From Diphasiastrum complanatum (Eukaryota; Streptophyta; Lycopodiopsida; Lycopodiales; Lycopodiaceae), in assembly GCA_029204225.1 (NCBI GenBank), contig CM055097.1, positions 36,005,446 through 36,069,445 of the forward strand: 64,000 nucleotides of DNA, written 5' to 3'. Each line of letters begins with the position of its first letter. The first letter of the stretch is position 1. The notes beneath the pieces were generated by a model. The model had not been told where the DNA came from. It saw nothing but the letters and a program-made list of their open reading frames with translations, and did not search any database. Shown piece after piece: positions 1 to 64,000 of this stretch. Made by a program: the position numbers and the translations under genes.

Positions 1-198
1 GGTGTCGATCTCTCATCAGCTACTATCCACATGAGAGGTTTAATTGAAGGTGTAAAGCGTTGGGAAGCACATGTAAATCATCTTTCTGCGGTGGCTTCAA
101 AATACAGAAAAAATGAGGACTTGGCATTATGTACTATGGAATGGGCCGGGCACATGCCATTCTGGAAATCCTTACCAGGCACAATGGCCTATGCCTAG
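1..198 (+). CDS. Partial open frame entering from the left edge
   Basis: Frame 1 is open from the first base to a TAG at 196-198, giving 65 codons with mixed composition (near the end it reads AGHMPFWKSLPG). I do not recognise the product. It ends just before the LTR starting at 215, so it may be the end of a gene or of an older repeat. No upstream sequence is available to find a start or splice site. Chance openness of 65 codons is possible. Confidence 0.2.
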   Translation, partial: GVDLSSATIHMRGLIEGVKRWEAHVNHLSAVASKYRKNEDLALCTMEWAGHMPFWKSLPGTMAYA

Positions 199-214
199 CG
201 CTTTCCATTGCGTA

Positions 215-437
215 TGTTGTGTCGTCAATGTAGCATAGAGGTTCGTCGCTGGGAGCGGCAACCTCGCCTTCAGCTGCATAGCAAGAAGACAGAGAGAACA
301 GTTCCAAGTAGCGAGAGATTTGGGAGGCCCAAGCACCTTCCCCAAACTATTCGGTCGAGAGAAGAGAGAAAGGGAATTCCTAGTTTCAGAAATGCTTTGG
401 GGGCTCGAGCGCCTACCCAAAGTTATTCTATCCCAAC

Positions 438-492
<55 letters not shown>

Positions 493-1041
493 GAGTCTGG
501 TTAGGAAAGGCTTCGGAGGCCCGAGCACCTTCCTATTCGATCTCAACCAAGGAAGGAGAGAGAGATAGCTAGAGATGGAGTTAGAAATAAAAAGAGCTAG
601 AGCTTTATTAAGAATAGTGGTGATGCTTTACAATGGAAAATGACCTTCGTATATAGTTGAGAGGGGAGCCCATCTTGGCTCTCATTGGCCCTTTCTAATT
701 GGCTAGAATCCTAATCTTAGCCATTCAAACTAATTGCAATCTAATGGTTCAATAAGAAGAGGACCAAACTCACATGATTCATGTGAGATTCTCTCAACTT
801 AGAATCATGTAACTTGACTTTGGAGTTTTTTATTATTTATTCTATTTAGGCCCCAAGTCTTTTATTCAAATTTTACCTAGCCATTTTGGGTGCTCATTGG
901 GTTGGGCTTACACACGCAGGACGCTAGTGCCCTCGCACTTATTATTTTAACTGTACAATGTACCCACTAGGTAAGGCTTGGCCAACAATATTTTAAGTGG
1001 TGGGACTCACTTGTCTTATTGTGTAGAAAATATCCACAACA
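215..1041 (-). repeat. 3' LTR of the Ty3-like element
   Basis: 827 bp, TGTTGTG...CCACAACA. It aligns throughout with 5992-6789, including the (GA)n tract and the stretch around 760-800 (CATGATTCATGTGAGATTC). It contains three ~40-bp imperfect hairpin units near 318, 395 and 509 (pattern TTTGGG...GAGCACCTTCCCCAAA). Confidence 0.82.
441..495. repeat. (GA)n microsatellite in LTR
   Basis: Nearly pure GA dinucleotides with one interruption (GACAGA near 483). The partner LTR has a longer tract at the matching place (6229-6297), so the tract predates insertion and has since changed length. Confidence 0.95.
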
Positions 1042-1316
1042 GGGTCCTCGGCCCAAAGTAGTGCTGGTGCATCGGCACTAGACTGCAACTGTCATGGAGG
1101 GGCGCTGTTGTCGGTCCTTTTATTGCTGGGACCTGTGCTTCGTGGCACGGGCCGCGAGAGAGGGGGCTGGCAACCCACTTCGGGGCGCGTTGGCACCGCG
1201 CGCTGGCCCGCACGGCCCCCAATTAAAAAAAAAAAGAGTGGAGTGGGGGGGCAGCTGGCTACGGACAGGGCCCGCGCCCCGAACAAGGCCAGTGCCTCCA
1301 AGTGGGGCGCGTCCCA

Positions 1317-2234
1317 TGTTGTAAAGCTGACTTAGGTGCACCTAGTGTGCCCTGTAAGACTCTAAGGGGTGACGCTCCCTAAGGTCCCAGAGCAAGTTAG
1401 AACGTCAAGGACTGAGCCTCCGACCTGTGGTGAGCCAGTCAAGTAGTCACAAGTCATGAGCTAGCTCTGGAGCTCGAGTCATGGCCTAGTCAGGAAGCAA
1501 GTTGATTCTGCCGCCGGGACGGCTCCCGGGACCCATGTCCGGGAGCCAGACTGATTCTGCCAGGCTTGCCAGGCTTAATCAACAAAATAAAAACTAAGTC
1601 CCAAAAAGCGTGCTTTACCAGAAAGCACTATGTTTCAGAACAGAGGGGGTGCGCCGAATCACAGCAGAACTATAGGGGGAGTCCGACAGACAGAAACTGG
1701 GGCAGCTCAACCAGCGCCAGGAATCCAGTCGCTAGGTCTCAGCTCCCTCTACCAGCACGAGCCAGGCACAATGCCCAGCACGTGTTGGTGGCCCCGAGAC
1801 CGGTCAGTCTATGTATGAATGTAACTTCTTCCAAATCTAATAAAGTTGATCCTTGGGGATGATTACCATTTCGGTTTCGTCTCCGAGACTGGTCCAAGTG
1901 GAAGGACCCTTACTACAACCTTTTTGCATCGTCGGCGCCTAAGGGTTCCTGTCATCGACATGGGGCTTGCCGCTATGCCAATTGGTCAATTTGGCGACCA
2001 CTATGCCTTGGGTTTCATGTGTGGCTTGTCTTTGCCTTTGGTTACCTTTTGAGGACGGATTCTGAGTTGGCTTTCGGGTTGGTTGGGATTCTAGTTTTCT
2101 TAAGTCTGAATGGTTAAGCTTGTTACGTTTCTGAGTTGGCTTTTACGTAAGTGCATGATGGATGAATGTTAGACTTAAGCGCGTGTTGGGGAAACCGCTC
2201 AAGTCCCAGTGCCCTTTGAGGCGTCGGCGCAACA
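1317..2234 (+). repeat. Plus-strand LTR nested inside the Ty3-like element
   Basis: Starts TGTTGTAAAGC and ends GGCGCAACA, so TGTTG/CAACA form the usual inverted ends. Two bases later a perfect TGGTATCAGAGC PBS follows, marking this as a 5' LTR. A poly(A) signal-like AATAAAG lies near 1840. No 3' partner LTR is visible in the window. GC content is clearly higher than in neighbouring DNA; 1042-1316, just upstream, is also GC-rich and has no gene that I can see. The start was chosen only from the inverted termini. Confidence 0.6.
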
Positions 2235-2236
2235 TG

Positions 2237-2248
2237 TGGTATCAGAGC
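2237..2248 (+). other. Primer-binding site (initiator tRNA-Met type)
   Basis: TGGTATCAGAGC, a perfect match to the standard plant initiator tRNA-Met PBS, two bases after the CAACA end of the LTR at 1317-2234. Confidence 0.85.
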
Positions 2249-2318
2249 CGACTAGCTGGTCAGCTACGCAAGTCTCACAGGTATGGCCACGTTTTGGGAT
2301 TTGTCAGGACAACCGCTG

Positions 2319-2600
2319 CGCAAGGTGCTGCCCACAGTGTAAGCACGGGTGCATCCACGGTCGCGGTGGTTGGCAGAACGGGGGACTTGATGAGTCAAAG
2401 TGCTTCCCTCGAGGTGTAAGCACGGTCAGTTCTCGCGGTTCAGGCCTGGCGCTGTCTGCACGTAGGACGGATGAGGCAAAGTGCTGCCTAGGTAGGTGAA
2501 AGCACGGTCTGTACCTTGTGGGGTGCGGGGCGACATATTCGAACTGTACGGGTTAACCATTGATACAGAGATGCTGCTCGAATTCGGGTGTAAAGCACGG
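2319..2600 (+). repeat. Leader with ~80-bp repeats able to form hairpins
   Basis: GTGTAAGCACGG-like blocks recur near 2338, 2417, 2497 and 2590. In three units a GTGCT(G/T) arm precedes the AAGCAC arm by about 12-15 bases, giving potential short stem-loops (2325-2346, 2400-2423, 2481-2505). The region follows a PBS, so it would be the RNA leader of the element. The sequence switches to minus-strand integrase at about 2660. Confidence 0.55.
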
Positions 2601-2665
2601 GTGGTTAGCTGCCGGTGCGGGATAGCTGCCGATCGTTTAGCTATAAGGGCCATGTTCACTGAGTC

Positions 2666-2970
2666 TCAAGGGTATGCTGGTACTGGTAATGGCTGGAGTA
2701 GTCCTGTTGGGGCTAGCGGTTCCACCTTCACTTGTTGACATGTAGGACATGTTTGCACATAGGATTCAACATCTGCCCACATATCTGGCCAATAGAAGCC
2801 TCTCTTGAGAAGTTCATACATGCGATTCACCCCTGGATGTCCGGCGGCTAGTACGTCATGATGCTCCCTCAAGATTTTCTTCCTCAAGTTGATGTTGTCT
2901 GGAACATATATTCTGCGTTGTTTATAAACAACCATTTGGTCTTTCCAAGTGAAATGTTTACAAGGCTATT
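2666..2970 (-). pseudogene. Ty3/gypsy integrase H2C2 zinc-binding fragment
   Basis: The minus-strand translation carries the amino-terminal HHCC domain of Ty3-type integrase: histidines in EHHDVLAAGHPGVNR, then the hydrophobic RGFYWPDMW block and the cysteine pair CPTCQQVK, followed by the start of the linker to the catalytic core (GLLQPLPVP). It is cut before any DDE residue and has no RT upstream. It lies 3' of the gag remnant on the same strand, consistent with a gag-pol element that lost its middle. It is non-functional as it stands. Confidence 0.85.
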
Positions 2971-3439
2971 CTGATGTAGATTAAAAAAGTGTATGCACCC
3001 CTACTACATAAACCTTGTCAGGCTCAATAGCAGAATCAGTAAAACCCACATGAAAAATATCAAAATGCTCTGGTGGTAGAGCATGTAGCTGGAGATGATT
3101 TGTTGCAGGACTTAGCTTCTATATAGCATGGAGCTCAGCTGGAATTCGATCATTAGATTCTTACCCCCACCCCCCCTCCCCCAATTTTTTTAAGAAGTTT
3201 ATTATTTAACACACCCTCCCATTCTCTTCTTCCAATACTAATTAATGAAAAAAAAATTTCTATTTCTTTGTAGATGTTTATTTTAAAAAAATTTGCCCTA
3301 AAAGTTTTTGGGCAGATTTTTACGTAACGTAAATGTACACATGTACTTTTATTATTGATTCAAAAAAAGCTTTCAAGATTGAAAAAAAATAAAAAGCATC
3401 TTTACAAAGGATCTTTTTTTATTTTGGAATTCCTCTAAT
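2971..3439. other. AT-rich non-coding stretch
   Basis: Homopolymer-rich sequence (runs of A, T and C) between the integrase and gag remnants. I see no gene, LTR end or repeat unit; it may be the eroded pol region. Confidence 0.5.
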
Positions 3440-4990
3440 ATAGGTATTCGTGGTATGCCATAACTTGACGACTTTCCTCAACAGTCAATATCATAGATTG
3501 AGGACAAGGCTTTGTCATTGTAGGCACTGCTGCATTGTGGAACAAAGAGAGTTTGGTTGAATCTTGCTCGTTGAGGACAATCATTAACCTTAGTCTTCCC
3601 TTGATCATTGCACTTCCTCGTTGAAGGCCGCGTGATTGCACTTTCCTTTGGATCTTGTATTGAATTGCCTTCTCGTCGCTCCGTTGACACAGATTCCTCG
3701 AGAGATTCATCACTAAGAAATCTTTGTAATGATTGCGCCAAGAGACTTGGTAAAATCCGCTGGACTTTGTCGGCTGCCAATTTCTTGACTTCCTTAGTTA
3801 CCATTGGCTTAATAGATTCTACTAGCTCTGTCTTTTGTGATGTTGATGTTGTTTGTCTACTCGAGGGTATCTCTGTGTATTTTGGGACTGTTGTCAGATT
3901 GTCTTCTTCGTCACTCGCTTCATAACCCGGTGGCACTAAGATTTTTCTTTTATAGTGCGTTCGAGGTAGAAGGGTCACCACAGATGCATGTCGGTTTACA
4001 TAGGCCAAATGTCTCCTGGCTATTTGTGAATTTCTCATCGGGCAATCTCGGCATGGATTGATTAACTCCGCATTGTGAACACGAGGGATCAAATGTTGAT
4101 GGATCCCCTCAATGTGGACATTCAGCATGGCGGTGTTTCCCTCCACCATGGCATCTTACCGAGTGCAATACATCATCGTCTCTAAGTTGATAGGCATACA
4201 CTAGTAATAGATTCCCCTTAGAATCTTCCACAAAGTAGACTGGTAGGCTGTTATGGTCCTCACTCCATTGAGTTCGGTGACATGCAAGAGGATATAACCA
4301 AAACTTCTACCTTGCCACTGGTTGTTGAAGAAGCTCGTGATTTAGATGGATTTATCTAACATCCATCCTTCAGATAAGCTCCTTGTTGGCTTGATTATGC
4401 TTCTGACCGTTGAACCGCTGGATCTGGCTGTCGGGCCTTCTGCTCCACCTTTGGTTCATGTCGAGGATTTTGATTGGACATCTTGCAGTCGGATGATTTC
4501 CAAAGCAATATGTACATTCGTCCTTCTTAAGCAAATATATCGTGCGAGCATCAGCTTGAGGACGGCCTGAACTTGAAGTGCAAGGTTCTTGATCTTCCGC
4601 TGCACTTGATCTACTTGACTTTGCTACACTTAGTCGCCTTGCATGGGGTTCCATTCTTGTTGGATCATCGCTCATTGTTACCTCTTGTTCCTCTGATTTC
4701 CCATCTAATGATTCAGCACTGTGATAGGGAGAATCCGTCATCCCATGTTGCAGTTCATCATGGCAGCATCCTTACAAAGTTGTGCAGGTGACGCATAAGA
4801 TGCGAATTCTGCGATACTAGATCTGATTTTTTTTGGGCAGTCCAGCATAGTATTTTGCCATGACGATCCGTTTAGGAATCGGTGGATTACAATCCTTCAC
4901 TAAATGGAAGATCTGATAGGTGTAGTCTCAGATTGTTTCATCAGGAAACTTTTTTAGTTTAGATAATCCTACAATGGTGGTCTCCATAGT
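3440..4990 (-). pseudogene. Gag-like zinc-knuckle polyprotein, copy A
   Basis: Read on the minus strand, a capsid-like stretch (ending AKYYAGLPKK, near 4840-4990, with a TGA where Trp fits) is followed by an acidic Ser-rich linker, a knuckle CTYCFGNHPTARC (4478-4516), a CRDC-containing cysteine cluster and the block RKILVPPGYEASDEED. The same order recurs at 25265-26560 (copy B) and 61960-62602 (copy C), so this is a repeated family. The first knuckle is CX2CX3HX4C, one residue shorter than the usual retroviral CX2CX4HX4C. Several frameshifts and a ~110-bp deletion relative to copy B near 3530 show decay. The identity as Ty3-type gag is inferred from position and neighbours. Confidence 0.7.
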
Positions 4991-5416
4991 TCAGCACTAG
5001 AATGTGGCAAAGTAGCCGGTTGGTGGATTGCTTCAGTGATTGTGCAATGGTGAAGATGTTCCAACTTTTCCTTTTTTTTGAGTGAGAAGAAGAAGAAGAA
5101 GAAAAAGATAAAAGAGTAAGTAAAAAGATTGATCAGTATGGATTGAAAAGTTAAATGAATTTAACAGGTGAGAGAGTGGATGGAAGATTGAATGGAGATG
5201 GACAAGAAAAATGAAAATGAAGGATGGATGGTAACTGATATGGAGGCCACTCACCAAAGAGGCTTGGGCTAAAAAAAAAAATTATTGTATTTTTTTTTTG
5301 TAAAGCTTACGATTTTTTTTTTACTCTTCTCTTATGGTCTTTTTTTTTTCTCTTTCCTTCTACGATTTTTTTTTCCCTCTTACGACTTTTTTTTTTTTTT
5401 TTGGGGGAGGGGAGGA

Positions 5417-5700
5417 TAGAACCGTCAAAGTCGTGGGAGGACGCTATCTAAAAGATAGATAAGGCTCACCACGCCGAGGTTTTTTCTTTCAATTTTCAGT
5501 TTTTATTTTTTTAATAAAACCATCGCAGTCGTGGGAGGAGGCTATCTGAAAGGTAGAGTCGCTCACCAGCGAGGCTTAGGTTTTTTCCAATTTTTAGTTT
5601 TTTATTTTTTGAAAGAATAGAACCGTCGCAGTTGTGGGAGACGGCTATCTGAAAGATAGAGTCACTCACCAACAAGGCTTAGGTTCTTTTCCAATTTTTA

Positions 5701-5761
<61 letters not shown>
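5417..5761. repeat. ~100-bp tandem repeat followed by (TA)n
   Basis: Three imperfect units start near 5417, 5515 and 5617 (core GTCGTGGGAGG...GGCTATCT...GATAGA...CTCACCA), and a weaker match to the unit end lies near 5240. They are followed by a pure TA tract (about 5707-5761). Nothing else is recognisable from 4991 to 5972 except an oligopurine run near 5900-5940. Confidence 0.75.
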
Positions 5762-5763
<2 letters not shown>

Positions 5764-5972
5764 GTACAAGCAAAAAAATCACAAAAACGACAATCTCATA
5801 AAAAACGACAAAAAATCACAAAATAAACGACAAATCTAACTCCTAATCCACACTAAACTAACTTTAACAACTTAAAAATTCGATTTTTTTTGGGTGAAAA
5901 AGAGAGGGAAAAGAAGAGAGAAGAGAGGAAAGAAAAGAAAGATGGCTATGCAACGAGACGAGTGTGTGGCGT

Positions 5973-5990
5973 TCCCCGGCAATGGTGCCA
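5973..5990 (-). other. Primer-binding site, Athila/Tat-like
   Basis: On the minus strand: TGGCACCATTGCCGGGGA, one base inside the LTR end. It resembles the TGGCGCCGTTGCCGGGGA motif of plant Ty3 elements with two differences, and sets the element's orientation. Confidence 0.65.
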
Positions 5991-5991
5991 C

Positions 5992-6225
5992 TGTTGTGTC
6001 GTCAATGTAGCATAGAGGTTCGTCACTAAGAGCGACAACCTTGCCTTCACCTGCATAGCAAGAAGAGAGAGAAACGTTTCAAGTAGCGAAAGGTTTGGGA
6101 GGCTCGAGCACCTTCCCCAAACTATTCGGTCGCTACTTAGAGAGAGGAGATAAGAGAGAGAGAATTCCTAGGTTGAGAAAGGCTTTGGGGGCTCGAGCAC
6201 CTACCCAAAGCTATTCTATCCCAAC

Positions 6226-6299
<74 letters not shown>

Positions 6300-6789
6300 T
6301 TGGTTAGGAAAGGCTTGGGAGGCCTGAGCACCTTCCCCAAACTATTTGATCCCAACCAAGGAAGGAGAGAGAGAGATAGCTAGAGATGGAATTAGAAATA
6401 GAAAGAGCTAGAACTTTATTAAGAATAGTGGTGATGCCCATCTTGGCTCTCATTGGCCCTTTTTAATTGGCTAGAATACCTTAGCCATTCAAACTAAACT
6501 AATTGCAATCTAATGGTTCAATAAGAAGGGGACCAAACTCACATGATTCATGTGAGATTCCCTGAACTTAGAATCATGTAACTTGACTTTGGAGTCTTTT
6601 ATTCAACTTCTACCTAGCCATTGTGTGCTCATTGGATTGGGCTTACACATGCAAGACGCCAGTGCCCTCACACTTTTTATTTTAATTGTACAATGTATTG
6701 TGGCGGGGCACACTAGGTAAGGCTTGGCCAACAATATTTTAAGTGGTGGAACCCACTTGTTTATTATTGTGCAGGAAATATCCACAACA
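5992..6789 (-). repeat. 5' LTR of the Ty3-like element
   Basis: 798 bp, TGTTGTG...CCACAACA, partner of 215-1041. It lacks about 40 bp present there around 630-670. It contains (GA)n at 6229-6297 and the same hairpin-prone GAGCACCTTCCCCAAA units. Confidence 0.82.
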
Positions 6790-7019
6790 ACCTAATGGAT
6801 ATTTTGAAATTTTATACATGCTCATTATAAGCAATTTGACTTTTTCCAACCACTCGGACTCTGCCATGTGGTAGTCTGGCACCTGATGCTTGACACACAT
6901 GCTTGAATGGACATCAATTCTTTTTTGACAATAACAGATGCCTATTCAGCTTTTTAATTTGTTCAATAAGTGGGCAGAATTTGCACAACGTATCCATTAC
7001 GGATTTGTAACATTCATTG

Positions 7020-7553
7020 TGTCATGTACAATTGGTACATCCATGCTTATACATGCAAGATAATATCCAATGTAAGCTTTGTAGGCCCAAAATGAGATAT
7101 TAGCCTTAAGAACAAGGCGGTTCCCTCTTTAGGCTCTCCAAAGTAATTAATAAAGATAATAGGCCAACAAGGGTCCAATGTAGCCTAAATAGTACTTAAC
7201 AAGGGCTAACTATCCCTCAAGATAGTTAAGTTTAGTTATGTGAGAGCATTGTCTATAACTAGGCAAGAGACATCATTTTGTGAATCTTTTGGCTCATTTG
7301 CAAGTGAGAGCTTCTAACTTGTGAATGTGAGCCATAGGGATCTTCATTGCTAGGTCTCATGTGCCCTATCCACATGAATCAATGCTCCATTTACATTGCT
7401 TTGTACTCTTTCTTTCATTGATAACTTTGATTCCATTGAGATCTCCATGTTTCTAGCTATCTATTGATATGCTATCATGATTGTCTTGTACTTTTCTAGC
7501 TTCTAACTTTACTTCTTTTGTAATTGCTAATTGCTTGGATTTGGCACATGACA
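7020..7553 (+). repeat. 5' LTR of LARD-like element
   Basis: TGTCATG...CATGACA, preceded by CATTG and followed after five bases by the PBS. Confidence 0.93.
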
Positions 7554-7558
7554 TTTCT

Positions 7559-7570
7559 TGGTATCAGAGC
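7559..7570 (+). other. Primer-binding site (initiator tRNA-Met type)
   Basis: Perfect TGGTATCAGAGC five bases after the 5' LTR end. Confidence 0.92.
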
Positions 7571-8276
7571 ATAGATCCATGATCCTTGATGATTCTATGT
7601 GAATTTCATTGGATTTGATATGTTTATTGCATTTGTAGCTTTCTTTTTGCAAATTTTTAAGTTTGAAATTTTCAGGTCTGTTTAGACCAAATTTTAACAT
7701 TCAATTTCATTTTTTATTATTAATTTGATTCCATAGGTTTGTAGAGCTTTGTCTTAGCTTTCATTTGCACCAATTTGCAAGGCATCTGGAGAAGAGATTA
7801 AAAGTTATTGCACTTTTCCCAAAAGCTATCAAAATTGGTGATTAGAAATTTCACTTCAGTTTTTTGAGTTTTAATCTCAAGTTTCTGTACATAGGATTTT
7901 AGAGCATTGTCTTAGCTTTGATCTGATCAATATGGCAAGTCATTTGGATTAGTATCCAAAAAGTTATGACAATTCTTGATTTCTAGCTCTAGTTTTGCTA
8001 GTTTTCTTTCTTCAAAATTTTCAACCATGTTCTGTTGTTAATTTCGCTTATTAAATCACATTCAATCATTGATATGATCCTATATGTTGATACAGCTTGT
8101 TATGATCAAATTAGTAAGTTATGATCAAATTAGTGGAGATGGATCAGAATTGTCAGAATTTTGGAAATTTTTTTTGCAAGTGAGAGAAAAGCACTTCAAT
8201 CTTTCAACTTTGAAGTTTTGTTTTTGTTGTAAATTTTTATCAAATTCTTCATTTTGAAGTTCAATAAAAAAACAAA

Positions 8277-8690
8277 CCTAACCCTACACACCTACAGCCC
8301 TAACCTAGTCTAAACCTACTCTAACCCTAAGGCCTTAACCTAAACCTACTCTATTCTCCACAATACCTCCGCTCTCTCTCTCTCTCTACATTTTTTACCT
8401 CCTCTCTCCTGCGTGAAAGACTCTATTCCCTTCTCTCCCCTGCGGTTGAGATCATTCTCTCACTACCCTCTTCTCTCTCTTGTGGTTGAGATAATTTTCT
8501 CACTACCCTATTCTGTCTCCTCCGGTTGAGATCATTCTCTCACTACCCTATTCTCTCTCCTACGGTTGAGATCATTCCCTCACTACCCTCTTTTCTCTCC
8601 TTCGGTTGAGTTCCTTCTCTCTCTACCCTCTTCTCTCTCCTCCGTTGAGATAATTCTCTCTACCCACTTCTCTCTCCTCCAGTTGAGATC

Positions 8691-8780
<90 letters not shown>
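8277..8780 (+). repeat. Leader repeats: degenerate CCTAA run, 40-bp minisatellite, (TC)n
   Basis: 8277-8350 has repeated CTAACC/CTAAACCTA words. From about 8440 to 8695 a ~40-bp unit (GGTTGAGATCATTCTCTC then ACTACCCTCTTCTCTCTCC) repeats about seven times, ending in pure (TC)n at 8694-8780. The rest of the untranslated leader (7571-9494) is AT-rich and I see no gene in it. Confidence 0.85.
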
Positions 8781-8785
<5 letters not shown>

Positions 8786-9494
8786 CTCTCTCCTCAGTTT
8801 GAAATCTGTCTCTACCCAATCTCTCTCCTATTTGCTAGCATTCTTTCAAAAAAAATTTAAGATTATCACAATTTTTTTCATGAGCACCGAGTGCATCATA
8901 GAGGCAGCCGTCAAAAAAATTTGCCATAAATTTTGTAATTTTCTACGGTTTCTCTAATTTTTTTTCTAAGCACAGAAACATTTGAAGGATTTCAAAGTCT
9001 TATTGAATTCAATTTATAATTTTTTGTTAACGGACCCCCCTTTTTACAAGTTAGACAAATTCGTTTCTTTGTTTGTCTTTAAACTCCCATAACTTTCTTG
9101 TTTGAGCTCGAAATTTAGTGAAGTAAAAACAAAAAGTGATTAGAACGACGAGCCTGACATTGCTACGTTATCAAAATTTTGTAATTATTACTTTTCATTT
9201 TTTTTCAAGACCTCTTTTTTATCCTTAGTCAAATTTCCTTGTTTAATTTGTGTATTTTTTATCCTCATATCATCTCCGTCTGAGTTCGGAATTGAACGCT
9301 TTAAAAAGCAAAAGTGCTCAGTTGTATATGAACTACAACTTTTTTCCATTCTCAGTTTCACTCATTGTAGAGCTCTAATTTTTAAGTGAGTGAAAAAGCT
9401 ATCAGGAGCTTATTTCCTTGCGAAAATTCGCAACCTCATCTATATAAGGGTCCTTATGAATTTTCAAACTCTGATTCACCTTTGATTTGTCAAA

Positions 9495-10537
9495 ATGGAT
9501 TTTGATTATGATTATGAGGTGGAATCTGATAATCAATCTGAATGTGATGACCAATCATATTGTGACTATCAGTATGAGGAGCACAATGACAGTAATTCAG
9601 ATCAATATGAGAAACACGACTCATATGGAGACTGTTTGAGTGTTGATGAAAACTATTCTGACCAAAATAAAAACCATGAGCTATACCAGTCAAATCAATC
9701 TAATACTGATGGTGGTTTTTATACTAGTGGCAGTGATGATGAGCTATATTCACGACAATCAAAACATCATTGCAATTCACAAGGTGGTGAGCACGCACTA
9801 TGGTAAATGAGTTCTATGTGCCAACTTAAATAATCGTCATCTCCTGTGCAACATTGCATACAGAATAGCGCTATCAATAATGCCACTCCTCATACCCATT
9901 GTGGTTCACCATTACTATTGTTCAATGGACAATCGAGCCCTATTGAAGAAGTGACGGAAGAACTGCAGGTTTCAAACCAACAAGAAAATGTACTAGGCAA
10001 ACTACAGGCCACACAAGATCTGATAGTTGGAATGTTGCAAGAAATTAGACAAGATCGGCAAGTAAGGAAATAGAATCGGCAAGATGATGAGGTGAAATGG
10101 ACAAAATTGTTTGCTAGCCTAGCTGGTGGGCAAGACAAAATTGTAGGAGATGATCAAAGGTGTAAGGAGCCATCTACATCATTCCACCTACTGTCCCATT
10201 ACAAAATGTAACATCTTTTCAAGATGTCCGGAGGATTGGCATGGACAAGGGAAAACGAGTATTATAGAGTCAGACTGGATATCCGGTTGGACTTAGAAAT
10301 GACGACAGGGGAACGTTGGAACAACGAGCACAACAGTCTATAGCAGCCAGAGGTGTGCCAACAAATGCTCATCAAAATGTCCAACAAAGAGGTAAAGCTT
10401 CAAGGATCCAGCATTTTGAGGATGATGAACAATCTGATACTGAAAGTCAAGACTCAAATCAAGGAGATTACATTGATACTGATCCCAAAGGAAGAGTCAA
10501 CATTGGGAACTTGCTACAACCATGTCTTGGGAATTAA
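9495..10537 (+). pseudogene. Gag-like frame of the LARD-like element
   Basis: ATG at 9495 opens a 103-codon frame rich in Asp, Tyr, Ser, Gln and His (begins MDFDYDYEVESDNQSE). Further frames at 9846-10073 and 10316-10537 continue with Gln/Asp-rich segments (GKLQATQDLIVGMLQEIRQD; FEDDEQSDTESQDSNQGDY) broken by a TAG at 10071-10073 and shifts. Position after the leader and composition suggest the amino-terminal part of a Ty3 gag, but no capsid core or zinc knuckle is visible. The protein is unlikely to work in this copy. Confidence 0.5.
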
Positions 10538-10581
10538 AATGGAGTGATCAAGAGGAAATGCTTGTTGAAAAAGAGAGAGTG

Positions 10582-11684
10582 TGTCGTGTGTGTGAAACGA
10601 AAAATAGCTTGAAAAGAAAACAAACACAAAAAAAAAACGGACGAGAAACGAACTCGAACAGAAAGTGTTCGTGCACAGCGGAATGAGCTATATGACTCTT
10701 TCCCTAAGCATGACTACGCCTATCAGTAACGAACAGAACATTATTGATAGAAATCACGGTCGTTCTGATTACGTAACCAAACTTTACTAAAACACCAGAA
10801 GAATAATTTGTCGCGAACAGCTAGAAAAATTATCTGTCGCGAAAGATTCATGAAGAGCTTGACGAAGCTCGACTGAAAATTTGTCGCAAATGATTCGCGA
10901 AAGACAAGACTAAATATTAGTCGTCAACGACTAGACTAATAATAACTTGCTAAAACAGATTATCAGATTGAGCAACTAGAGAAATCAGACAGAATAAAAA
11001 CAAGCATAGCAATATTGACACAGATCTGAACGCAGAACAAAAGGGCTGTTATCAGATTGAGTATAACAAAATATACATGTCAATAATGCGATAGAGCACA
11101 AGACAATATCGGACGAAACCACGTGCTCTACAGAGCTAATTCAATCTGTAAAGGAATGAAACCTATTACTGACAATAAAGAATCAATGCACGAGGCATCT
11201 ACTTCGTCTATCTCTGATAAGCTTCTGATGTTAAATTTACACACACTTGATCTTCAATCTTTTAATCAATGATCAATCTCAATCAAGCTGAATACGCAAA
11301 TGGTATTTAGTATATATACACAATGTTACAGGTGTGTAGATGAAGAAAGTACAAAGTGAATGTGCTGTCTGTAGGAGATTGTGGGTAGTTGCAGTTGTTG
11401 TCAAATCCGTTATCACAGTTGCATGGGGTGAGCGTGAAAAGGGTGCGATGTTAGTTTTTGCTGAAGTGAACGTTGGTGATGATGTGAAAAATGTGTCACT
11501 CTGACGAAATGCCATAGGTTTTGATTTACAGGGTGCCTTTGCTTCCTAGGCACCTTTGGCATTTTGTAAGGCAGTGTCGTCTTTTTCGCCTGTCACAAAA
11601 ACACGTGTAAAGCACGGTGTCACGTTTTGTTCGCCTTTTCTTCGTCTGTGAGAATTTACATGTAAATATGCAGACTGCGCGACA
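10582..11684 (-). repeat. Probable solo LTR nested in the LARD-like element
   Basis: A block of different composition splits the two frames. It starts TGTCGTG and a CGCGACA lies at 11678-11684. It shares with the copia LTRs at 30312-31506 and 48460-49418 a central TTTAGTATATATA (11303-11315) and GTGTCGTCTTTTTCGC-type words (near 11573), with those words on the right as in the minus-oriented 48460-49418 LTR. No PBS or coding sequence adjoins it. I could not find a clean target duplication, so the exact ends are uncertain. Confidence 0.4.
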
Positions 11685-11703
11685 ACGTGAGTAAAAATAC
11701 AGC

Positions 11704-12846
11704 ATGAATGGAGGCAGATTAAAAATGGGATTTAGGAGAGTAGAGGAGATAAATTCAACAATGCTCAGTATGAAAGATCCAATGCAGGAAACTAATTCAA
11801 GTGAATCTGATGATTCTTCATCAACATCATCAAAAGATATACCAGAAGTGCAAATTGATGAAGAAAAACAGTTACAAACGATCGAAAAGCCTACTCAACA
11901 GATGGATCAGCCAAATTTATCAACAACCCTTGATTTTTCATTAAATTCACAAGAAGTGGCTAATCAATGTTTATGCACTGCTATGGAGTATACACAAGAT
12001 TGGGAATATCAATGTAATTTCCAATTTGAATCGAGCAAGAAAATTTCAAATGTGAGTACGATGTCAATGCAAGGACACCAATAATCAACTGAGGATAATG
12101 AAGACGACGCACAGAATTATGACGACAATATTTTTGTTTTTCATATTGATTTTCAATTGAACAGCACAAAGGCCAATTCAGGCAATGAAGTTGTCAATGA
12201 GGCAAATCACTCAAGGACCTCATCTTCCTTGAGATCACAAGAATCGTTGCATCACTTTCAACTGGAAGACTTGTCTAAGACTTCTTGTGAAATTGGTTTA
12301 ATAGACAAAGATACAACAACTGATCTATATCAATGCTTCACATTCAATATAGAGTGTACAACGAGATGTGATGAAACTTGTATTATACAAGCTGGAAATT
12401 CTCCTACCTATGAGATGGGACAAACAATCAAAGATCCATTATATCACAGTTTCCAGTTTGTGGTTCAAAGTATTGGGGATATCAATATTTTTGAACATGA
12501 TGATATGATCTACGAAAGATTTTTCGTAGAGACTTTGAGTGAAAGAGATACCATCACTCTTTGCAAGCATCTCAATCACTCAATATTCTTGGAAATGAAT
12601 GTCCATTTAGAGTATCATTTGTCATTTCTAGAGATGATCAATCAAAACGCATTGGTTCCTATATTGGGAATTGATCATGCCAATAATTCCTTTATGCAGG
12701 ATCTTCAAAGTTCCGATGCAAGGCTTATAGTTATCATTGAAGCATTTGGATTGAACAACAAAGTGACTACCCAACAACATGACAAAATCTTCCGACCAGC
12801 ACAACCAGATGCAATGCTAAAATATAATCCTAAAGGAATTGGATAG
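11704..12846 (+). pseudogene. Second ORF of the LARD-like element, unknown
   Basis: Two frames separated by a TAA at 12082-12084 read as one ~380-residue protein. The first half is acidic and Ser-rich (SSESDDSSSTSSKD); the second is mixed, with several Cys and His (TTRCDETCIIQAGN; CKHLNHSIFLEMN). I recognise no domain: no RT YVDD-like, protease DSG/DTG or integrase motif. After 12846 frames continue brokenly to the polypurine tract and end like a Ty3 pol terminus. It could be an eroded pol, an env-position ORF or captured sequence. Confidence 0.4.
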
Positions 12847-13137
12847 ATCATCCAATTTGTCATGATGTCGAAGAAGCAGACAAAAGATGATATTGCGATT
12901 TGGTTGTCAAAAAGCAATATGGTGTTTCATCCATCTATTTTTTGACCATCATTTTGCCTTCATGGGAACAAGGATTACAATCTGATGCAAGGAAAATGGA
13001 TTCAATTCGACAACTTTGGATCTGTAATGAGGCAGTAATTTTTCTACAGCGACACACCCTCAATCATGACTACTTAACCGAGGTGATCAAGCTGATCAGA
13101 CAAGCATTTTCATTTTTGAGGACAAAAAAGTTTAAGT

Positions 13138-13145
13138 AGGGGGAG
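13138..13145 (+). other. Polypurine tract
   Basis: AGGGGGAG directly abutting the 3' LTR. Confidence 0.85.
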
Positions 13146-13682
13146 TGTCATGATTTGTTAGTACATCCATGCTTATACATGCAAGATAATATCCAATGTA
13201 AGCTTTGTAGGCCCAAAAGGAGCTATTAGCCTTAAGAACAAGGCGATTCCCTCTTTAGGCCCTCCAAAGTAATTAATAAGGATAATAGGCCAACAAGGTC
13301 CCAATGTAGCCTAAATAGTACTTAACAAGGGCTAACTATCCCTCAAGATAATTAAGTTCAGTTAAGTGAGAGCATTGTCTATAACTAGGCAAGAGACATC
13401 ATTTTGTGGATCTTTTGGCTCATTTGCAAGTGAGGGCTTCTAGCTTCCTTGTGAATGTGAGCCATAGGGATCTTTATTGCTAGGTCTCATGTGCCCTATC
13501 CACATGAATCAATGCCCCATTTACATTGCTTTGTACTCTTTCTTTCATTGATAATGTGATTCCATTGAGATCTCCATGTTTCTAGCTTTCTATTGATATG
13601 GTATCATGATTGTCTTGTATTTTTCTTGCTTCTAGCTTTCCTTCTTTTGTAATTGCTAATTGCTTGGATTTGGCACATGACA
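13146..13682 (+). repeat. 3' LTR of LARD-like element
   Basis: Partner of 7020-7553, TGTCATG...CATGACA, followed by target duplication CATTG. 13688-14060 beyond it is AT-rich sequence without a gene that I can see; together with 6790-7019 it is the interrupted insertion site. Confidence 0.93.
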
Positions 13683-14071
13683 CATTGTTAGTATGATTAA
13701 GAATATGGGCCGAAATGTTCTCGAGTTGTTTTGAATATGTTACTAACAAGACAATAAATAAATTGTATCAAGAAGTTCAAAAAGTGTGCCTAGTTAGGTA
13801 TGTGCTTACTAGCAAAGCTAGAATTCTGAATGTTCAATAGGCTCTATGGGGCTATGAAAACTTTGATAGGAAGAGTAAATTTATAGTTCCGTTTTTCTCT
13901 CTATTCGAATTTTCAAGTATAGAAAACTTTTAATTGAGGTTTGCAAAAGTAATGCTTCAAAAGTCAACAATTTTCGAAGAAAGACATTAGAGGAGTTTTG
14001 AGCACCAAAAGGGCCTTTTGTCAAGATGTTGTTTTTGACTTTTCAACTATTCGATGTACACTTGGCCCAGT

Positions 14072-14391
14072 TATATATATACACCTGTGAAAGACCGTAA
14101 CGCTGTTGCCGGTCGATTTCTTTTTTGGAACTTTCCGGTCATATTTTTATACAATTCAAAACTCCCGCCGGACAGGGTCCTGACTTGTGATTGGACCGTA
14201 ATTGCTGTCCGTGAGTTTCCTGAGTGCCCGGGACATAACACTTGTTGTTAAAGTAAGTCTATCTTGATCTAACCGTAGTTAGAGTAACATATATGACTTA
14301 TGAAAGACCGCCAACATTTATTACAAATTTGGTTATTTATTTTCATACTGATTCAACTACATTTTAAACTCTGTTGTTCATCTTCTTTTAG
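14072..14391 (+). promoter_or_regulatory. TATA box and probable 5'-UTR intron of the 14.4-kb gene
   Basis: TATATATA at 14072-14081 lies about 320 bp upstream of the ATG. A good donor (AAA|GTAAGT, intron from 14253) and acceptor (TTTTAG, ending 14391) flank a 139-bp candidate leader intron eight bases before the ATG. No transcript evidence is available. Confidence 0.45.
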
Positions 14392-14398
14392 CTTTGCA

Positions 14399-15539
14399 AT
14401 GGCTTCTGGAAGCCATAGACCACGAAGCAATATTGTCTCAGTTTCTGTTTGTAATGAAAAAGACTCTGATGGCTCTTGGATACCACGTATCTATAGAAAA
14501 TTTCACTGGGTTCTCATGCATCCCTCATCAAGAGTTTTTTTTGGTAAAAAGAAAAAATCAAATATGGATTATAGGAATTTTTGGAGTAGAATTTTAGACT
14601 TCAAAATTTCACCCTGTGGTCGATCCATTTTAGAGGTCTTGATTCAACATGTCTACATGCATAAAGAAATTAGAGTGGAAGGCGTAAGTTCAAATGATAG
14701 ACTCAAATGCAATTGTAAGTTTTGGAGAATTTTTTGCTTTGAGCTTTGCATTAATCATTTAGACGTGTATCTGAGTATTTAAATGACATATAATTTTATG
14801 GATTTGTGCAGATTTGTATCCATCAAGCATAATCGAATGGCAACCTATACAATCTCTTGTCGGCATCATGGATGTTATTCATTCTGATATTGGTCTTCTG
14901 CAATACAAGAACCGCTCCACGAGATCTCCATTTTACACACCATCCAGTTTAGGTGGAAAATTAGAGACGATATCATTACCCTCTTTCTCAAGCAAAGAAT
15001 GGATTCCTCCAGATTCCACCATAGTAGAGAGCTTCCGATCAAGATTTTTTATGGACATTCAAAACTGTATGAAATGTAGCACAGGTTCTGAAAACAATAT
15101 ATTGCACCGGTTTTTGCCTATTGCAATTTTTGTTGATTTTTTTGTTGAATGTAATATTCATAAAACAATGACAATGTTTATTTGTAATGCTTTAACAGAC
15201 AATATGTTATCAAGCCTCCTTGATGATCATTGGGATAAAAAGAGTAATGGCAATGTCGAGTGCATAGTTAATAGATCGTCAATGAAATTTAGATATCTTA
15301 TAGAAAAACAAGTGCTTTCTTTAACATTTTATTATAGAAGATGGTCCAAAGTTGGCAATGGATGGAAAGCATTGGATGAGAATTTTACAGTGGATCATCA
15401 AGATCAAATAGAAATTCAAGTGAGGAAAAATAATTCTACTCTTACAACAATTGAGGTGGAAGAAGATTGGATACTCAATCACATTCGATCAAAGCTTACA
15501 TTGCTGCAATATGATATTCCTAAACACTTATGTTTTTGA
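14399..15539 (+). CDS. Intact two-exon gene of unknown function, 347 aa
   Basis: Exon 1 runs from ATG 14399 to 14714 and exon 2 from 14812 to the TGA at 15537-15539. The intron (14715-14811) has a strong donor GTAAGT and acceptor TTTGTGCAG, and the join keeps the frame with no stop over 347 codons. The protein starts MASGSHRPRSNIVSVSV, has a Lys-rich GKKKKSNMDY, aromatic-rich YYRRWSKVGNGWKALDE near residue 290 and no obvious signal peptide or membrane helix. I do not recognise the family. It is the best-preserved gene in the window and sits beside the H3-like/Ulp1 and transposase-like genes, so it may belong to the same mobile unit or be a host gene. Confidence 0.6.
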
Positions 15540-16045
15540 GTCAACAAGAGATTGGTAGGTGTATGTGTATTTATTTCAGTACACATTTGAAATGACTTTC
15601 AATGATTTTATTTAAACATGTTTTAGTGTTTTCAGTATTGCAATATTTCATTTGACATAATCTCAATGTTGATATTGTTTAACAAGTTTTTTTGATGTAC
15701 AGGTAAGACCAAGACAAGAAAGTCGCATAGAGTGCAAGGACTTAAATAGAAGCGTAGAAATTGTTGAAACCGCATAAACATTGGAATGATAGACGAGCAA
15801 CATCAATGTACTTTTTCAAAAAAAAAAAAAATACAAAGAAGTATCAAGTGACTTCAAGATTTCATCGAACAATTTGTATTTAGTATTTTGAAGAATGTAC
15901 ATTGTTTTTGAAATCGATATAATATATTTGTGGCATTCAGTAATAGCCCACTTTCTATCTGCCTATCTATTGTTCTATGGATCATCATGTGATGATATAT
16001 TTCTATGTGTCTGTCATAACTTATGTGACAATATTTACATTTCAA
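15540..16045. other. Intergenic stretch between convergent genes
   Basis: AT-rich, between the TGA-ended gene on the left and the minus-strand Ulp1 gene on the right. No convincing exon, terminator signal or repeat seen. Confidence 0.5.
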
Positions 16046-17356
16046 TCAAAGTGCTTGAGGCATATCCTCGAGCACTGTAACCTCATACACGGATCCCCTG
16101 GCAGGTTCATCCGAGGCACCTTCATGCTTGTAGGACCTTGCACACAATAGTAAAATTTCTAACATTTCATGCCGATACTGATGAATCACATTTGTTGATA
16201 CCTCAGGACATTGGAACTGCAAAAAAAAATATCGAGTGTATGTATGCATTAGCCAATGTTTAAAAATATATAAATTCACAAAGTTAATAATATATCATCA
16301 GGATACTAGAACATTGAAAAAAATACCTCACGGATACTAGCATCTGGAGGTTGCACCATATACCAATCCAAGAATGATTTAACATTCCAGGTTGAATACC
16401 ATCCGCAGCTGAAAGCATCATCTTGTTGCGAAGACTGAGAAATCACAGCGAAAAATTGTTAAATTATAATTCAATATAATTCTAAACTACATGCCATCAT
16501 GCAAATAAAATACGTAAAAAGATACTTTTTACCTTTGCATCAACAACCTCTATGTTGGTATTTACAACCAGCCCATCCGGCCTGGGCAATAGCTCCACCA
16601 TCCTTTTGTACATGGATTTAATCATGGAATAAGTGGCATGCAAAGAATTCATTGTCATGCACACACAGTGTGCAGCTTCCAGTCGAATCCACTTTCATGG
16701 ATATGATGTGCACACTCCAATGTTTGCTACCAGAAAGAGACAAGCAATGAATTACTAGAATCTATAAGAGTTTCCAAAAGACATCTTACAAAAAATAGGT
16801 ATTACAAGAAGAAACTATCTTACTTTGAACAATATGGGATGATGAACATTGATGCCTCTTTGCTAGTGTGCCTGAAGAGCCTTTTGGCTTTCCTCTCTTT
16901 ATTCAACAGATGCCCAAAAAATGGAGATACAACAAAAATCTCCTTCGTGACTGTATATGTATATTTATGTACATAGCATGCACAAGCAGATTCAACTACT
17001 GTGTCTGAGATATATGAGGTCTTCTCTTTTAGCTCCCTACAATGCGGGTCTTTAATATGCATTGCAAAATTAATATCGTGTATACAAAACATAAACTCCC
17101 CTCCGAGATCATCTATTTTCTTGGCTATATACAGGTCAAAATCAATGTACCTCTCAGAATCAAAAAATGTGTCTTTAGGTTCATTTGGAAGTCTGATGTG
17201 CAACTCTTTATCAGTTGCATCAACATCAGAAAGAGCTGGGCGACTTGGGTTGCGAATGCTTGGGTTGTGCTTGCTTTCTCTTTTTGCGGGGTGGGACAGG
17301 CCCCCTTTCAAGAGGAACTTGCCTCTGTGTGAATCCAGACTTAAAAATGCTGTCAT
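16046..17356 (-). pseudogene. Ulp1-like SUMO protease (peptidase C48), four exons
   Basis: Ulp1 proteases remove SUMO-type modifiers. Minus-strand exons: about 17356-16824, 16726-16533, 16434-16327 and 16216-16046, with GT-AG introns and compatible phases. The amino half has the family's spacing of a YISDTVVESAC helix, VVSPFFGHLL and FIIPYCSN. The catalytic residues are visible: His in NKHWSVHIISM, Asp in CVHD, Gln and Cys in SSQQDDAFSCGWY. One base too many just after CVHD shifts the frame to MNSLHATYS, and another shift separates this part from the histone-like segment upstream. With those two shifts repaired the active-site set would be complete; as written it is broken or contains sequencing errors. 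Ulp1 domains occur both in host genes and in plant DNA transposons. Confidence 0.75.
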
Positions 17357-17679
17357 AGATGTTTCGAAGCCTCATGACAAGAAGCATGTCCTTGGGCATC
17401 AGTGTCACCCTCTTGCCATGAATGGAGCACAACATCAAATCCTCAAACAATTTTGTCTGGAAGTCCTCGTATGCAGTATGGAGAGCCTCCAATGCAGTGA
17501 TATTCCACCTCACTGCATAGGGCAGACGGGTGGTCATGTCTTGTGTAACCTCCCTCACAGCCCGGTAGAAGGCTGCTTTTGGGATCAGAAGTTTGGTGAT
17601 CCTCTGCAAGGCCCTGATGTCCCTCAACCATGGATGACAAGGTCTACCGCGTCCTTGCAGACGTACGAGTTTGGATGTC
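17226..17679 (-). pseudogene. Divergent histone H3-like domain with basic tail (CENH3-like)
   Basis: The minus-strand frame matches the histone H3 fold from the alpha-N helix to alpha-3: WLRDIRALQRITKLLIPK, then AFYRAVREVTQDM, a loop-1 region with Arg-Trp (YAVRWNITALEALH) and LCSIHGKRVTLMPKD. The loop is longer than in canonical H3 and RW...ALEAL resembles centromeric H3, but the tail with K4/K9/K27 is absent upstream. A Lys/Arg/Pro-rich extension (PPRKKRKQAQPKHSQPKS) replaces the short H3 C-terminus and runs by a one-base shift into the Ulp1 frame, suggesting one fused protein. A possible 3' splice site (CCCTAG) lies at 17680, so an upstream exon may be missing. Confidence 0.75.
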
Positions 17680-17756
17680 TAGGGACGGGACGGTTGAACG
17701 AAACTGGTAAGCCTAGCGGTTTGTTTCGTCCGAGCTATTGAGGCCGAATATCTATA

Positions 17757-18004
17757 CTATGCGAGGACAGAGAACAACAGAAGAGACACTAAGAACTCTA
17801 ACGGTGATATTGCTACAACGCGAGAGAGTGGCAAAGTCAAGCGGGGAGAGGCAGGGCTCTTTTGATGGCGATACTGGGAAAGTAAAGCTGATATCGCTAC
17901 GACGCGAGAGGGTGTAAGGAACAGGCATGGGGAGGAGGTCGTTCGCATGATGGCGATATCACGAATTCATTTCATATGGATGCAATCAAACGTGACAGCG
18001 AATT
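17757..18004. repeat. GC-richer intergenic DNA with short direct repeats
   Basis: GATAT(T/C)GCTAC(A/G)ACGCGAGAG occurs near 17804 and 17892, and GATGGCGATA near 17865 and 17948, giving two imperfect ~88-bp units upstream of the H3-like segment. Confidence 0.5.
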
Positions 18005-18400
18005 GTGCGAAAACCTGTACAATCCCCGGGAATAGATTCATCCCTGTCCAATTATTTGAAGTGCTTTGTGAATAAAGAGATTTGCATTCATCATAGCAAA
18101 TTTTCTTCAGATGCTGCGACAATAATAATGGCAATTAAAGCGTTATCCTATTTCTTGAACGGGCATAAATACCCTCTGAATATATATAAAATTATTTTTG
18201 CAAAGAGAGACATTGACATAAAAGTATTTGGCTATGTAGCTGAGGAAGTTTCGAAAAGGTCTTCCTCCTTAGTTGTTTTCTCTGGATACATTGACTTGAG
18301 CAAAAGAAGATCGATTGATTTTCTAGATCCATATGATAGAAATTTTTTTTTTCATGACCACACAGCAAAGCTGATCATTAAAGACAAAGAGAAACAATGA
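18005..18400 (+). CDS. Orphan 131-codon frame, unknown
   Basis: Open from 18005 (no ATG at the start; first in-frame ATG at 18128) to TGA 18398-18400. Residues include NYLKCFVNKEICIHH and SLVVFSGYIDLSKRRS. No domain recognised. The lack of an ATG suggests an exon or a fragment. It lies on the opposite strand between the H3-like and transposase-like genes. Confidence 0.3.
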   Translation: MRKPVQSPGIDSSLSNYLKCFVNKEICIHHSKFSSDAATIIMAIKALSYFLNGHKYPLNIYKIIFAKRDIDIKVFGYVAEEVSKRSSSLVVFSGYIDLSKRRSIDFLDPYDRNFFFHDHTAKLIIKDKEKQ

Positions 18401-18563
18401 TTTTGCCTTGGATTGTACTACACATGATGCGATATAATACATATACTTTTTTCGACTGATATCATGAAAATTACTATGGGTTGAGTCTTGCATCAATATT
18501 ATTTTTGTCTATAAATTTGCATGCCTTTCTAAATTTTTGATAATTGGTTGATCTAGTTTTATA

Positions 18564-20952
18564 TCAAATTTGAACATGTCTATAGAACCATTGAAATAGC
18601 TGGATGATGTAACTATTTTTTTGAGATGTTCCACCATGTTGTGTATTTGGATGAATTGCTGCTCTGGCTTGCCAATGTGATTTCTCCATTCCTTGTGATA
18701 ACCAAATACTTAGACTGCCGTAAGCTTTTGCAAAAAATGATGCATGATGTCGTAAAATGTGCTGCAATATCAGAGATACAAATATTGTCATATTAATCAT
18801 TTTAAATTTAGCATATGTGCAATGAGATTATAAATCGAAGAGTTAGTTACATTGAAAAGATATTTACCATATAATGCGTAATATGATCTTCACCCCAGGC
18901 GTCTTTAACTACATCCACAAACTCAATTGTTGATTTCTCAATTAGTAGGACGTCAGTATCAGATAGTTTATCTTTTCTGAGCAATTTGACCATGTCGTCA
19001 AGCTTTGTCCAGACTTCAACTTTTTTAATCCTCGTTGTTCCTTTTTCTTCAAAATCCTTTGTGGCATTGAGTACATCTATCCAAATTGAGTACTGGAATT
19101 TAAGTGGTTTTCCAGAATGATTTGATAAGAAATGACGAGCTTTGGGTCCTCCTATACTTGGTTTGCATGGGATGTTTCCCGTTTTCCCTGAAAGCTTCTC
19201 GTCCTTTTGTATTTTAACGTGTCCTTTATGAAGTCCCGCTTTTGATAAAACTTCTTCCAATCGAGCCATTGCCTTTTTGGCTAATGACTCTGGCTTAGTA
19301 TTCCAAGCAAACCAAATATGAAGGTATATCAATTTTTTAATGATTCTAACCTCTCCATGTAGTGTACAAATGTGAACATTTTTAAGCGGAATCGGTAGTA
19401 CTGGTTTCCAAGTCGGATCTTCTATATCCCTTGAAACTCTCGTGCTCCTCGACATGTCATGTGTAGTTTTCATGCAATAGAGGCATGGATGTTTTGAATT
19501 TGCTCCATGTGAGACGTTGAACATGCACTTCAACGATTTCAGGTCTCCAGCCAAATGCCATTCCACCTTAAAATCACCTACTCCAGGAACTTTGAGTGGT
19601 GTGTCGCTCATATGATTCTTAATTATCTCTGGATATTCTGTTTTATTAAAAATCCAAAATAAAATGTCATGATCTTCTTTTAAAACCTGTTTGAAACACA
19701 AAATCATGAACTATTTTAGGAGAATTGAACTCAGACCTATAATAACAAAACAATATTAGCTTAAAACACAAAACCATTAATTCTCGAAATGAATTAGTTG
19801 CTAGCACTCAATAGAATAGATTTAAACCTGGAAAGCTGCCACTCACCAAATATTATTTTCGGACTGCACACTGAAATCAAGACTCTCCAAGTTTATCGTA
19901 TTGCTTAATGCTCCATTCATAATTGTAACACTAACCCTTTCCAGCTTTTGTCCCTTTATTACTTCTAATTCATCTAAATTGAGAACTAATATCAATTTTT
20001 CAACACTTTCATTTGTGATTCCATAAAACTTTACAATAAATCTCAATAAATGATTCAGAACTGCAAACATATTGTTGGTAGAATCATATGACAAAGTGCC
20101 ATGTTTCGAGTTATAAATTTCATTTATATGGTAAGGAATACCAATGATGTTTAACACATCCCTCTCTAATTTGATTTGAAAGGGCCGGAGAATAGGAAAT
20201 TTTCTTATATGTACTTGTCCAAATGCCTCTTTGATAATTTTAAACATTGTGTCATATGCATCCCTACTAATACCAGAATAATCACATGCTCCTTGTATCA
20301 ATTTTCGGTCAATGATCTTGCCGACTTCGCCCATAAGGGCCTATGCAATCTTGGACTTGATTCGAGAATATCGTTAATTTCCAAGTAGACTCATTGTTGA
20401 CTTGGTTGTAAGTACTGCACTCAAAGACTTTCCAATCATGTCCTTGTCTTTTAGATTTTCATTGGTGACTAAAGCTGATTTGCAAAAGAAAAATAAGATT
20501 TAGAAAAAAAATAATTCACAACCATTGAGTGCTAGATTAAACAAAACACATGAATAGTTTAAAACATAATCTTACTTGAAAGCATTTATTCTTTTTCTCC
20601 GTTGACCCCCACTTGTTGAAAGCTCGTCAATACTTTTTAAAATAACTCTTTTTCGCTTATTGTTCAGTATTTTCTTCCGTAATGTGTTTACTTCTACATT
20701 TATTTGACAATATGAGGTACGCAATGTTTGTACAATTAGCTTTATATTGTCAGTTTCTTGTTTAAAGTTTAATATAATATCTTGCAAACGAGAATTATCT
20801 ATCTTCAAGATTTCATTCTCTTCTTTTTTTTGCAAAAAAATAGTTTCTTTTTCTCGGTAGTCAGTAAGCAAACCATTCAACATATTTTCCAAACAATGGA
20901 TTTTTTTCATTGAATTACTAATGCCATAACTTTTCAATCTTTCACAATAACC
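18564..20952 (-). pseudogene. Multi-exon transposase-like gene, 5'-truncated by a copia element
   Basis: Minus-strand exons: a coiled-coil part (20952-20583; LENMLNGLL, EENEILKIDNSRLQD), a long exon (about 20490-19813), exon 19690-18865 and exon 18776-18564 ending in TGA. Introns are GT-AG; the last junctions keep frame (THYM|HILRHH; VAAFQ|VLKEDHD). Motifs in order: LNLDELEVIKG, AGDLKSLKCM, a CLYC pair, HICTLHGEVRI, and EKSHWQARAAI with NTQHGGTSQK at the end. Acidic residues at such positions recall DDE/RNase H-fold transposases and large multi-copy eukaryotic proteins of unknown name; this assignment is inference. In-frame TAA, TAG and one TGA (after NNIW) mark decay. Confidence 0.55.
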
Positions 20953-23400
20953 CAAGGTATCTTGCTTTTTCGAAAGCCAAGATATAGCTCTTCCACATAA
21001 GAATGTAGAAAATACAATTATGGATCTTCTATCCATCTTGTAACCTGCAAAACCTGAGTCCGAATATGCTCTAAACACATATTAGTCCTTTCATAAACTA
21101 TGCCAAAGTCTTTTGTAGCCGAGATGTACCTTAACACCCTTTTGGCACTTTTCCAATGACATATTAATGGATTTTGCATGTATTGACTCAATTTGCCAAC
21201 ACAAAAACTAAGATATGGTCTAGTGATGGTTAAGTATATCAAGGAACCAATAAGCATTCTATAGGTAGTGATGTCCTCAAAGGATGCTTCATCAGTTTTC
21301 TTAGAAACTTGTTCCGTGGGAGTTTCAACTCCTTTACAATCAATCATGCCAAATTTTGCTAAGATTGATCTAGCATACTTAGATTGACATATGAAAGTAA
21401 AAGCATCACTTCTAGTGACTTCTGTTCCAAGTATAACTTTTAGAAGTCCTAGATTTACCATCTTAAATTCACTAGGTAAGGAAATTTTTACATCTTTGAT
21501 GCCATCTAGATCATTTCTTGTGAGTATAATGTCATCAACATATAAAACTAAGATAATGATCTTCCCATCGTTACATTTGTAGTACAATGATGGTTCATAA
21601 GAACTTACAACAAATTCAATGGAAATAAGATAGGAATGCAACCTAGAGTACCATGCTCTTGGTTCTTGCTTGAGTCCATAAAGACTCTTCTTCAAGAAAC
21701 ACACCTTGTCTTCTTCTCCATCTTTGATGAAGCCCTCAGGTTGGCACATGTAGATTTCCTCTTCCAAGAATCCATTTAAGAAAGCATTTGTCACATCAAG
21801 TTGAAAGAGCTCCCATTTGAAAGAAGTAGCAAGACATATGATTAATCTAATGGTTACAAGCTTTGCAATAGGTGCAAAGGTTTCATCATAATCTATGCCT
21901 TTGAAATGCAAAAAACCTTTTGCTACAAGTCTAGCTTTATACTTATGAATGGAACCATCTTGATTATATTTCAATCTATATATCCATTTACAAGTAAGAG
22001 GCTTCTTTCCATAAGGTAGATCAACAAGCTTCCAAGTTTCATTTGCTAACAAAGCATCAAACTCTACTTGCATAGCTTTCCTCCAATTTTGAGATTATTT
22101 GCTTCCTCAAAACTAGTTGGTTCTTCAAGCATAGTAGTCAAGGAGAATTTTCCCTTTGCTCTTCTTTTTCACTATAAGTGAGCCTTGATGGCTCAATCCT
22201 TCTCCTTGTTGATCTTCTTGGCACCCTTGGGCTTTGATAAGTTTCACTTGGTCTTCATCTTCATGAAGCTCCTCCTCGGCCATAGCATGATCCTTGACAG
22301 GTTGAGTGTTGTTGGAAGTCACCTTTCCTTTGGCTTGGAGAGATTCATCAAAAAGTACATCTCTACTTACAACAACTTTCTTGGTAATAGGATCAAATAT
22401 CCTATAAGCTTTACTCTTTTCACTATAACCAACAAAGATGCCTTTGAATGAAGTGGCATCTTCTTTTTTCCTTGTTTCTAAAGGAATATGTACATAATAA
22501 GTACATCCAAAAACTTTCAAATCACTAAGATTTGGCTTTTTGCCAAACAATACTTCATAAGGTGTAAGTCCGTTAATGGCACTATTAGATTTTCTATTGC
22601 ATAGAAAGTTTGCACATAAAATAGCTTCTCCCCAAAATGACATAAGAAGGGATGCATCTAATCTCAAGGCTTTAGCACACTCACATAGTGTCCTATTCTT
22701 TCTCTCAGCTACTCCATTTTATTGTGGAGTATATGTGCAAGAAAACTCTCTCCTAATGCCATTGGTTTCACAAAACTCTTTCATCCTATTGGAGATGTAC
22801 TCCCCTCCATTATCACTTCTTAATACTTTCAAGCTAGTATTAAGTTGCTTTTCCACAAGAGTTTTGAACTTTACAAAGGACTCAAAAACTTCACTTTTCT
22901 TAGACAAGAGATAAACCCATGAGTATCTTGATCTATCATCAATAAAAGTGACACACATAAGAGCTCCACCATTAGATTCATGTGAAAATGAATGAACATC
23001 CGAGTGTATAATGTCAAGAGGAGAGTTAGATCTTGTCAAAGATCTCTTGAATGGTAGCTTACTAGATCTGGAGAGTCCACAAGCTTCACAAAGCTTGCCT
23101 CACTTGGATATGGTTTTAAGAAGTCCACTTGCTAGCTCCTTTGTCACCATGGTCTCCATAGCTTTGTAGTTAGGATGGCCTAACCTTTTGTGCCACAATT
23201 CCATTTGAGTGAGCTCCTCCCTCGCCATGTTCACACTTCCAACCATCACATTAGCATCCAATTTGAATAACCTCCCTTGCTTGAAACCATTAGCAACACA
23301 TTTTTCATTTTTCAAAATAGAACATGCTCCATGCTTGAAATGTACATCTAATCCACTATCCATAACTTGTCCTACACTCAACAAGTTCTTTGTAATTGAA
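20953..23400 (-). pseudogene. copia A pol: integrase, RT, RNase H start
   Basis: GAG-pre-integrase domain (WHKRLGHPNYKAME, about 23180), integrase core with IHSDVHS and LRSDNGGEY, then TPQ-stop-NGVAERKNRT, where a TAA replaces the usual Gln next to the catalytic Glu. The C-terminal GKKPNLSDLKVFGC and FVGYSEKSKAYR blocks follow, then RT (22073-21018) with CKWIYRLKYNQDG, KARLVAKG, QLDVTNAFLNG, YGLKQEPRAWY and the YVDDIIL catalytic box, and RNase H SDSGFAGYKMDRRS before truncation. The gene is inactive. Confidence 0.9.
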
Positions 23401-23441
23401 GGTACATAAAGAACATTGTCTAGATCTACTTTTTTAGATGA

Positions 23442-24101
23442 TCATAGACATAAAGGAATGGATCCAACACCTACAATCTCACATTCTTGATCACTTGCAG
23501 TGAAGATAAATCTCTTAGAACTATTGTAAGAAAGTAGATTAGAAAAGTAGTCTTCTTGGTGAGTCATGTCGGAACTTGCCCCACTATCAATCCACCAAGT
23601 GTCTTGATTAGATGTTTGTGGTGAGGATACCATCAAAGATAGATTGCATTCTTCGTCCTCCTCCTCAAGCACAAGGTTGCCTTGATTGTCCTTCTCTTGG
23701 GCATTCTTCTTCTTGTAGCACTCAGATGCAAAATGTCCCTTTTTGCCACAAAAGAAACACTTTAGCTTCTTCTTGTCCTTCTTGCTCTTGCCTTTGGAAC
23801 TTGATGCTCCATCCTTGCTCTCCATCTCCATGTCTTGAGTCTTCTTGGATGGAAACTTTATCTTCTTGCCTTTCAAGGAAAAGTTAGCTTTTTCATCACC
23901 ATCATTCAAAGATAAGGAGCTCATCCTACTTTTGATATGAAGCATTCTACTCTCCTCACTTACAAGCACACTTTGAACTTTTTCAATACTAGGAAGTGAA
24001 TCTTGAATAGCAAAGGTTTGAACAAGACTAGAATAATCATCTCCTAATCCATTCAAAATGATTTGAACTAACTCATCATCTTTGAAATGCACCTGAATCA
24101 A
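23442..24101 (-). pseudogene. copia A gag C-terminus and protease
   Basis: Carries the end of the UBN2-type gag domain (LNGLGDDYSSLVQTF), one CCHC knuckle CFFCGKKGHFASEC, a Lys-rich basic region and the aspartic protease motif WWIDSGASSDMT. The amino half of gag is absent: only about 340 bp lie between here and the PBS, so a deletion removed it. Confidence 0.88.
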
Positions 24102-24439
24102 GCTTCAAATTTAATTTTTTTGGCTGATCTAATCCAAGAACAAATTATAGGAATAGAATTTGTATAGAAAAGGCTTGCATATGCACTAAAAATCTCTCAA
24201 TTTGGGTGTGTGAGTCAAATTATACAAATTTTTGAATTGTCTCAACCAAAACCGGACCTGTACGACCTCACACATGTGAAAACTACTCCTACATCTCACA
24301 ACAAGTTCTGGTCCAAAATTTTTGGATATACCTATCAAATCCAACTTGCCACACAAATATTAGCTAGTTTCCAAAAACTTGCTAATTTGGGCTTAGTTTT
24401 GGATCAACCCCATCAATATCACTAAATCCTCTTGTACTT

Positions 24440-24452
24440 GGCTCTAATACCA
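24440..24452 (-). other. Primer-binding site, copia A
   Basis: Minus strand TGGTATTAGAGCC, one mismatch to the initiator tRNA-Met PBS, abutting the LTR. Confidence 0.8.
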
Positions 24453-25264
24453 TGTGGAAATCTGCAAAATAGAACCAAGAATGGATCCTAAAATGATCCA
24501 CAAGAGGAATTGGATGTTAGATACAATTGATCTACACAAGATTTAGATCAATCTAGATCAATTCTAGGCATGAAAATCTAACAAGAACAATCATTAATGA
24601 AGTAAAATGTACTTGCTGGTTTCACACGTGAGAAAACTTGTCAGAGTTACACTGAATACAAGTTACACTATGATAGAAACTCAAATCAATCAAAACAATT
24701 GAAGACAAATGGAGAGTTTGACACAAAAATGCTTCCAAAATCAAGATTGGTGTTTCATGTTGATTATGGCCAAATATGCCTCTGTATATACATTTCTTGG
24801 AGCTCGAGGTACTGATCACACGTGTGAGGATGCTTTTTCATATGATGAATCGTCATGCAAAATTGACACTTGGATCAAACTTATTATTTTGAGCACTTTT
24901 GGTCCATTTTTCTACTATATGGAGAACTACTAAGAAATCTTCTAGAAGTCAAAAATCGCCTACTTCAGCTTATTCCACATGTGTGAGCAGACCTCTATAC
25001 ATGGGATGTGACACCTAATCTAATGATGTGGCTCATGCAATCAATAGATTGATACCATGAGTCATACGACTAGAAAACTAGATTTTGGCCTTTTTAGCCA
25101 CTAGAACTTGAATTAAATCATATACAACCTATATGATTATGGTACATGACAAGTACATTAATTTCACACATGGGAACATGCTCCACACATGTGTAATCAT
25201 CCTATATACATAGATTTGACGTTGACTAGGCATAAATTTTGCATTTTTCAAACAAAAGTCATCA
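24453..25264 (-). repeat. 5' LTR of copia A
   Basis: On the plus strand TGTGGAAATC...AAGTCATCA (812 bp). It contains repeated G-box/E-box-like palindromes CACACGTG or CACATGTGTG at 24623, 24817, 24976 and 25184. Confidence 0.7.
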
Positions 25265-26560
25265 ACGAGCGATGAGCATGAATGGAACCCTATGAAAGAC
25301 AACTAGATGCAGCAGAGTCAAGTAGATCAAGTGTAGCAGAAGACCAAGAATCTTGCACTTCAAGTTCAGGCTATCCTCAAGCTTATGCTCGCACGATCAA
25401 TTGTCTTGAAAATGATGAATGTACATACTGCTTTGGAGATCATCTGATTGCAAGATGTCCAATCAAGAATCCTCAACATGGACCAAAGGTGGAACAGAAG
25501 GTCCGACAGCCAGATCCAGTGGTTCAACGGTCAAATGCAGAATCAAACCGACAAAGAGCTCATCTGAAGGATGGATGTCAGATTGATCCATCTAAATCAC
25601 GAGTTTCTTCAACAAACAATGGCAAGGTGGAAGTTTTGGTTATATCATTGTGCATAATACCGAATTCAATGGAGGACCACAATAGCCTCCCAGTCTATTT
25701 TGTGGAAGATCCTAAGGGTAATCTATTACCAGAGTATGCCTATCAACTTAGAGATGATGGTGTATTGCACTTGGTAAGATGCTATGGATGTGAAGAAAAC
25801 GTCATCGAGCCGAATGTCCACATCGAGAGGATCCATAAACATTCGAACCCTGTTGTGCACAATGCGGAGTCAATCATCCATGCCAAGATTGCCCGATGAG
25901 AAATTCACAATTATCTAGGAGGCATTTGGATTATGTAAACCGACATGCACCTATGTTAATCAACCCACCTATTAATAAATTGCACTATAAAAGAAAAATC
26001 CTAGTGCCACCGGGTTATGAAACTAGTGACGAAGAAGACATTCTGACAAAAGTCCCAAGGTATGCAGACACACCCATGAGCAAACCGACAACAACATCAC
26101 AAAAGCAAGAGCTGGTAGAATCCATCAAGCCAGTGATAGTTGAGAAAGTCCAAACATTGGTAACCAAGGAATTCCGGCAAGTTCTATCAGGGCTCTTAGC
26201 GCAATCATTGCAAGGATTTCTTCGTGATGAATTACAAAGGAGACCAATGTCAAAAGAGCAAATTGAAGGCAGTTTAGCATTAGATCCAAGGGAAAGTGCA
26301 GTCACATAGCCTTCAAATGGGAAGTGCAATGACCAGGGGAAGACTAAAGTTGATGATTGCCCCTCAACGAGCAAGAGTCAACCAAAGTCTCATTGTTCCA
26401 CAATGCAGCAGCTCAAACCAACGCCAAACCCGGGTATATCCATTTTCAAAAGGCCAAATCTAGGGAATCCAAGCCCAAATAGGTCTCCAGTCCCTAGCAA
26501 GCACCAGCGCTTACAATGACAAAACCTTGTCCTCAATTTGTAAGATTGACTGTGGAGGGT
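25265..26560 (+). pseudogene. Gag-like zinc-knuckle polyprotein, copy B
   Basis: Best-preserved copy of the family. From MEPYERQLDAAESSRSS (25282) it has a Ser-rich linker, knuckle CTYCFGDHLIARC (CX2CX3HX4C, 25420-25458), a middle region YFVEDPKGNLLPEYAY, a degenerate second knuckle (CYGCEENVIE), and after a frameshift near 25895 the CPMRNSQ-type segment and KILVPPGYETSDEED. Helical IKPVIVEKVQTLVTKE and LLAQSLQGFLRDEL follow. The 5' end is replaced by the copia A LTR. No pol follows. The role as nucleocapsid-like gag is inferred. Confidence 0.7.
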
Positions 26561-27639
26561 ATTATTAAAAATCTGGCAAGTCCGAGTTCTTGCTGCTCAC
26601 CATCACTAAATAAAGCCTGTGAAAACATAAATAAAATCTATACTCTGTGTTCTTTATTAAAGAATTAAGCTCATGCTTAGAGTTTTAATACCAGTAGCAT
26701 CAACACTTAAACTAGCACTAATCTCTATTAAAGAACAATCATGCATAAAAGTTAAAGATTTAACAACAAAATCAATTTTTAATGATTTATTCTTATCATA
26801 ATGCCATTTTTGCCCAAGAACCACATCCACATTTGCCAAAAGCTTTTTAGCATATTTTTATGAAACAAAAAATAGAAGTTTAAAGTTACCATTCACATTT
26901 TGGAAGAGGCTCTCATACCACTTTAATAACTAGGAAGAGCAGCCCACCAAGTCTTTGAGTAGATGTCCACCAATGCCTCCAAAAGCCTCCAATGTGCCTT
27001 TCCTCCAATGCTCCTAAGATCCTTCCAAAAGTAGACAAACAAGATGGCCTCAAGAATTTATCACCCAACCATAGCTAGATCCAAGCTTCAAGCAAGACCT
27101 ATCTAGAACCCCGTGCTAAACCACAATCTCCCATCTAAGTTCCATACCAAAGATAGTGATCCTCACAAGAGCAAAAGCAAGCAACATCAAACCTCTCTAC
27201 ACACTAGCAATCCTCTAGAGGATAGAAGCAAGTCACAACACAAGAAATCTCCCCTCAACTGGGCGCCCTCTCCCTCTCATATAGATGGCCAATGACACAC
27301 TCCAAAGCACTATGGAATGCCTGCACAAGCCAATAAGAAATGGAGAGGCAAATGAAGGGCCAAGAGGCTCACAAGTTAGTGGAATGTCAAAAGACACCTT
27401 CCATAACTTGTGGTTCTTGAATATAACTTCTTGGGTTCTTTAGGGGCACCTTGGGACTCTAGTAGGTGTGCCCTCTTACTAGTTCCCCATGACCCTTATG
27501 TGATGGCTAATTTTGGCCCAAGGCCTATTATGTGATTATGGCTAAACATTGAGGCCCAAGGTCTATGAAATGACCAATACCCATGGTAAGGTCCTCCTAA
27601 CACCTCACTAGGTTCCCTACCTCTATCCAAGTAAGCAAG
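26561..27639. other. No clear gene; possible minus-strand fragment and degenerate PBS
   Basis: A 60-codon minus-strand frame (26657-26839; VDVVLGQKWHYDKNKS) looks coding-like but is unrecognised. TGGTATGAGAGCC on the minus strand near 26910-26922 is one mismatch from a PBS, but no LTR end adjoins it. The rest is unannotated. Confidence 0.35.
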
Positions 27640-28742
27640 TTTTTGGTGATACAAACTATGATTTCCTAACCTCTTCTAATGAACCTACATGTGTAGATGA
27701 AGCAAGGAACAAAGAGGAGTGGATCCAAGAAATGGATCTTGAGTATCAAGCTCGTATGAAGAATGAAACATGGATATTGGTGGGACTTCCAAAGTACAAG
27801 AAGGCTATTGGATGCAAATGGATCTTTGAATGGGGATCTTGATGAGGAGCTGTTTATGGAGCAATCCAAGGGCTACATCTCACATGGAAAGCCTAATCAT
27901 GTGTGTTTTTACAAAAGAGTTTGTATGGACTTAAGCAAGCTCCAAGGAGTTGGTATTCTAAGCTTAATATCTTTCTATTTTCTCAAAAATTTATAATGAG
28001 TGAATATGAGCATTCACTTTACTATAAATTTGTTTGAAATGATGTTACTATTCTTCTAATCTATGTGGAGGATATCATTTTGAGTGGAGGCAACAATTAA
28101 GATATTCATTATATCAAGATTGCACTCAAGAAGGAGTTTGATTGCACTCAAGAAGGAGTTTGATGTGCATGATCTTGGACATTTGCATTATATATTGTGA
28201 ATAGAGGTATTTACATCTTCTCAATCTACTTTCATTTGTCAAGAGAAGTATTCTAATTCTATTCTTAAAATATTTCATATGGTAGATGCTAAATCTTGTG
28301 ATACACCTATGGAGTCAAATGTAAAGCTCACTATAAGAGGTAATGAAAGATCCTTCAAGGACATTACTCTCTATAGGAAGCTAGTTGGTTCACTCATATA
28401 TCTAACCATCACAAGACCTTATCTTAGCTATTGTGTAGGTAGATTAAGCCAATCTATGCAAAATCCTAGTGTGGAGCATTGGAAGGTAGGCAAGAGGGTA
28501 TTGAGATATATCTTGGGGACAAGAGATTTTAGCATTGTTTATGGAGGATCATCACCTAACTTATTTGGATTTTTAGATTCAAAATTTCCTGGAGATCAAA
28601 TGGATAGAAAATCCATAAGTGCACATGCTATCTCTTGGATGTCAAAGAAACAAGCTACTATCTCATTGTCATCTAGTGAAGCCGAGTCTAAAGCTCTTAC
28701 ATCTTGCACAAAGTAGATGTTATGGATCAAGAGGATGGTGAA
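27640..28742 (+). pseudogene. copia RT and RNase H remnant
   Basis: Starts with the RT entry region (RNKEEWIQEMDLEYQ, NETWILVGLPKYKKAIG, CKWIF), then an internal deletion and scrambled RT, then RNase H-side sequence from 28279: DAKSCDTPMES, GSLIYLTITRPYLSYCVGRL, KVGKRVLRYILGTRDF, AISWMSKKQATISLSSSEAE, stopping at LWIKRMV. Related to copia A and E by sequence. It has no LTRs. Confidence 0.85.
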
Positions 28743-29256
28743 AGATCCTACATGGAGAGCTGAAAGAAGAGGTCTATATGGACCAGCCACCAGGTTTTAC
28801 CTACAAGTCATTCATGGACTATGTCTACAAAATGCACAAAAGCATCTATCAACTAAAACAGTCTGCCATACAATGGTACAAGAAGAAGGATCACGCTCTC
28901 AGATCCTTAGGCTTCCAGCCTTTAATGACAGATTATAACATTTATGTGAAAGTCATGAACAGAGGAATCATTATAGTCGGTGTCTATGTAGATTACACGT
29001 TGATTCTGTCATGGAGCGACAACCTCATTGCACAGGTGAAGATAGATATTTTGAAGACCTGAGAGAAGCCAAGTGCTACCTAGGTTTACAAATCGACAGA
29101 GATCTTCAGGCTGGAAGATTGTATCTACACCAGTCAAGATACATTCAGAAGATCATTGATGATTTCGACATGATAGATTGCAAGGTAGTAAATACTCCAA
29201 TGATTCCTGGCATAGTGCTGACAAACGAAGACTGTCCGAGAGATGATGCAAAATGA
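28743..29256 (+). pseudogene. Second copia RT fragment of another lineage
   Basis: Directly fused to the end of the previous fragment. Reads YMDQPPGFTYKSF, SIYQLKQSAIQWYKK, then VGVYVDYTLIL, where the YVDD box has become YVDY, then CYLGLQIDRDLQAGRLYLHQ. The YVDY change and a frameshift near 29050 make it inactive. Its sequence type differs from the upstream fragment, so the junction near 28743 joins two elements. Confidence 0.85.
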
Positions 29257-29527
29257 CAAGCAATGCAGTACAAGGCTTATAGAAGAGTACATTCCTATGC
29301 ATGGACCCATGCAACCCCCATGTAGGTCAACTATAAATAGGTATCATCTCTTCATGCAATCCTCCTGCCTATATCCGTCACATGTACATGCAATACTCCA
29401 TATGTCTCAATTAGAGTGTTTGGGTGGCAAGGTTATTAGTCACAAACTGGCCTTGACATGGAATTAAATTACGGCGTGACCAATAATATTGAGCATTGGA
29501 GGGCCAGTACACCATATTAAGACTATT

Positions 29528-30311
29528 CTAGGTCCTTAACCGAATATGGCCATGACACTTTGTATCTCGATACATTGTCGTCCTGGTCCATATTTGTGTT
29601 TGTAGGCCACTTACACTTGACAGTCTTTCTATCTGTCGGAAGTGGTTGAAGTCCACACTTGGTTCTGTTTCATGGAGTCCATTTTGTCTTCCATGGCCTT
29701 GATACTTGTCTTTGTCTGGTTTGTCGACTGCTTCCTCATAGGTTTGTGGTTCACCACCAAATCCACAAAATTCTTCTTGAGTAGAAAATGAGCTATCAGG
29801 TACAAATCTGACTGTAACTCTTCTTTGTTTATCTGATCTCCTTGGAGATAATAAAGACTCAACAATTGCCTTGCCCTTGTTCCATTTGCCAATAGCAAGC
29901 CCTTGGTGTATCGTAGGTGTGTTGGGTACTCCCGATATGTCGGTCTGCTCGTCATCTGAACTATCGTTCAGTCCGTCTAGAATTTGAACATCATTTTTTG
30001 GATGTTCAAGGTCCACTCCCTCTGTCGGTGTAGGCAGGTCATAGTACTGTCTCCCAAGAAATTTGTGGCTAATTGGATCTTTGTCGACCATAGTTCTTGT
30101 TTCGTCAGCTGACGTCTCTGACAATCTTTACTTCATTGGTTTGAGGTATGTATATTCTGTAGTATGTAGAATGTATATTATAGCCAACCAAGAAACCTTG
30201 TTCCAACTTTTTGTCTAGATTCTTCCGTGCATATGCTACACATCTGAAGATTCATACATGAGCTAGATTTGGTCTGCTTCTCCGCCATACCTCATGTGGG
30301 ATAGTTGGAGG
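29528..30311 (-). pseudogene. copia integrase C-terminus to RT linker fragment
   Basis: On the minus strand from 30311: PPTIPHEVWRRSRPNLAHV, a stop, then FRCVAYARKNLDKKLEQGF and YRIYIPQTN, the end of a copia integrase, followed by an acidic linker (LNDSSDDEQTDIS) and EPQTYEEAVDK, where RT normally begins. It is cut at both ends: the LTR at 30312 starts where the frame ends. Confidence 0.75.
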
Positions 30312-31506
30312 TGTTGGATTATTCTCCTTCTTACTAATCGACTAATTGGTTTTAATCTTTATACATTGTTTATCTAGTTCTACGGATTTTTCTGTCTTTT
30401 TATACAGTTTGTAGAATTACAAGTGTTTTTACAAAGTCTGCAGAAATACATGGAGTTTGAAACAATGTCGCATTTTTTGCCTGTTAGGAATCCCTTGTAA
30501 AAATGCAGTGTCGTCTTTTTCGCATTTTTTGTCTGACAGGAATCACGAGTAAAAATGCAGAGTCACATTTTTCGCATTTTTTCTAAGTGCCTCAAATGTA
30601 AAGAAAATGACTCTGGCAAAGTGTGGGGCAACCAGGTTTAAGGGCACCGTCACGTTTTTCGTATTTTTTGCAAAATCTTGACACTGTTGTCTTTTTGCAA
30701 CACCTTCGCCTGTGGCAGTTTTAGTTCATTTCTGTAGAGTGATAGTTTTGGTTCATTTATGCAGACAAACTGTTTACGACCAATTTCCACCGCTTATCCG
30801 CAATTAATTTTCTGAACTGGATGAATGCCAACAGACACCAGCCAATTGGCAATCGCATTTGACGACCTAATTGCTTAGTATATATAGTTGTTCATATTCA
30901 TACATTTTCAAGTATCAAGACGAAGTTCTGAAGCGACGCATCAACATTTTGAATGGTGAAGGGGCTGAGTGTTATTACACAACGTTTTCTGCACTCTTAT
31001 CAAGTAGATCATTCACAATCAGAAAGTATTGTAGTTAGCTCTCTATCAAGTTTTCCAGCTTGAACTCTCTTGAGCATTCTAGTTCAATCTTTTAGACATT
31101 TATTTAGAGTTGCTATTGTGCTACTGCTTATTAGCAGAGCTGCTTATTATCAGACTTATTCTCAGTTACTCAGAGACAACCTAGAGTGTGCGGTTTCTAT
31201 CCGCTATTGTTTTGCGCTCATTAGTATTTGATTTTATTTTTTTGAATCAATACAATCTTCTTATTGCGTTCAGTATATGTCAGAATGCATGCATCCCTGT
31301 ATTGCCTTTATAACTGGTAGAAATTGTTTGAGAATTCAATACTTTATGTTTGGCTACATAATCACTTAGTATCTAGCAATTTCAAAGTTAGTTGCTAAAG
31401 ATTGAATGTGATTATCATCACCACTGCTTTGTTCAATTTTTCATAGGCATACTCATGCATTGGAAGTAGGAGTTTCTACTGCAATTTATCCATCTTATTT
31501 TCGACA
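30312..31506 (+). repeat. copia LTR with downstream PBS array
   Basis: TGTTGGATTATTC...TTTTCGACA, 1195 bp. U3 carries repeated GTCGCATTTTTTGC-like words (30465-30680), TATA-like TTAGTATATATAG near 30870-30882, and the LTR ends directly at a PBS. Related in these features to 48460-49418. The start was chosen at the first TGTTGG after the integrase fragment. Confidence 0.65.
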
Positions 31507-31665
31507 TGGTATCAGAGCGTACCTACATGGTATCAAAGCATACCGACATGGTATCAGAGCATTCTTCCATAGTATCAGTGCTAGATCACTACTTCTTTAT
31601 CTGAACCATCATGGTATCAGACTTGTAATCTCTATCAAGGCCTAATATTATTTTGATATCAGAGC
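31507..31665 (+). repeat. Array of primer-binding-site copies with 21-bp period
   Basis: TGGTATCAGAGC or close variants at 31507, 31528, 31549, 31570, 31612 and 31654, all on a 21-bp grid from the LTR end, with a weak match near 31631. Later degenerate copies near 31704 and 31728 drift off the grid. Confidence 0.85.
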
Positions 31666-31809
31666 AAAAGCTCTAATACTTGATATCTTTTGCAATATTA
31701 AATTGATATCATATTCTTTTATCCTTTCAGTATCAGAGAATTGATTTCCTATTATTGGCATTATACATCTTAGCGTCATCGATACAATCGACAGACTAAG
31801 TTCCAGATG

Positions 31810-31950
31810 GATTCTCAAAGTAAAGTTAGTCTTATTGCAGACAAGCTGAATGGATCCAATTATCATTAGTGGATATTTAAAATGAAGACCTTGCTAATCG
31901 CCAACGAGTTATGAGATGTCATTACAGGTATAGAAGTAAAACCTGCTCTA
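31810..31950 (+). pseudogene. copia gag amino-terminus
   Basis: MDSQSKVSLIADKLNGSNYH, stop, WIFKMKTLLIANEL, stop, DVITGIEVKPA: the start of a copia gag (DUF4219/UBN2 type) belonging to the LTR at 30312. It has TAG and TGA nonsense codons and is lost after about 45 codons. Confidence 0.8.
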
Positions 31951-32175
31951 CGTCTTCTTGTTTCTTGAATTGCCGTAGCAATCCATGGCTGCATGATCTT
32001 TCTTGTGACAATGTATACATTCGATCTTCGGATTCAGTCAACATTTGTCCACCATGTGGCCTTCACGTCTGCATTTGACGCATGTCTTCTTGTCACTACC
32101 TTGTTGTTTATTTTTGTTGCTTCCTCTCCATCTTCCTTCTTGATATTTTTCTTTCTGCTGACTTCAGTTCTGCAT
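31951..32175 (-). pseudogene. copia gag zinc-knuckle fragment, opposite strand
   Basis: Minus strand GRWRGSNKNKQQG, then CVKCRREGHMVDKC and CIHCHKKDHAAMDC: two CX2CX4HX4C knuckles of a copia gag, placed tail-to-tail with the gag start on the plus strand. An inversion of the element's own gag end is one explanation. Confidence 0.78.
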
Positions 32176-32249
32176 AATGAATTTATGAACAACAAATAAT
32201 GTCTAATGATAGCGGAAATACATCTATTGATAAATTGAATAACCATCAC

Positions 32250-33555
32250 AACATTTAGAGATTGTACACATTGAGCAAAAAACTGTAACTCGTCTGTATT
32301 ATCAAAATCGAGTATACATTAATAATTTTTTTAAGTGTTATCTTTTTTCCAAATTAGCACGTCAGTGTGAGAGAGGAGTTCTCTTTCATGAATGGACTAG
32401 CTAATGCTAGAACTATATTATTTTCTTGATACGCACCTCACTTAGTGTTACGTTCAAGACGCTCTTCTATGCATGTCTATGCAATACATATATCATACTA
32501 GATTAGATTACAAGATTTGATTAGCTAAGTTTAAACTAAACATCCATTTAACTACGTCTTTGTTAACATTGTATGACGACGGTGGATCGTGATAATTTAA
32601 AAACTTCACGCTTGAGTAGCTGAGGTCCAATAGTTCGTCCATGCCCGATAGTTCGTCTGTAATCCGACTAGTTCGAAAAATCTATAAGGAAAGATAGAAA
32701 AATACTAAAGCTTTGAAGAAAGTAATAACTCACTATCTAACATGATGACCAAAAAAAAAAGAAATGACTTGAAGACCCATTTTTTTTTTAAATTTATTAA
32801 ATTTTTTTAAAAAGTATTTAAATTTAAAATGCTTCAAATAAATATATTATAATAATAAAAAAATACTGTATTTTGCAAGAAAATAATTTAGCTACAAAAA
32901 TTTGGTCAATAGATTTTTATAAATAACTTAAAATTAGCTTATATTAAATAATAATACTATTTAAAATAAAATCATTAGATACACAACCACTGAAATACCT
33001 AAAAAATATTTTTTGCTTACTAAAAACAACAGTTTTAGTTTTTTGTTTTTGAAATTTTAAAAGTTATATAAATTACAATTTTTGTATTGAAAAAAATATT
33101 TCTAAAATTATATTAAAAATTTGAATCAATATTTTTTAAAATTTAAAAATTTTGAAAATCTTTACTTACACCCATGTAAGTTTATTAGATATTTAAACAT
33201 TAAATAAACACAATTATTTTACAATAATCGAGATTAAATTATTTGTGATAATATTTAAATCACCCTGAAAAAAATATAATTTTTTTTTCATTTTCAATAA
33301 TTTTTAACAATATTTTTTTTACAAAAAATATTTTAAAAACACATCTAAAATTAAAATATTGTAAACTTGACAAATCATTACAATTTTAATTTTTGGTAAT
33401 AATTATCGATGTTAAAATTTTTAAAATATTTCAAATTTCAAATTTTAAATCGTTAAGAAATAAATTTAAAAATATTAAATCAATAAAAGAGAATTCAAAA
33501 CACAATACATCAAAAAATATAAACACAATTATTCTTTAGAACAAAAGAGAATTTT
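32250..33555. other. Very AT-rich intergenic DNA
   Basis: From about 32740 to 33550 almost only A/T with A- and T-runs. No gene or repeat unit recognised. It forms the 3' flank of the methyltransferase gene. Confidence 0.7.
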
Positions 33556-36500
33556 TTATTCCCAAAAATCATCGATGTCATTTACATCTTTTTCTTTTGT
33601 TTTTTCTTGAGTGGCCACTGTACTATCAAGTGGCACCTCTTCTACAATTTTCTCGACTACAGTTACTACATTGTAATCTTGAACCAAGACATCAACAAAT
33701 TCTCCTGTGTCACCTACTTTTCCGCTAGTAGGAGGTTGAGGTTCCTTGGACAAGGGAATTATTGTATCCTCGCTGTCCAAACTCTTTCCCACCATAGATA
33801 AATTGAAAGAGATTTCATTCTCGTTTTTATAAAATCAACTAAATTAGTATCTAAATCTACTGCAACAACATGTCTGCCTTTCTGAACAGCACATGCGCTC
33901 GTAGTGTCGCTACCGCTAAATAAATCTAAAACCTAATCAGCTGGGTGAGAAAAAATATCAATCAAATGATTAATTAATTGTTGTGGCTTTTGGTAGAGAC
34001 AAGCCACGGAACCCGTCATTGGATTTTTTAATTTCTTTGTCCCAGCTGGATACTAAAACAAGTTTTCAAAATTTGTCAGTCCGGAAGTGTTATAATACAG
34101 CATCGAACGTTTGCCATCCAAAGAATAATAATCGATGGTTATGTATTCTATTTCATTACAAAGTCGAGCTCCTCCCGAGTTCCTGACATTGGGCTTGTAC
34201 CTGACATGGAACATTACAAGTAAAATCAAATTAAAATTTTAATTTTAAAATAAAAAATTTAAAATAAAATTATGAATTAAAATATGAATTGATAATTCAG
34301 GAACAAAGAACTTACCACACAACATTCTCAATTCCTACATGATAGAAAGTTAGTAGAGCTTTCTGTACTGATGTTGACTGCCAAGAAGAATGAAAAATAA
34401 CAACTCTCCAAATTGGAGAAGTTGTGACTTCAAAAAAGCCCTGCATAAAACTATGGATTTTAGTGAATTTGAAAGGAGTATCATCATTTAATGATTTTTT
34501 CATCTAAAATTCATATAGTATATCAGCGATGCAGAGTGTATAAGGCCTTTTTCTTAAAAATTTTAAAATTTCTCTACAGTCGCCCTCCTCAACAGAGTAA
34601 AAGCATGGTTGATCATTGACACTTTTGGGAAGGTAGGTCTCTAATGGATCCTCCTCCGCAATGGTCTGACCCCGTGCCAATCTCTCCCTATCTTTTTTTT
34701 CTACTTTTGCTTTCAGAATATGTCTCGTGAATTGCTCTGGAAGAATTTTGATTTTTTTGTCTTCGAGAGACTGAAAAGGAAAAAGCTAAGTTTAGCATGG
34801 GAGACAAAAAATATAAAATAGAATAGGAGACTTAACTTATCAAAAAAAATTAATTAAATAAATAAAAAGCTATGCTTAGCATAGGAGACATAGAATATAG
34901 AAAAGAAACAATTAATAAGCACATATGTTAAGCATGGGTGAAAGAAATATCATGTCTCTAAACAAAATAAAAAATGGACTCAGGGCTTCATTTCGGCTAC
35001 TCAGAGGATAAAGCCTTTGGCACTCATCGAAATCTTGACAATTTAACCCTGTCACAAGGGCTTCTTGAACTTTCATAGATAATTTGTGCCTACATTTAAA
35101 AAATATAATTGTTAAAAATCCAACCAAATTATGAAAAATATTTTATTAAAAAAGGTAACATGAAAATAAATATTTAAATTATGATTATTACCTCTGAAAT
35201 TTTTTTTTCCATTTCTGCCAAGGAAAGTTGAGCATCGACAACTCTTGAAAGAACACTTATTATTAGCTCTGAAGAGCTAATCCCTTGCATATTCTTCCAC
35301 GCTGATATTGTCATTTTAGTAGGGATTGGCTTCAAAGTTTGAGTGCTCACAACCTTTTTCTTTGGACTTTGAGGCACCATGAGCAGGTTGGCCTTTTATT
35401 TGAAAAGTTTCACTTATCAAAAATTTTATCAACAAGGGCCCACACCTGAAATAAAAAAAAAATAATTGATAAAAAATTTAACCAATATTAAAATTGAGTC
35501 CAAAATTTTAGTCTGATATAAACAATTTAAAAAGATTATAACATATATTATGACCAGAGCATTCCATGACGAGCATAGCCAAACAGATTACCTAGCCACC
35601 GCGAAAAGCAAGCTGAAAAAATTTATTGTATTTAGTAAAGATCTACGTAGGATTTTTCGAATCAAAAGGTAGGCCTGTCTCTTGAGCACATAGTGCTTTC
35701 AGCTCAAGTTGATTCACATCTCCTACTTTGGAGACTCTCATGTATTCTTTGTGAAAAAAACAAATTCTTTATATCGCGGTCATCTTTATCCGGTAGTCCT
35801 GATCAATATTGTGGTTCCAAGCCAATAATTTCGCTTCTTCCACTGTCAGCCCAACAAATTTAATGGCACTCACAGTTCGAAAGCTTGAGATATGGGAATA
35901 TTCTTGAGATAATTGTTTTCGAGCTTGTAAACTGTGTATCCCCCCAAGAACAAAAAAATGATATGAATCTAATAAAGAAAAATCAAAATTTGCAACGTCT
36001 TTGCATTCGTTGGGATCAACCAAAACAACAAAAGGAGTAACTATGGCCTGTGTATGATCTTTAAATTTTATTTTTAAATTATGTACATATGTTTCATTAG
36101 GCTCTCTAACTTCCATTGGCATGTCTCCTGTTATTGGGTCTACAAGTGGCCTATCACACTAATTTATGTCTAAAATTAAAGTTGTTTCTTTTATTTTTTT
36201 TGTTTTATGGATATCCTCTCTTAATTTGGCAAGTTCAGAGCTGTCTTGTAGTGGGCAGATGGATGCACCAGGTAGCGACAAAGATGGTTCGGTAGCGACT
36301 TTTTTGCTTTCAACAGAAGGGATGGACTTATGGCGATGTGTAGCCATGGTCTTTGGGAGTGACTTAGGTCTAGTGGGCGAAGTCTCAGAAATATTATGAG
36401 ATCCTTTATTTTTTGGAATGAGGGACGGCTACGGTTTCATCGTCAACATTTTTAGAGGTCGGCTTAGTGACCTGAGCAGTGGTAGAAGCGGGCTTCCTAG

Positions 36501-37083
36501 GTCCAATAGATACACCTTTTGAACTCCGTAATGAATAGACCGGATCTTTTCTCTCAGCAATAGTAGCTAAAACCACTTTTAGGCATTGCTTCATGCTCTG
36601 AACAGAAACAAAAATCAAGTTTAAAATATAATGACGGAAAGCTTAAATCTAAAAGTTTAAATAATTTTATATCTAATAACAACTATGCTATGCATGAAAC
36701 AAACATGATTAAAAATATATTTTATAATTACTCACCAAAGTAACTAGAGCTTTATTAAAATAGGCTTTGATGGCCTCGTCCTGACAAAGTCGAATCTTTA
36801 TCATAGTCTCGTTCAGAATGAAAATAGAACGAGACTTATCCGTCCCCTTTACAAATATATTCACAAAACCTTCTTCTTGATCGTAATCTGGTTGATCAAC
36901 AAGCAATCTTCCTTGAACTTTGAATTGCGAGTCTCCTCTGCCAGGCTTCTCAGCTAAATGAATAAAAAGCTCCAAAAGCTTTGTGTTGTTGACCCCTTTG
37001 GTGAAATAGTATATGAATTTTTTCTTATCTTTTAACGAAATATCTTGAGGTTTCCCCGAAATTTCAAAAGAAATCCTCGACAT
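33556..37083 (-). pseudogene. ParB-like domain plus amino-type DNA methyltransferase, multi-exon
   Basis: Minus-strand gene from ATG 37083 (MSRISFEISGKPQDISL) to TAA near 33556 (DDFWE). Introns include 36734-36603 (TTTG|GTGAGT ... TTCAG) and others with GTAATA, GTAAGT donors. After a Ser/Pro linker comes FFVLGGIHSLQARKQL, like the GxxR-x-A box of ParB/sulfiredoxin-fold domains (about 35910-35955), then helical KKVVSTQTLKPIPTKM. The methyltransferase has IADILYEF (motif IV position, family D-P-P-Y; near 34502-34530), then YKPNVRNSGGARL, and QKPQQLINHLIDIFSHPAD-stop-VLDLFSGSDTT (motif I, near 33900), GRHVVAVDLDT. The order IV before I is that of beta-class N4/N6 methyltransferases. At least seven in-frame TAA/TAG codons and two or three frameshifts indicate a pseudogene. 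Confidence 0.72.
34869..34889. repeat. Copy of the palindrome inside an intron
   Basis: CTATGCTTAGCATAGG-type palindrome; partial copies near 34790 and 34925. They lie between exons of the methyltransferase gene and match the array at 37272-38331. Confidence 0.6.
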
Positions 37084-37271
37084 TTCGAAAATTAACAAAG
37101 ACAATTGATAATTTGCTCGCTATCTTAATGGAAATGCTGAAAACTTTAATAAAACAAGCCATTTTTGTGAGAAAAAATTAAAAAACAAAACTACAAATTC
37201 AACATATTTTTTTACTTAAACATCCCAAAAGGATCACTTTTCTGAGACAAAGCATTGTAAAACAAGAAAAC

Positions 37272-37697
37272 AACCTATGCTAAGCATAGGTTGTGGTCGA
37301 GTCCTTACTAACAACTTATGCTTAGCATAGGATGAAGGCATGATTTTTCAATTCTAACCTCCTTTCGACCTATGCTGAGCATAGCTTTCATCTCTAATCC
37401 TGTTCCAACCTATGCTCAACATAGATTAGCAAGCAAATTGCGAAGACATCCTATGCTCAGCATAGGTCATTACTAGCGCAATCTTGTCCAACCTATGCTG
37501 AGCATAGGATGTCTTCGCTATTTGCTTGCTAACCTATGCTAAGCATAGGTTGGAAGAGGAATCCTATGCTGAGCATAGGATTTGCTAAGTCGGAATCCTA
37601 GGTTGAGCATAGGTTATTACTAAGGACCCGAGCACAACCTATGCTCAGCATAGGTTAAGGAGAGGACTGGTGCAGGCACCCATGCTGAGCATAGGTT
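37272..37697. repeat. Helically phased palindrome array between divergent genes
   Basis: Eleven copies of the palindrome ACCTATGCTNAGCATAGGT (outer bases often A/T) start at 37272, 37313, 37367, 37407, 37448, 37490, 37531, 37561, 37595, 37636 and 37678. Most steps are 40-42 bp, about four helical turns. Weaker copies are at 37762, 38242 and 38310, the last just upstream of the DUF7869-like coding region. The array fills the space upstream of the ParB-like/methyltransferase gene. An array of symmetric sites suggests cooperative binding by a dimeric protein; whether that is the ParB-like product is inference. Confidence 0.88.
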
Positions 37698-38065
37698 ACC
37701 CATGTTGCAAGAAGATGAATACAAATTAAAATATGAATATTTTCTAATGCAAGAATTTATTACCCATGCTAAGCATAGAACAAAGGTAGAAAATGACAAT
37801 AATCTTACTGTCAAAAAATCTGGAAGCGAGAACGTATGCGAAATCTTATAGAAAGCCATGACTTGGTCGTAGCGATTGCTCTGGCAGCATGTGGGCTTCT
37901 GCATTTGCAAATGAGGTGAGTTATGCTTGGACTATGGTCCTTAAATAAATTTTTTTTCGAGACCCTCGTCTCACACCAGTCCTCTAGCTTACTTCGGGAC
38001 CAAGTTGTCGCGACTCACCTCACCCCACGTCGACCTCGAGTATTAGCCCGGACAGTCCAAACCTA

Positions 38066-38101
38066 GCCCTAACCCTAACTCTAAACCTAACCCTAACACT
38101 A
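38066..38101. repeat. Short interstitial telomere-like run
   Basis: About five degenerate CCCTAA/CTAAACC units in the divergent intergenic region. Confidence 0.6.
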
Positions 38102-38352
38102 AGAATGCTGCCAAACAGTATTTAAGACATGGTAGCCACCGAAAATTTTTATTAACCATTTACTTTTTAGGCTTGTTGCTCATTTGTATTTAGTTGGTTT
38201 TTCTGTGTGCGTCTATTGAGGCTTGCATAGGTTTTTCTTTGTTCTATGACCAGCATAGGTTGCAGTTATGTTTGAGGAGCACATTTAGTGTGGTGTTAAC
38301 TATTTGAATGGTTCTATGCTTAGCATAGGTACGTAGTTAAAAAAAAAAATTG

Positions 38353-41222
38353 AAGTTACGATATCAAGTAGTTCTACCTCTTTTATTCCAGTAGTTGTAA
38401 CTCAATATGTTGCAACAAGTGCAACATCTTCATCAAACATTCCCAATGAAAGTTTTTTTTATAAAGCCACTAATGAATCTGAACATATTTTGGTAAACAA
38501 TGTGGCATAGTTATCATTTACCCGTTCATCATCTGAAATTCCTCAAACAAGTACTTTTCAAGAAATGACGTCTGTAACTCAGCTTGTATCAAATATTTCG
38601 ACCTCGTAATCCTCTTCAGATACAGGCTCGGCACAACTAGAACATTGTTCTTTTGAACAAGTTGAATCATTGAGTGATGAGTCAAAAGCTTCAATTCACT
38701 TAGTTACTGATTCTAGTAAATCAACAGATCCACGTAAGTCTATTGATCCGGGACGTTCAAGCTTTTCTCATGTTCGTAGGAGACCTTCTCAAAGTGATGT
38801 TCGTCATGTTAAATCTAAAAGGGCTATATTTGTTGAAATTTTAGAGCCTTCTGAGGGTCCAAAACATCCTGGGGTTGGAGCCAGAATTCCCAGTCATGAA
38901 ATTCCAACACCTTCTCAACCAGTTCAAACACCTACTAGTGTCATAGGTTCAATTTATAGATCAGACTCCAAACAAAAAGAAAAATACAAGAGAGACTTGA
39001 GATCCTCACTTGATTTAACGAATCGTCAAAAACAGTTGATTACAAAATCTGATATTCGAAATGTACGGAATATTATTTGCTGCTCATCCTGTTGTTGCAA
39101 AAGCTGAATATCAGAGAGATTGAAGAATTAAGATCAAACTTCTTTTTACGAAGTAAGGATGAGAGAAATTACTATTTGTGTGCAACAGTGAGGCCGGACA
39201 AAAATTCATTTTCGTATTTTTTAAATGCTTTGGAAGTTTGTCGCAAAGCTTACAAAGCAGTTCATGCAATCAGAAACTCACGGTTTCAACGAATGCATGC
39301 ACGACTTCAGAAAGACCCAACATTACGGGGATTTTTACAGGGTCGAACTGTTTTTCCAGAAATTTTACAAAATTAGAAATATTTTCTACGTACAAAGAGT
39401 TTGCAAAAACAAAAAAATGTTCCGTATTTGAGTTTCTCATATTTTCCTAGAATTTGGAAAAGAGATTTTGGATTGGTAAAGATTCCCAAAAAATCACGAA
39501 TGACAGTATGCTCCACTTGCGAGTTGTTAAAGTCTGCAAAACAACTTACAAAGACCAATGACGAGAAAGGTAAATATTAATCAAATTTGTCATTCATTTT
39601 AATACTCTCTGTTCTGAAAAAATTTATGTTGCAGTCTTTTTGAACACCATTATGGTATGATCTTTATTTTATTAAATAAGTGAATCATTGTATTTTCAGT
39701 GAATGCTACAAAAGCTCTTTAACTGCACAGAGATCAACAAACAGTTGAAAGACAAAAGTTGGCCAAGCATCGAAAGAAATGTTTGGAATGTCCACAAAAA
39801 TATCTGGGACTTGTTATTGATGGCATGGATCAGAAGAAAACAATGTTGTCTCATTTTGTCAGAGTGCCCAAAAATTTGAACGAGGCAGATTTTATTCAAG
39901 TTCATCTCGTTGAAGCACTTGTGTTTGATGGCACTTTGGAGTCCAAGGTCTTTTTTAATTATCCCAATGTTCGAAATGATCCAAATTTGATGATCATCAT
40001 TGTACATAAGATAATTTGCGAATTTGGTGAAAATCTTCTAGAAATACTTTATTTGCAGATTGACAACACTGCTAGGGAAAATAAAAATCAAACTGTTTTG
40101 GCATACTTGTCTATGCTAGTGGATAATTTTTTTTTCAAAAAAGTAAAAATAGGATTTTTGTTGGTAGGACATACCCACGATCAAATTGATCAAATGTTTA
40201 GTTGCCTTTCTAAGAGGTTGAGATGCAAGAAAGCATTTTCATTACCAGTGCTTCAAAGCATTGTTGAGGAATCGTATGTGCCAAAGCCAAACGTGTCATT
40301 AATCATACACACATATGATTTTCATGATTATGTTAAGGCGTCCAACGAAACATAACGATGCGTAGCTAATATTAATGATATTAGCTTTCAGCACCAGTTT
40401 AAAATCAAATGTAACGGTATTATATTATTATGGGACAAACTATTTTCGAATTCAGTTTCGTGGCTACCTCTTGAAGGAGTTCGATTTTTGCTTACCATTC
40501 CATCGACTCAAATCAAGCTTGTTGTGTTGTCTCCCTTGAAGTCCTTGTTAGAAGAACAAAAGGCGCAAAGAGAACATCGTGAAATTGATCCATTTGCCTC
40601 ATTAAATTTTTTGGAATCAAGTATTCAAGCAGCTTATCATTTTTTTGATGAGTTTGATCAACATTGGTGGATGGACTTTTTTGAGGAACAAAAAATCAGT
40701 TTGGTCAATCTCGAACATACATCAACAACTGATGAATTTCATTGGCCTCATAAATTAGGAACATCAATTACGACTGTCGAATCTTCAGATCTTCCTCGAG
40801 ATAATAATTTCATGCAGCTTGTGCGAGGTGAGGAACGTGAAATTTATGTGGGCTCAAGGAAGAATAGGCAAAGTGTAAAAGCTGCAAAAATGAAATGGCG
40901 CAATGATTTGAATGAAATCCAAATTGGAAGCCTTGTTGCACTTCTAGCTTCAGAAAACAATGAAGGACATCCATTTTGGATTGCCAAAGTACTTGGTTTT
41001 ATTCAAAATAGCAATCAAACAAAAGTATTACGTGTCCATTGGTTGTGCACCACTTCAACGAATGCTTTTTTGAGAAGGTACGAACTCGAAATGTTGCAAG
41101 TAGATACAAAGGGCAAGAGAAAGAGATTGCCAAAAAATCAACCAAGAGTCGACGATTTAAATCTACAGGATGTAGATGTTTTGGCATTTAATTTTGAATT
41201 AACAATGACCAATCATCTATGA
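38353..41222 (+). pseudogene. DUF7869-like gene with RNase H-like and chromatin-reader-like parts
   Basis: A Ser/Thr-rich amino region (SSFSHVRRRPSQSDVRH) leads to a cysteine cluster (CCSSCCCK), EELRSNFFLRSKDERNYYL, VCRKAYKAVHAIRNSRFQRM and CSTCELL. After an intron (39570-39699) the core carries VIDGMDQ, LQIDNTARENKN and GHTHDQIDQMFS, the signature I associate with DUF7869 proteins of mosses, lycophytes, fungi and cnidarians; the acidic positions suggest an RNase H-fold transposase, which is inference. Near 40920-41050, IQIGSLVALLA...PFWIAKVLGF resembles a Tudor/BAH-type reader. In-frame TAG/TAA codons (near 38507, 38607, 39374, 39721, 40353) and a shift near 39100 indicate decay. The frame ends in TGA at 41222; an acidic tail (DSDEEDGTSTSSAENES) in another frame reaches 41481. 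Confidence 0.68.
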
Positions 41223-41481
41223 AAGTCAACAATATCTATATTGAAAGAACGACTTAGATTACTTGAAAAACCATCATCCTCCACTCGTCATCAACAGAGA
41301 AAAGCTGATTTACAAGGTTTTTTTATCAACATTAGACGTGGATTCTGAGGAAGGCATGCCAGTTGACTCTGATGAAGAAGACGGGACTTCCACTTCATCA
41401 GCTGAAAACGAGAGTGTTGAGAATATGTCAAGTTCTAAATTGAGAGGCATCAGTGAAAATTCCTTAGAAAATGTACTTTAA

Positions 41482-42133
41482 AAAAATGAATGTGCAAATA
41501 TAATTTAAGTTATTTTGTATTTCAATGGGATTTTGAGTTTCAAAAATCATTTGTTCTCTTGAATTATTATTTCTTTTGTAATTATGATGGTTTTATGAAT
41601 TTTGCAACCAAAAACTTGTAGTTCTTTATTTAAAATATGCATTTTTTGGTTTTTTTTAAAAACAAAATTTAGAGATTTATTAAAAAAATCCATGATTTTG
41701 GCCTAAAACTAGGACCATTAAAAAACACCTAAAAAGACTACTCTTTTTCAGGTCAAAGTCCCAAAACAAATGTCATCGTGTTATTTGCAAGTTCCTTTGG
41801 ACTTCTTCCTCTATATTGTAGCTTTCCAACATCAAAGTGAATTACATCGATTGTGTTGGCTCCCATTCACTTATGTTTGATAATTATAAATATGAAATAA
41901 AAAAATGTTGAATAATTTAAATTGTAATCTGAAGAGCATCAATCAATAAATATCCATGATTGCAATAGAGTGCATACGTTTTGATATACTTACAGTTACA
42001 TTTCCGATGATCATGAGGATTGATATCTTGTACTTTTATTTTTGAATAAACATGTTGTACTAAAACTTCTCATATAGAGTGAACTCCAGGACTAAACTTA
42101 AACTCCAGAATTTTTGCTTTCCAATAAGATTTG
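41482..42133. other. AT-rich stretch, no gene seen
   Basis: Between the DUF7869-like gene and the copia C LTR. I looked for inverted ends matching 32.2 kb and saw none. Confidence 0.5.
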
Positions 42134-42745
42134 TGTGAAAGATTTCAGATCCTTAAGATCCAATCTACTTGAATGATCTTTGGTTAGAAAGAGAAATACA
42201 CTACAAATCTCACCAATGTAGAAAAATCAGCATCTACACACAAAATGAGATGCAAACACTAATAGAACTTGATCAAACTTGAATGAAATGAAAATTTATT
42301 GTTGTTGTCCATACAAAACCAACAAGCTACTGTATTTCACACGTGTGGATCCAAAAATAGCAAATATAGATCATTCTACACATAGAATTGCAAGCAATCA
42401 CCAAGATAGTGCACCAATGGATAGTAGAACCCAAGAGAACCATGTATAAGCATGAAATGAGATAGAGAAGAGAGAAGATAGCTCTCTCCACGAGTTACGT
42501 CCTTTTATAGTAGGTCCAAACCCTATTTGGCCACTTGGCTTTCCCACCAAAATGCTAACCCTACTAATTTTGGGTCTAGATTCAATGTACCCAATTATTC
42601 AAATTTGAATCTACTCAAACTCGCATTCTAATTTAGACTAACAAACTTTCAAAAGACAACCTCTAAGTCTAAAACAAGTTTTGGCCTCAAAATGCCAAAT
42701 ATGAAAATATAGCAAAATGTGATGAAACTAGTTGAATCTTTCACA
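42134..42745 (-). repeat. 3' LTR of copia C
   Basis: 612 bp. Contains CACACGTGTG at 42338-42347 and a TATA-like TTTTATAG near 42503. Confidence 0.9.
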
Positions 42746-42825
42746 CTCCCTCTTCAACTAGTTTTAGCATAGACTTTGATAATACTCCAAGTGAAGTCCT
42801 ATGCTTCATGAACAAGTCTGTAATT

Positions 42826-42935
42826 TTAATACTCCATCTCCTTTGCAATGACTTGCTCTCTCACAAAATGTTGCACCTCAATATGCTTGCTCCTAGCATA
42901 GTTTTTGACAATAGAACTTTGATCCATCATAAGAA
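42826..42935 (-). pseudogene. copia C RNase H terminus
   Basis: Minus strand ARSKHIEVQHFVREQVIAKE, the conserved end of copia RNase H, preceded by DQSSIVKN in place of the normal DNQSAI...N block. The upstream ~330 bp (to about 43280) is duplicated at 56975-57335. Confidence 0.8.
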
Positions 42936-43499
42936 TGATCTTCTTCCTAAGAATAGATCTTCTTTCAATGATCATGTAATGTTCAAAATAGAAACAACCA
43001 TAATTGATATAGAGAATAGTGTCCACTTGGGATGCTTCACTATTTCTTACATCAATTTTACATATCAAGATGTAACTAGAACATGAAGAATCAAATAGAA
43101 TGTAAATGAAATAATTCCACCATGCTTCCAACTCTGAATTCTCTGGAAAAATACAACTAACAAACAATAAATGTGAGTGATCAACTTTTGCTTGCATGTC
43201 TCCTCCTCCTTTGTCCTTTGTTGCCTTGTATCCACCATGATACTTCATGAATGAGAGCCTCCATCTCCATCTTCCAATAAGATGCCATCATCACTTGATG
43301 ACTTGTACCATGAATGAGTGACATAATGAACCTCCAATAACTTCATTTCCATCAGTAAAACCAGCCAAGAATGCTAGTACAAATCCAACATCAAAACAAT
43401 ACTCACCAATGTAGCTAGTTTTTGTGAAGATTATTAAAATATTATCTTCCTATCTCGAGTTTGGGGCCATGTCCATGGTGATTTCCACTAAAATTCATG

Positions 43500-44164
43500 C
43501 TGTATATAAAAGGAGTGTGAATTGAGCACATATCCTTCTAGTGTAGTTCGGATTCAAGTTAGATAGGTTCAATTATGATGACATGAAGATGTTTAGATAG
43601 CATGCAAAGTCTTACTGTATGCATGCAAGCCACATGCAATTAGTGCATGCAACATGCAAAGTAGTTTCAGTGATCTACACATGTCTAGGCAATTTTATGA
43701 GTTGACATGTAGTACATGCAACATACATGCATGCAGTTACACATGTGGATCTATGGTAGGTGAATTAGTTCAGTTAAGTGGACTTTCCATGCAACTCCAC
43801 TGTAGGAATGCGAGTCTCTCTCGTGTAGGAAAAGTTGGGCATGTTTTGCCAAATTGTGAATATTGAGATTTTGGTGTTTTGGACTCATTCTCTCTCTACC
43901 TGAGTTTTCTATGATTGATTTTCTCTCTCTACCCGAGAGCAACCTCTTTTTCCCATACTGAATACTTAGAATTATTTCTGACATTCATTTCTCATAGTGA
44001 AGAGTTAGATTTTTTCATCTGATGTATGTCATTGTGCTCTTGCCTTAGATTTTTCAAGCATACTGTTCTTTGATCAATCTTGTGCAATCACAACACCTCA
44101 GTAAGATCCCGTAGGGTGTGTGGTGAAGTTCACACGTGCTAAAAACTTTACATGGTATCAGAGC
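43500..44164 (+). repeat. Plus-strand LTR 3' part with PBS, nested in copia C
   Basis: A TATA box (TATATAAAAGG at 43503) precedes CATGCA-rich sequence, and AAAACTTTACA is followed by PBS TGGTATCAGAGC at 44153-44164. CACACGTG lies 15 bp before the end. The left LTR boundary was not found (somewhere between 43280 and 43500), so this is a partial call. Confidence 0.55.
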
Positions 44165-44368
44165 TTCATGCTTTGAAGAGGTGAGGGTGTATACATCAGA
44201 TCATCAGTGTTTTTGCTTGCAGGAACTCGGATTTGGGAGAGGGATTCGAACTCGTTGAAAAACAATAAATCTGAGGACCATAAGTGGATCAAATCAAGGC
44301 TGATCTGATCCAGCGGAGCTCTATACAGACAGAGAGCTTACACGTGTGAATTCAGCCCTCATTAAACT

Positions 44369-44659
44369 TCACAGATTTACCATATCTTGACAATTTGCAC
44401 ACATCAAATGCTCAGACATGAGATAGAACAAGTAAAGTAGACTTGAACAACACTTGCTTGCTGCTCCTTTGACCTTACTTGAGTGTTCAATATGCTGCAA
44501 AAACATATCCATAACATCTTTGCCAATTACCTCTTCTTTGATGCTCTTGACTAGCTCCAAATTGCCACCTTCCCTTTCGACTAGTTGAAGCGCTTTGAGA
44601 TCAACTTCTTGATCATCAAATTGACCATCAAAGTTATTGACTTTGTTTTCCAGATCCAT
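44369..44659 (-). CDS. Unrecognised 96-codon frame within copia C
   Basis: Minus strand MDLENKVNNFDGQFDDQEVD then LELVKSIKEEVIGKDVMDMF. It sits where RT should begin but shows no RT motif; it may be captured sequence or part of the nested element. Acidic and helical in character. Confidence 0.25.
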   Translation of the reverse strand: MDLENKVNNFDGQFDDQEVDLKALQLVEREGGNLELVKSIKEEVIGKDVMDMFLQHIEHSSKVKGAASKCCSSLLYLFYLMSEHLMCANCQDMVNL

Positions 44660-46540
44660 TACTTGATTTTACAGCAAGATAACATCCATCCACTTGCATA
44701 GCACCATCTACACAAGAAGATCCTCCAAAAGATGTTCCACTCTTCATAAGAGATTGATACTCAAAATCCATTGCTTGGATCCACTCCTCTTCTTTCCTTG
44801 CTTGAAATATACTTGTAGGCTCATCCAAAGAGGTTAGGAAAACAACATAATCTCCAAAAACTACTTGCTTACCCTTTTGATCATATGTGAGCCTTGAAGG
44901 TACTTGTCTTTCTCTTGATGTTCTCCTTGGCTTTTGACTTGATGAAGGTCCATCATCATCACCATCCAAAGTAGGATCCTTCTCATCAACATGAAGAATG
45001 TTAGATCCATCCACTCTACTATCAATCATGCTTGAAGAAACCTTTGGAATGTTCCCCTCATCAAAAATGACATCTCTACCAACAATCACTTTGTTAGTAG
45101 AAGGAATGTAAACCTTGTAGGCTTTACTCACCTCACTATATCCAACAAAAATACCTCTTCTTGAAGATGGATCCTCCTTGGTCCTATCATCAAGAGTAAT
45201 GTTGACATAGCATGTGCATCCAAAGGGTCTTAAAAAGCTGACACTCGACCTCCTCTTGAATAGCATCTCAAAAGGTGTCCTTCCATCCAAAATAGCACTC
45301 GACCACCTATTGCACAAGAAATTGGCACACAACAAAGCTTGATCCCAAAATGGTTTGTCAAGATTAGCACTCAACCTCATAGCTTTAGCACTTTCACATA
45401 AAGTCCTATTCTTCCTTTCAACCACTCCATTTTGTTGTGGGGTCCTTGATGTTGTATACTCCCTCTTGATCCCATGCTCATCACAAAAGTCCTTGAACTT
45501 GTTAGATATGTACTCAGCACCATTGTCACCTCTCAAGCACTTGATCTTTGTGGAAAATTGGTTCTCCCTTGCATTCTTGAACTTGACAAAGACATCATAC
45601 ACTTCATCCTTGTTCTTTAGTAGATAGATCCAACAGAATCTACTAAAATCATCAATGAATGTTACATACATCTTAGCTCCACTATTGCTAATTGTAGTAA
45701 ATCCATGAATATCCGAATGTACAAGTTGAAAAGGCTTTGTAGATCTAGAAATAGATCTAGTATAAGGTATTCTATGTGACTTAGACAAAGCAAAGACTCA
45801 CAAACATGCTTGACATCACTTAAGGAACTTGGAAGACCAATCACAACCTTCTTCCTTGCCATTACCTCCAATGACTTGAAGTTGAGGTGTCTCATCCTTT
45901 TGTGCCAAACCTCTTGAATAGAAATTTGCTCCCTTGCAACACATCCAACTTGGTTAGCAGTAACACAAGCATCTAGTTTGAACAACTTCCCTTGCCTTTT
46001 ACCATTTCCAATCAAGACATCCTTCCTTTTGATCAAACAAGCATCTCCATTAAACTCTACCTTGAGGCCTTTACTTAGCATTTGACTCACACTAAGCAAA
46101 TTCTTGGTAATAGATGGAATAAACAAGACATCCTCCAAATGAACATTCCTATTTGTAGAGAGAGAAATAGGAATTGTGCCAATCCCTTTGATTGCACACT
46201 CACCACCATTGGCCGTGTAGATCACCCTCTTCTCATCTCCATATGCCAACAAAGAAGTGAAGTACTCTTTGTGAAAGGTCATGTGTGAACCTTCTCCACT
46301 ATCAATCCACCAAGGATCCAGATCTCCATCATTAGCAAGCATACATGAAGACATCACAAAAGCATCATCATTTTCATCTTGAACATCCAAACCATCCTCA
46401 TCAAGAGTAAGATTACCTTGCTTGTCTTCTTGATCTCTCTTCTTCTTGTACCACTTACTTGCAAAGTGTCCTTTGATGCCACAATAGAAGCACTTGAGCT
46501 TTGATCTATCCTTTTTTTGCCACTTGAAGAAGCATCCACT
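44634..46540 (-). pseudogene. copia C gag knuckle, protease, integrase
   Basis: From the right: knuckle CFYCGIKGHFASKW (last Cys changed to Trp), protease WWIDSGEGSHMT, GAG-pre-integrase with WHKRMRHLN (usual WHxRLGH), a frameshift near 45790-45840, then integrase with VHSDIHGF, LRGDNGAEY and TPQQNGVVERKNRT, so the D-D-E set is present, then RPFGCTCYVN, FVGYSEVSKAYK and the RT entry EEEWIQAMDFEYQS before rearranged sequence. The integrase part has 380 open codons, the longest intact copia domain in the window. Confidence 0.9.
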
Positions 46541-47063
46541 ATTAGAACTTGATCAAACTTGAATGAGATAAAAATTTACTATTGTTGTCTATACGAAACT
46601 AGCAAGCTACTGTATTTCACATGTGTGGATCCAAAAATAACAAATATAGATCATTCTACACATAGAATTGCAAGCAATCACCAAGATAGTGCACCAATGG
46701 ATAGTAGAACCCAAGAGAACCATGTATAAGCATGAAATGAGATATAGAAGAGAGAAGATAGCTCTCTCCATGAGTTACGTCCTTTTATAGTAGGTGCAAA
46801 CCCTATTTGGCCACTTGGCTTTCCCACCAAAATGCTAACCCTACTAATTTTGGGTCTAGATTCAATGTACCCAATTATTCAAATTTGAATCTACTCAAAC
46901 TCTCATTCTAACTTTCCCACACTTTTAAAAAGTGTTTACTCAAATGAAATTTAGACTAATGAACTTTGAAAAGTCAACCTATGAGTATAAAACAAGTTTT
47001 GGCCTCAATATGCCAAATATGGAAATATAGCAAAATGTGATAAAACTAGTTGAATCTTTCACA
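46539..47063 (-). repeat. 5' LTR of copia C, truncated
   Basis: Aligns with 42259-42745. The palindrome at 42338 reads CACATGTGTG here (46617). Confidence 0.88.
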
Positions 47064-47068
47064 ATTTG

Positions 47069-47580
47069 TATGTCATCTTTGCCCTTTTCTTCTATCATAT
47101 ATTAATCCAAAAACAAGAAGGGAAATCTAATCCACAAACAGGAAAGTGAGAAACTAATCCACCACTAACATCCACAACCACACACAAAGAGATGGAAGGA
47201 CAAGGTCATTAATGCATCACTCAAGAAACAAGAATGATCAAGGAGCTCAAGGATGCATCAAACTCATGGAAGCTCTTCTCATTGAAGCATGGAGTAGATA
47301 CATTACACAAAAAGCTCCCTTCTACAAAGGGAAAGCCTCTTAAATAAGCAAGAGAGCTCTTGCAAAGGATTGAAAGATCAAGTGCATGCAAAAGGAAAAG
47401 CAAAGATTGCAAAACAATGGAGATACAATAGTAAAGATAAATTCACATTTATTTTGGTTCGTTTGATATTTAGTTGACAACGTAATGTATTATCTATTGA
47501 GGCATTGTATTGTGGTTTCCATTACTTTCTATTGTGCATTCTAGCATGCAAATCATGTGCTAAAATAGATACATTGCATT
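47069..47580. other. No gene seen
   Basis: Mixed AT-rich DNA between copia C and copia D; no LTR end or exon recognised. Confidence 0.45.
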
Positions 47581-48400
47581 GAATTCGTTGGAATGATGAA
47601 AAGCTTGAATTCAATCCTGAACCGGAATTTGGTCCAGACTACATGTTGCTCTTCTTGTCAGCAGAGCCTGACTTTGTAGATCTCTTAGATCTAAACTTTT
47701 GATTTTTTGAGTACAGAGCTTGAGGATCCGATCCTGAACTTGAGGAGGATGCTGATCTTCTGATCTCCTCTTGTAGGTGCAGCAAAATTACTCTTGATCG
47801 AGTGAGGTGCTCCTGGGTAGAAATTTCCATTACCCAATTTTCGTAGGCTTCAAGTAAACTCGATAATAGAGACATGAGAGCATCAAAATCTTCTATGGCT
47901 GAGCTAGTTGCAGTCATCTACACTGTAAGATTTTTGAACGTGTTCAGATGACTCGAAACACTATCTCTATTAGACATTCTGAGAGTGAAGAATTTCTTCT
48001 TCAGATGAAGCTTGGAAGTAACGTCTTTGATGTCAGAGAGAGTTGCTAGAATGTCCCATGCATCCTTAGCAGTCTAAGCAACACGTATGTGGCTGATCTG
48101 AGTATCCTTGATGTTGAGATTGATCATGGCAAATGCTTTGCCATCTCTCAGTCTCCACTTGGTGATGGTGGCTGGATCACCTTCTGGTTTGAGCTCTATG
48201 CCATCAACGATGTCCCACAGTTCTTTGGCTAGAAGTATAACCTTCATCTTGAATTTCCAATATGGTAGTTATCTCCATCTAGTTTGTCAATGAGAGATGA
48301 ACTAGATGATGGACCCATTCTGGTTGAATGAGATCGTTGGAAGAACAACAATTGTCAGAATACTGTTGGCTGCACGTTTGCTAGAAGACATCATGATAGA
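47580..48400 (-). pseudogene. copia D gag (UBN2 type)
   Basis: Minus strand from about 48390: MSSSKRAANSILTIVVLPT, then LIDKLDGDNYHI, KVILLAKELWDIVDGIEL, RDGKAFAMINLNIKD, TAKDAWDILATLSDI and VTSKLHLKKKFFTLRMS, the classic copia gag order, then LLEAYENWVMEIS and a basic tail ending in KSGSADKKSNM. In-frame TAG codons interrupt it (HIRVA-stop; NLTV-stop). No knuckle, protease or pol follows to the left. Confidence 0.85.
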
Positions 48401-48445
48401 AACAAAATTGATAATCCGCAGTAGAAATGCAGATTACTGAAATGC

Positions 48446-48459
48446 CCTCTCTGATACCA
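48446..48459 (-). other. Primer-binding site, copia D
   Basis: Minus strand TGGTATCAGAGAGG directly after the LTR end ACGACA. Confidence 0.85.
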
Positions 48460-49418
48460 TGTCGTAAAACATGGGGATGACCGACAACGAAAGCTTGAGG
48501 CTTTGAGCGTAGTCATGTAGGAACGAAAACACAACACAATAGTTAGCAGCAAAAATATTCAAGTAGAATGATTCATATAGATTGAGCAAATGAACAACGC
48601 AGTAGTGAGACAAAAATTGCACTCTGATTAATATCACCAGTGAATACAATGGCTTGAAGTAATAACTTCAACTTGCTGAGCATGATAATGCTAGCTACAG
48701 ATAATTCTGATTGAATAAAAACTTGATTAACACTTACATAACTTGATTCAACTAGTATATATATTTACAAGTGTCGAGAGACAAATATCTTATAAGTCTT
48801 AACTATCATTTACTCCAGTTTTGCATATGTACAAAGTTTGGTAACCGGCCTTAGAATATTTGTTTGTCCAGTTGTTTTACAGTTGATGATAAGTTGGTGA
48901 CGTCGGTCTGCCAATGTAGCAAAAACGTGAAAACCTCGAAAATGTGAAGGTGCCCTTAGACTATAGGTATGTAAATCCCGAAGGCGCTTTTAGAGTGAAG
49001 ACAACGAAAAAGACGAAGGTGCCTTGAAAATGGTTTTCAAGGCATCCTGGCCACTCTGTCGCTTTTTTTGCGAAGGGACAAAAAAGGCGAAAAAGATGAA
49101 GGTGCTTTAAAAATGGTTTCTAAGGCACTCTAGCCACTTGGCCACTGTGTCGCATTTTCTGCGAAGTTGTGAAAAAGGCAAAAAAGGAGAAGGTGTCTTA
49201 AAATGATTTCTAAGGCATTCTGGCCACTTGGCTCTTGTGTCGCACTTTTCGCAAAGTTGCAAAAGAGACGAAAAAGGAGAAGGTATCTTAAAAATGTTTA
49301 AGGCACAAGAAATCTCAAAGAAAAATTGTGAAGGCCCGAAAACATGTTGTCGGCCTTCGGTTTTCAAGATGTCCATTACTTGAAAGATTTGTTTAAGGTT
49401 GAGCTTAAAAATCTAACA
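48460..49418 (-). repeat. 5' LTR of copia D with ~85-bp repeated units
   Basis: Plus strand TGTCGTAAAAC...ATCTAACA. TATA-like TAGTATATATATTTAC near 48755. The right third (49005-49300) holds four imperfect 83-91-bp units starting near 49005, 49088, 49178 and 49269, each with a (C/G)GAAAAAG...GAAGGTG(C/T)CTT word and AAGGCA(T/C)(C/T)CTGGCCAC followed by GTCGC. In LTR sense this is U3, where enhancer repeats lie. The right end was chosen by inverted-end similarity. Confidence 0.65.
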
Positions 49419-49959
49419 GGTTCAACTCTCGCAAGAGATGATCTCTTGCACAACTTGCTCCATATAATGGATTTTCAAGATCAGACCATGTAGGCAAGCT
49501 AATTTCATTACTATGAATCCATTTATGCCCTCTACGAAGGTTGGTTTGTTGATTTTGATGCTCTGCGAAGGTTCCAAAAATTTTGCTTTTCTGAACCCTC
49601 GCAGACACTCAAATTTAATGATTTTTCCATCAGTAACTCTCGCAGAGATTTTCATAGACACATCTAAGTCAAATTTGGTGACTGTCAAAGTTTCAAGAGC
49701 TAACTCCCAAGGGATCTCAAAAAAACATGGAAAAAACATTCTTTCTCAGTGTTTTTTGATGAGATCTTGAGATTCTTTGATCCTTAACTCTTGCATACTA
49801 GTATACTATTGCATCCAAGTCAGATCTGACTATCGAGAGTTCTTTGGGACTTCTGATGTGATGCAAAAAATTTGCGCCCAGAAAATGCAAATTCTAGCTC
49901 AAACTCTGGTGACAAACTGATACAAATCTCGAACAATTCATGAACAATTTTGCAAAACT
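49419..49959. other. Unassigned, spaced CTCTCGCAGAG-like motifs
   Basis: Variants of CTCTCGCAGAG occur near 49428, 49527, 49560, 49600 and 49636. Open frames exist on both strands but none is recognised. Confidence 0.35.
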
Positions 49960-50165
49960 CGATACCATATCTTTGAGAAAATCCCTTCGCTACAAGTCTT
50001 GCCTTATATTTTGAGACATCTCCATCTGGTCCATACTTTAGCTTGTATACCCATTTGCATTTTACAACCTTTCGCTTATCTGGTAATGGCTGCAATGTCC
50101 ATACCTAGTTTTTCCTCATGGATTCCATCTCCTTGTTCATGGCGAACTGTCTAGCGAAATACCTA
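49960..50165 (-). pseudogene. copia RT amino-terminal fragment
   Basis: Minus strand FAMNKEMESMRKN-stop-VWTLQPLPDKRKVVKCKWVYKL, then KARLVAKGFSQRYGIEF, the entry of copia RT. It is cut at both ends. Confidence 0.85.
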
Positions 50166-50592
50166 GACCCGACGGTTGGCAAAAATACCACCGCTTATCA
50201 AACAAATCGGTGTGTATAACTTGCACCCACGAGCACATCATAGGCAATAAATCAGTTTCAAGCCCATGTAAGATTTTTACAACCTGTAAGTCGAATTCAA
50301 TGGGGAAAGAGACATTAGCAAGATCCTAATACGAATTAGTGATCAGAAGTTTTATGGAACCGTAACTCTAGAAAGCTAGTGAATCATTACACCAAAATTG
50401 ACAGCACCCCCTCCTTGCAACCGTATCTTTGAGAGCCTGAAAAACCCTCATCGATTGGGGAGCACGGGGCAATAGAGAAGGCCATCAGGGTTGGAAGTGG
50501 CAAATCCTCTATTGCTCATGTAGGGGTGGGGCCCCTTGGCCCTTTTAGGATGTTTTGGTTGGACCAACCCCCTGTCAAAATTGGCCCTAACA

Positions 50593-50760
50593 TTGGTGCG
50601 TCTGTCGGGAGGAATTTGATAATGGGCTATTGTTTGAAGGGCGATTATGTAGGACCATGTACTATACGGATTAGCCATTTGTGGGTTGCTTATGTTATTT
50701 GACCCGCCAGACTCTTAACATTGGTGCGTCTGCCGGGAGTGATTTGATAAGAGAGTATTG
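50593..50760 (+). repeat. Duplicated PBS region (~127-bp tandem)
   Basis: TTGGTGCGTCTGTCGGGAGG at 50593 recurs as TTGGTGCGTCTGCCGGGAGT near 50720, each preceded by AACA and followed by AATTTGATAA/TGATTTGATAA and TATTGTTTGAA. The type is Tat/Ogre-like (TTGGCGCCGTCTG...). Confidence 0.75.
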
Positions 50761-51194
50761 TTTGAAAAATGATGGCCTAAAATGAAGATGTATTAGAAAT
50801 TTGCTGGTTGAATGAGTGTATTGTCAAGACCATCAACCTTGGTATTGAATGTCGAGGTGGTTAACATCACACAATGATGTGTGCTAGTCCTACAAATGAA
50901 TTGTCAGGGGCATTCTTTGAGTTGATGATTGAATACCACCTGTGTTAGATGATCCATTACTATGAGAAACTGATAGTGAGGATTATAGATGTGGTATTGA
51001 TCTAGAACGATTATGGTTGGCATCCTACGGGCCCAACAAATTTATAGGCAATAGCTCCTAACCAGATGAGGACCCTATGCCTACGATCAATCGACTTCTT
51101 CACCTAGCTAGGGGTACTCTTACGTGGGTACCTATCTAGGGAAGGCTATTCAGCGAACCCTAATGAAAATGTTAAGATTGAGCGTCACAAATTA

Positions 51195-51479
51195 GTGGAG
51201 ATGGTCAAACAACATTTGAGAGATATGCATGCAACATTGTTAGCTTTGACTCTAGATGTGAGACGACTTCGGAATCAACAAGAGTTGATCAGTCACCACT
51301 ATGCCCATCAGTCCATACCATTGTGTCGGTATTGCCAAGAAGATCATGCCGCTAATGATTGTTGGAATACAATATGTGGATACTACAATAGGGTAGGCCA
51401 TCTAAATGGAACTTGTCGAATTCAGAAGAAAGATGAGAAGCGTAGGGGGAAACTAGTCCAAAGAGTTCCGAAGCGATAA
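51195..51479 (+). pseudogene. Knuckle-containing gag segment of the Ty3-type element
   Basis: MEMVKQHLRDMHATLLALTL then CRYCQEDHAANDC (CX2CX3HX4C, 51324-51362) and CGYYNRVGHLNGTC (second Cys lost). It lies upstream of the capsid domain, the reverse of the usual gag order. Ends at TAA 51477-51479. Confidence 0.6.
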
Positions 51480-51657
51480 ACACCCGTACAAATTGGTTTG
51501 CTAGAGCATAAAATAGGATATGATTAGAGACAAGACATCTTGAAAGCTACTAGACGGAGCCGTAAAGGTAGATAGAGATCCAACGACGATCATTTGAACT
51601 TACAATTACACTTGTTGTTCAAAATATACCACAAACGATTATCACATAGGAAGAGCC

Positions 51658-53033
51658 ATGGATGAGGGCCTACTATATGAGCATTTTGGATACATAGGTG
51701 TAGAAACTGCGTACCCAACACCTAGTAGAACAAATTCCACCTACAGGAGTTTCAAATATTGGTTGTTCGGCTTTGTAGGGGATAGGGCAATAATCAAAAG
51801 GCTACATATGCCAACCCTTGCATGTAGAAATAATTGCAACGGAGAGAATAGTGACGGAAACCTGGCGCTTGTGGGCCATGAATCTAGAATGCCAGATTAT
51901 GCTGAGAGAGAAAGGATATTGAGTACCCCCTTGAGCCATAACATATATGATCCCCTCCTTGATGGGATAGACCAATCCACTAGTGTGACTAGTAAGCCAT
52001 CAACAAATGGGTGGAGTGAACTATCTTTTGACCAACTAAGTACATCACTTGATGTTGACCAAACGTCCATGAATGATGGAGGCACAAGCCCATATCAACC
52101 CATCAACGATGATAAGAGCTTAGGATCTTCTGACAATATAGTAGAGGAGTACCCACAGGAGGCGTCCCATGAAACTACCAGCTTGTATTTTGCAGATCTT
52201 ATGCACGATACTGAGATGCCTGCTCTAGAATTAGAGGAGCGGAAAATTCTCTATGAGCACGATAGGTCGATAGAGACACCTGAAGTAATTATCGAAAAAG
52301 GACTTGCTAGTGCCATAGATGCATTCTTAGAGTTCTTGAACAGAATGAGGGTGAAAGGAAGGACCATACACCATCAGAACTAGATGTGATCGAAGAAAAG
52401 CATGTCATATTAGAGGACCTTTTGATCGAATCTCAACTAGAGTCACATCTAGTTGAAGGACCGCAACTAGATCTAGATGGATTCTCATTCATCGAACTAG
52501 ACTTGGCTTTACAAGTTTTGATGCAAGAGGCCAGCCTATTGCCTAGAGAACCAAGTCTAGCCACAAATAGCAGGAGTTTAGTAGGAGATTCACCTCTCTA
52601 GCTCCCAAAAGTCATTAAAACCCAAGAGCAGTCACCACAAGAACACACAATGCCAAATCTTCTTGAGGATCAAGACAATAGTAATGTCGATCTACAAATA
52701 GCAATAGCACTCTCACTGCAAGAGTGGGAAACACCTTCAGATATTCACATAGATGACATCCAATCAGAAATAGAATTAGGAGAGTGCTCAACTCGATATG
52801 ACAATGAAGGTGAGATATCTAATCCAGTTGAGAGTTTTAGTGATGAATCTGAGTGGGAGACCATATCTAAAGATGGAATTGAACCAAAGCCCAATGAGGT
52901 GGTGGATGATGAAGCAAAAAGTGACAAAGAGATGATGGATGATGACATACTATCAAAACAGGAACCGATGGTAGAAATTAAAGTTGAGCTAGACATGGCC
53001 TCGAGGATCACACTAACCAGAACACGGAAGTAG
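51658..53033 (+). pseudogene. Acidic Ser/Glu-rich region of the Ty3-type element
   Basis: Frames 51658-52383, 52386-52601 and 52650-53033 are low-complexity acidic protein (SFSDESEWETISKDG; DDEAKSDKEMMDDDIL), separated by single stops. No domain recognised. Similar in character to the second frame of the LARD-like element at 11.7 kb, though I see no direct sequence match. Confidence 0.4.
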
Positions 53034-53068
53034 AAATTTTAGCTGAATATGACCATCGACAACTGACT

Positions 53069-54832
53069 GTGCAAACACCTAGCCCTCTATTTATCGCACC
53101 ATTGACACGAAGGGTCACTCAACCAATAGTTATTCCTGATGATATCGGAAGGACACCAAGAATAGTAGGCTCCCTAGCTCAGTTTCACGGAAGAACTGAT
53201 GAAGATGCCCATAGACATATCCAGGAATTTGACACGCTGATGTTCACCAACACTGTCATAAATCCAATGCATAGAATAATGTTGTTTTCCACAACTCTAG
53301 TAGGAGAAGCTAGACGATGGTACTAAAATTTACCACCTTGGAGAAACTGTTACAACTGTTTATAGCAGAGTTTGGACTCAAATACAATGTTGATAGCTTG
53401 ATGTTTGCTTTGACTACGATACAACAAGAACCAAGAGAATCAGTACGCCTATATGTTAAATGACTCAAGGAGCTTGTTTTCCAATTGAACAAAGGGCTAG
53501 CAACTGAGGTATCATCTCAATTAGCACTCACCTTTTTCATTGAGGGTCCTACAACCAGCTATCCAGCTAGAAGTATGCCAATCTGGGGTTACATCATTTG
53601 AAGAAGCAGTGTCTAGAGCCTGAACCATAGAAGGTGACTTTATTGCTATGAATGAATGCCAAACCATCTTAGCCATGATGAAAACTGTAAATCATACAGT
53701 ATCATTGAAAGGGGACACCAAGCCAATACAATGTGGTAAATCACCACTTAATAGTCCCACTTTTGTAGGAGGTGCTGCACCTGCACATCCCAAGACCTTT
53801 TGCAGATATTGTAGGGAGTGTGGCCATTCAGAGGATGAATGTTCGTCACAAGAGAATGGTTTCAATACTAGAAATCAAAGGCAAAACTGGATAGGCCATG
53901 GTGTCATGGATGACGAACTACTTAGAACCTACCAAACTTGGAGTCAACCACAAATAGATTGTAGAGTGACCTCTAAGGGTGATGTGACTAGAATGGAAGG
54001 ACAGAAGCCCTCGATAAACTTGGCAGAAACACTCATAGAGAAGAAACGACTGAGGGAAATCCAAGGTAGGGTATGGACAGACATCTTTAATGAAGATTGT
54101 GAGGGAGCAAGTAAGCGGCTGGTAGACTCCAAAGACACTAAACCTAGGGATGGGTCATCCTCAATAGCTACTGTTGGAATAGAAGAACATATACCCTTGA
54201 TTGAAAGATGTATAGATGAAGAAACAACCTCCTTAGAAGTTAGTATGAGGCCATTCCCCTTGGAATCGAGACAAACCAGAGGGATTATACTTCAAAGGAA
54301 ACCTATCAAGACTAGATCATTCCTTAGGATAATACAAACTAGGATTCGGGAATGCAATCTTGCAAAGAAATTAGTTTTGGGTGACAAGTATGGATCTACA
54401 AGCATACAAAGCCATGGACATCAGATACAAGGGGTTGGATTAGATTTTCAAGGTTATGGGCTAGCCAATCATACAAACCTACAGACTAACGGGTTTAATG
54501 TAATTTCTCAAGATAGACAAGACAAGACCAATGACAAAAGACCCCCACACCACTCAATAGAAACATTCATCCCTGAGGTGACTAGGGCGAGAGTACTGTC
54601 GATAACCCAGAGCGAGTTACGAACAGACCCACCTAGGAAAGAGTGGATGAAAGGGTGTGATCGGCAGGTGAGTCTTGGAAAGTCCACTAAGTCTGAGAAG
54701 CTGATATCGTTTGCATCTGTTGTTAACCCACATGACCAAACTGTACCTCCCGACAAGGACAATAAAGGCAACTTAGACTATGCAGAAGTACAGGAGATAG
54801 TATGGATAGCCCCATTACCCCCCTTAAACTAG
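53069..54832 (+). pseudogene. Ty3-type gag capsid domain and CCHC knuckle
   Basis: LAQFHGRTDEDAHRHIQEFD, VINPMHRIMLFSTTLVGEARRWY-stop-NLPP is the retrotransposon gag domain (PF03732 type). Stops and shifts interrupt 53324-53647, then EAVSRA, a CCHC knuckle CRYCRECGHSEDEC (about 53806-53847) and a 394-codon frame (53648-54832) with a long region that I cannot assign. A shorter frame to 55254 ends before the non-coding 3' part. No DTG/DSG protease follows the knuckle. Confidence 0.75.
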
Positions 54833-55756
54833 ATCCATAGGTTGTTGTGTAACGAAGCAATAAAACGATAAGAATCATGAACCCCCACTTGATGCATTTG
54901 ATCAAGAATCATTTGATATCCAACGTTTTTTTGAATATCAAGAAACGACAATAGATGACCACATGGTGGTAAACCTTGATAATTTTATCCAGGATAGTAC
55001 TGGAACACCATATGACCCGTTCTTTTGGGACAGAGAACTACCCAGCTACATTAGTAATGAAAAAATCTGAGCATGAAAAAAACGTGGTGCTAGGATATTT
55101 CCTTGAACCAAATGATGACCTAGATCTATTGGCCACCTATCATATACACGAACAGCCGAATATGCCAAAGAGAAATAGGACAAGAAACACTGAAGTGCAA
55201 GTTAGGGTTAAAATGCATGATGAATACCCAGACAACAAGGTGGATGCTGGATAGATGCGGTAAGGTGATAATAGTACACTCTTATCCCTGATTTCACATG
55301 GGAGAGTCGAGGGGTGGTAAGTTTGACTTTACTTTGCCAATTTGGTTTCTTTATTTGTTGGTCAACGTTCTATCTTGCTTTAAAATACCACTAGAAAAAC
55401 AAAAAAAAAAATTGTTTCAATGTATAAATATGGGAGTCATTGTTACTACATGTGAGATCCACACACACTGAAAACTGACACAGTGTGCTTGGTCATTTGA
55501 TTGCAAGACTGCCTCATGCATCCATACCCCTGCATTCTGCATATACTCTGAGCTGCATAGGGCATTACGTATTTTCTCCTATGGGCATAAATGATTAGGC
55601 AGCTGTTGAAGACATCCTACCAACTCACTGTGGTTAGCATCACCTAGCAAGGGTGCTGAGCTCACTTTACTTTATCCACCACCAGAAGCTGGTCTGCGAA
55701 ACCAGAGACTCTGGGTCCGCCATATGGGGACCATACTACCTAGTGGTAGTCGCCAA

Positions 55757-56918
55757 TGTTAGCCAATATTTTCGCACAAAAAATCGGGCTAATATTGAAG
55801 ATTAAGTTTGCAATAATTGAAAAAATTGGCCTGTAAAACCCGGTTATTAGAGAAAAATTGGCACAAATTTGCCTTAGACCCAGCCCGTCCCTAAAGTGGC
55901 TAGACACAGTTTAAAAGTAAGAAATTGACTTTTCAAAAAAATCGTTAAAAATATTTTGTGGTCAAGTTTTGTAAGACCGAGCCAAAAGTGCCGGTCCACC
56001 TAGAATTGGGTCACAGCCCACCCTAAATGAGGCTAGAGAAAATTTTGCGGCCTTAGAAATGGCCGGTAAATATTTTACGGCTTTTAAAAAAAATGGCCAG
56101 TTGTAAAGAATAGCCGGTATGACCGTGCTAAAATCTCACCATGTACTGAGTCCATTTTTACTAGTATATGATCACTCAGTGTATTTTTCAGGGAAACCGT
56201 GTTGTCGTGGGAGGCCTAGTCATGAATGCCGAAAAAGTCAACCACAGAAGAAAAAACCGAGAAAGAAAAGTTTTGGGTTAAAACGGGACCGAGAAATACG
56301 GATTCAGTGTCAAGGAGTCACAAAAACCCTAACGACAAAGTTTGGGCAATTTATGGGCAATTAACGAAATATGCGGGCCAAGTAGTTATTCAACAGACCA
56401 AAAACCCAGACAAATGAGCAGTAGGCGCACGGCCCTTGAAAAATCGAAGAAAGGCCAAAAACATAGGTACCCAAAGAAAAACGAAGGCCGCCTACTAATA
56501 ATAGGGGTTGGAAAAGGGCCTCACCCCAAATTTGGATAATAAATGCCAAAACACCTTGGAAGCTATAGAAATTGGGAGGTACACCCACTAGCCATTGACA
56601 TTTTGGGCTTCTAGGGTGTACAAAAGGGGAAACTTGAATGGCCTCCCTAGCCTTTGACAAAAATGACATCTTGGCTAGTTTTGGAAGAGGGCCTTGAATG
56701 CACCACTCCCCCACTCTCTTATGGAGGCCACTAGGTGTACTATCAAATGAGTTGGGGACAGATGGCAAAGAGGGCTTGAAGGGCATGAAGAATGGCAAGG
56801 TGGCATTGTGAAGGGGATGCATTGGATTTTCCTATAAGAAGGAGCCAAGAGGTGGGGCCACTTGACCCTTTTAGGACGTTTTGGCTGGACCAACCCCCTG
56901 CCAAAATTGGCCCTAACA
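55757..56918 (+). repeat. 3' LTR of the gag-only Ty3-type element
   Basis: TGTTAGCCAATATTTTC...AAAATTGGCCCTAACA (1162 bp), with inverted ends TGTTAG/CTAACA. No good polypurine tract precedes it. 55255-55756 upstream is non-coding. Confidence 0.65.
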
Positions 56919-56929
56919 CTAAACTTGGC

Positions 56930-57335
56930 TCAACTAGTATCTTTCACACTCCCTCTTCAACTATTTTTGGCATAGTTTTGACCATAGAACTTTGATCTGA
57001 CTTTAGAATGATCTCCATCCTAATTATAGACCTCCTTCCTAAGTTTTTAAAGTAGTTTCCATAATTGGTATAGAGAATAGTGTCCAAATTGGATGCTTCA
57101 CTATTTCTTACATCAATTTTACATGTCAAGATGTGACTAGAACATGAAGAACCAAATAGAATGTAAATGAAATAATCCATGCTTCAAACTTTGAACTCTC
57201 TGGAAAATTACAACAACCAAACAATAAATGTGAGTAATGATCATTTGCTTGCTTGTCTCCTCCAATTTTGTCCCTTCTTGATATGTATCCACCATAAAAC
57301 TCCATGAATGAGCCTCCATTGCCATCTTGTTCTTA
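56930..57335 (-). repeat. Second copy of the copia C 3' region
   Basis: Matches 42738-43280 with indels (CTTTCACACTCCCTCTTCAA at the left edge; shared CATCAATTTTACAT, AACATGAAGAA). It keeps the polypurine-side sequence but lacks most of the left LTR and the ARSKHIEV block. Confidence 0.75.
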
Positions 57336-57741
57336 TGTAGTTCCCGAGTCATCTACCCAATTTGGCTACACTGTCACACCAGTTAACAAACTTAACAATT
57401 GTTGGATCTGTGGGCAACAAGGCCATAGGTTCTTTACCTATGAATTAAAGAAAGTCTACCAAGAATGGTGTGAAAATTGTTATAAAGATTGCCCCACTCA
57501 AGAGAAAGAGACTATGCCAGCTAGGCATGTCCAAAAACAAACAATTCGAGTAATGACAAGAGCCCAATTGCAACAAAAAAATATAAACAACGCTAGATCT
57601 AAGGGTAAGAATATTGAAGAGACAGATTCTTTTGTTGCTTCAATGTTGCCTAGATCTTATAGTAGGAGAGGTATAAGCAAGTTCAATATAAGCTACTCTG
57701 TGAGTACGAAAATGAACCTATTCATTACCCGAGGAAACTAA
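57336..57741 (+). pseudogene. Cysteine-rich gag-like fragment
   Basis: Reads NNCWICGQQGHRFFTYELKK then WCENCYKDCPTQEKE and a basic Gln-rich tail (TRAQLQQKNINNARSKGK). The CX2CX4H start and following CX2C pair recall the gag knuckle family in this window. No capsid domain precedes it. 57742-58041 is non-coding. Confidence 0.45.
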
Positions 57742-58041
57742 ACAAAAACATGTGCCACGACCCTTAGGAATAGAGATCATATCTGATCTTCTATAGTCTC
57801 AAATCACATGCCAAAAGTAGGATTCAAACTTGTCAATATGCCTTAAACCATTTGAGTGTCTGATCTAGATAATCTTGCTTTGTGGAATATTTGAGATCCA
57901 TCTCAAATACAGTTGCAAGTTTTTCACATAGGAAGGTAGCAATCCTTGAAAATACCTATAGTGAAAGAGAGCAGCAACATTAAGTCTGATTGGAACAAGC
58001 TCAAACATATTGTTGTCCAATAACTAAGAAGTCTTCATATA

Positions 58042-60461
58042 ATGGCACCTTTGGGAGGATATCTCTTAGAAGCAAATGAAAGACTAAATACTTCTAATTA
58101 CTCAATTTGGAAGTTTAGAATGGAGTCTATTTTATTACTTCAGGATGTTATGGACATTGTGCTTGGTATTGAGGAGGAGCCTCAAGCACAGCTTGAAATA
58201 CCAAAGTACAGGAAGAGAGCTAGAATGGCTCTACATTTCATTAAGATGAATGTATCTAATGAAATTTTGAGAGAGATAGGATCTTGCACCACAGCTAAAG
58301 ATGCTTGGGATGCACTTAAGTCCATCTATGAAGCAAAGAATACTTCTAGAATACTCACTCTTAGGATTCATATTTTCCAAAATTTTCAAAGAAGTGAGGA
58401 GAGTGCATCAAACTATGTTTAGAGAGTAAAAGATCTTCATAGGGAGCTTTCTTGTGTTGGTGTTACAATTAACCAAGATGAGCTAGTACAAGTCATTCTA
58501 AATGGCTTGAAAGATGACTATGATAATCTTGTTCAATCATTTTCCATTAAGGAGGAGTGGCCTAATATAGAAACTCTCCAAGGAATTCTCATTTCTGAAG
58601 AAGCTAGGCAAAGTTATAAACTTTCTAGGATGAACAAACTTGAGCATGCTGGAAGTGACAAAGCCCTCTTTGTCAAGGACAAGCATAAAGGAAGGAGCAA
58701 GAACCGGTTTTCTCAAGCATCCAACAAAGACAAAGCCAAGGATCGAGACAAAGATGGTGAAGAGGATGATTCATCTCATCCTTCTACTTCAAAGACCAAG
58801 AAGAAGAAATTCAAGTGTTTCTTTTGTGGCAAGAAGGGGCACTATGCCTCTAATTGCTTCAAGAAGAAAAACCAACTTAAGCAAGCAAATCTCTCCAAAG
58901 AGATTGAAGAAGATTTTGTTGCAAGTGATGGAGAAGGATCACTCATGGTGTCAGTTTTTTTTTCATCACCTTTCAACAAAGATGGAGCTTGGTACATAGA
59001 TAGTGGAGCTTCTTCACATATGTGCTGTTCAAAGGAGTCTTTTGACTCAATTGTACCTTACAAAGGACTTAAGAGATATATTTACACTGCAAATGATCAT
59101 GAGTGCTCTATTGAAGGAATTGGCAACATTCCATTGAAACTTGCTTCTTCTAAAGTTCTTGCACTTTCAAATGTTCTTTTTATTCCTCAACTTACAAAGA
59201 ACTTGATTAGTGTTGGAAAGTTTCTTGATAGTGGTTGTGATGTAAAGTTCAATTCCAATACTTGCTTTATCAAGAAAAATGATGAATGCATTTTTCAATG
59301 GATATTTAGAAGAAGAGATTTATATGGATCAGCCTATTGGATTCATTCATGACAAAGACAAAGTTTGCTTGCTCTTCAAAAGTCTATATGGACTAAAGCA
59401 AGCTCCAAGGTCATGGTATTCTCGACTTAACACCTTCCTTGTATGTCAAGTTTTATGATAGAGATATTGTCATCCTTCTCATTTATGTTGATGATATCAT
59501 TCTAATAGGAAGTTGTATCAAGTTAGTTGAGGAGACCAAGGTTGCACTTGGAAAAGACTTCAAGATGCAAGATCTTAGAAAAATTCACTACATATTAGGA
59601 TTAGAGATTGACTTTCTTAATGATAAAGCTTTTGTATGTCAATCCAAGTATGCTCTTTCAATGTTAAAAAAGTTCAATATGCTAGATTGTAAGAGTATAG
59701 AAACTCCTGTGGTGCAAATTGTAAAAGACCCTAACAAAGGTGATGAAAGATCCTTCGTGGAAATCACTCTTTTTAGGAGTCTTATAGGCTCCTTAATTTG
59801 GCTCACAATAACTAGGCCTGACATAAGTTTTAGTGTTCATAAGTTGAGCCAAGCTATGCAAAATCCTACTATTCATCATTGGAAAATGGCCAAGAGAGTG
59901 CTTAGATACATATCTTCAACTTTTGATTGTGGTTTGTTGTATAAAAGTGAAGTCTTTCTATAATTGGCTATTTTGACTCGGATTTTGCAAGTGATAGAGC
60001 AGATCAAAAATCTACAAGTGCTTATGTCATATATCTTGGAGAAAACTTGATATCTGGCTGCCAAAAAGCAAGATACTATATCACTCTCATCTTGTGAAGC
60101 TGAGTATAAGGCACTCACTACTACAACAAAGGAAGTGCTTTGGATCAAGAGGTTGCTAGTGGAGCTAAAGATAATCATGGAATATGATCTACCTATGATC
60201 ATGTGTGACAACATTTCGGCACAAGCCCTTGCCAACAATCCGATATTCCCCAAGGAGCAAACACATCGAAGTTGCACATCACTTCGTGAGAGAGAAGCTC
60301 ATTGGAGGGGAAATCTACTTGGAGCACATCGACACATCATCTTGTATTGCAGATTTGCTTACCGAATCTTTGAGCAAGAGTTCCTTCATCAAGCATAGAG
60401 CCAATCTTGGAGTATTACCAAGATCCATGTTCAAGTCAACATAGATTGTTTTTAGGAGGAG
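58042..60461 (+). pseudogene. copia E: gag, protease, RT, RNase H with internal deletion
   Basis: Gag starts MAPLGGYLLEANERLNTSNY and runs through the UBN2 domain (TAKDAWDALKSIYEAKN; TAG after SNYV), knuckle CFFCGKKGHYASNC and protease WYIDSGASSHMC. Near 59290 the frame jumps from the GAG-pre-integrase region straight into RT ([17 protein letters not shown]), deleting the integrase and RT start. RT then shows [26 protein letters not shown] and TPVVQIVKDPNKG, and RNase H DSDFASDRADQKSTS, MCDNISAQALANNP, SKHIEVAHHFVRE. It ends at the polypurine AGGAGGAG before the LTR. No PBS or 5' LTR found. Confidence 0.88.
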
Positions 60462-61236
60462 TGGTGAACCTGAAAAATAATCTATCTTGACTTTAGGCTT
60501 GCTACAAACTTTGTACTATGAAAGTATGTTGTTTCATAAATGTAAATGCCAAATTTGGCCTAGATAGAACTAGAGCTATATGCATTTGTCATATCTAGTT
60601 GGTTGAATACAACTTGCAGATAGACTGTAGACTTAGAAATGGCAATAATATGCTTGTAGAAACTCGTGGCATATCACATGCATTTATTTTAAGTGATCCA
60701 TAGTGACATGCAAGGCATGCACAAAGTGAAATGGACACATGCATGATGATTTGTACAATTCTAGTTAGAAGTAGGACACTTGGTAAAAGTAGGCAGAGAT
60801 ACATGCATGAGATGTGACAAATGTCACTTAGACTCTAGTTTCCACTTTAGATGTGATTGAAAGGTGGATGGATGTGGTTCTACCTCGAGCTACCTCAAAC
60901 TCCATAAATATGTGTAGCTATTCTCATAATTTTTTATGAAGAACCAAAGCTTTGTAGCTATTCCATGCAATTTTGGATCTACACCATTCTTGATTGAATA
61001 TCTCTCTCTCTTTCTCTCTCTAAATCGTATTGAGACTAATGCTTATACACTAAATTCTTGTACTTTTGCTCATTCGTAATTCAATACTATCATTCTTTGA
61101 TTCTTAGCATGCTAGATTGTGGCTAAGCCATAAGTTCTGTACTAGATCTTGCTATTTAATCTAGAATCAGATTATTGTGCTAATCATAAAGCTTAATAAG
61201 ATCAATCATACTTGTGGATCATTCCCACACGTGAGA
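60462..61236 (+). repeat. 3' LTR of copia E (right edge uncertain)
   Basis: Starts TGGTGAACCTG after the polypurine tract. CATGCA-rich stretches and a (TC)n run resemble the nested LTR near 43.6-44.1 kb. The right boundary is not fixed; CACACGTGAG at 61227 is similar in context to the ends of other copia LTRs here. Confidence 0.45.
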
Positions 61237-61604
61237 ATTCTGGAAATTTTGTCAAGAAATGCTATATATAGCATAAAGTAGGTTTTAATGGCCTTTTTGG
61301 CCGTGTGGGCCGAAGGTACAACCCCATCTTAAACACAATGACAAGTAAAGAGACTAGATTGTAGGCTATCATACACAACCACAGATGACAACAGAAGAGT
61401 TTATGCAAAAAATGGACTGCCAGGTTGTCACATCTTTGGGGTTTTTGAGTACACCTTGGAGCATGTCCAGGTTTGGAATAGCCATAAAATTATGAATCAA
61501 ACTGGAAAACTAGCAAGATGCCATGACACAAAAAGGCTTGCTCAATTTGTTTTTTTCAAGAAAACAAGAAAAAAAACTGAAAAATAGGATGTTGTGTCCG
61601 TGAT

Positions 61605-61949
61605 GTGTTCACACAATTTAATGGGGGAACAACAAACAGATTTGGTGAAAATGATTGGTCGAGAAACATGAACTCCCAGGTTTTCAATATTCCACATTTT
61701 TTTCGATTATTTTGCAGGATCGACAGGTTCAAGGTGGCTCGAAAACCTCCCATTCAAAAATACCATAAACCCATTGAAAACGAGCAGGCCTGTGTGCCAA
61801 AGAAGTTGTCCGCAATATTGGATATATCGAAAAATATGGAAACAGACCTAGAACCAACCCTGCAAAAAATAGCTGCTTGGGGTCTAGTTCGACGGGCTCA
61901 AAAAACAATAAAAAATCATGTAGGACAATTCGTTAGGTTTTTCGCATAA
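61605..61949 (+). CDS. Unrecognised 114-codon frame before gag copy C
   Basis: MFTQFNGGTTNRFGENDWSR, then DRFKVARKPPIQKYHKPIEN and IAAWGLVRRAQKTIKNHVGQ. No domain known to me. It ends just upstream of gag copy C and might be its amino-terminal part in another frame or a fragment of something else. Confidence 0.3.
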   Translation: MFTQFNGGTTNRFGENDWSRNMNSQVFNIPHFFRLFCRIDRFKVARKPPIQKYHKPIENEQACVPKKLSAILDISKNMETDLEPTLQKIAAWGLVRRAQKTIKNHVGQFVRFFA

Positions 61950-61959
61950 ACAACAAAGC

Positions 61960-62602
61960 CCATCAAGGAATGCACCTCCACTATCGGTGAGACAAATGCG
62001 TATGCCTATCAACTTAGAGGCGATGACATATAGCACTCTGTTAGGTGCTATGGATGCAAAGGAAAACACCATCATGCTGAATGTTCACATCGAGGTGATT
62101 TATCAACATTTGATCCCTCATGTTTGCAATGCGGAGTTAATCATCCATGCCGAGATTGCTCGATGAGAAATTCACAAATAGCCAGAAGGCATTTGGCCTA
62201 TGTAGACCGACATGCACCTGTGGTGACCCTTCACCTCAAACACACTATAAAAGAAAAATATTGGTGCCACCGGGTTATGAAACGAGTGACGAAGAGGACA
62301 ATCTAGCAAAAGTCCCAAAGTACGCAAAGATACCCTCGGGCAAACAAGTAAAACCATCACAGAAGATAGAGATAGTAGAATCCATCACACCAATGATAAT
62401 TGATGAAGTCAAGAAATTGGCATCCGATGAAGTCCAACGGATTTTACCAAGTCTCTTGGCGCAATCACTGCAAAGAATTCTTAGTGATGAATTACCAAGG
62501 GGACTAGCATCAACAGGGCAACTTGAAGACAATTCAGCACAAGATCCAAGGAACCAAAGTCTCATTGTTCCATAATGCAGCAGCCCAAACCAACGCCAAA
62601 TC
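61960..62602 (+). pseudogene. Gag-like zinc-knuckle polyprotein, copy C (partial)
   Basis: Carries the middle and end of the family: CYGCKGKHHHAEC (62046-62084, the intact form of a knuckle degraded in copy B), then CLQCGVNHPCRDC, SQIARRHLAYVDRHAPV, and after a shift KILVPPGYETSDEEDN and LLAQSLQRILSDELP. Homology with copy B ends at CAACGCCAAA, where the next LTR begins. Confidence 0.72.
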
Positions 62603-63451
62603 TGTTAAAATATCACTTCCAACTTGTTGTATCTTGTAGATCTCAAGTTATTTGAGCTTGATAGGATCTCACATGTGTGGAGTCTATTCCCATGTGTGAA
62701 AGAATGTACATAATTCATTTTCATTAAGTTAGATTGGTTTTAGCTTGATCTACACTAGTGTGAAATTGACCTTTGAGTAGAATCTTGAAAATGGTCAAAA
62801 TGGTCAAATTTTTTGTAAATAGGTTGGACTTCCATGTGAATGAGTTATTACTCACACATGTCAAGATACCATTCACACGTGTGGATAATCTTCTAGAAGA
62901 TAAGATAGGAATATTGCACTAGATCCTATTTTATAGGGAATATTCCTATAAATGTGGAAGACTAGCTGTTTTTCTAGCCAAAGAGAATAGTCAACTTTGG
63001 GAAATGAGCACATATGGCTCCCATTGGTGGATCTGGATGACTAGTCACTCTTCACACGTGTGAAGGCCTGCTGGACAGTACACAACTCGTGGATGTACTT
63101 GATCTATAAAGAGATCAACCAAATGAATAACAAGTTGATGTGACATTGGCAAATTCTAGTTTTGTTGAGATTTCCACATTTGTCTTGAGTTTTCATGAAT
63201 GAAATGCATTTGTAAGTTAATGTACTTTACTCTCTGTAAACAGGCCGTGCAGGTACTATCCTCCACATGTGTGAGGCCGCCCATCCATGTGTTTGATCAT
63301 TTGATCCATTGCTCTTGCTTAAATCATAGTGTAAAGCATCTAGATCAAAATCTAACATCTAGAACTTGATAGATCTTTTGATTAAGAAATCAATGACTCT
63401 TAATGATTGATAGTACAATCAATATTTGTCCTTTTTCTCTGAAAATTGACA
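62603..63451 (+). repeat. 5' LTR of a copia element leaving the right edge
   Basis: TGTTAAAATATC...GAAAATTGACA (849 bp). The left edge is fixed by loss of homology between gag copies B and C; the right edge by the PBS. It contains CACACGTGTG/CACATGTGTG at 62670, 62874, 63053 and 63264, and another at 63616 just inside. Confidence 0.75.
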
Positions 63452-64000
63452 TGGTATCAGAGCCAAGTCTAAGAGTGATCTAAATGATTAATAATACTTG
63501 AGAAATCATTGACAATTTGTTGTTTTTGAGTTCTAATTGAGAGGGCGAGTTCAAAGAGAGAAGTAACATCATTGTTTTTGGTCAAGATCGATTTTTGGGC
63601 TGTTGAAGTACTTTCCACACGTGTGAAACCATACAACAACCTTCAAATTAACTTCCATAAGTGTTTTTGATCCAAAAAAGTACATACTAGTCCAAAATTC
63701 AAGGTTTTTAATGCATTGTCTAGATCTAGGTTCACTCTGTTGAATGATAATGATCAAATAGTGATTTGAGTCATTGAAGCAATTCATTTTGAAGCATTAG
63801 ATCAGAATTTTAAGGCTGATTTGTTCAGATCTTAAGTGTGTGTGAAATATCAAACCAATTTAAACTAGAATCAATTTCTTTGAAGAATGAATTGCTAGGA
63901 TATTTGTAGTTGATCAATTTTACCGTCATCCAAGTTGAACTAGGATTGATTGGGCCAAGATTAGAAGCTTCTTGAAAGCTAGAAATCTATCTTAGATCAC
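63452..64000 (+). other. PBS and leader of the rightmost copia element
   Basis: TGGTATCAGAGCC at 63452-63464, then non-coding leader to the window end. Gag would follow beyond the window. Confidence 0.75.

Follow-up and report, generated by a model that had tools for sequence, protein, structure and literature searches.

Phased 19-bp palindromes between the divergent genes of a broken plant transposon: a candidate self-recognition array

Introduction

What would a series of near-identical short palindromes be doing between two divergent genes of a land plant? The question is raised by a 64,000-nucleotide stretch of the Diphasiastrum complanatum (Lycopodiaceae) genome (assembly GCA_029204225.1, contig CM055097.1, positions 36,005,446 to 36,069,445), here called the window. 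A sequence-only reading of the window had described eleven palindromes at steps of 41-42 bp, with weaker ones at some distance, in the promoter region of a gene with a ParB-like domain. It had suggested a site of partition, regulation or transposition recognized by the neighbouring gene product, comparable to plasmid iterons, parS clusters or subterminal transposase sites. Here we describe the array, the two genes, the element they belong to and its relatives, and weigh the proteins that might bind the sites.

Results

The palindrome array in the window

The 19-mer ACCTATGCTNAGCATAGGT was retrieved 15 times in the 64-kb window with up to three mismatches, against 0.05 occurrences expected, and 0 of 100 shuffles reached 15. 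Eleven of these odd 19-bp palindromes span 37273-37696, starting at 37273, 37314, 37368, 37408, 37449, 37491, 37532, 37562, 37596, 37637 and 37678; three are perfect, four have one mismatch, three have two and one has three. With a twelfth copy starting at 37762 they form the main array (37273..37780, strandless). The other three occurrences are an outlying site at 38312..38330 (16/18) and two sites at 34868..34886 (16/18) and 34921..34939 (15/18), within an inferred intron of the left gene. A further search added a weak outlying site at 38242..38260 (14/18) and another at 34784..34802 (13/18), just upstream of a likely splice acceptor of that same intron; the latter is near chance if taken alone, about two places being expected at the 13/18 level and the unrelated place 56959 also scoring 13. 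With a weight matrix built from 15 of these sites, only the 17 places named here exceeded the cut-off across the whole window. The eleven palindromes of the sequence-only reading and its three weaker ones are borne out by these counts, the last of them lying at 38312. Three of its 14 coordinates were exact, ten were too low by 1 bp and one by 2 bp, and the three sites at 34784-34939 had been missed.

Consecutive main sites are spaced by 41, 54, 40, 41, 42, 41, 30, 34, 41 and 41 bp, so the proposed step of 41-42 bp describes most of the array (7 of 10 spacings at 40-42 bp) and fails at 54, 30 and 34. Helical phasing of the 12 sites gave R 0.88 at 10.4 bp. When the 41-bp steps are held fixed, the four odd spacings of the window add little phasing (marginal, p 0.04), and the strong phasing result given below needs the spacings of the relatives.

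Pairwise identity in the window is 85% among sites and 23%, that is chance, at spacer bases 4-11. The 17 sites vary freely in their centre base (4 T, 4 A, 5 G and 4 C) and are conserved in both arms, as expected for the binding site of a dimer. The spacers form four mirror pairs; in three of them the partners are inverted copies of one another and in the fourth they are not, which makes the array also a large interrupted palindrome, with an inner mirror repeat at 37398..37560 (arms 37398-37467 and 37491-37560, 93% complementary) and an outer one at 37272..37656 (arms 37272-37333 and 37595-37656, 85% complementary), neither assigned to a strand. Mirror copies aside, similarity has been preserved in the sites only.

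The two divergent genes

The left gene (33556..37084, minus strand; exon limits approximate) is broken by stops and frameshifts. It comprises an unknown N-terminal domain, a ParB-like segment and an N6/N4 DNA methyltransferase. The C-terminal segment of the methyltransferase (33762..33932, minus strand), which carries a SAM-binding motif beginning VLDLFSGS, matched its profile with E 1.5e-4 on its own, short of Pfam's cut-off, and with E 1.3e-11 when joined with its neighbours (PF01555); the corresponding gene of a relative, L006 (minus strand, about 4239-1014), matched PF01555 with E 4.1e-8. In both copies DNA methylase alone among the Pfam families matches the left gene significantly. The ParB-like segment (35772..36158, minus strand), with the motif GGIHSLQA, is 49% identical to its counterparts in L006 and L009, and a GGxHS..A motif is conserved in it. 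The ParB-like label given earlier keeps the backing of motif and architecture, but no ParB match was retrieved with the profiles of Pfam, NCBIfam or PHROGs, and an hhalign comparison with SopB of N15, a weak one (one ParB, five rows), found nothing. A single-sequence structure model of the segment was unusable (pLDDT 36.5). Among about 5.8 billion proteins, none of the 7,992 candidates with the most words in common with the left gene was a homologue at E <=0.001, and none of 534 candidates scored in a second protein search had E <=1. Likewise, neither the left-gene segment nor its alignment retrieved a relative from viral contigs, and neither tblastn against phages nor sequence searches of the PDB, each with the ParB-like segment and the L006 left-gene frame, gave a match.

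The right gene (38337..41481, plus strand; limits approximate, start codon provisional) is also broken. It contains a DUF7869 domain at 39723..40352 on the plus strand (PF25273, E 2e-42), the only significant Pfam match in the window pieces and in the L006 frame, neither of which matched a MULE transposase. The predicted structure of DUF7869 has an RNase-H-like (RNase-H/DDE) catalytic fold. Three acidic residues, each present in at least 90% of the alignment, stand where a DDE/DDD transposase would have them: just after strand 1 (D36), at the end of strand 4 (D114) and in the helix after strand 5 (D156), as placed by eye without superposed active sites. In Foldseek the best rows were viral terminase nucleases, not transposases; the ranking of the fold with transposases comes from a second structural aligner, and sequence identity in the rows of the SETMAR/Hsmar1 and Mos1 mariner transposases and of retroviral integrases is 5-16%. 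On these predicted structures, DUF7869 is a probable transposase fold, and we refer to the right gene as the transposase. A homologue search with it found 91 proteins, and its alignment retrieved no relative from viral contigs. A degenerate telomere-like tract (CCTAACCCTAAC...) lies upstream of the gene at 38060-38103.

Relatives and transposon ends

With the transposase alignment as query, 16 loci were retrieved from a prokaryote genome collection of 84,980 species, and eight of them (L003-L010) belong to a single MAG, Trichormus sp., from run ERR2144891. Left genes in these loci match in pieces split by stop-bearing, intron-like stretches, and L006 holds LTR-retrotransposon sequence, so the eight are very probably contaminating eukaryotic host DNA in a cyanobacterial MAG. 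The host would be the fern Azolla: Trichormus azollae is the cyanobiont of Azolla, and PRJEB19522 is the project of an Azolla metagenome paper (PMC5901025), whose entry does not name the run. Coming from one MAG, the eight close relatives are probably copies in one genome. Another contig of the collection, L017, is the L016 contig in a second record and was not counted apart, which leaves seven distinct distant loci.

The DUF7869 gene is present in all eight close loci, and the left gene was also detected in L005, L006, L007, L009 and L010 (tblastn with the window protein, best E 1.2e-76). The methyltransferase is encoded on the strand opposite to the transposase in the window, and the order is divergent in all five relatives with two genes. 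L010 has no intergenic region, jumping from the counterpart of L005 position 1444 to that of 3540.

The two genes of the window form an old, broken DNA transposon. A complete copy is found in L006, with a length of 7,722 bp and terminal inverted repeats whose outer ends lie at 392 and 8113 and that are alike at 25 of 32 bases (hand count of the printed alignment). TAACAA flanks both ends, a 6-bp target duplication, and joining the flanks into an empty site restores one open retroelement frame across it. The right flank encodes integrase domains of that retroelement (PF17921, E 2.1e-23; PF00665, E 7.3e-10), which we label Gypsy, and the left flank gave no Pfam match. L009 and L010 have terminal repeats and no clear target duplication. 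For the window, candidate terminal inverted repeats were detected on the left at 32740..32749 (plus strand, ACATGATGAC) and on the right at 41772..41781 (minus strand, ACACGATGAC), agreeing at 9 of 10 positions and delimiting an element of about 9.0 kb (32740 to 41781). Between 29.0 and 33.56 kb, the site at 32740 is the single partner of ACACGATGAC when no more than one mismatch is allowed. The hexamers that flank the two ends agree at only 4 of 6 positions, and the ends accordingly stay candidates; a third match of the terminal 10-mer, at 61333, must be chance. Adjoining the right end, retrotransposon sequence occupies 42248-47063, with 300-bp direct repeats that are 94% alike and a reading frame encoding integrase and SH3_retrovirus domains, which we label Copia.

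Arrays in the close relatives

A palindrome array lies upstream of the transposase in all seven close loci that retain that region, three of which (L003, L004 and L008) are contigs that start inside the intergenic region and so end before the left gene. It lies between both genes in all four loci in which both are retained and the region is kept (L005, L006, L007 and L009). The tie between array and gene pair, which the sequence-only reading had set as a test, holds in the relatives, and a dispersed satellite is rejected on that ground. The arrays comprise 3 sites in L003, 3 in L004, 10 in L005, 5 in L006, 15 in L007, 4 in L008 and 2 in L009, some of them being cut by a contig end. The distance from array to left-gene start is 189-318 bp (window, L005, L006 and L009), and to the transposase start about 400-620 bp in the seven relatives. 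The window-type array pattern had no match in viral contigs.

The letters of the sites differ between copies. L003 has TCCGATGCAgTGCATCGGA where others have GTCGATGCnnnGCATCGAC; L005 alternates GTCGATGCTAGGCATCGAC with its reverse complement, with other centres in the last two sites; L004, L006 and L009 share GTCGATGC(GGG/CCC)GCATCGAC; L007 has GTCGATGCGCCGCATCGAC, GTCGATACCaGGTATCGAC and mixtures; and L008 has variants of GTCGATGCGgnGCATCGAC. Nevertheless, the 19-bp length and the exact core C.ATGC...GCAT.G recur in some sites of all seven loci and of the window. In L007 the exact core is found in 4 of 15 sites, GTCGATACC being an example without it. No match to the exact core appeared in five shuffles of 122,736 bp, the complete copy L006 has none outside its array, and one match in the distant locus L011 (2929, inside the DUF7869 stretch) was taken as chance. 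Half-site differences track transposase distance over the eight loci (Mantel r 0.86, p 0.004; half-sites chosen by hand), a correlation also expected from shared descent alone.

Spacings cluster near 31, 41-43, 50-52, 62-63 and 72 bp, close to multiples of a step of about 10.35 bp; those of 34 and 54 bp are off phase. Pooled over eight loci, 46 spacings fit best to a period of 10.3-10.45 bp, and with distinct values per locus not one of 5000 jittered sets came up to the value observed. The set leaves out the L007 dyads at 2832 and 2933, which are of another type, and the window sites at 38242, 38312 and in the intron (three). Most spacings amount to 4 or 5 helical turns, depending on the copy. 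Phasing of the sites along the helix, and clustering of the spacing in other copies, had both been anticipated and are found, the latter as whole turns rather than as one fixed step. In L005 and L007 there are also repeats of about 103 bp with two sites each. Two copies of TTACCCTAAACTA occur upstream of the L005 transposase (about 3421-3482).

Palindrome clusters at distant DUF7869 loci

Palindrome clusters were also detected at the distant DUF7869 loci L012, L016/L017 and L018, all on protist-like contigs. In L018, GCGATCAnTGATCGC-like sites occupy six positions, 36-73 bp apart, at 3712-3955; in L016 they are found at 5312-5407 and also at 3900, 6865 and 6912. Both clusters lie on the downstream side of the gene, with spacings that show no clear phase. 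At least two clustered dyads were present in 0 of 40 shuffles for L012, 0 of 40 for L018 and 1 of 40 for L016. No left-gene relative was detected in L012, L016 or L018 by tblastn with E up to 1, on short contigs where a diverged one could be missed, and three L016 frames gave no Pfam match. Of the seven distinct distant loci, three (L011, L014 and L015) are without a cluster, and L013 has only a CAG repeat. The GCGATCAnTGATCGC-like clusters come from distant protist-like contigs in two different aquatic MAGs. In L016 the perfect palindrome CTCGGATGCtGCATCCGAG additionally occurs twice upstream of the DUF7869 frame, at 25-43 and 145-163, 120 bp apart, the first being longer.

Discussion

What might bind the array

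The position of the array, its dyads, their near-whole-turn spacing and site letters that change with the element were all computed, as were the gene pair and the transposon ends of a complete relative. Together, position, dyads, spacing and letters point to a dimeric protein encoded by the element and acting on its own promoter; the identity of that protein and the effect of its binding we infer. With somewhat more confidence than doubt, we read the array as a helically phased cluster of binding sites for such a protein, most likely the ParB-like methyltransferase, serving self-recognition and control of the shared promoter. The array would then act in cis, within the promoter that the two genes of this eukaryotic DNA transposon share. 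A dimer of the element protein, most likely the ParB-like methyltransferase, would bind the 19-bp dyads on one face of the helix, and binding would recruit the methyltransferase to the DNA of its own family. The bound protein may regulate both divergent genes, and would probably methylate or otherwise mark the promoter against host silencing. As far as sequence can suggest, the array would most likely serve to autoregulate the divergent genes, whether or not an N6A/N4C mark is involved. A fuller version is a tentative one that we would not yet bet on: the ParB-like N6A/N4C methyltransferase would bind the phased promoter palindromes, write a non-5mC mark and keep the genes open against plant silencing, with site and protein co-diverging so that each subfamily would mark itself only.

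The clusters at distant DUF7869 loci where the left gene was not found indicate that the transposase, or a third or common factor, may be the binder. Binding by the DUF7869 transposase, or by a complex containing it, would make the array an internal enhancer or an autorepressor of the shared promoter. These clusters speak for it, as does the site changing along with the transposase, but we consider it rather unlikely: transposases usually bind element ends, whereas L006 has no exact core site outside its array; three of the seven distinct distant loci are free of clusters and L013 has a CAG repeat; and the L016 and L018 clusters lie downstream of the gene and are not clearly phased. It is improbable that the sites are operators of a host transcription factor driving or repressing both genes. 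Their place in a divergent promoter and a dyad with a free centre base fit many dimeric factors, but copies from one MAG differ in step with the element (TCCGATGCAgTGCATCGGA in L003, GTCGATGCnnnGCATCGAC in others), which is not expected of a host factor, and two clear sites and one weak site lie inside the inferred intron.

Two further explanations involve no element-encoded binder. That the array works through its structure, as a large hairpin or fold-back that might for example give rise to small RNA or block replication, without a sequence-specific binder, seems more improbable still. In its favour are the mirror repeat of about 385 bp in the window and the folding energy predicted for 395 bases, -221 kcal/mol (RNA parameters, without shuffle control); yet the sites are alike with a free centre while most spacers have drifted to chance, L005 is a regular alternating array and not a single mirror repeat, and helical phasing would not be expected of a hairpin. 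Least credible to us is that a satellite unit was duplicated neutrally, in tandem or inverted, an explanation to which we give very little weight. The two-site repeats of L005 and L007 resemble such a process, but the array occupies the same position in every copy keeping the region, its core is common to divergent elements, and in the window the spacers are unrelated and the spacing is near whole turns.

Comparison with known systems

The sites of ParB (parS) and plasmid iterons are palindromic or phased repeats, and the present array resembles them in lying beside a possible ParB-like gene. It differs in belonging to a plant transposon, and the ParB label is motif-based. Neither ParA (no match among the scanned pieces of the window element and six L006 frames) nor a replication gene was seen in the pieces scanned, and ParABS partition and iterons were rejected as explanations. 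Subterminal transposase sites are also rejected, since the arrays occupy a central place in the promoter common to both genes, and L006 lacks the exact core elsewhere. From the earlier proposals, self-recognition or regulation by an element protein survives as the best reading, and partition does not.

According to the main text of PMC12477816, the giant Ectocarpus transposon Sola1-1_Ec32 carries a ParB-like and N4C/N6A methyltransferase gene on the strand opposite to its transposase. Its authors, who cite algal ParB-like/methyltransferase transposon proteins, propose for proteins of this kind that the transposon encoding them is also the DNA they bind and modify. A ParB-like/methyltransferase gene opposite a transposase is common to both cases. 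However, the transposase there is of the Sola type and here, by Pfam match, DUF7869; Sola1-1_Ec32 is 21.5 kb long, whereas of the elements described here, from land plants, L006 measures 7.7 kb and the window copy about 9.0 kb between its candidate ends. Neither 'palindrom' nor 'subterminal' occurs in the main text of PMC12477816.

A second parallel is VANC of Arabidopsis, which, according to the text of PMC5735166 and PMC10398659, binds short motifs arrayed in the noncoding DNA of its own VANDAL elements and removes silencing. The likeness lies in an accessory protein of the element, in arrays of motifs within noncoding DNA of that element (PMC5735166), and in the divergence of arrays and motifs between related elements (PMC5735166, PMC10398659). 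VANC motifs, in contrast, are of 8-9 bp in tandem repeats (PMC5735166), and those described here are 19-bp dyads near whole turns; the transposase here is DUF7869 and not MULE, and the partner is a methyltransferase. The words 'helical', 'palindrom' and 'spacing' are absent from the text of PMC5735166. By analogy, the present case joins a ParB-like/methyltransferase gene, as in Ectocarpus, to a putatively self-specific array, as in VANC. In the open-access literature searched, no paper naming DUF7869 was found, and no account of such palindrome arrays was found for ParB-methyltransferase transposons or for palindromes with a transposase or a bidirectional promoter.

Implications

To transposons with ParB-like/methyltransferase genes the array offers a concrete candidate target in plants, a 19-bp palindrome repeated near whole turns; in the main text of PMC12477816 the target of such transposon proteins is only proposed. 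It makes testable whether land plants have sequence-specific writers of 6mA or 4mC, and whether self-recognizing anti-silencing evolved more than once in transposons. If the reading is true, this would be a eukaryotic transposon family with its own bacterial-style epigenetic address.
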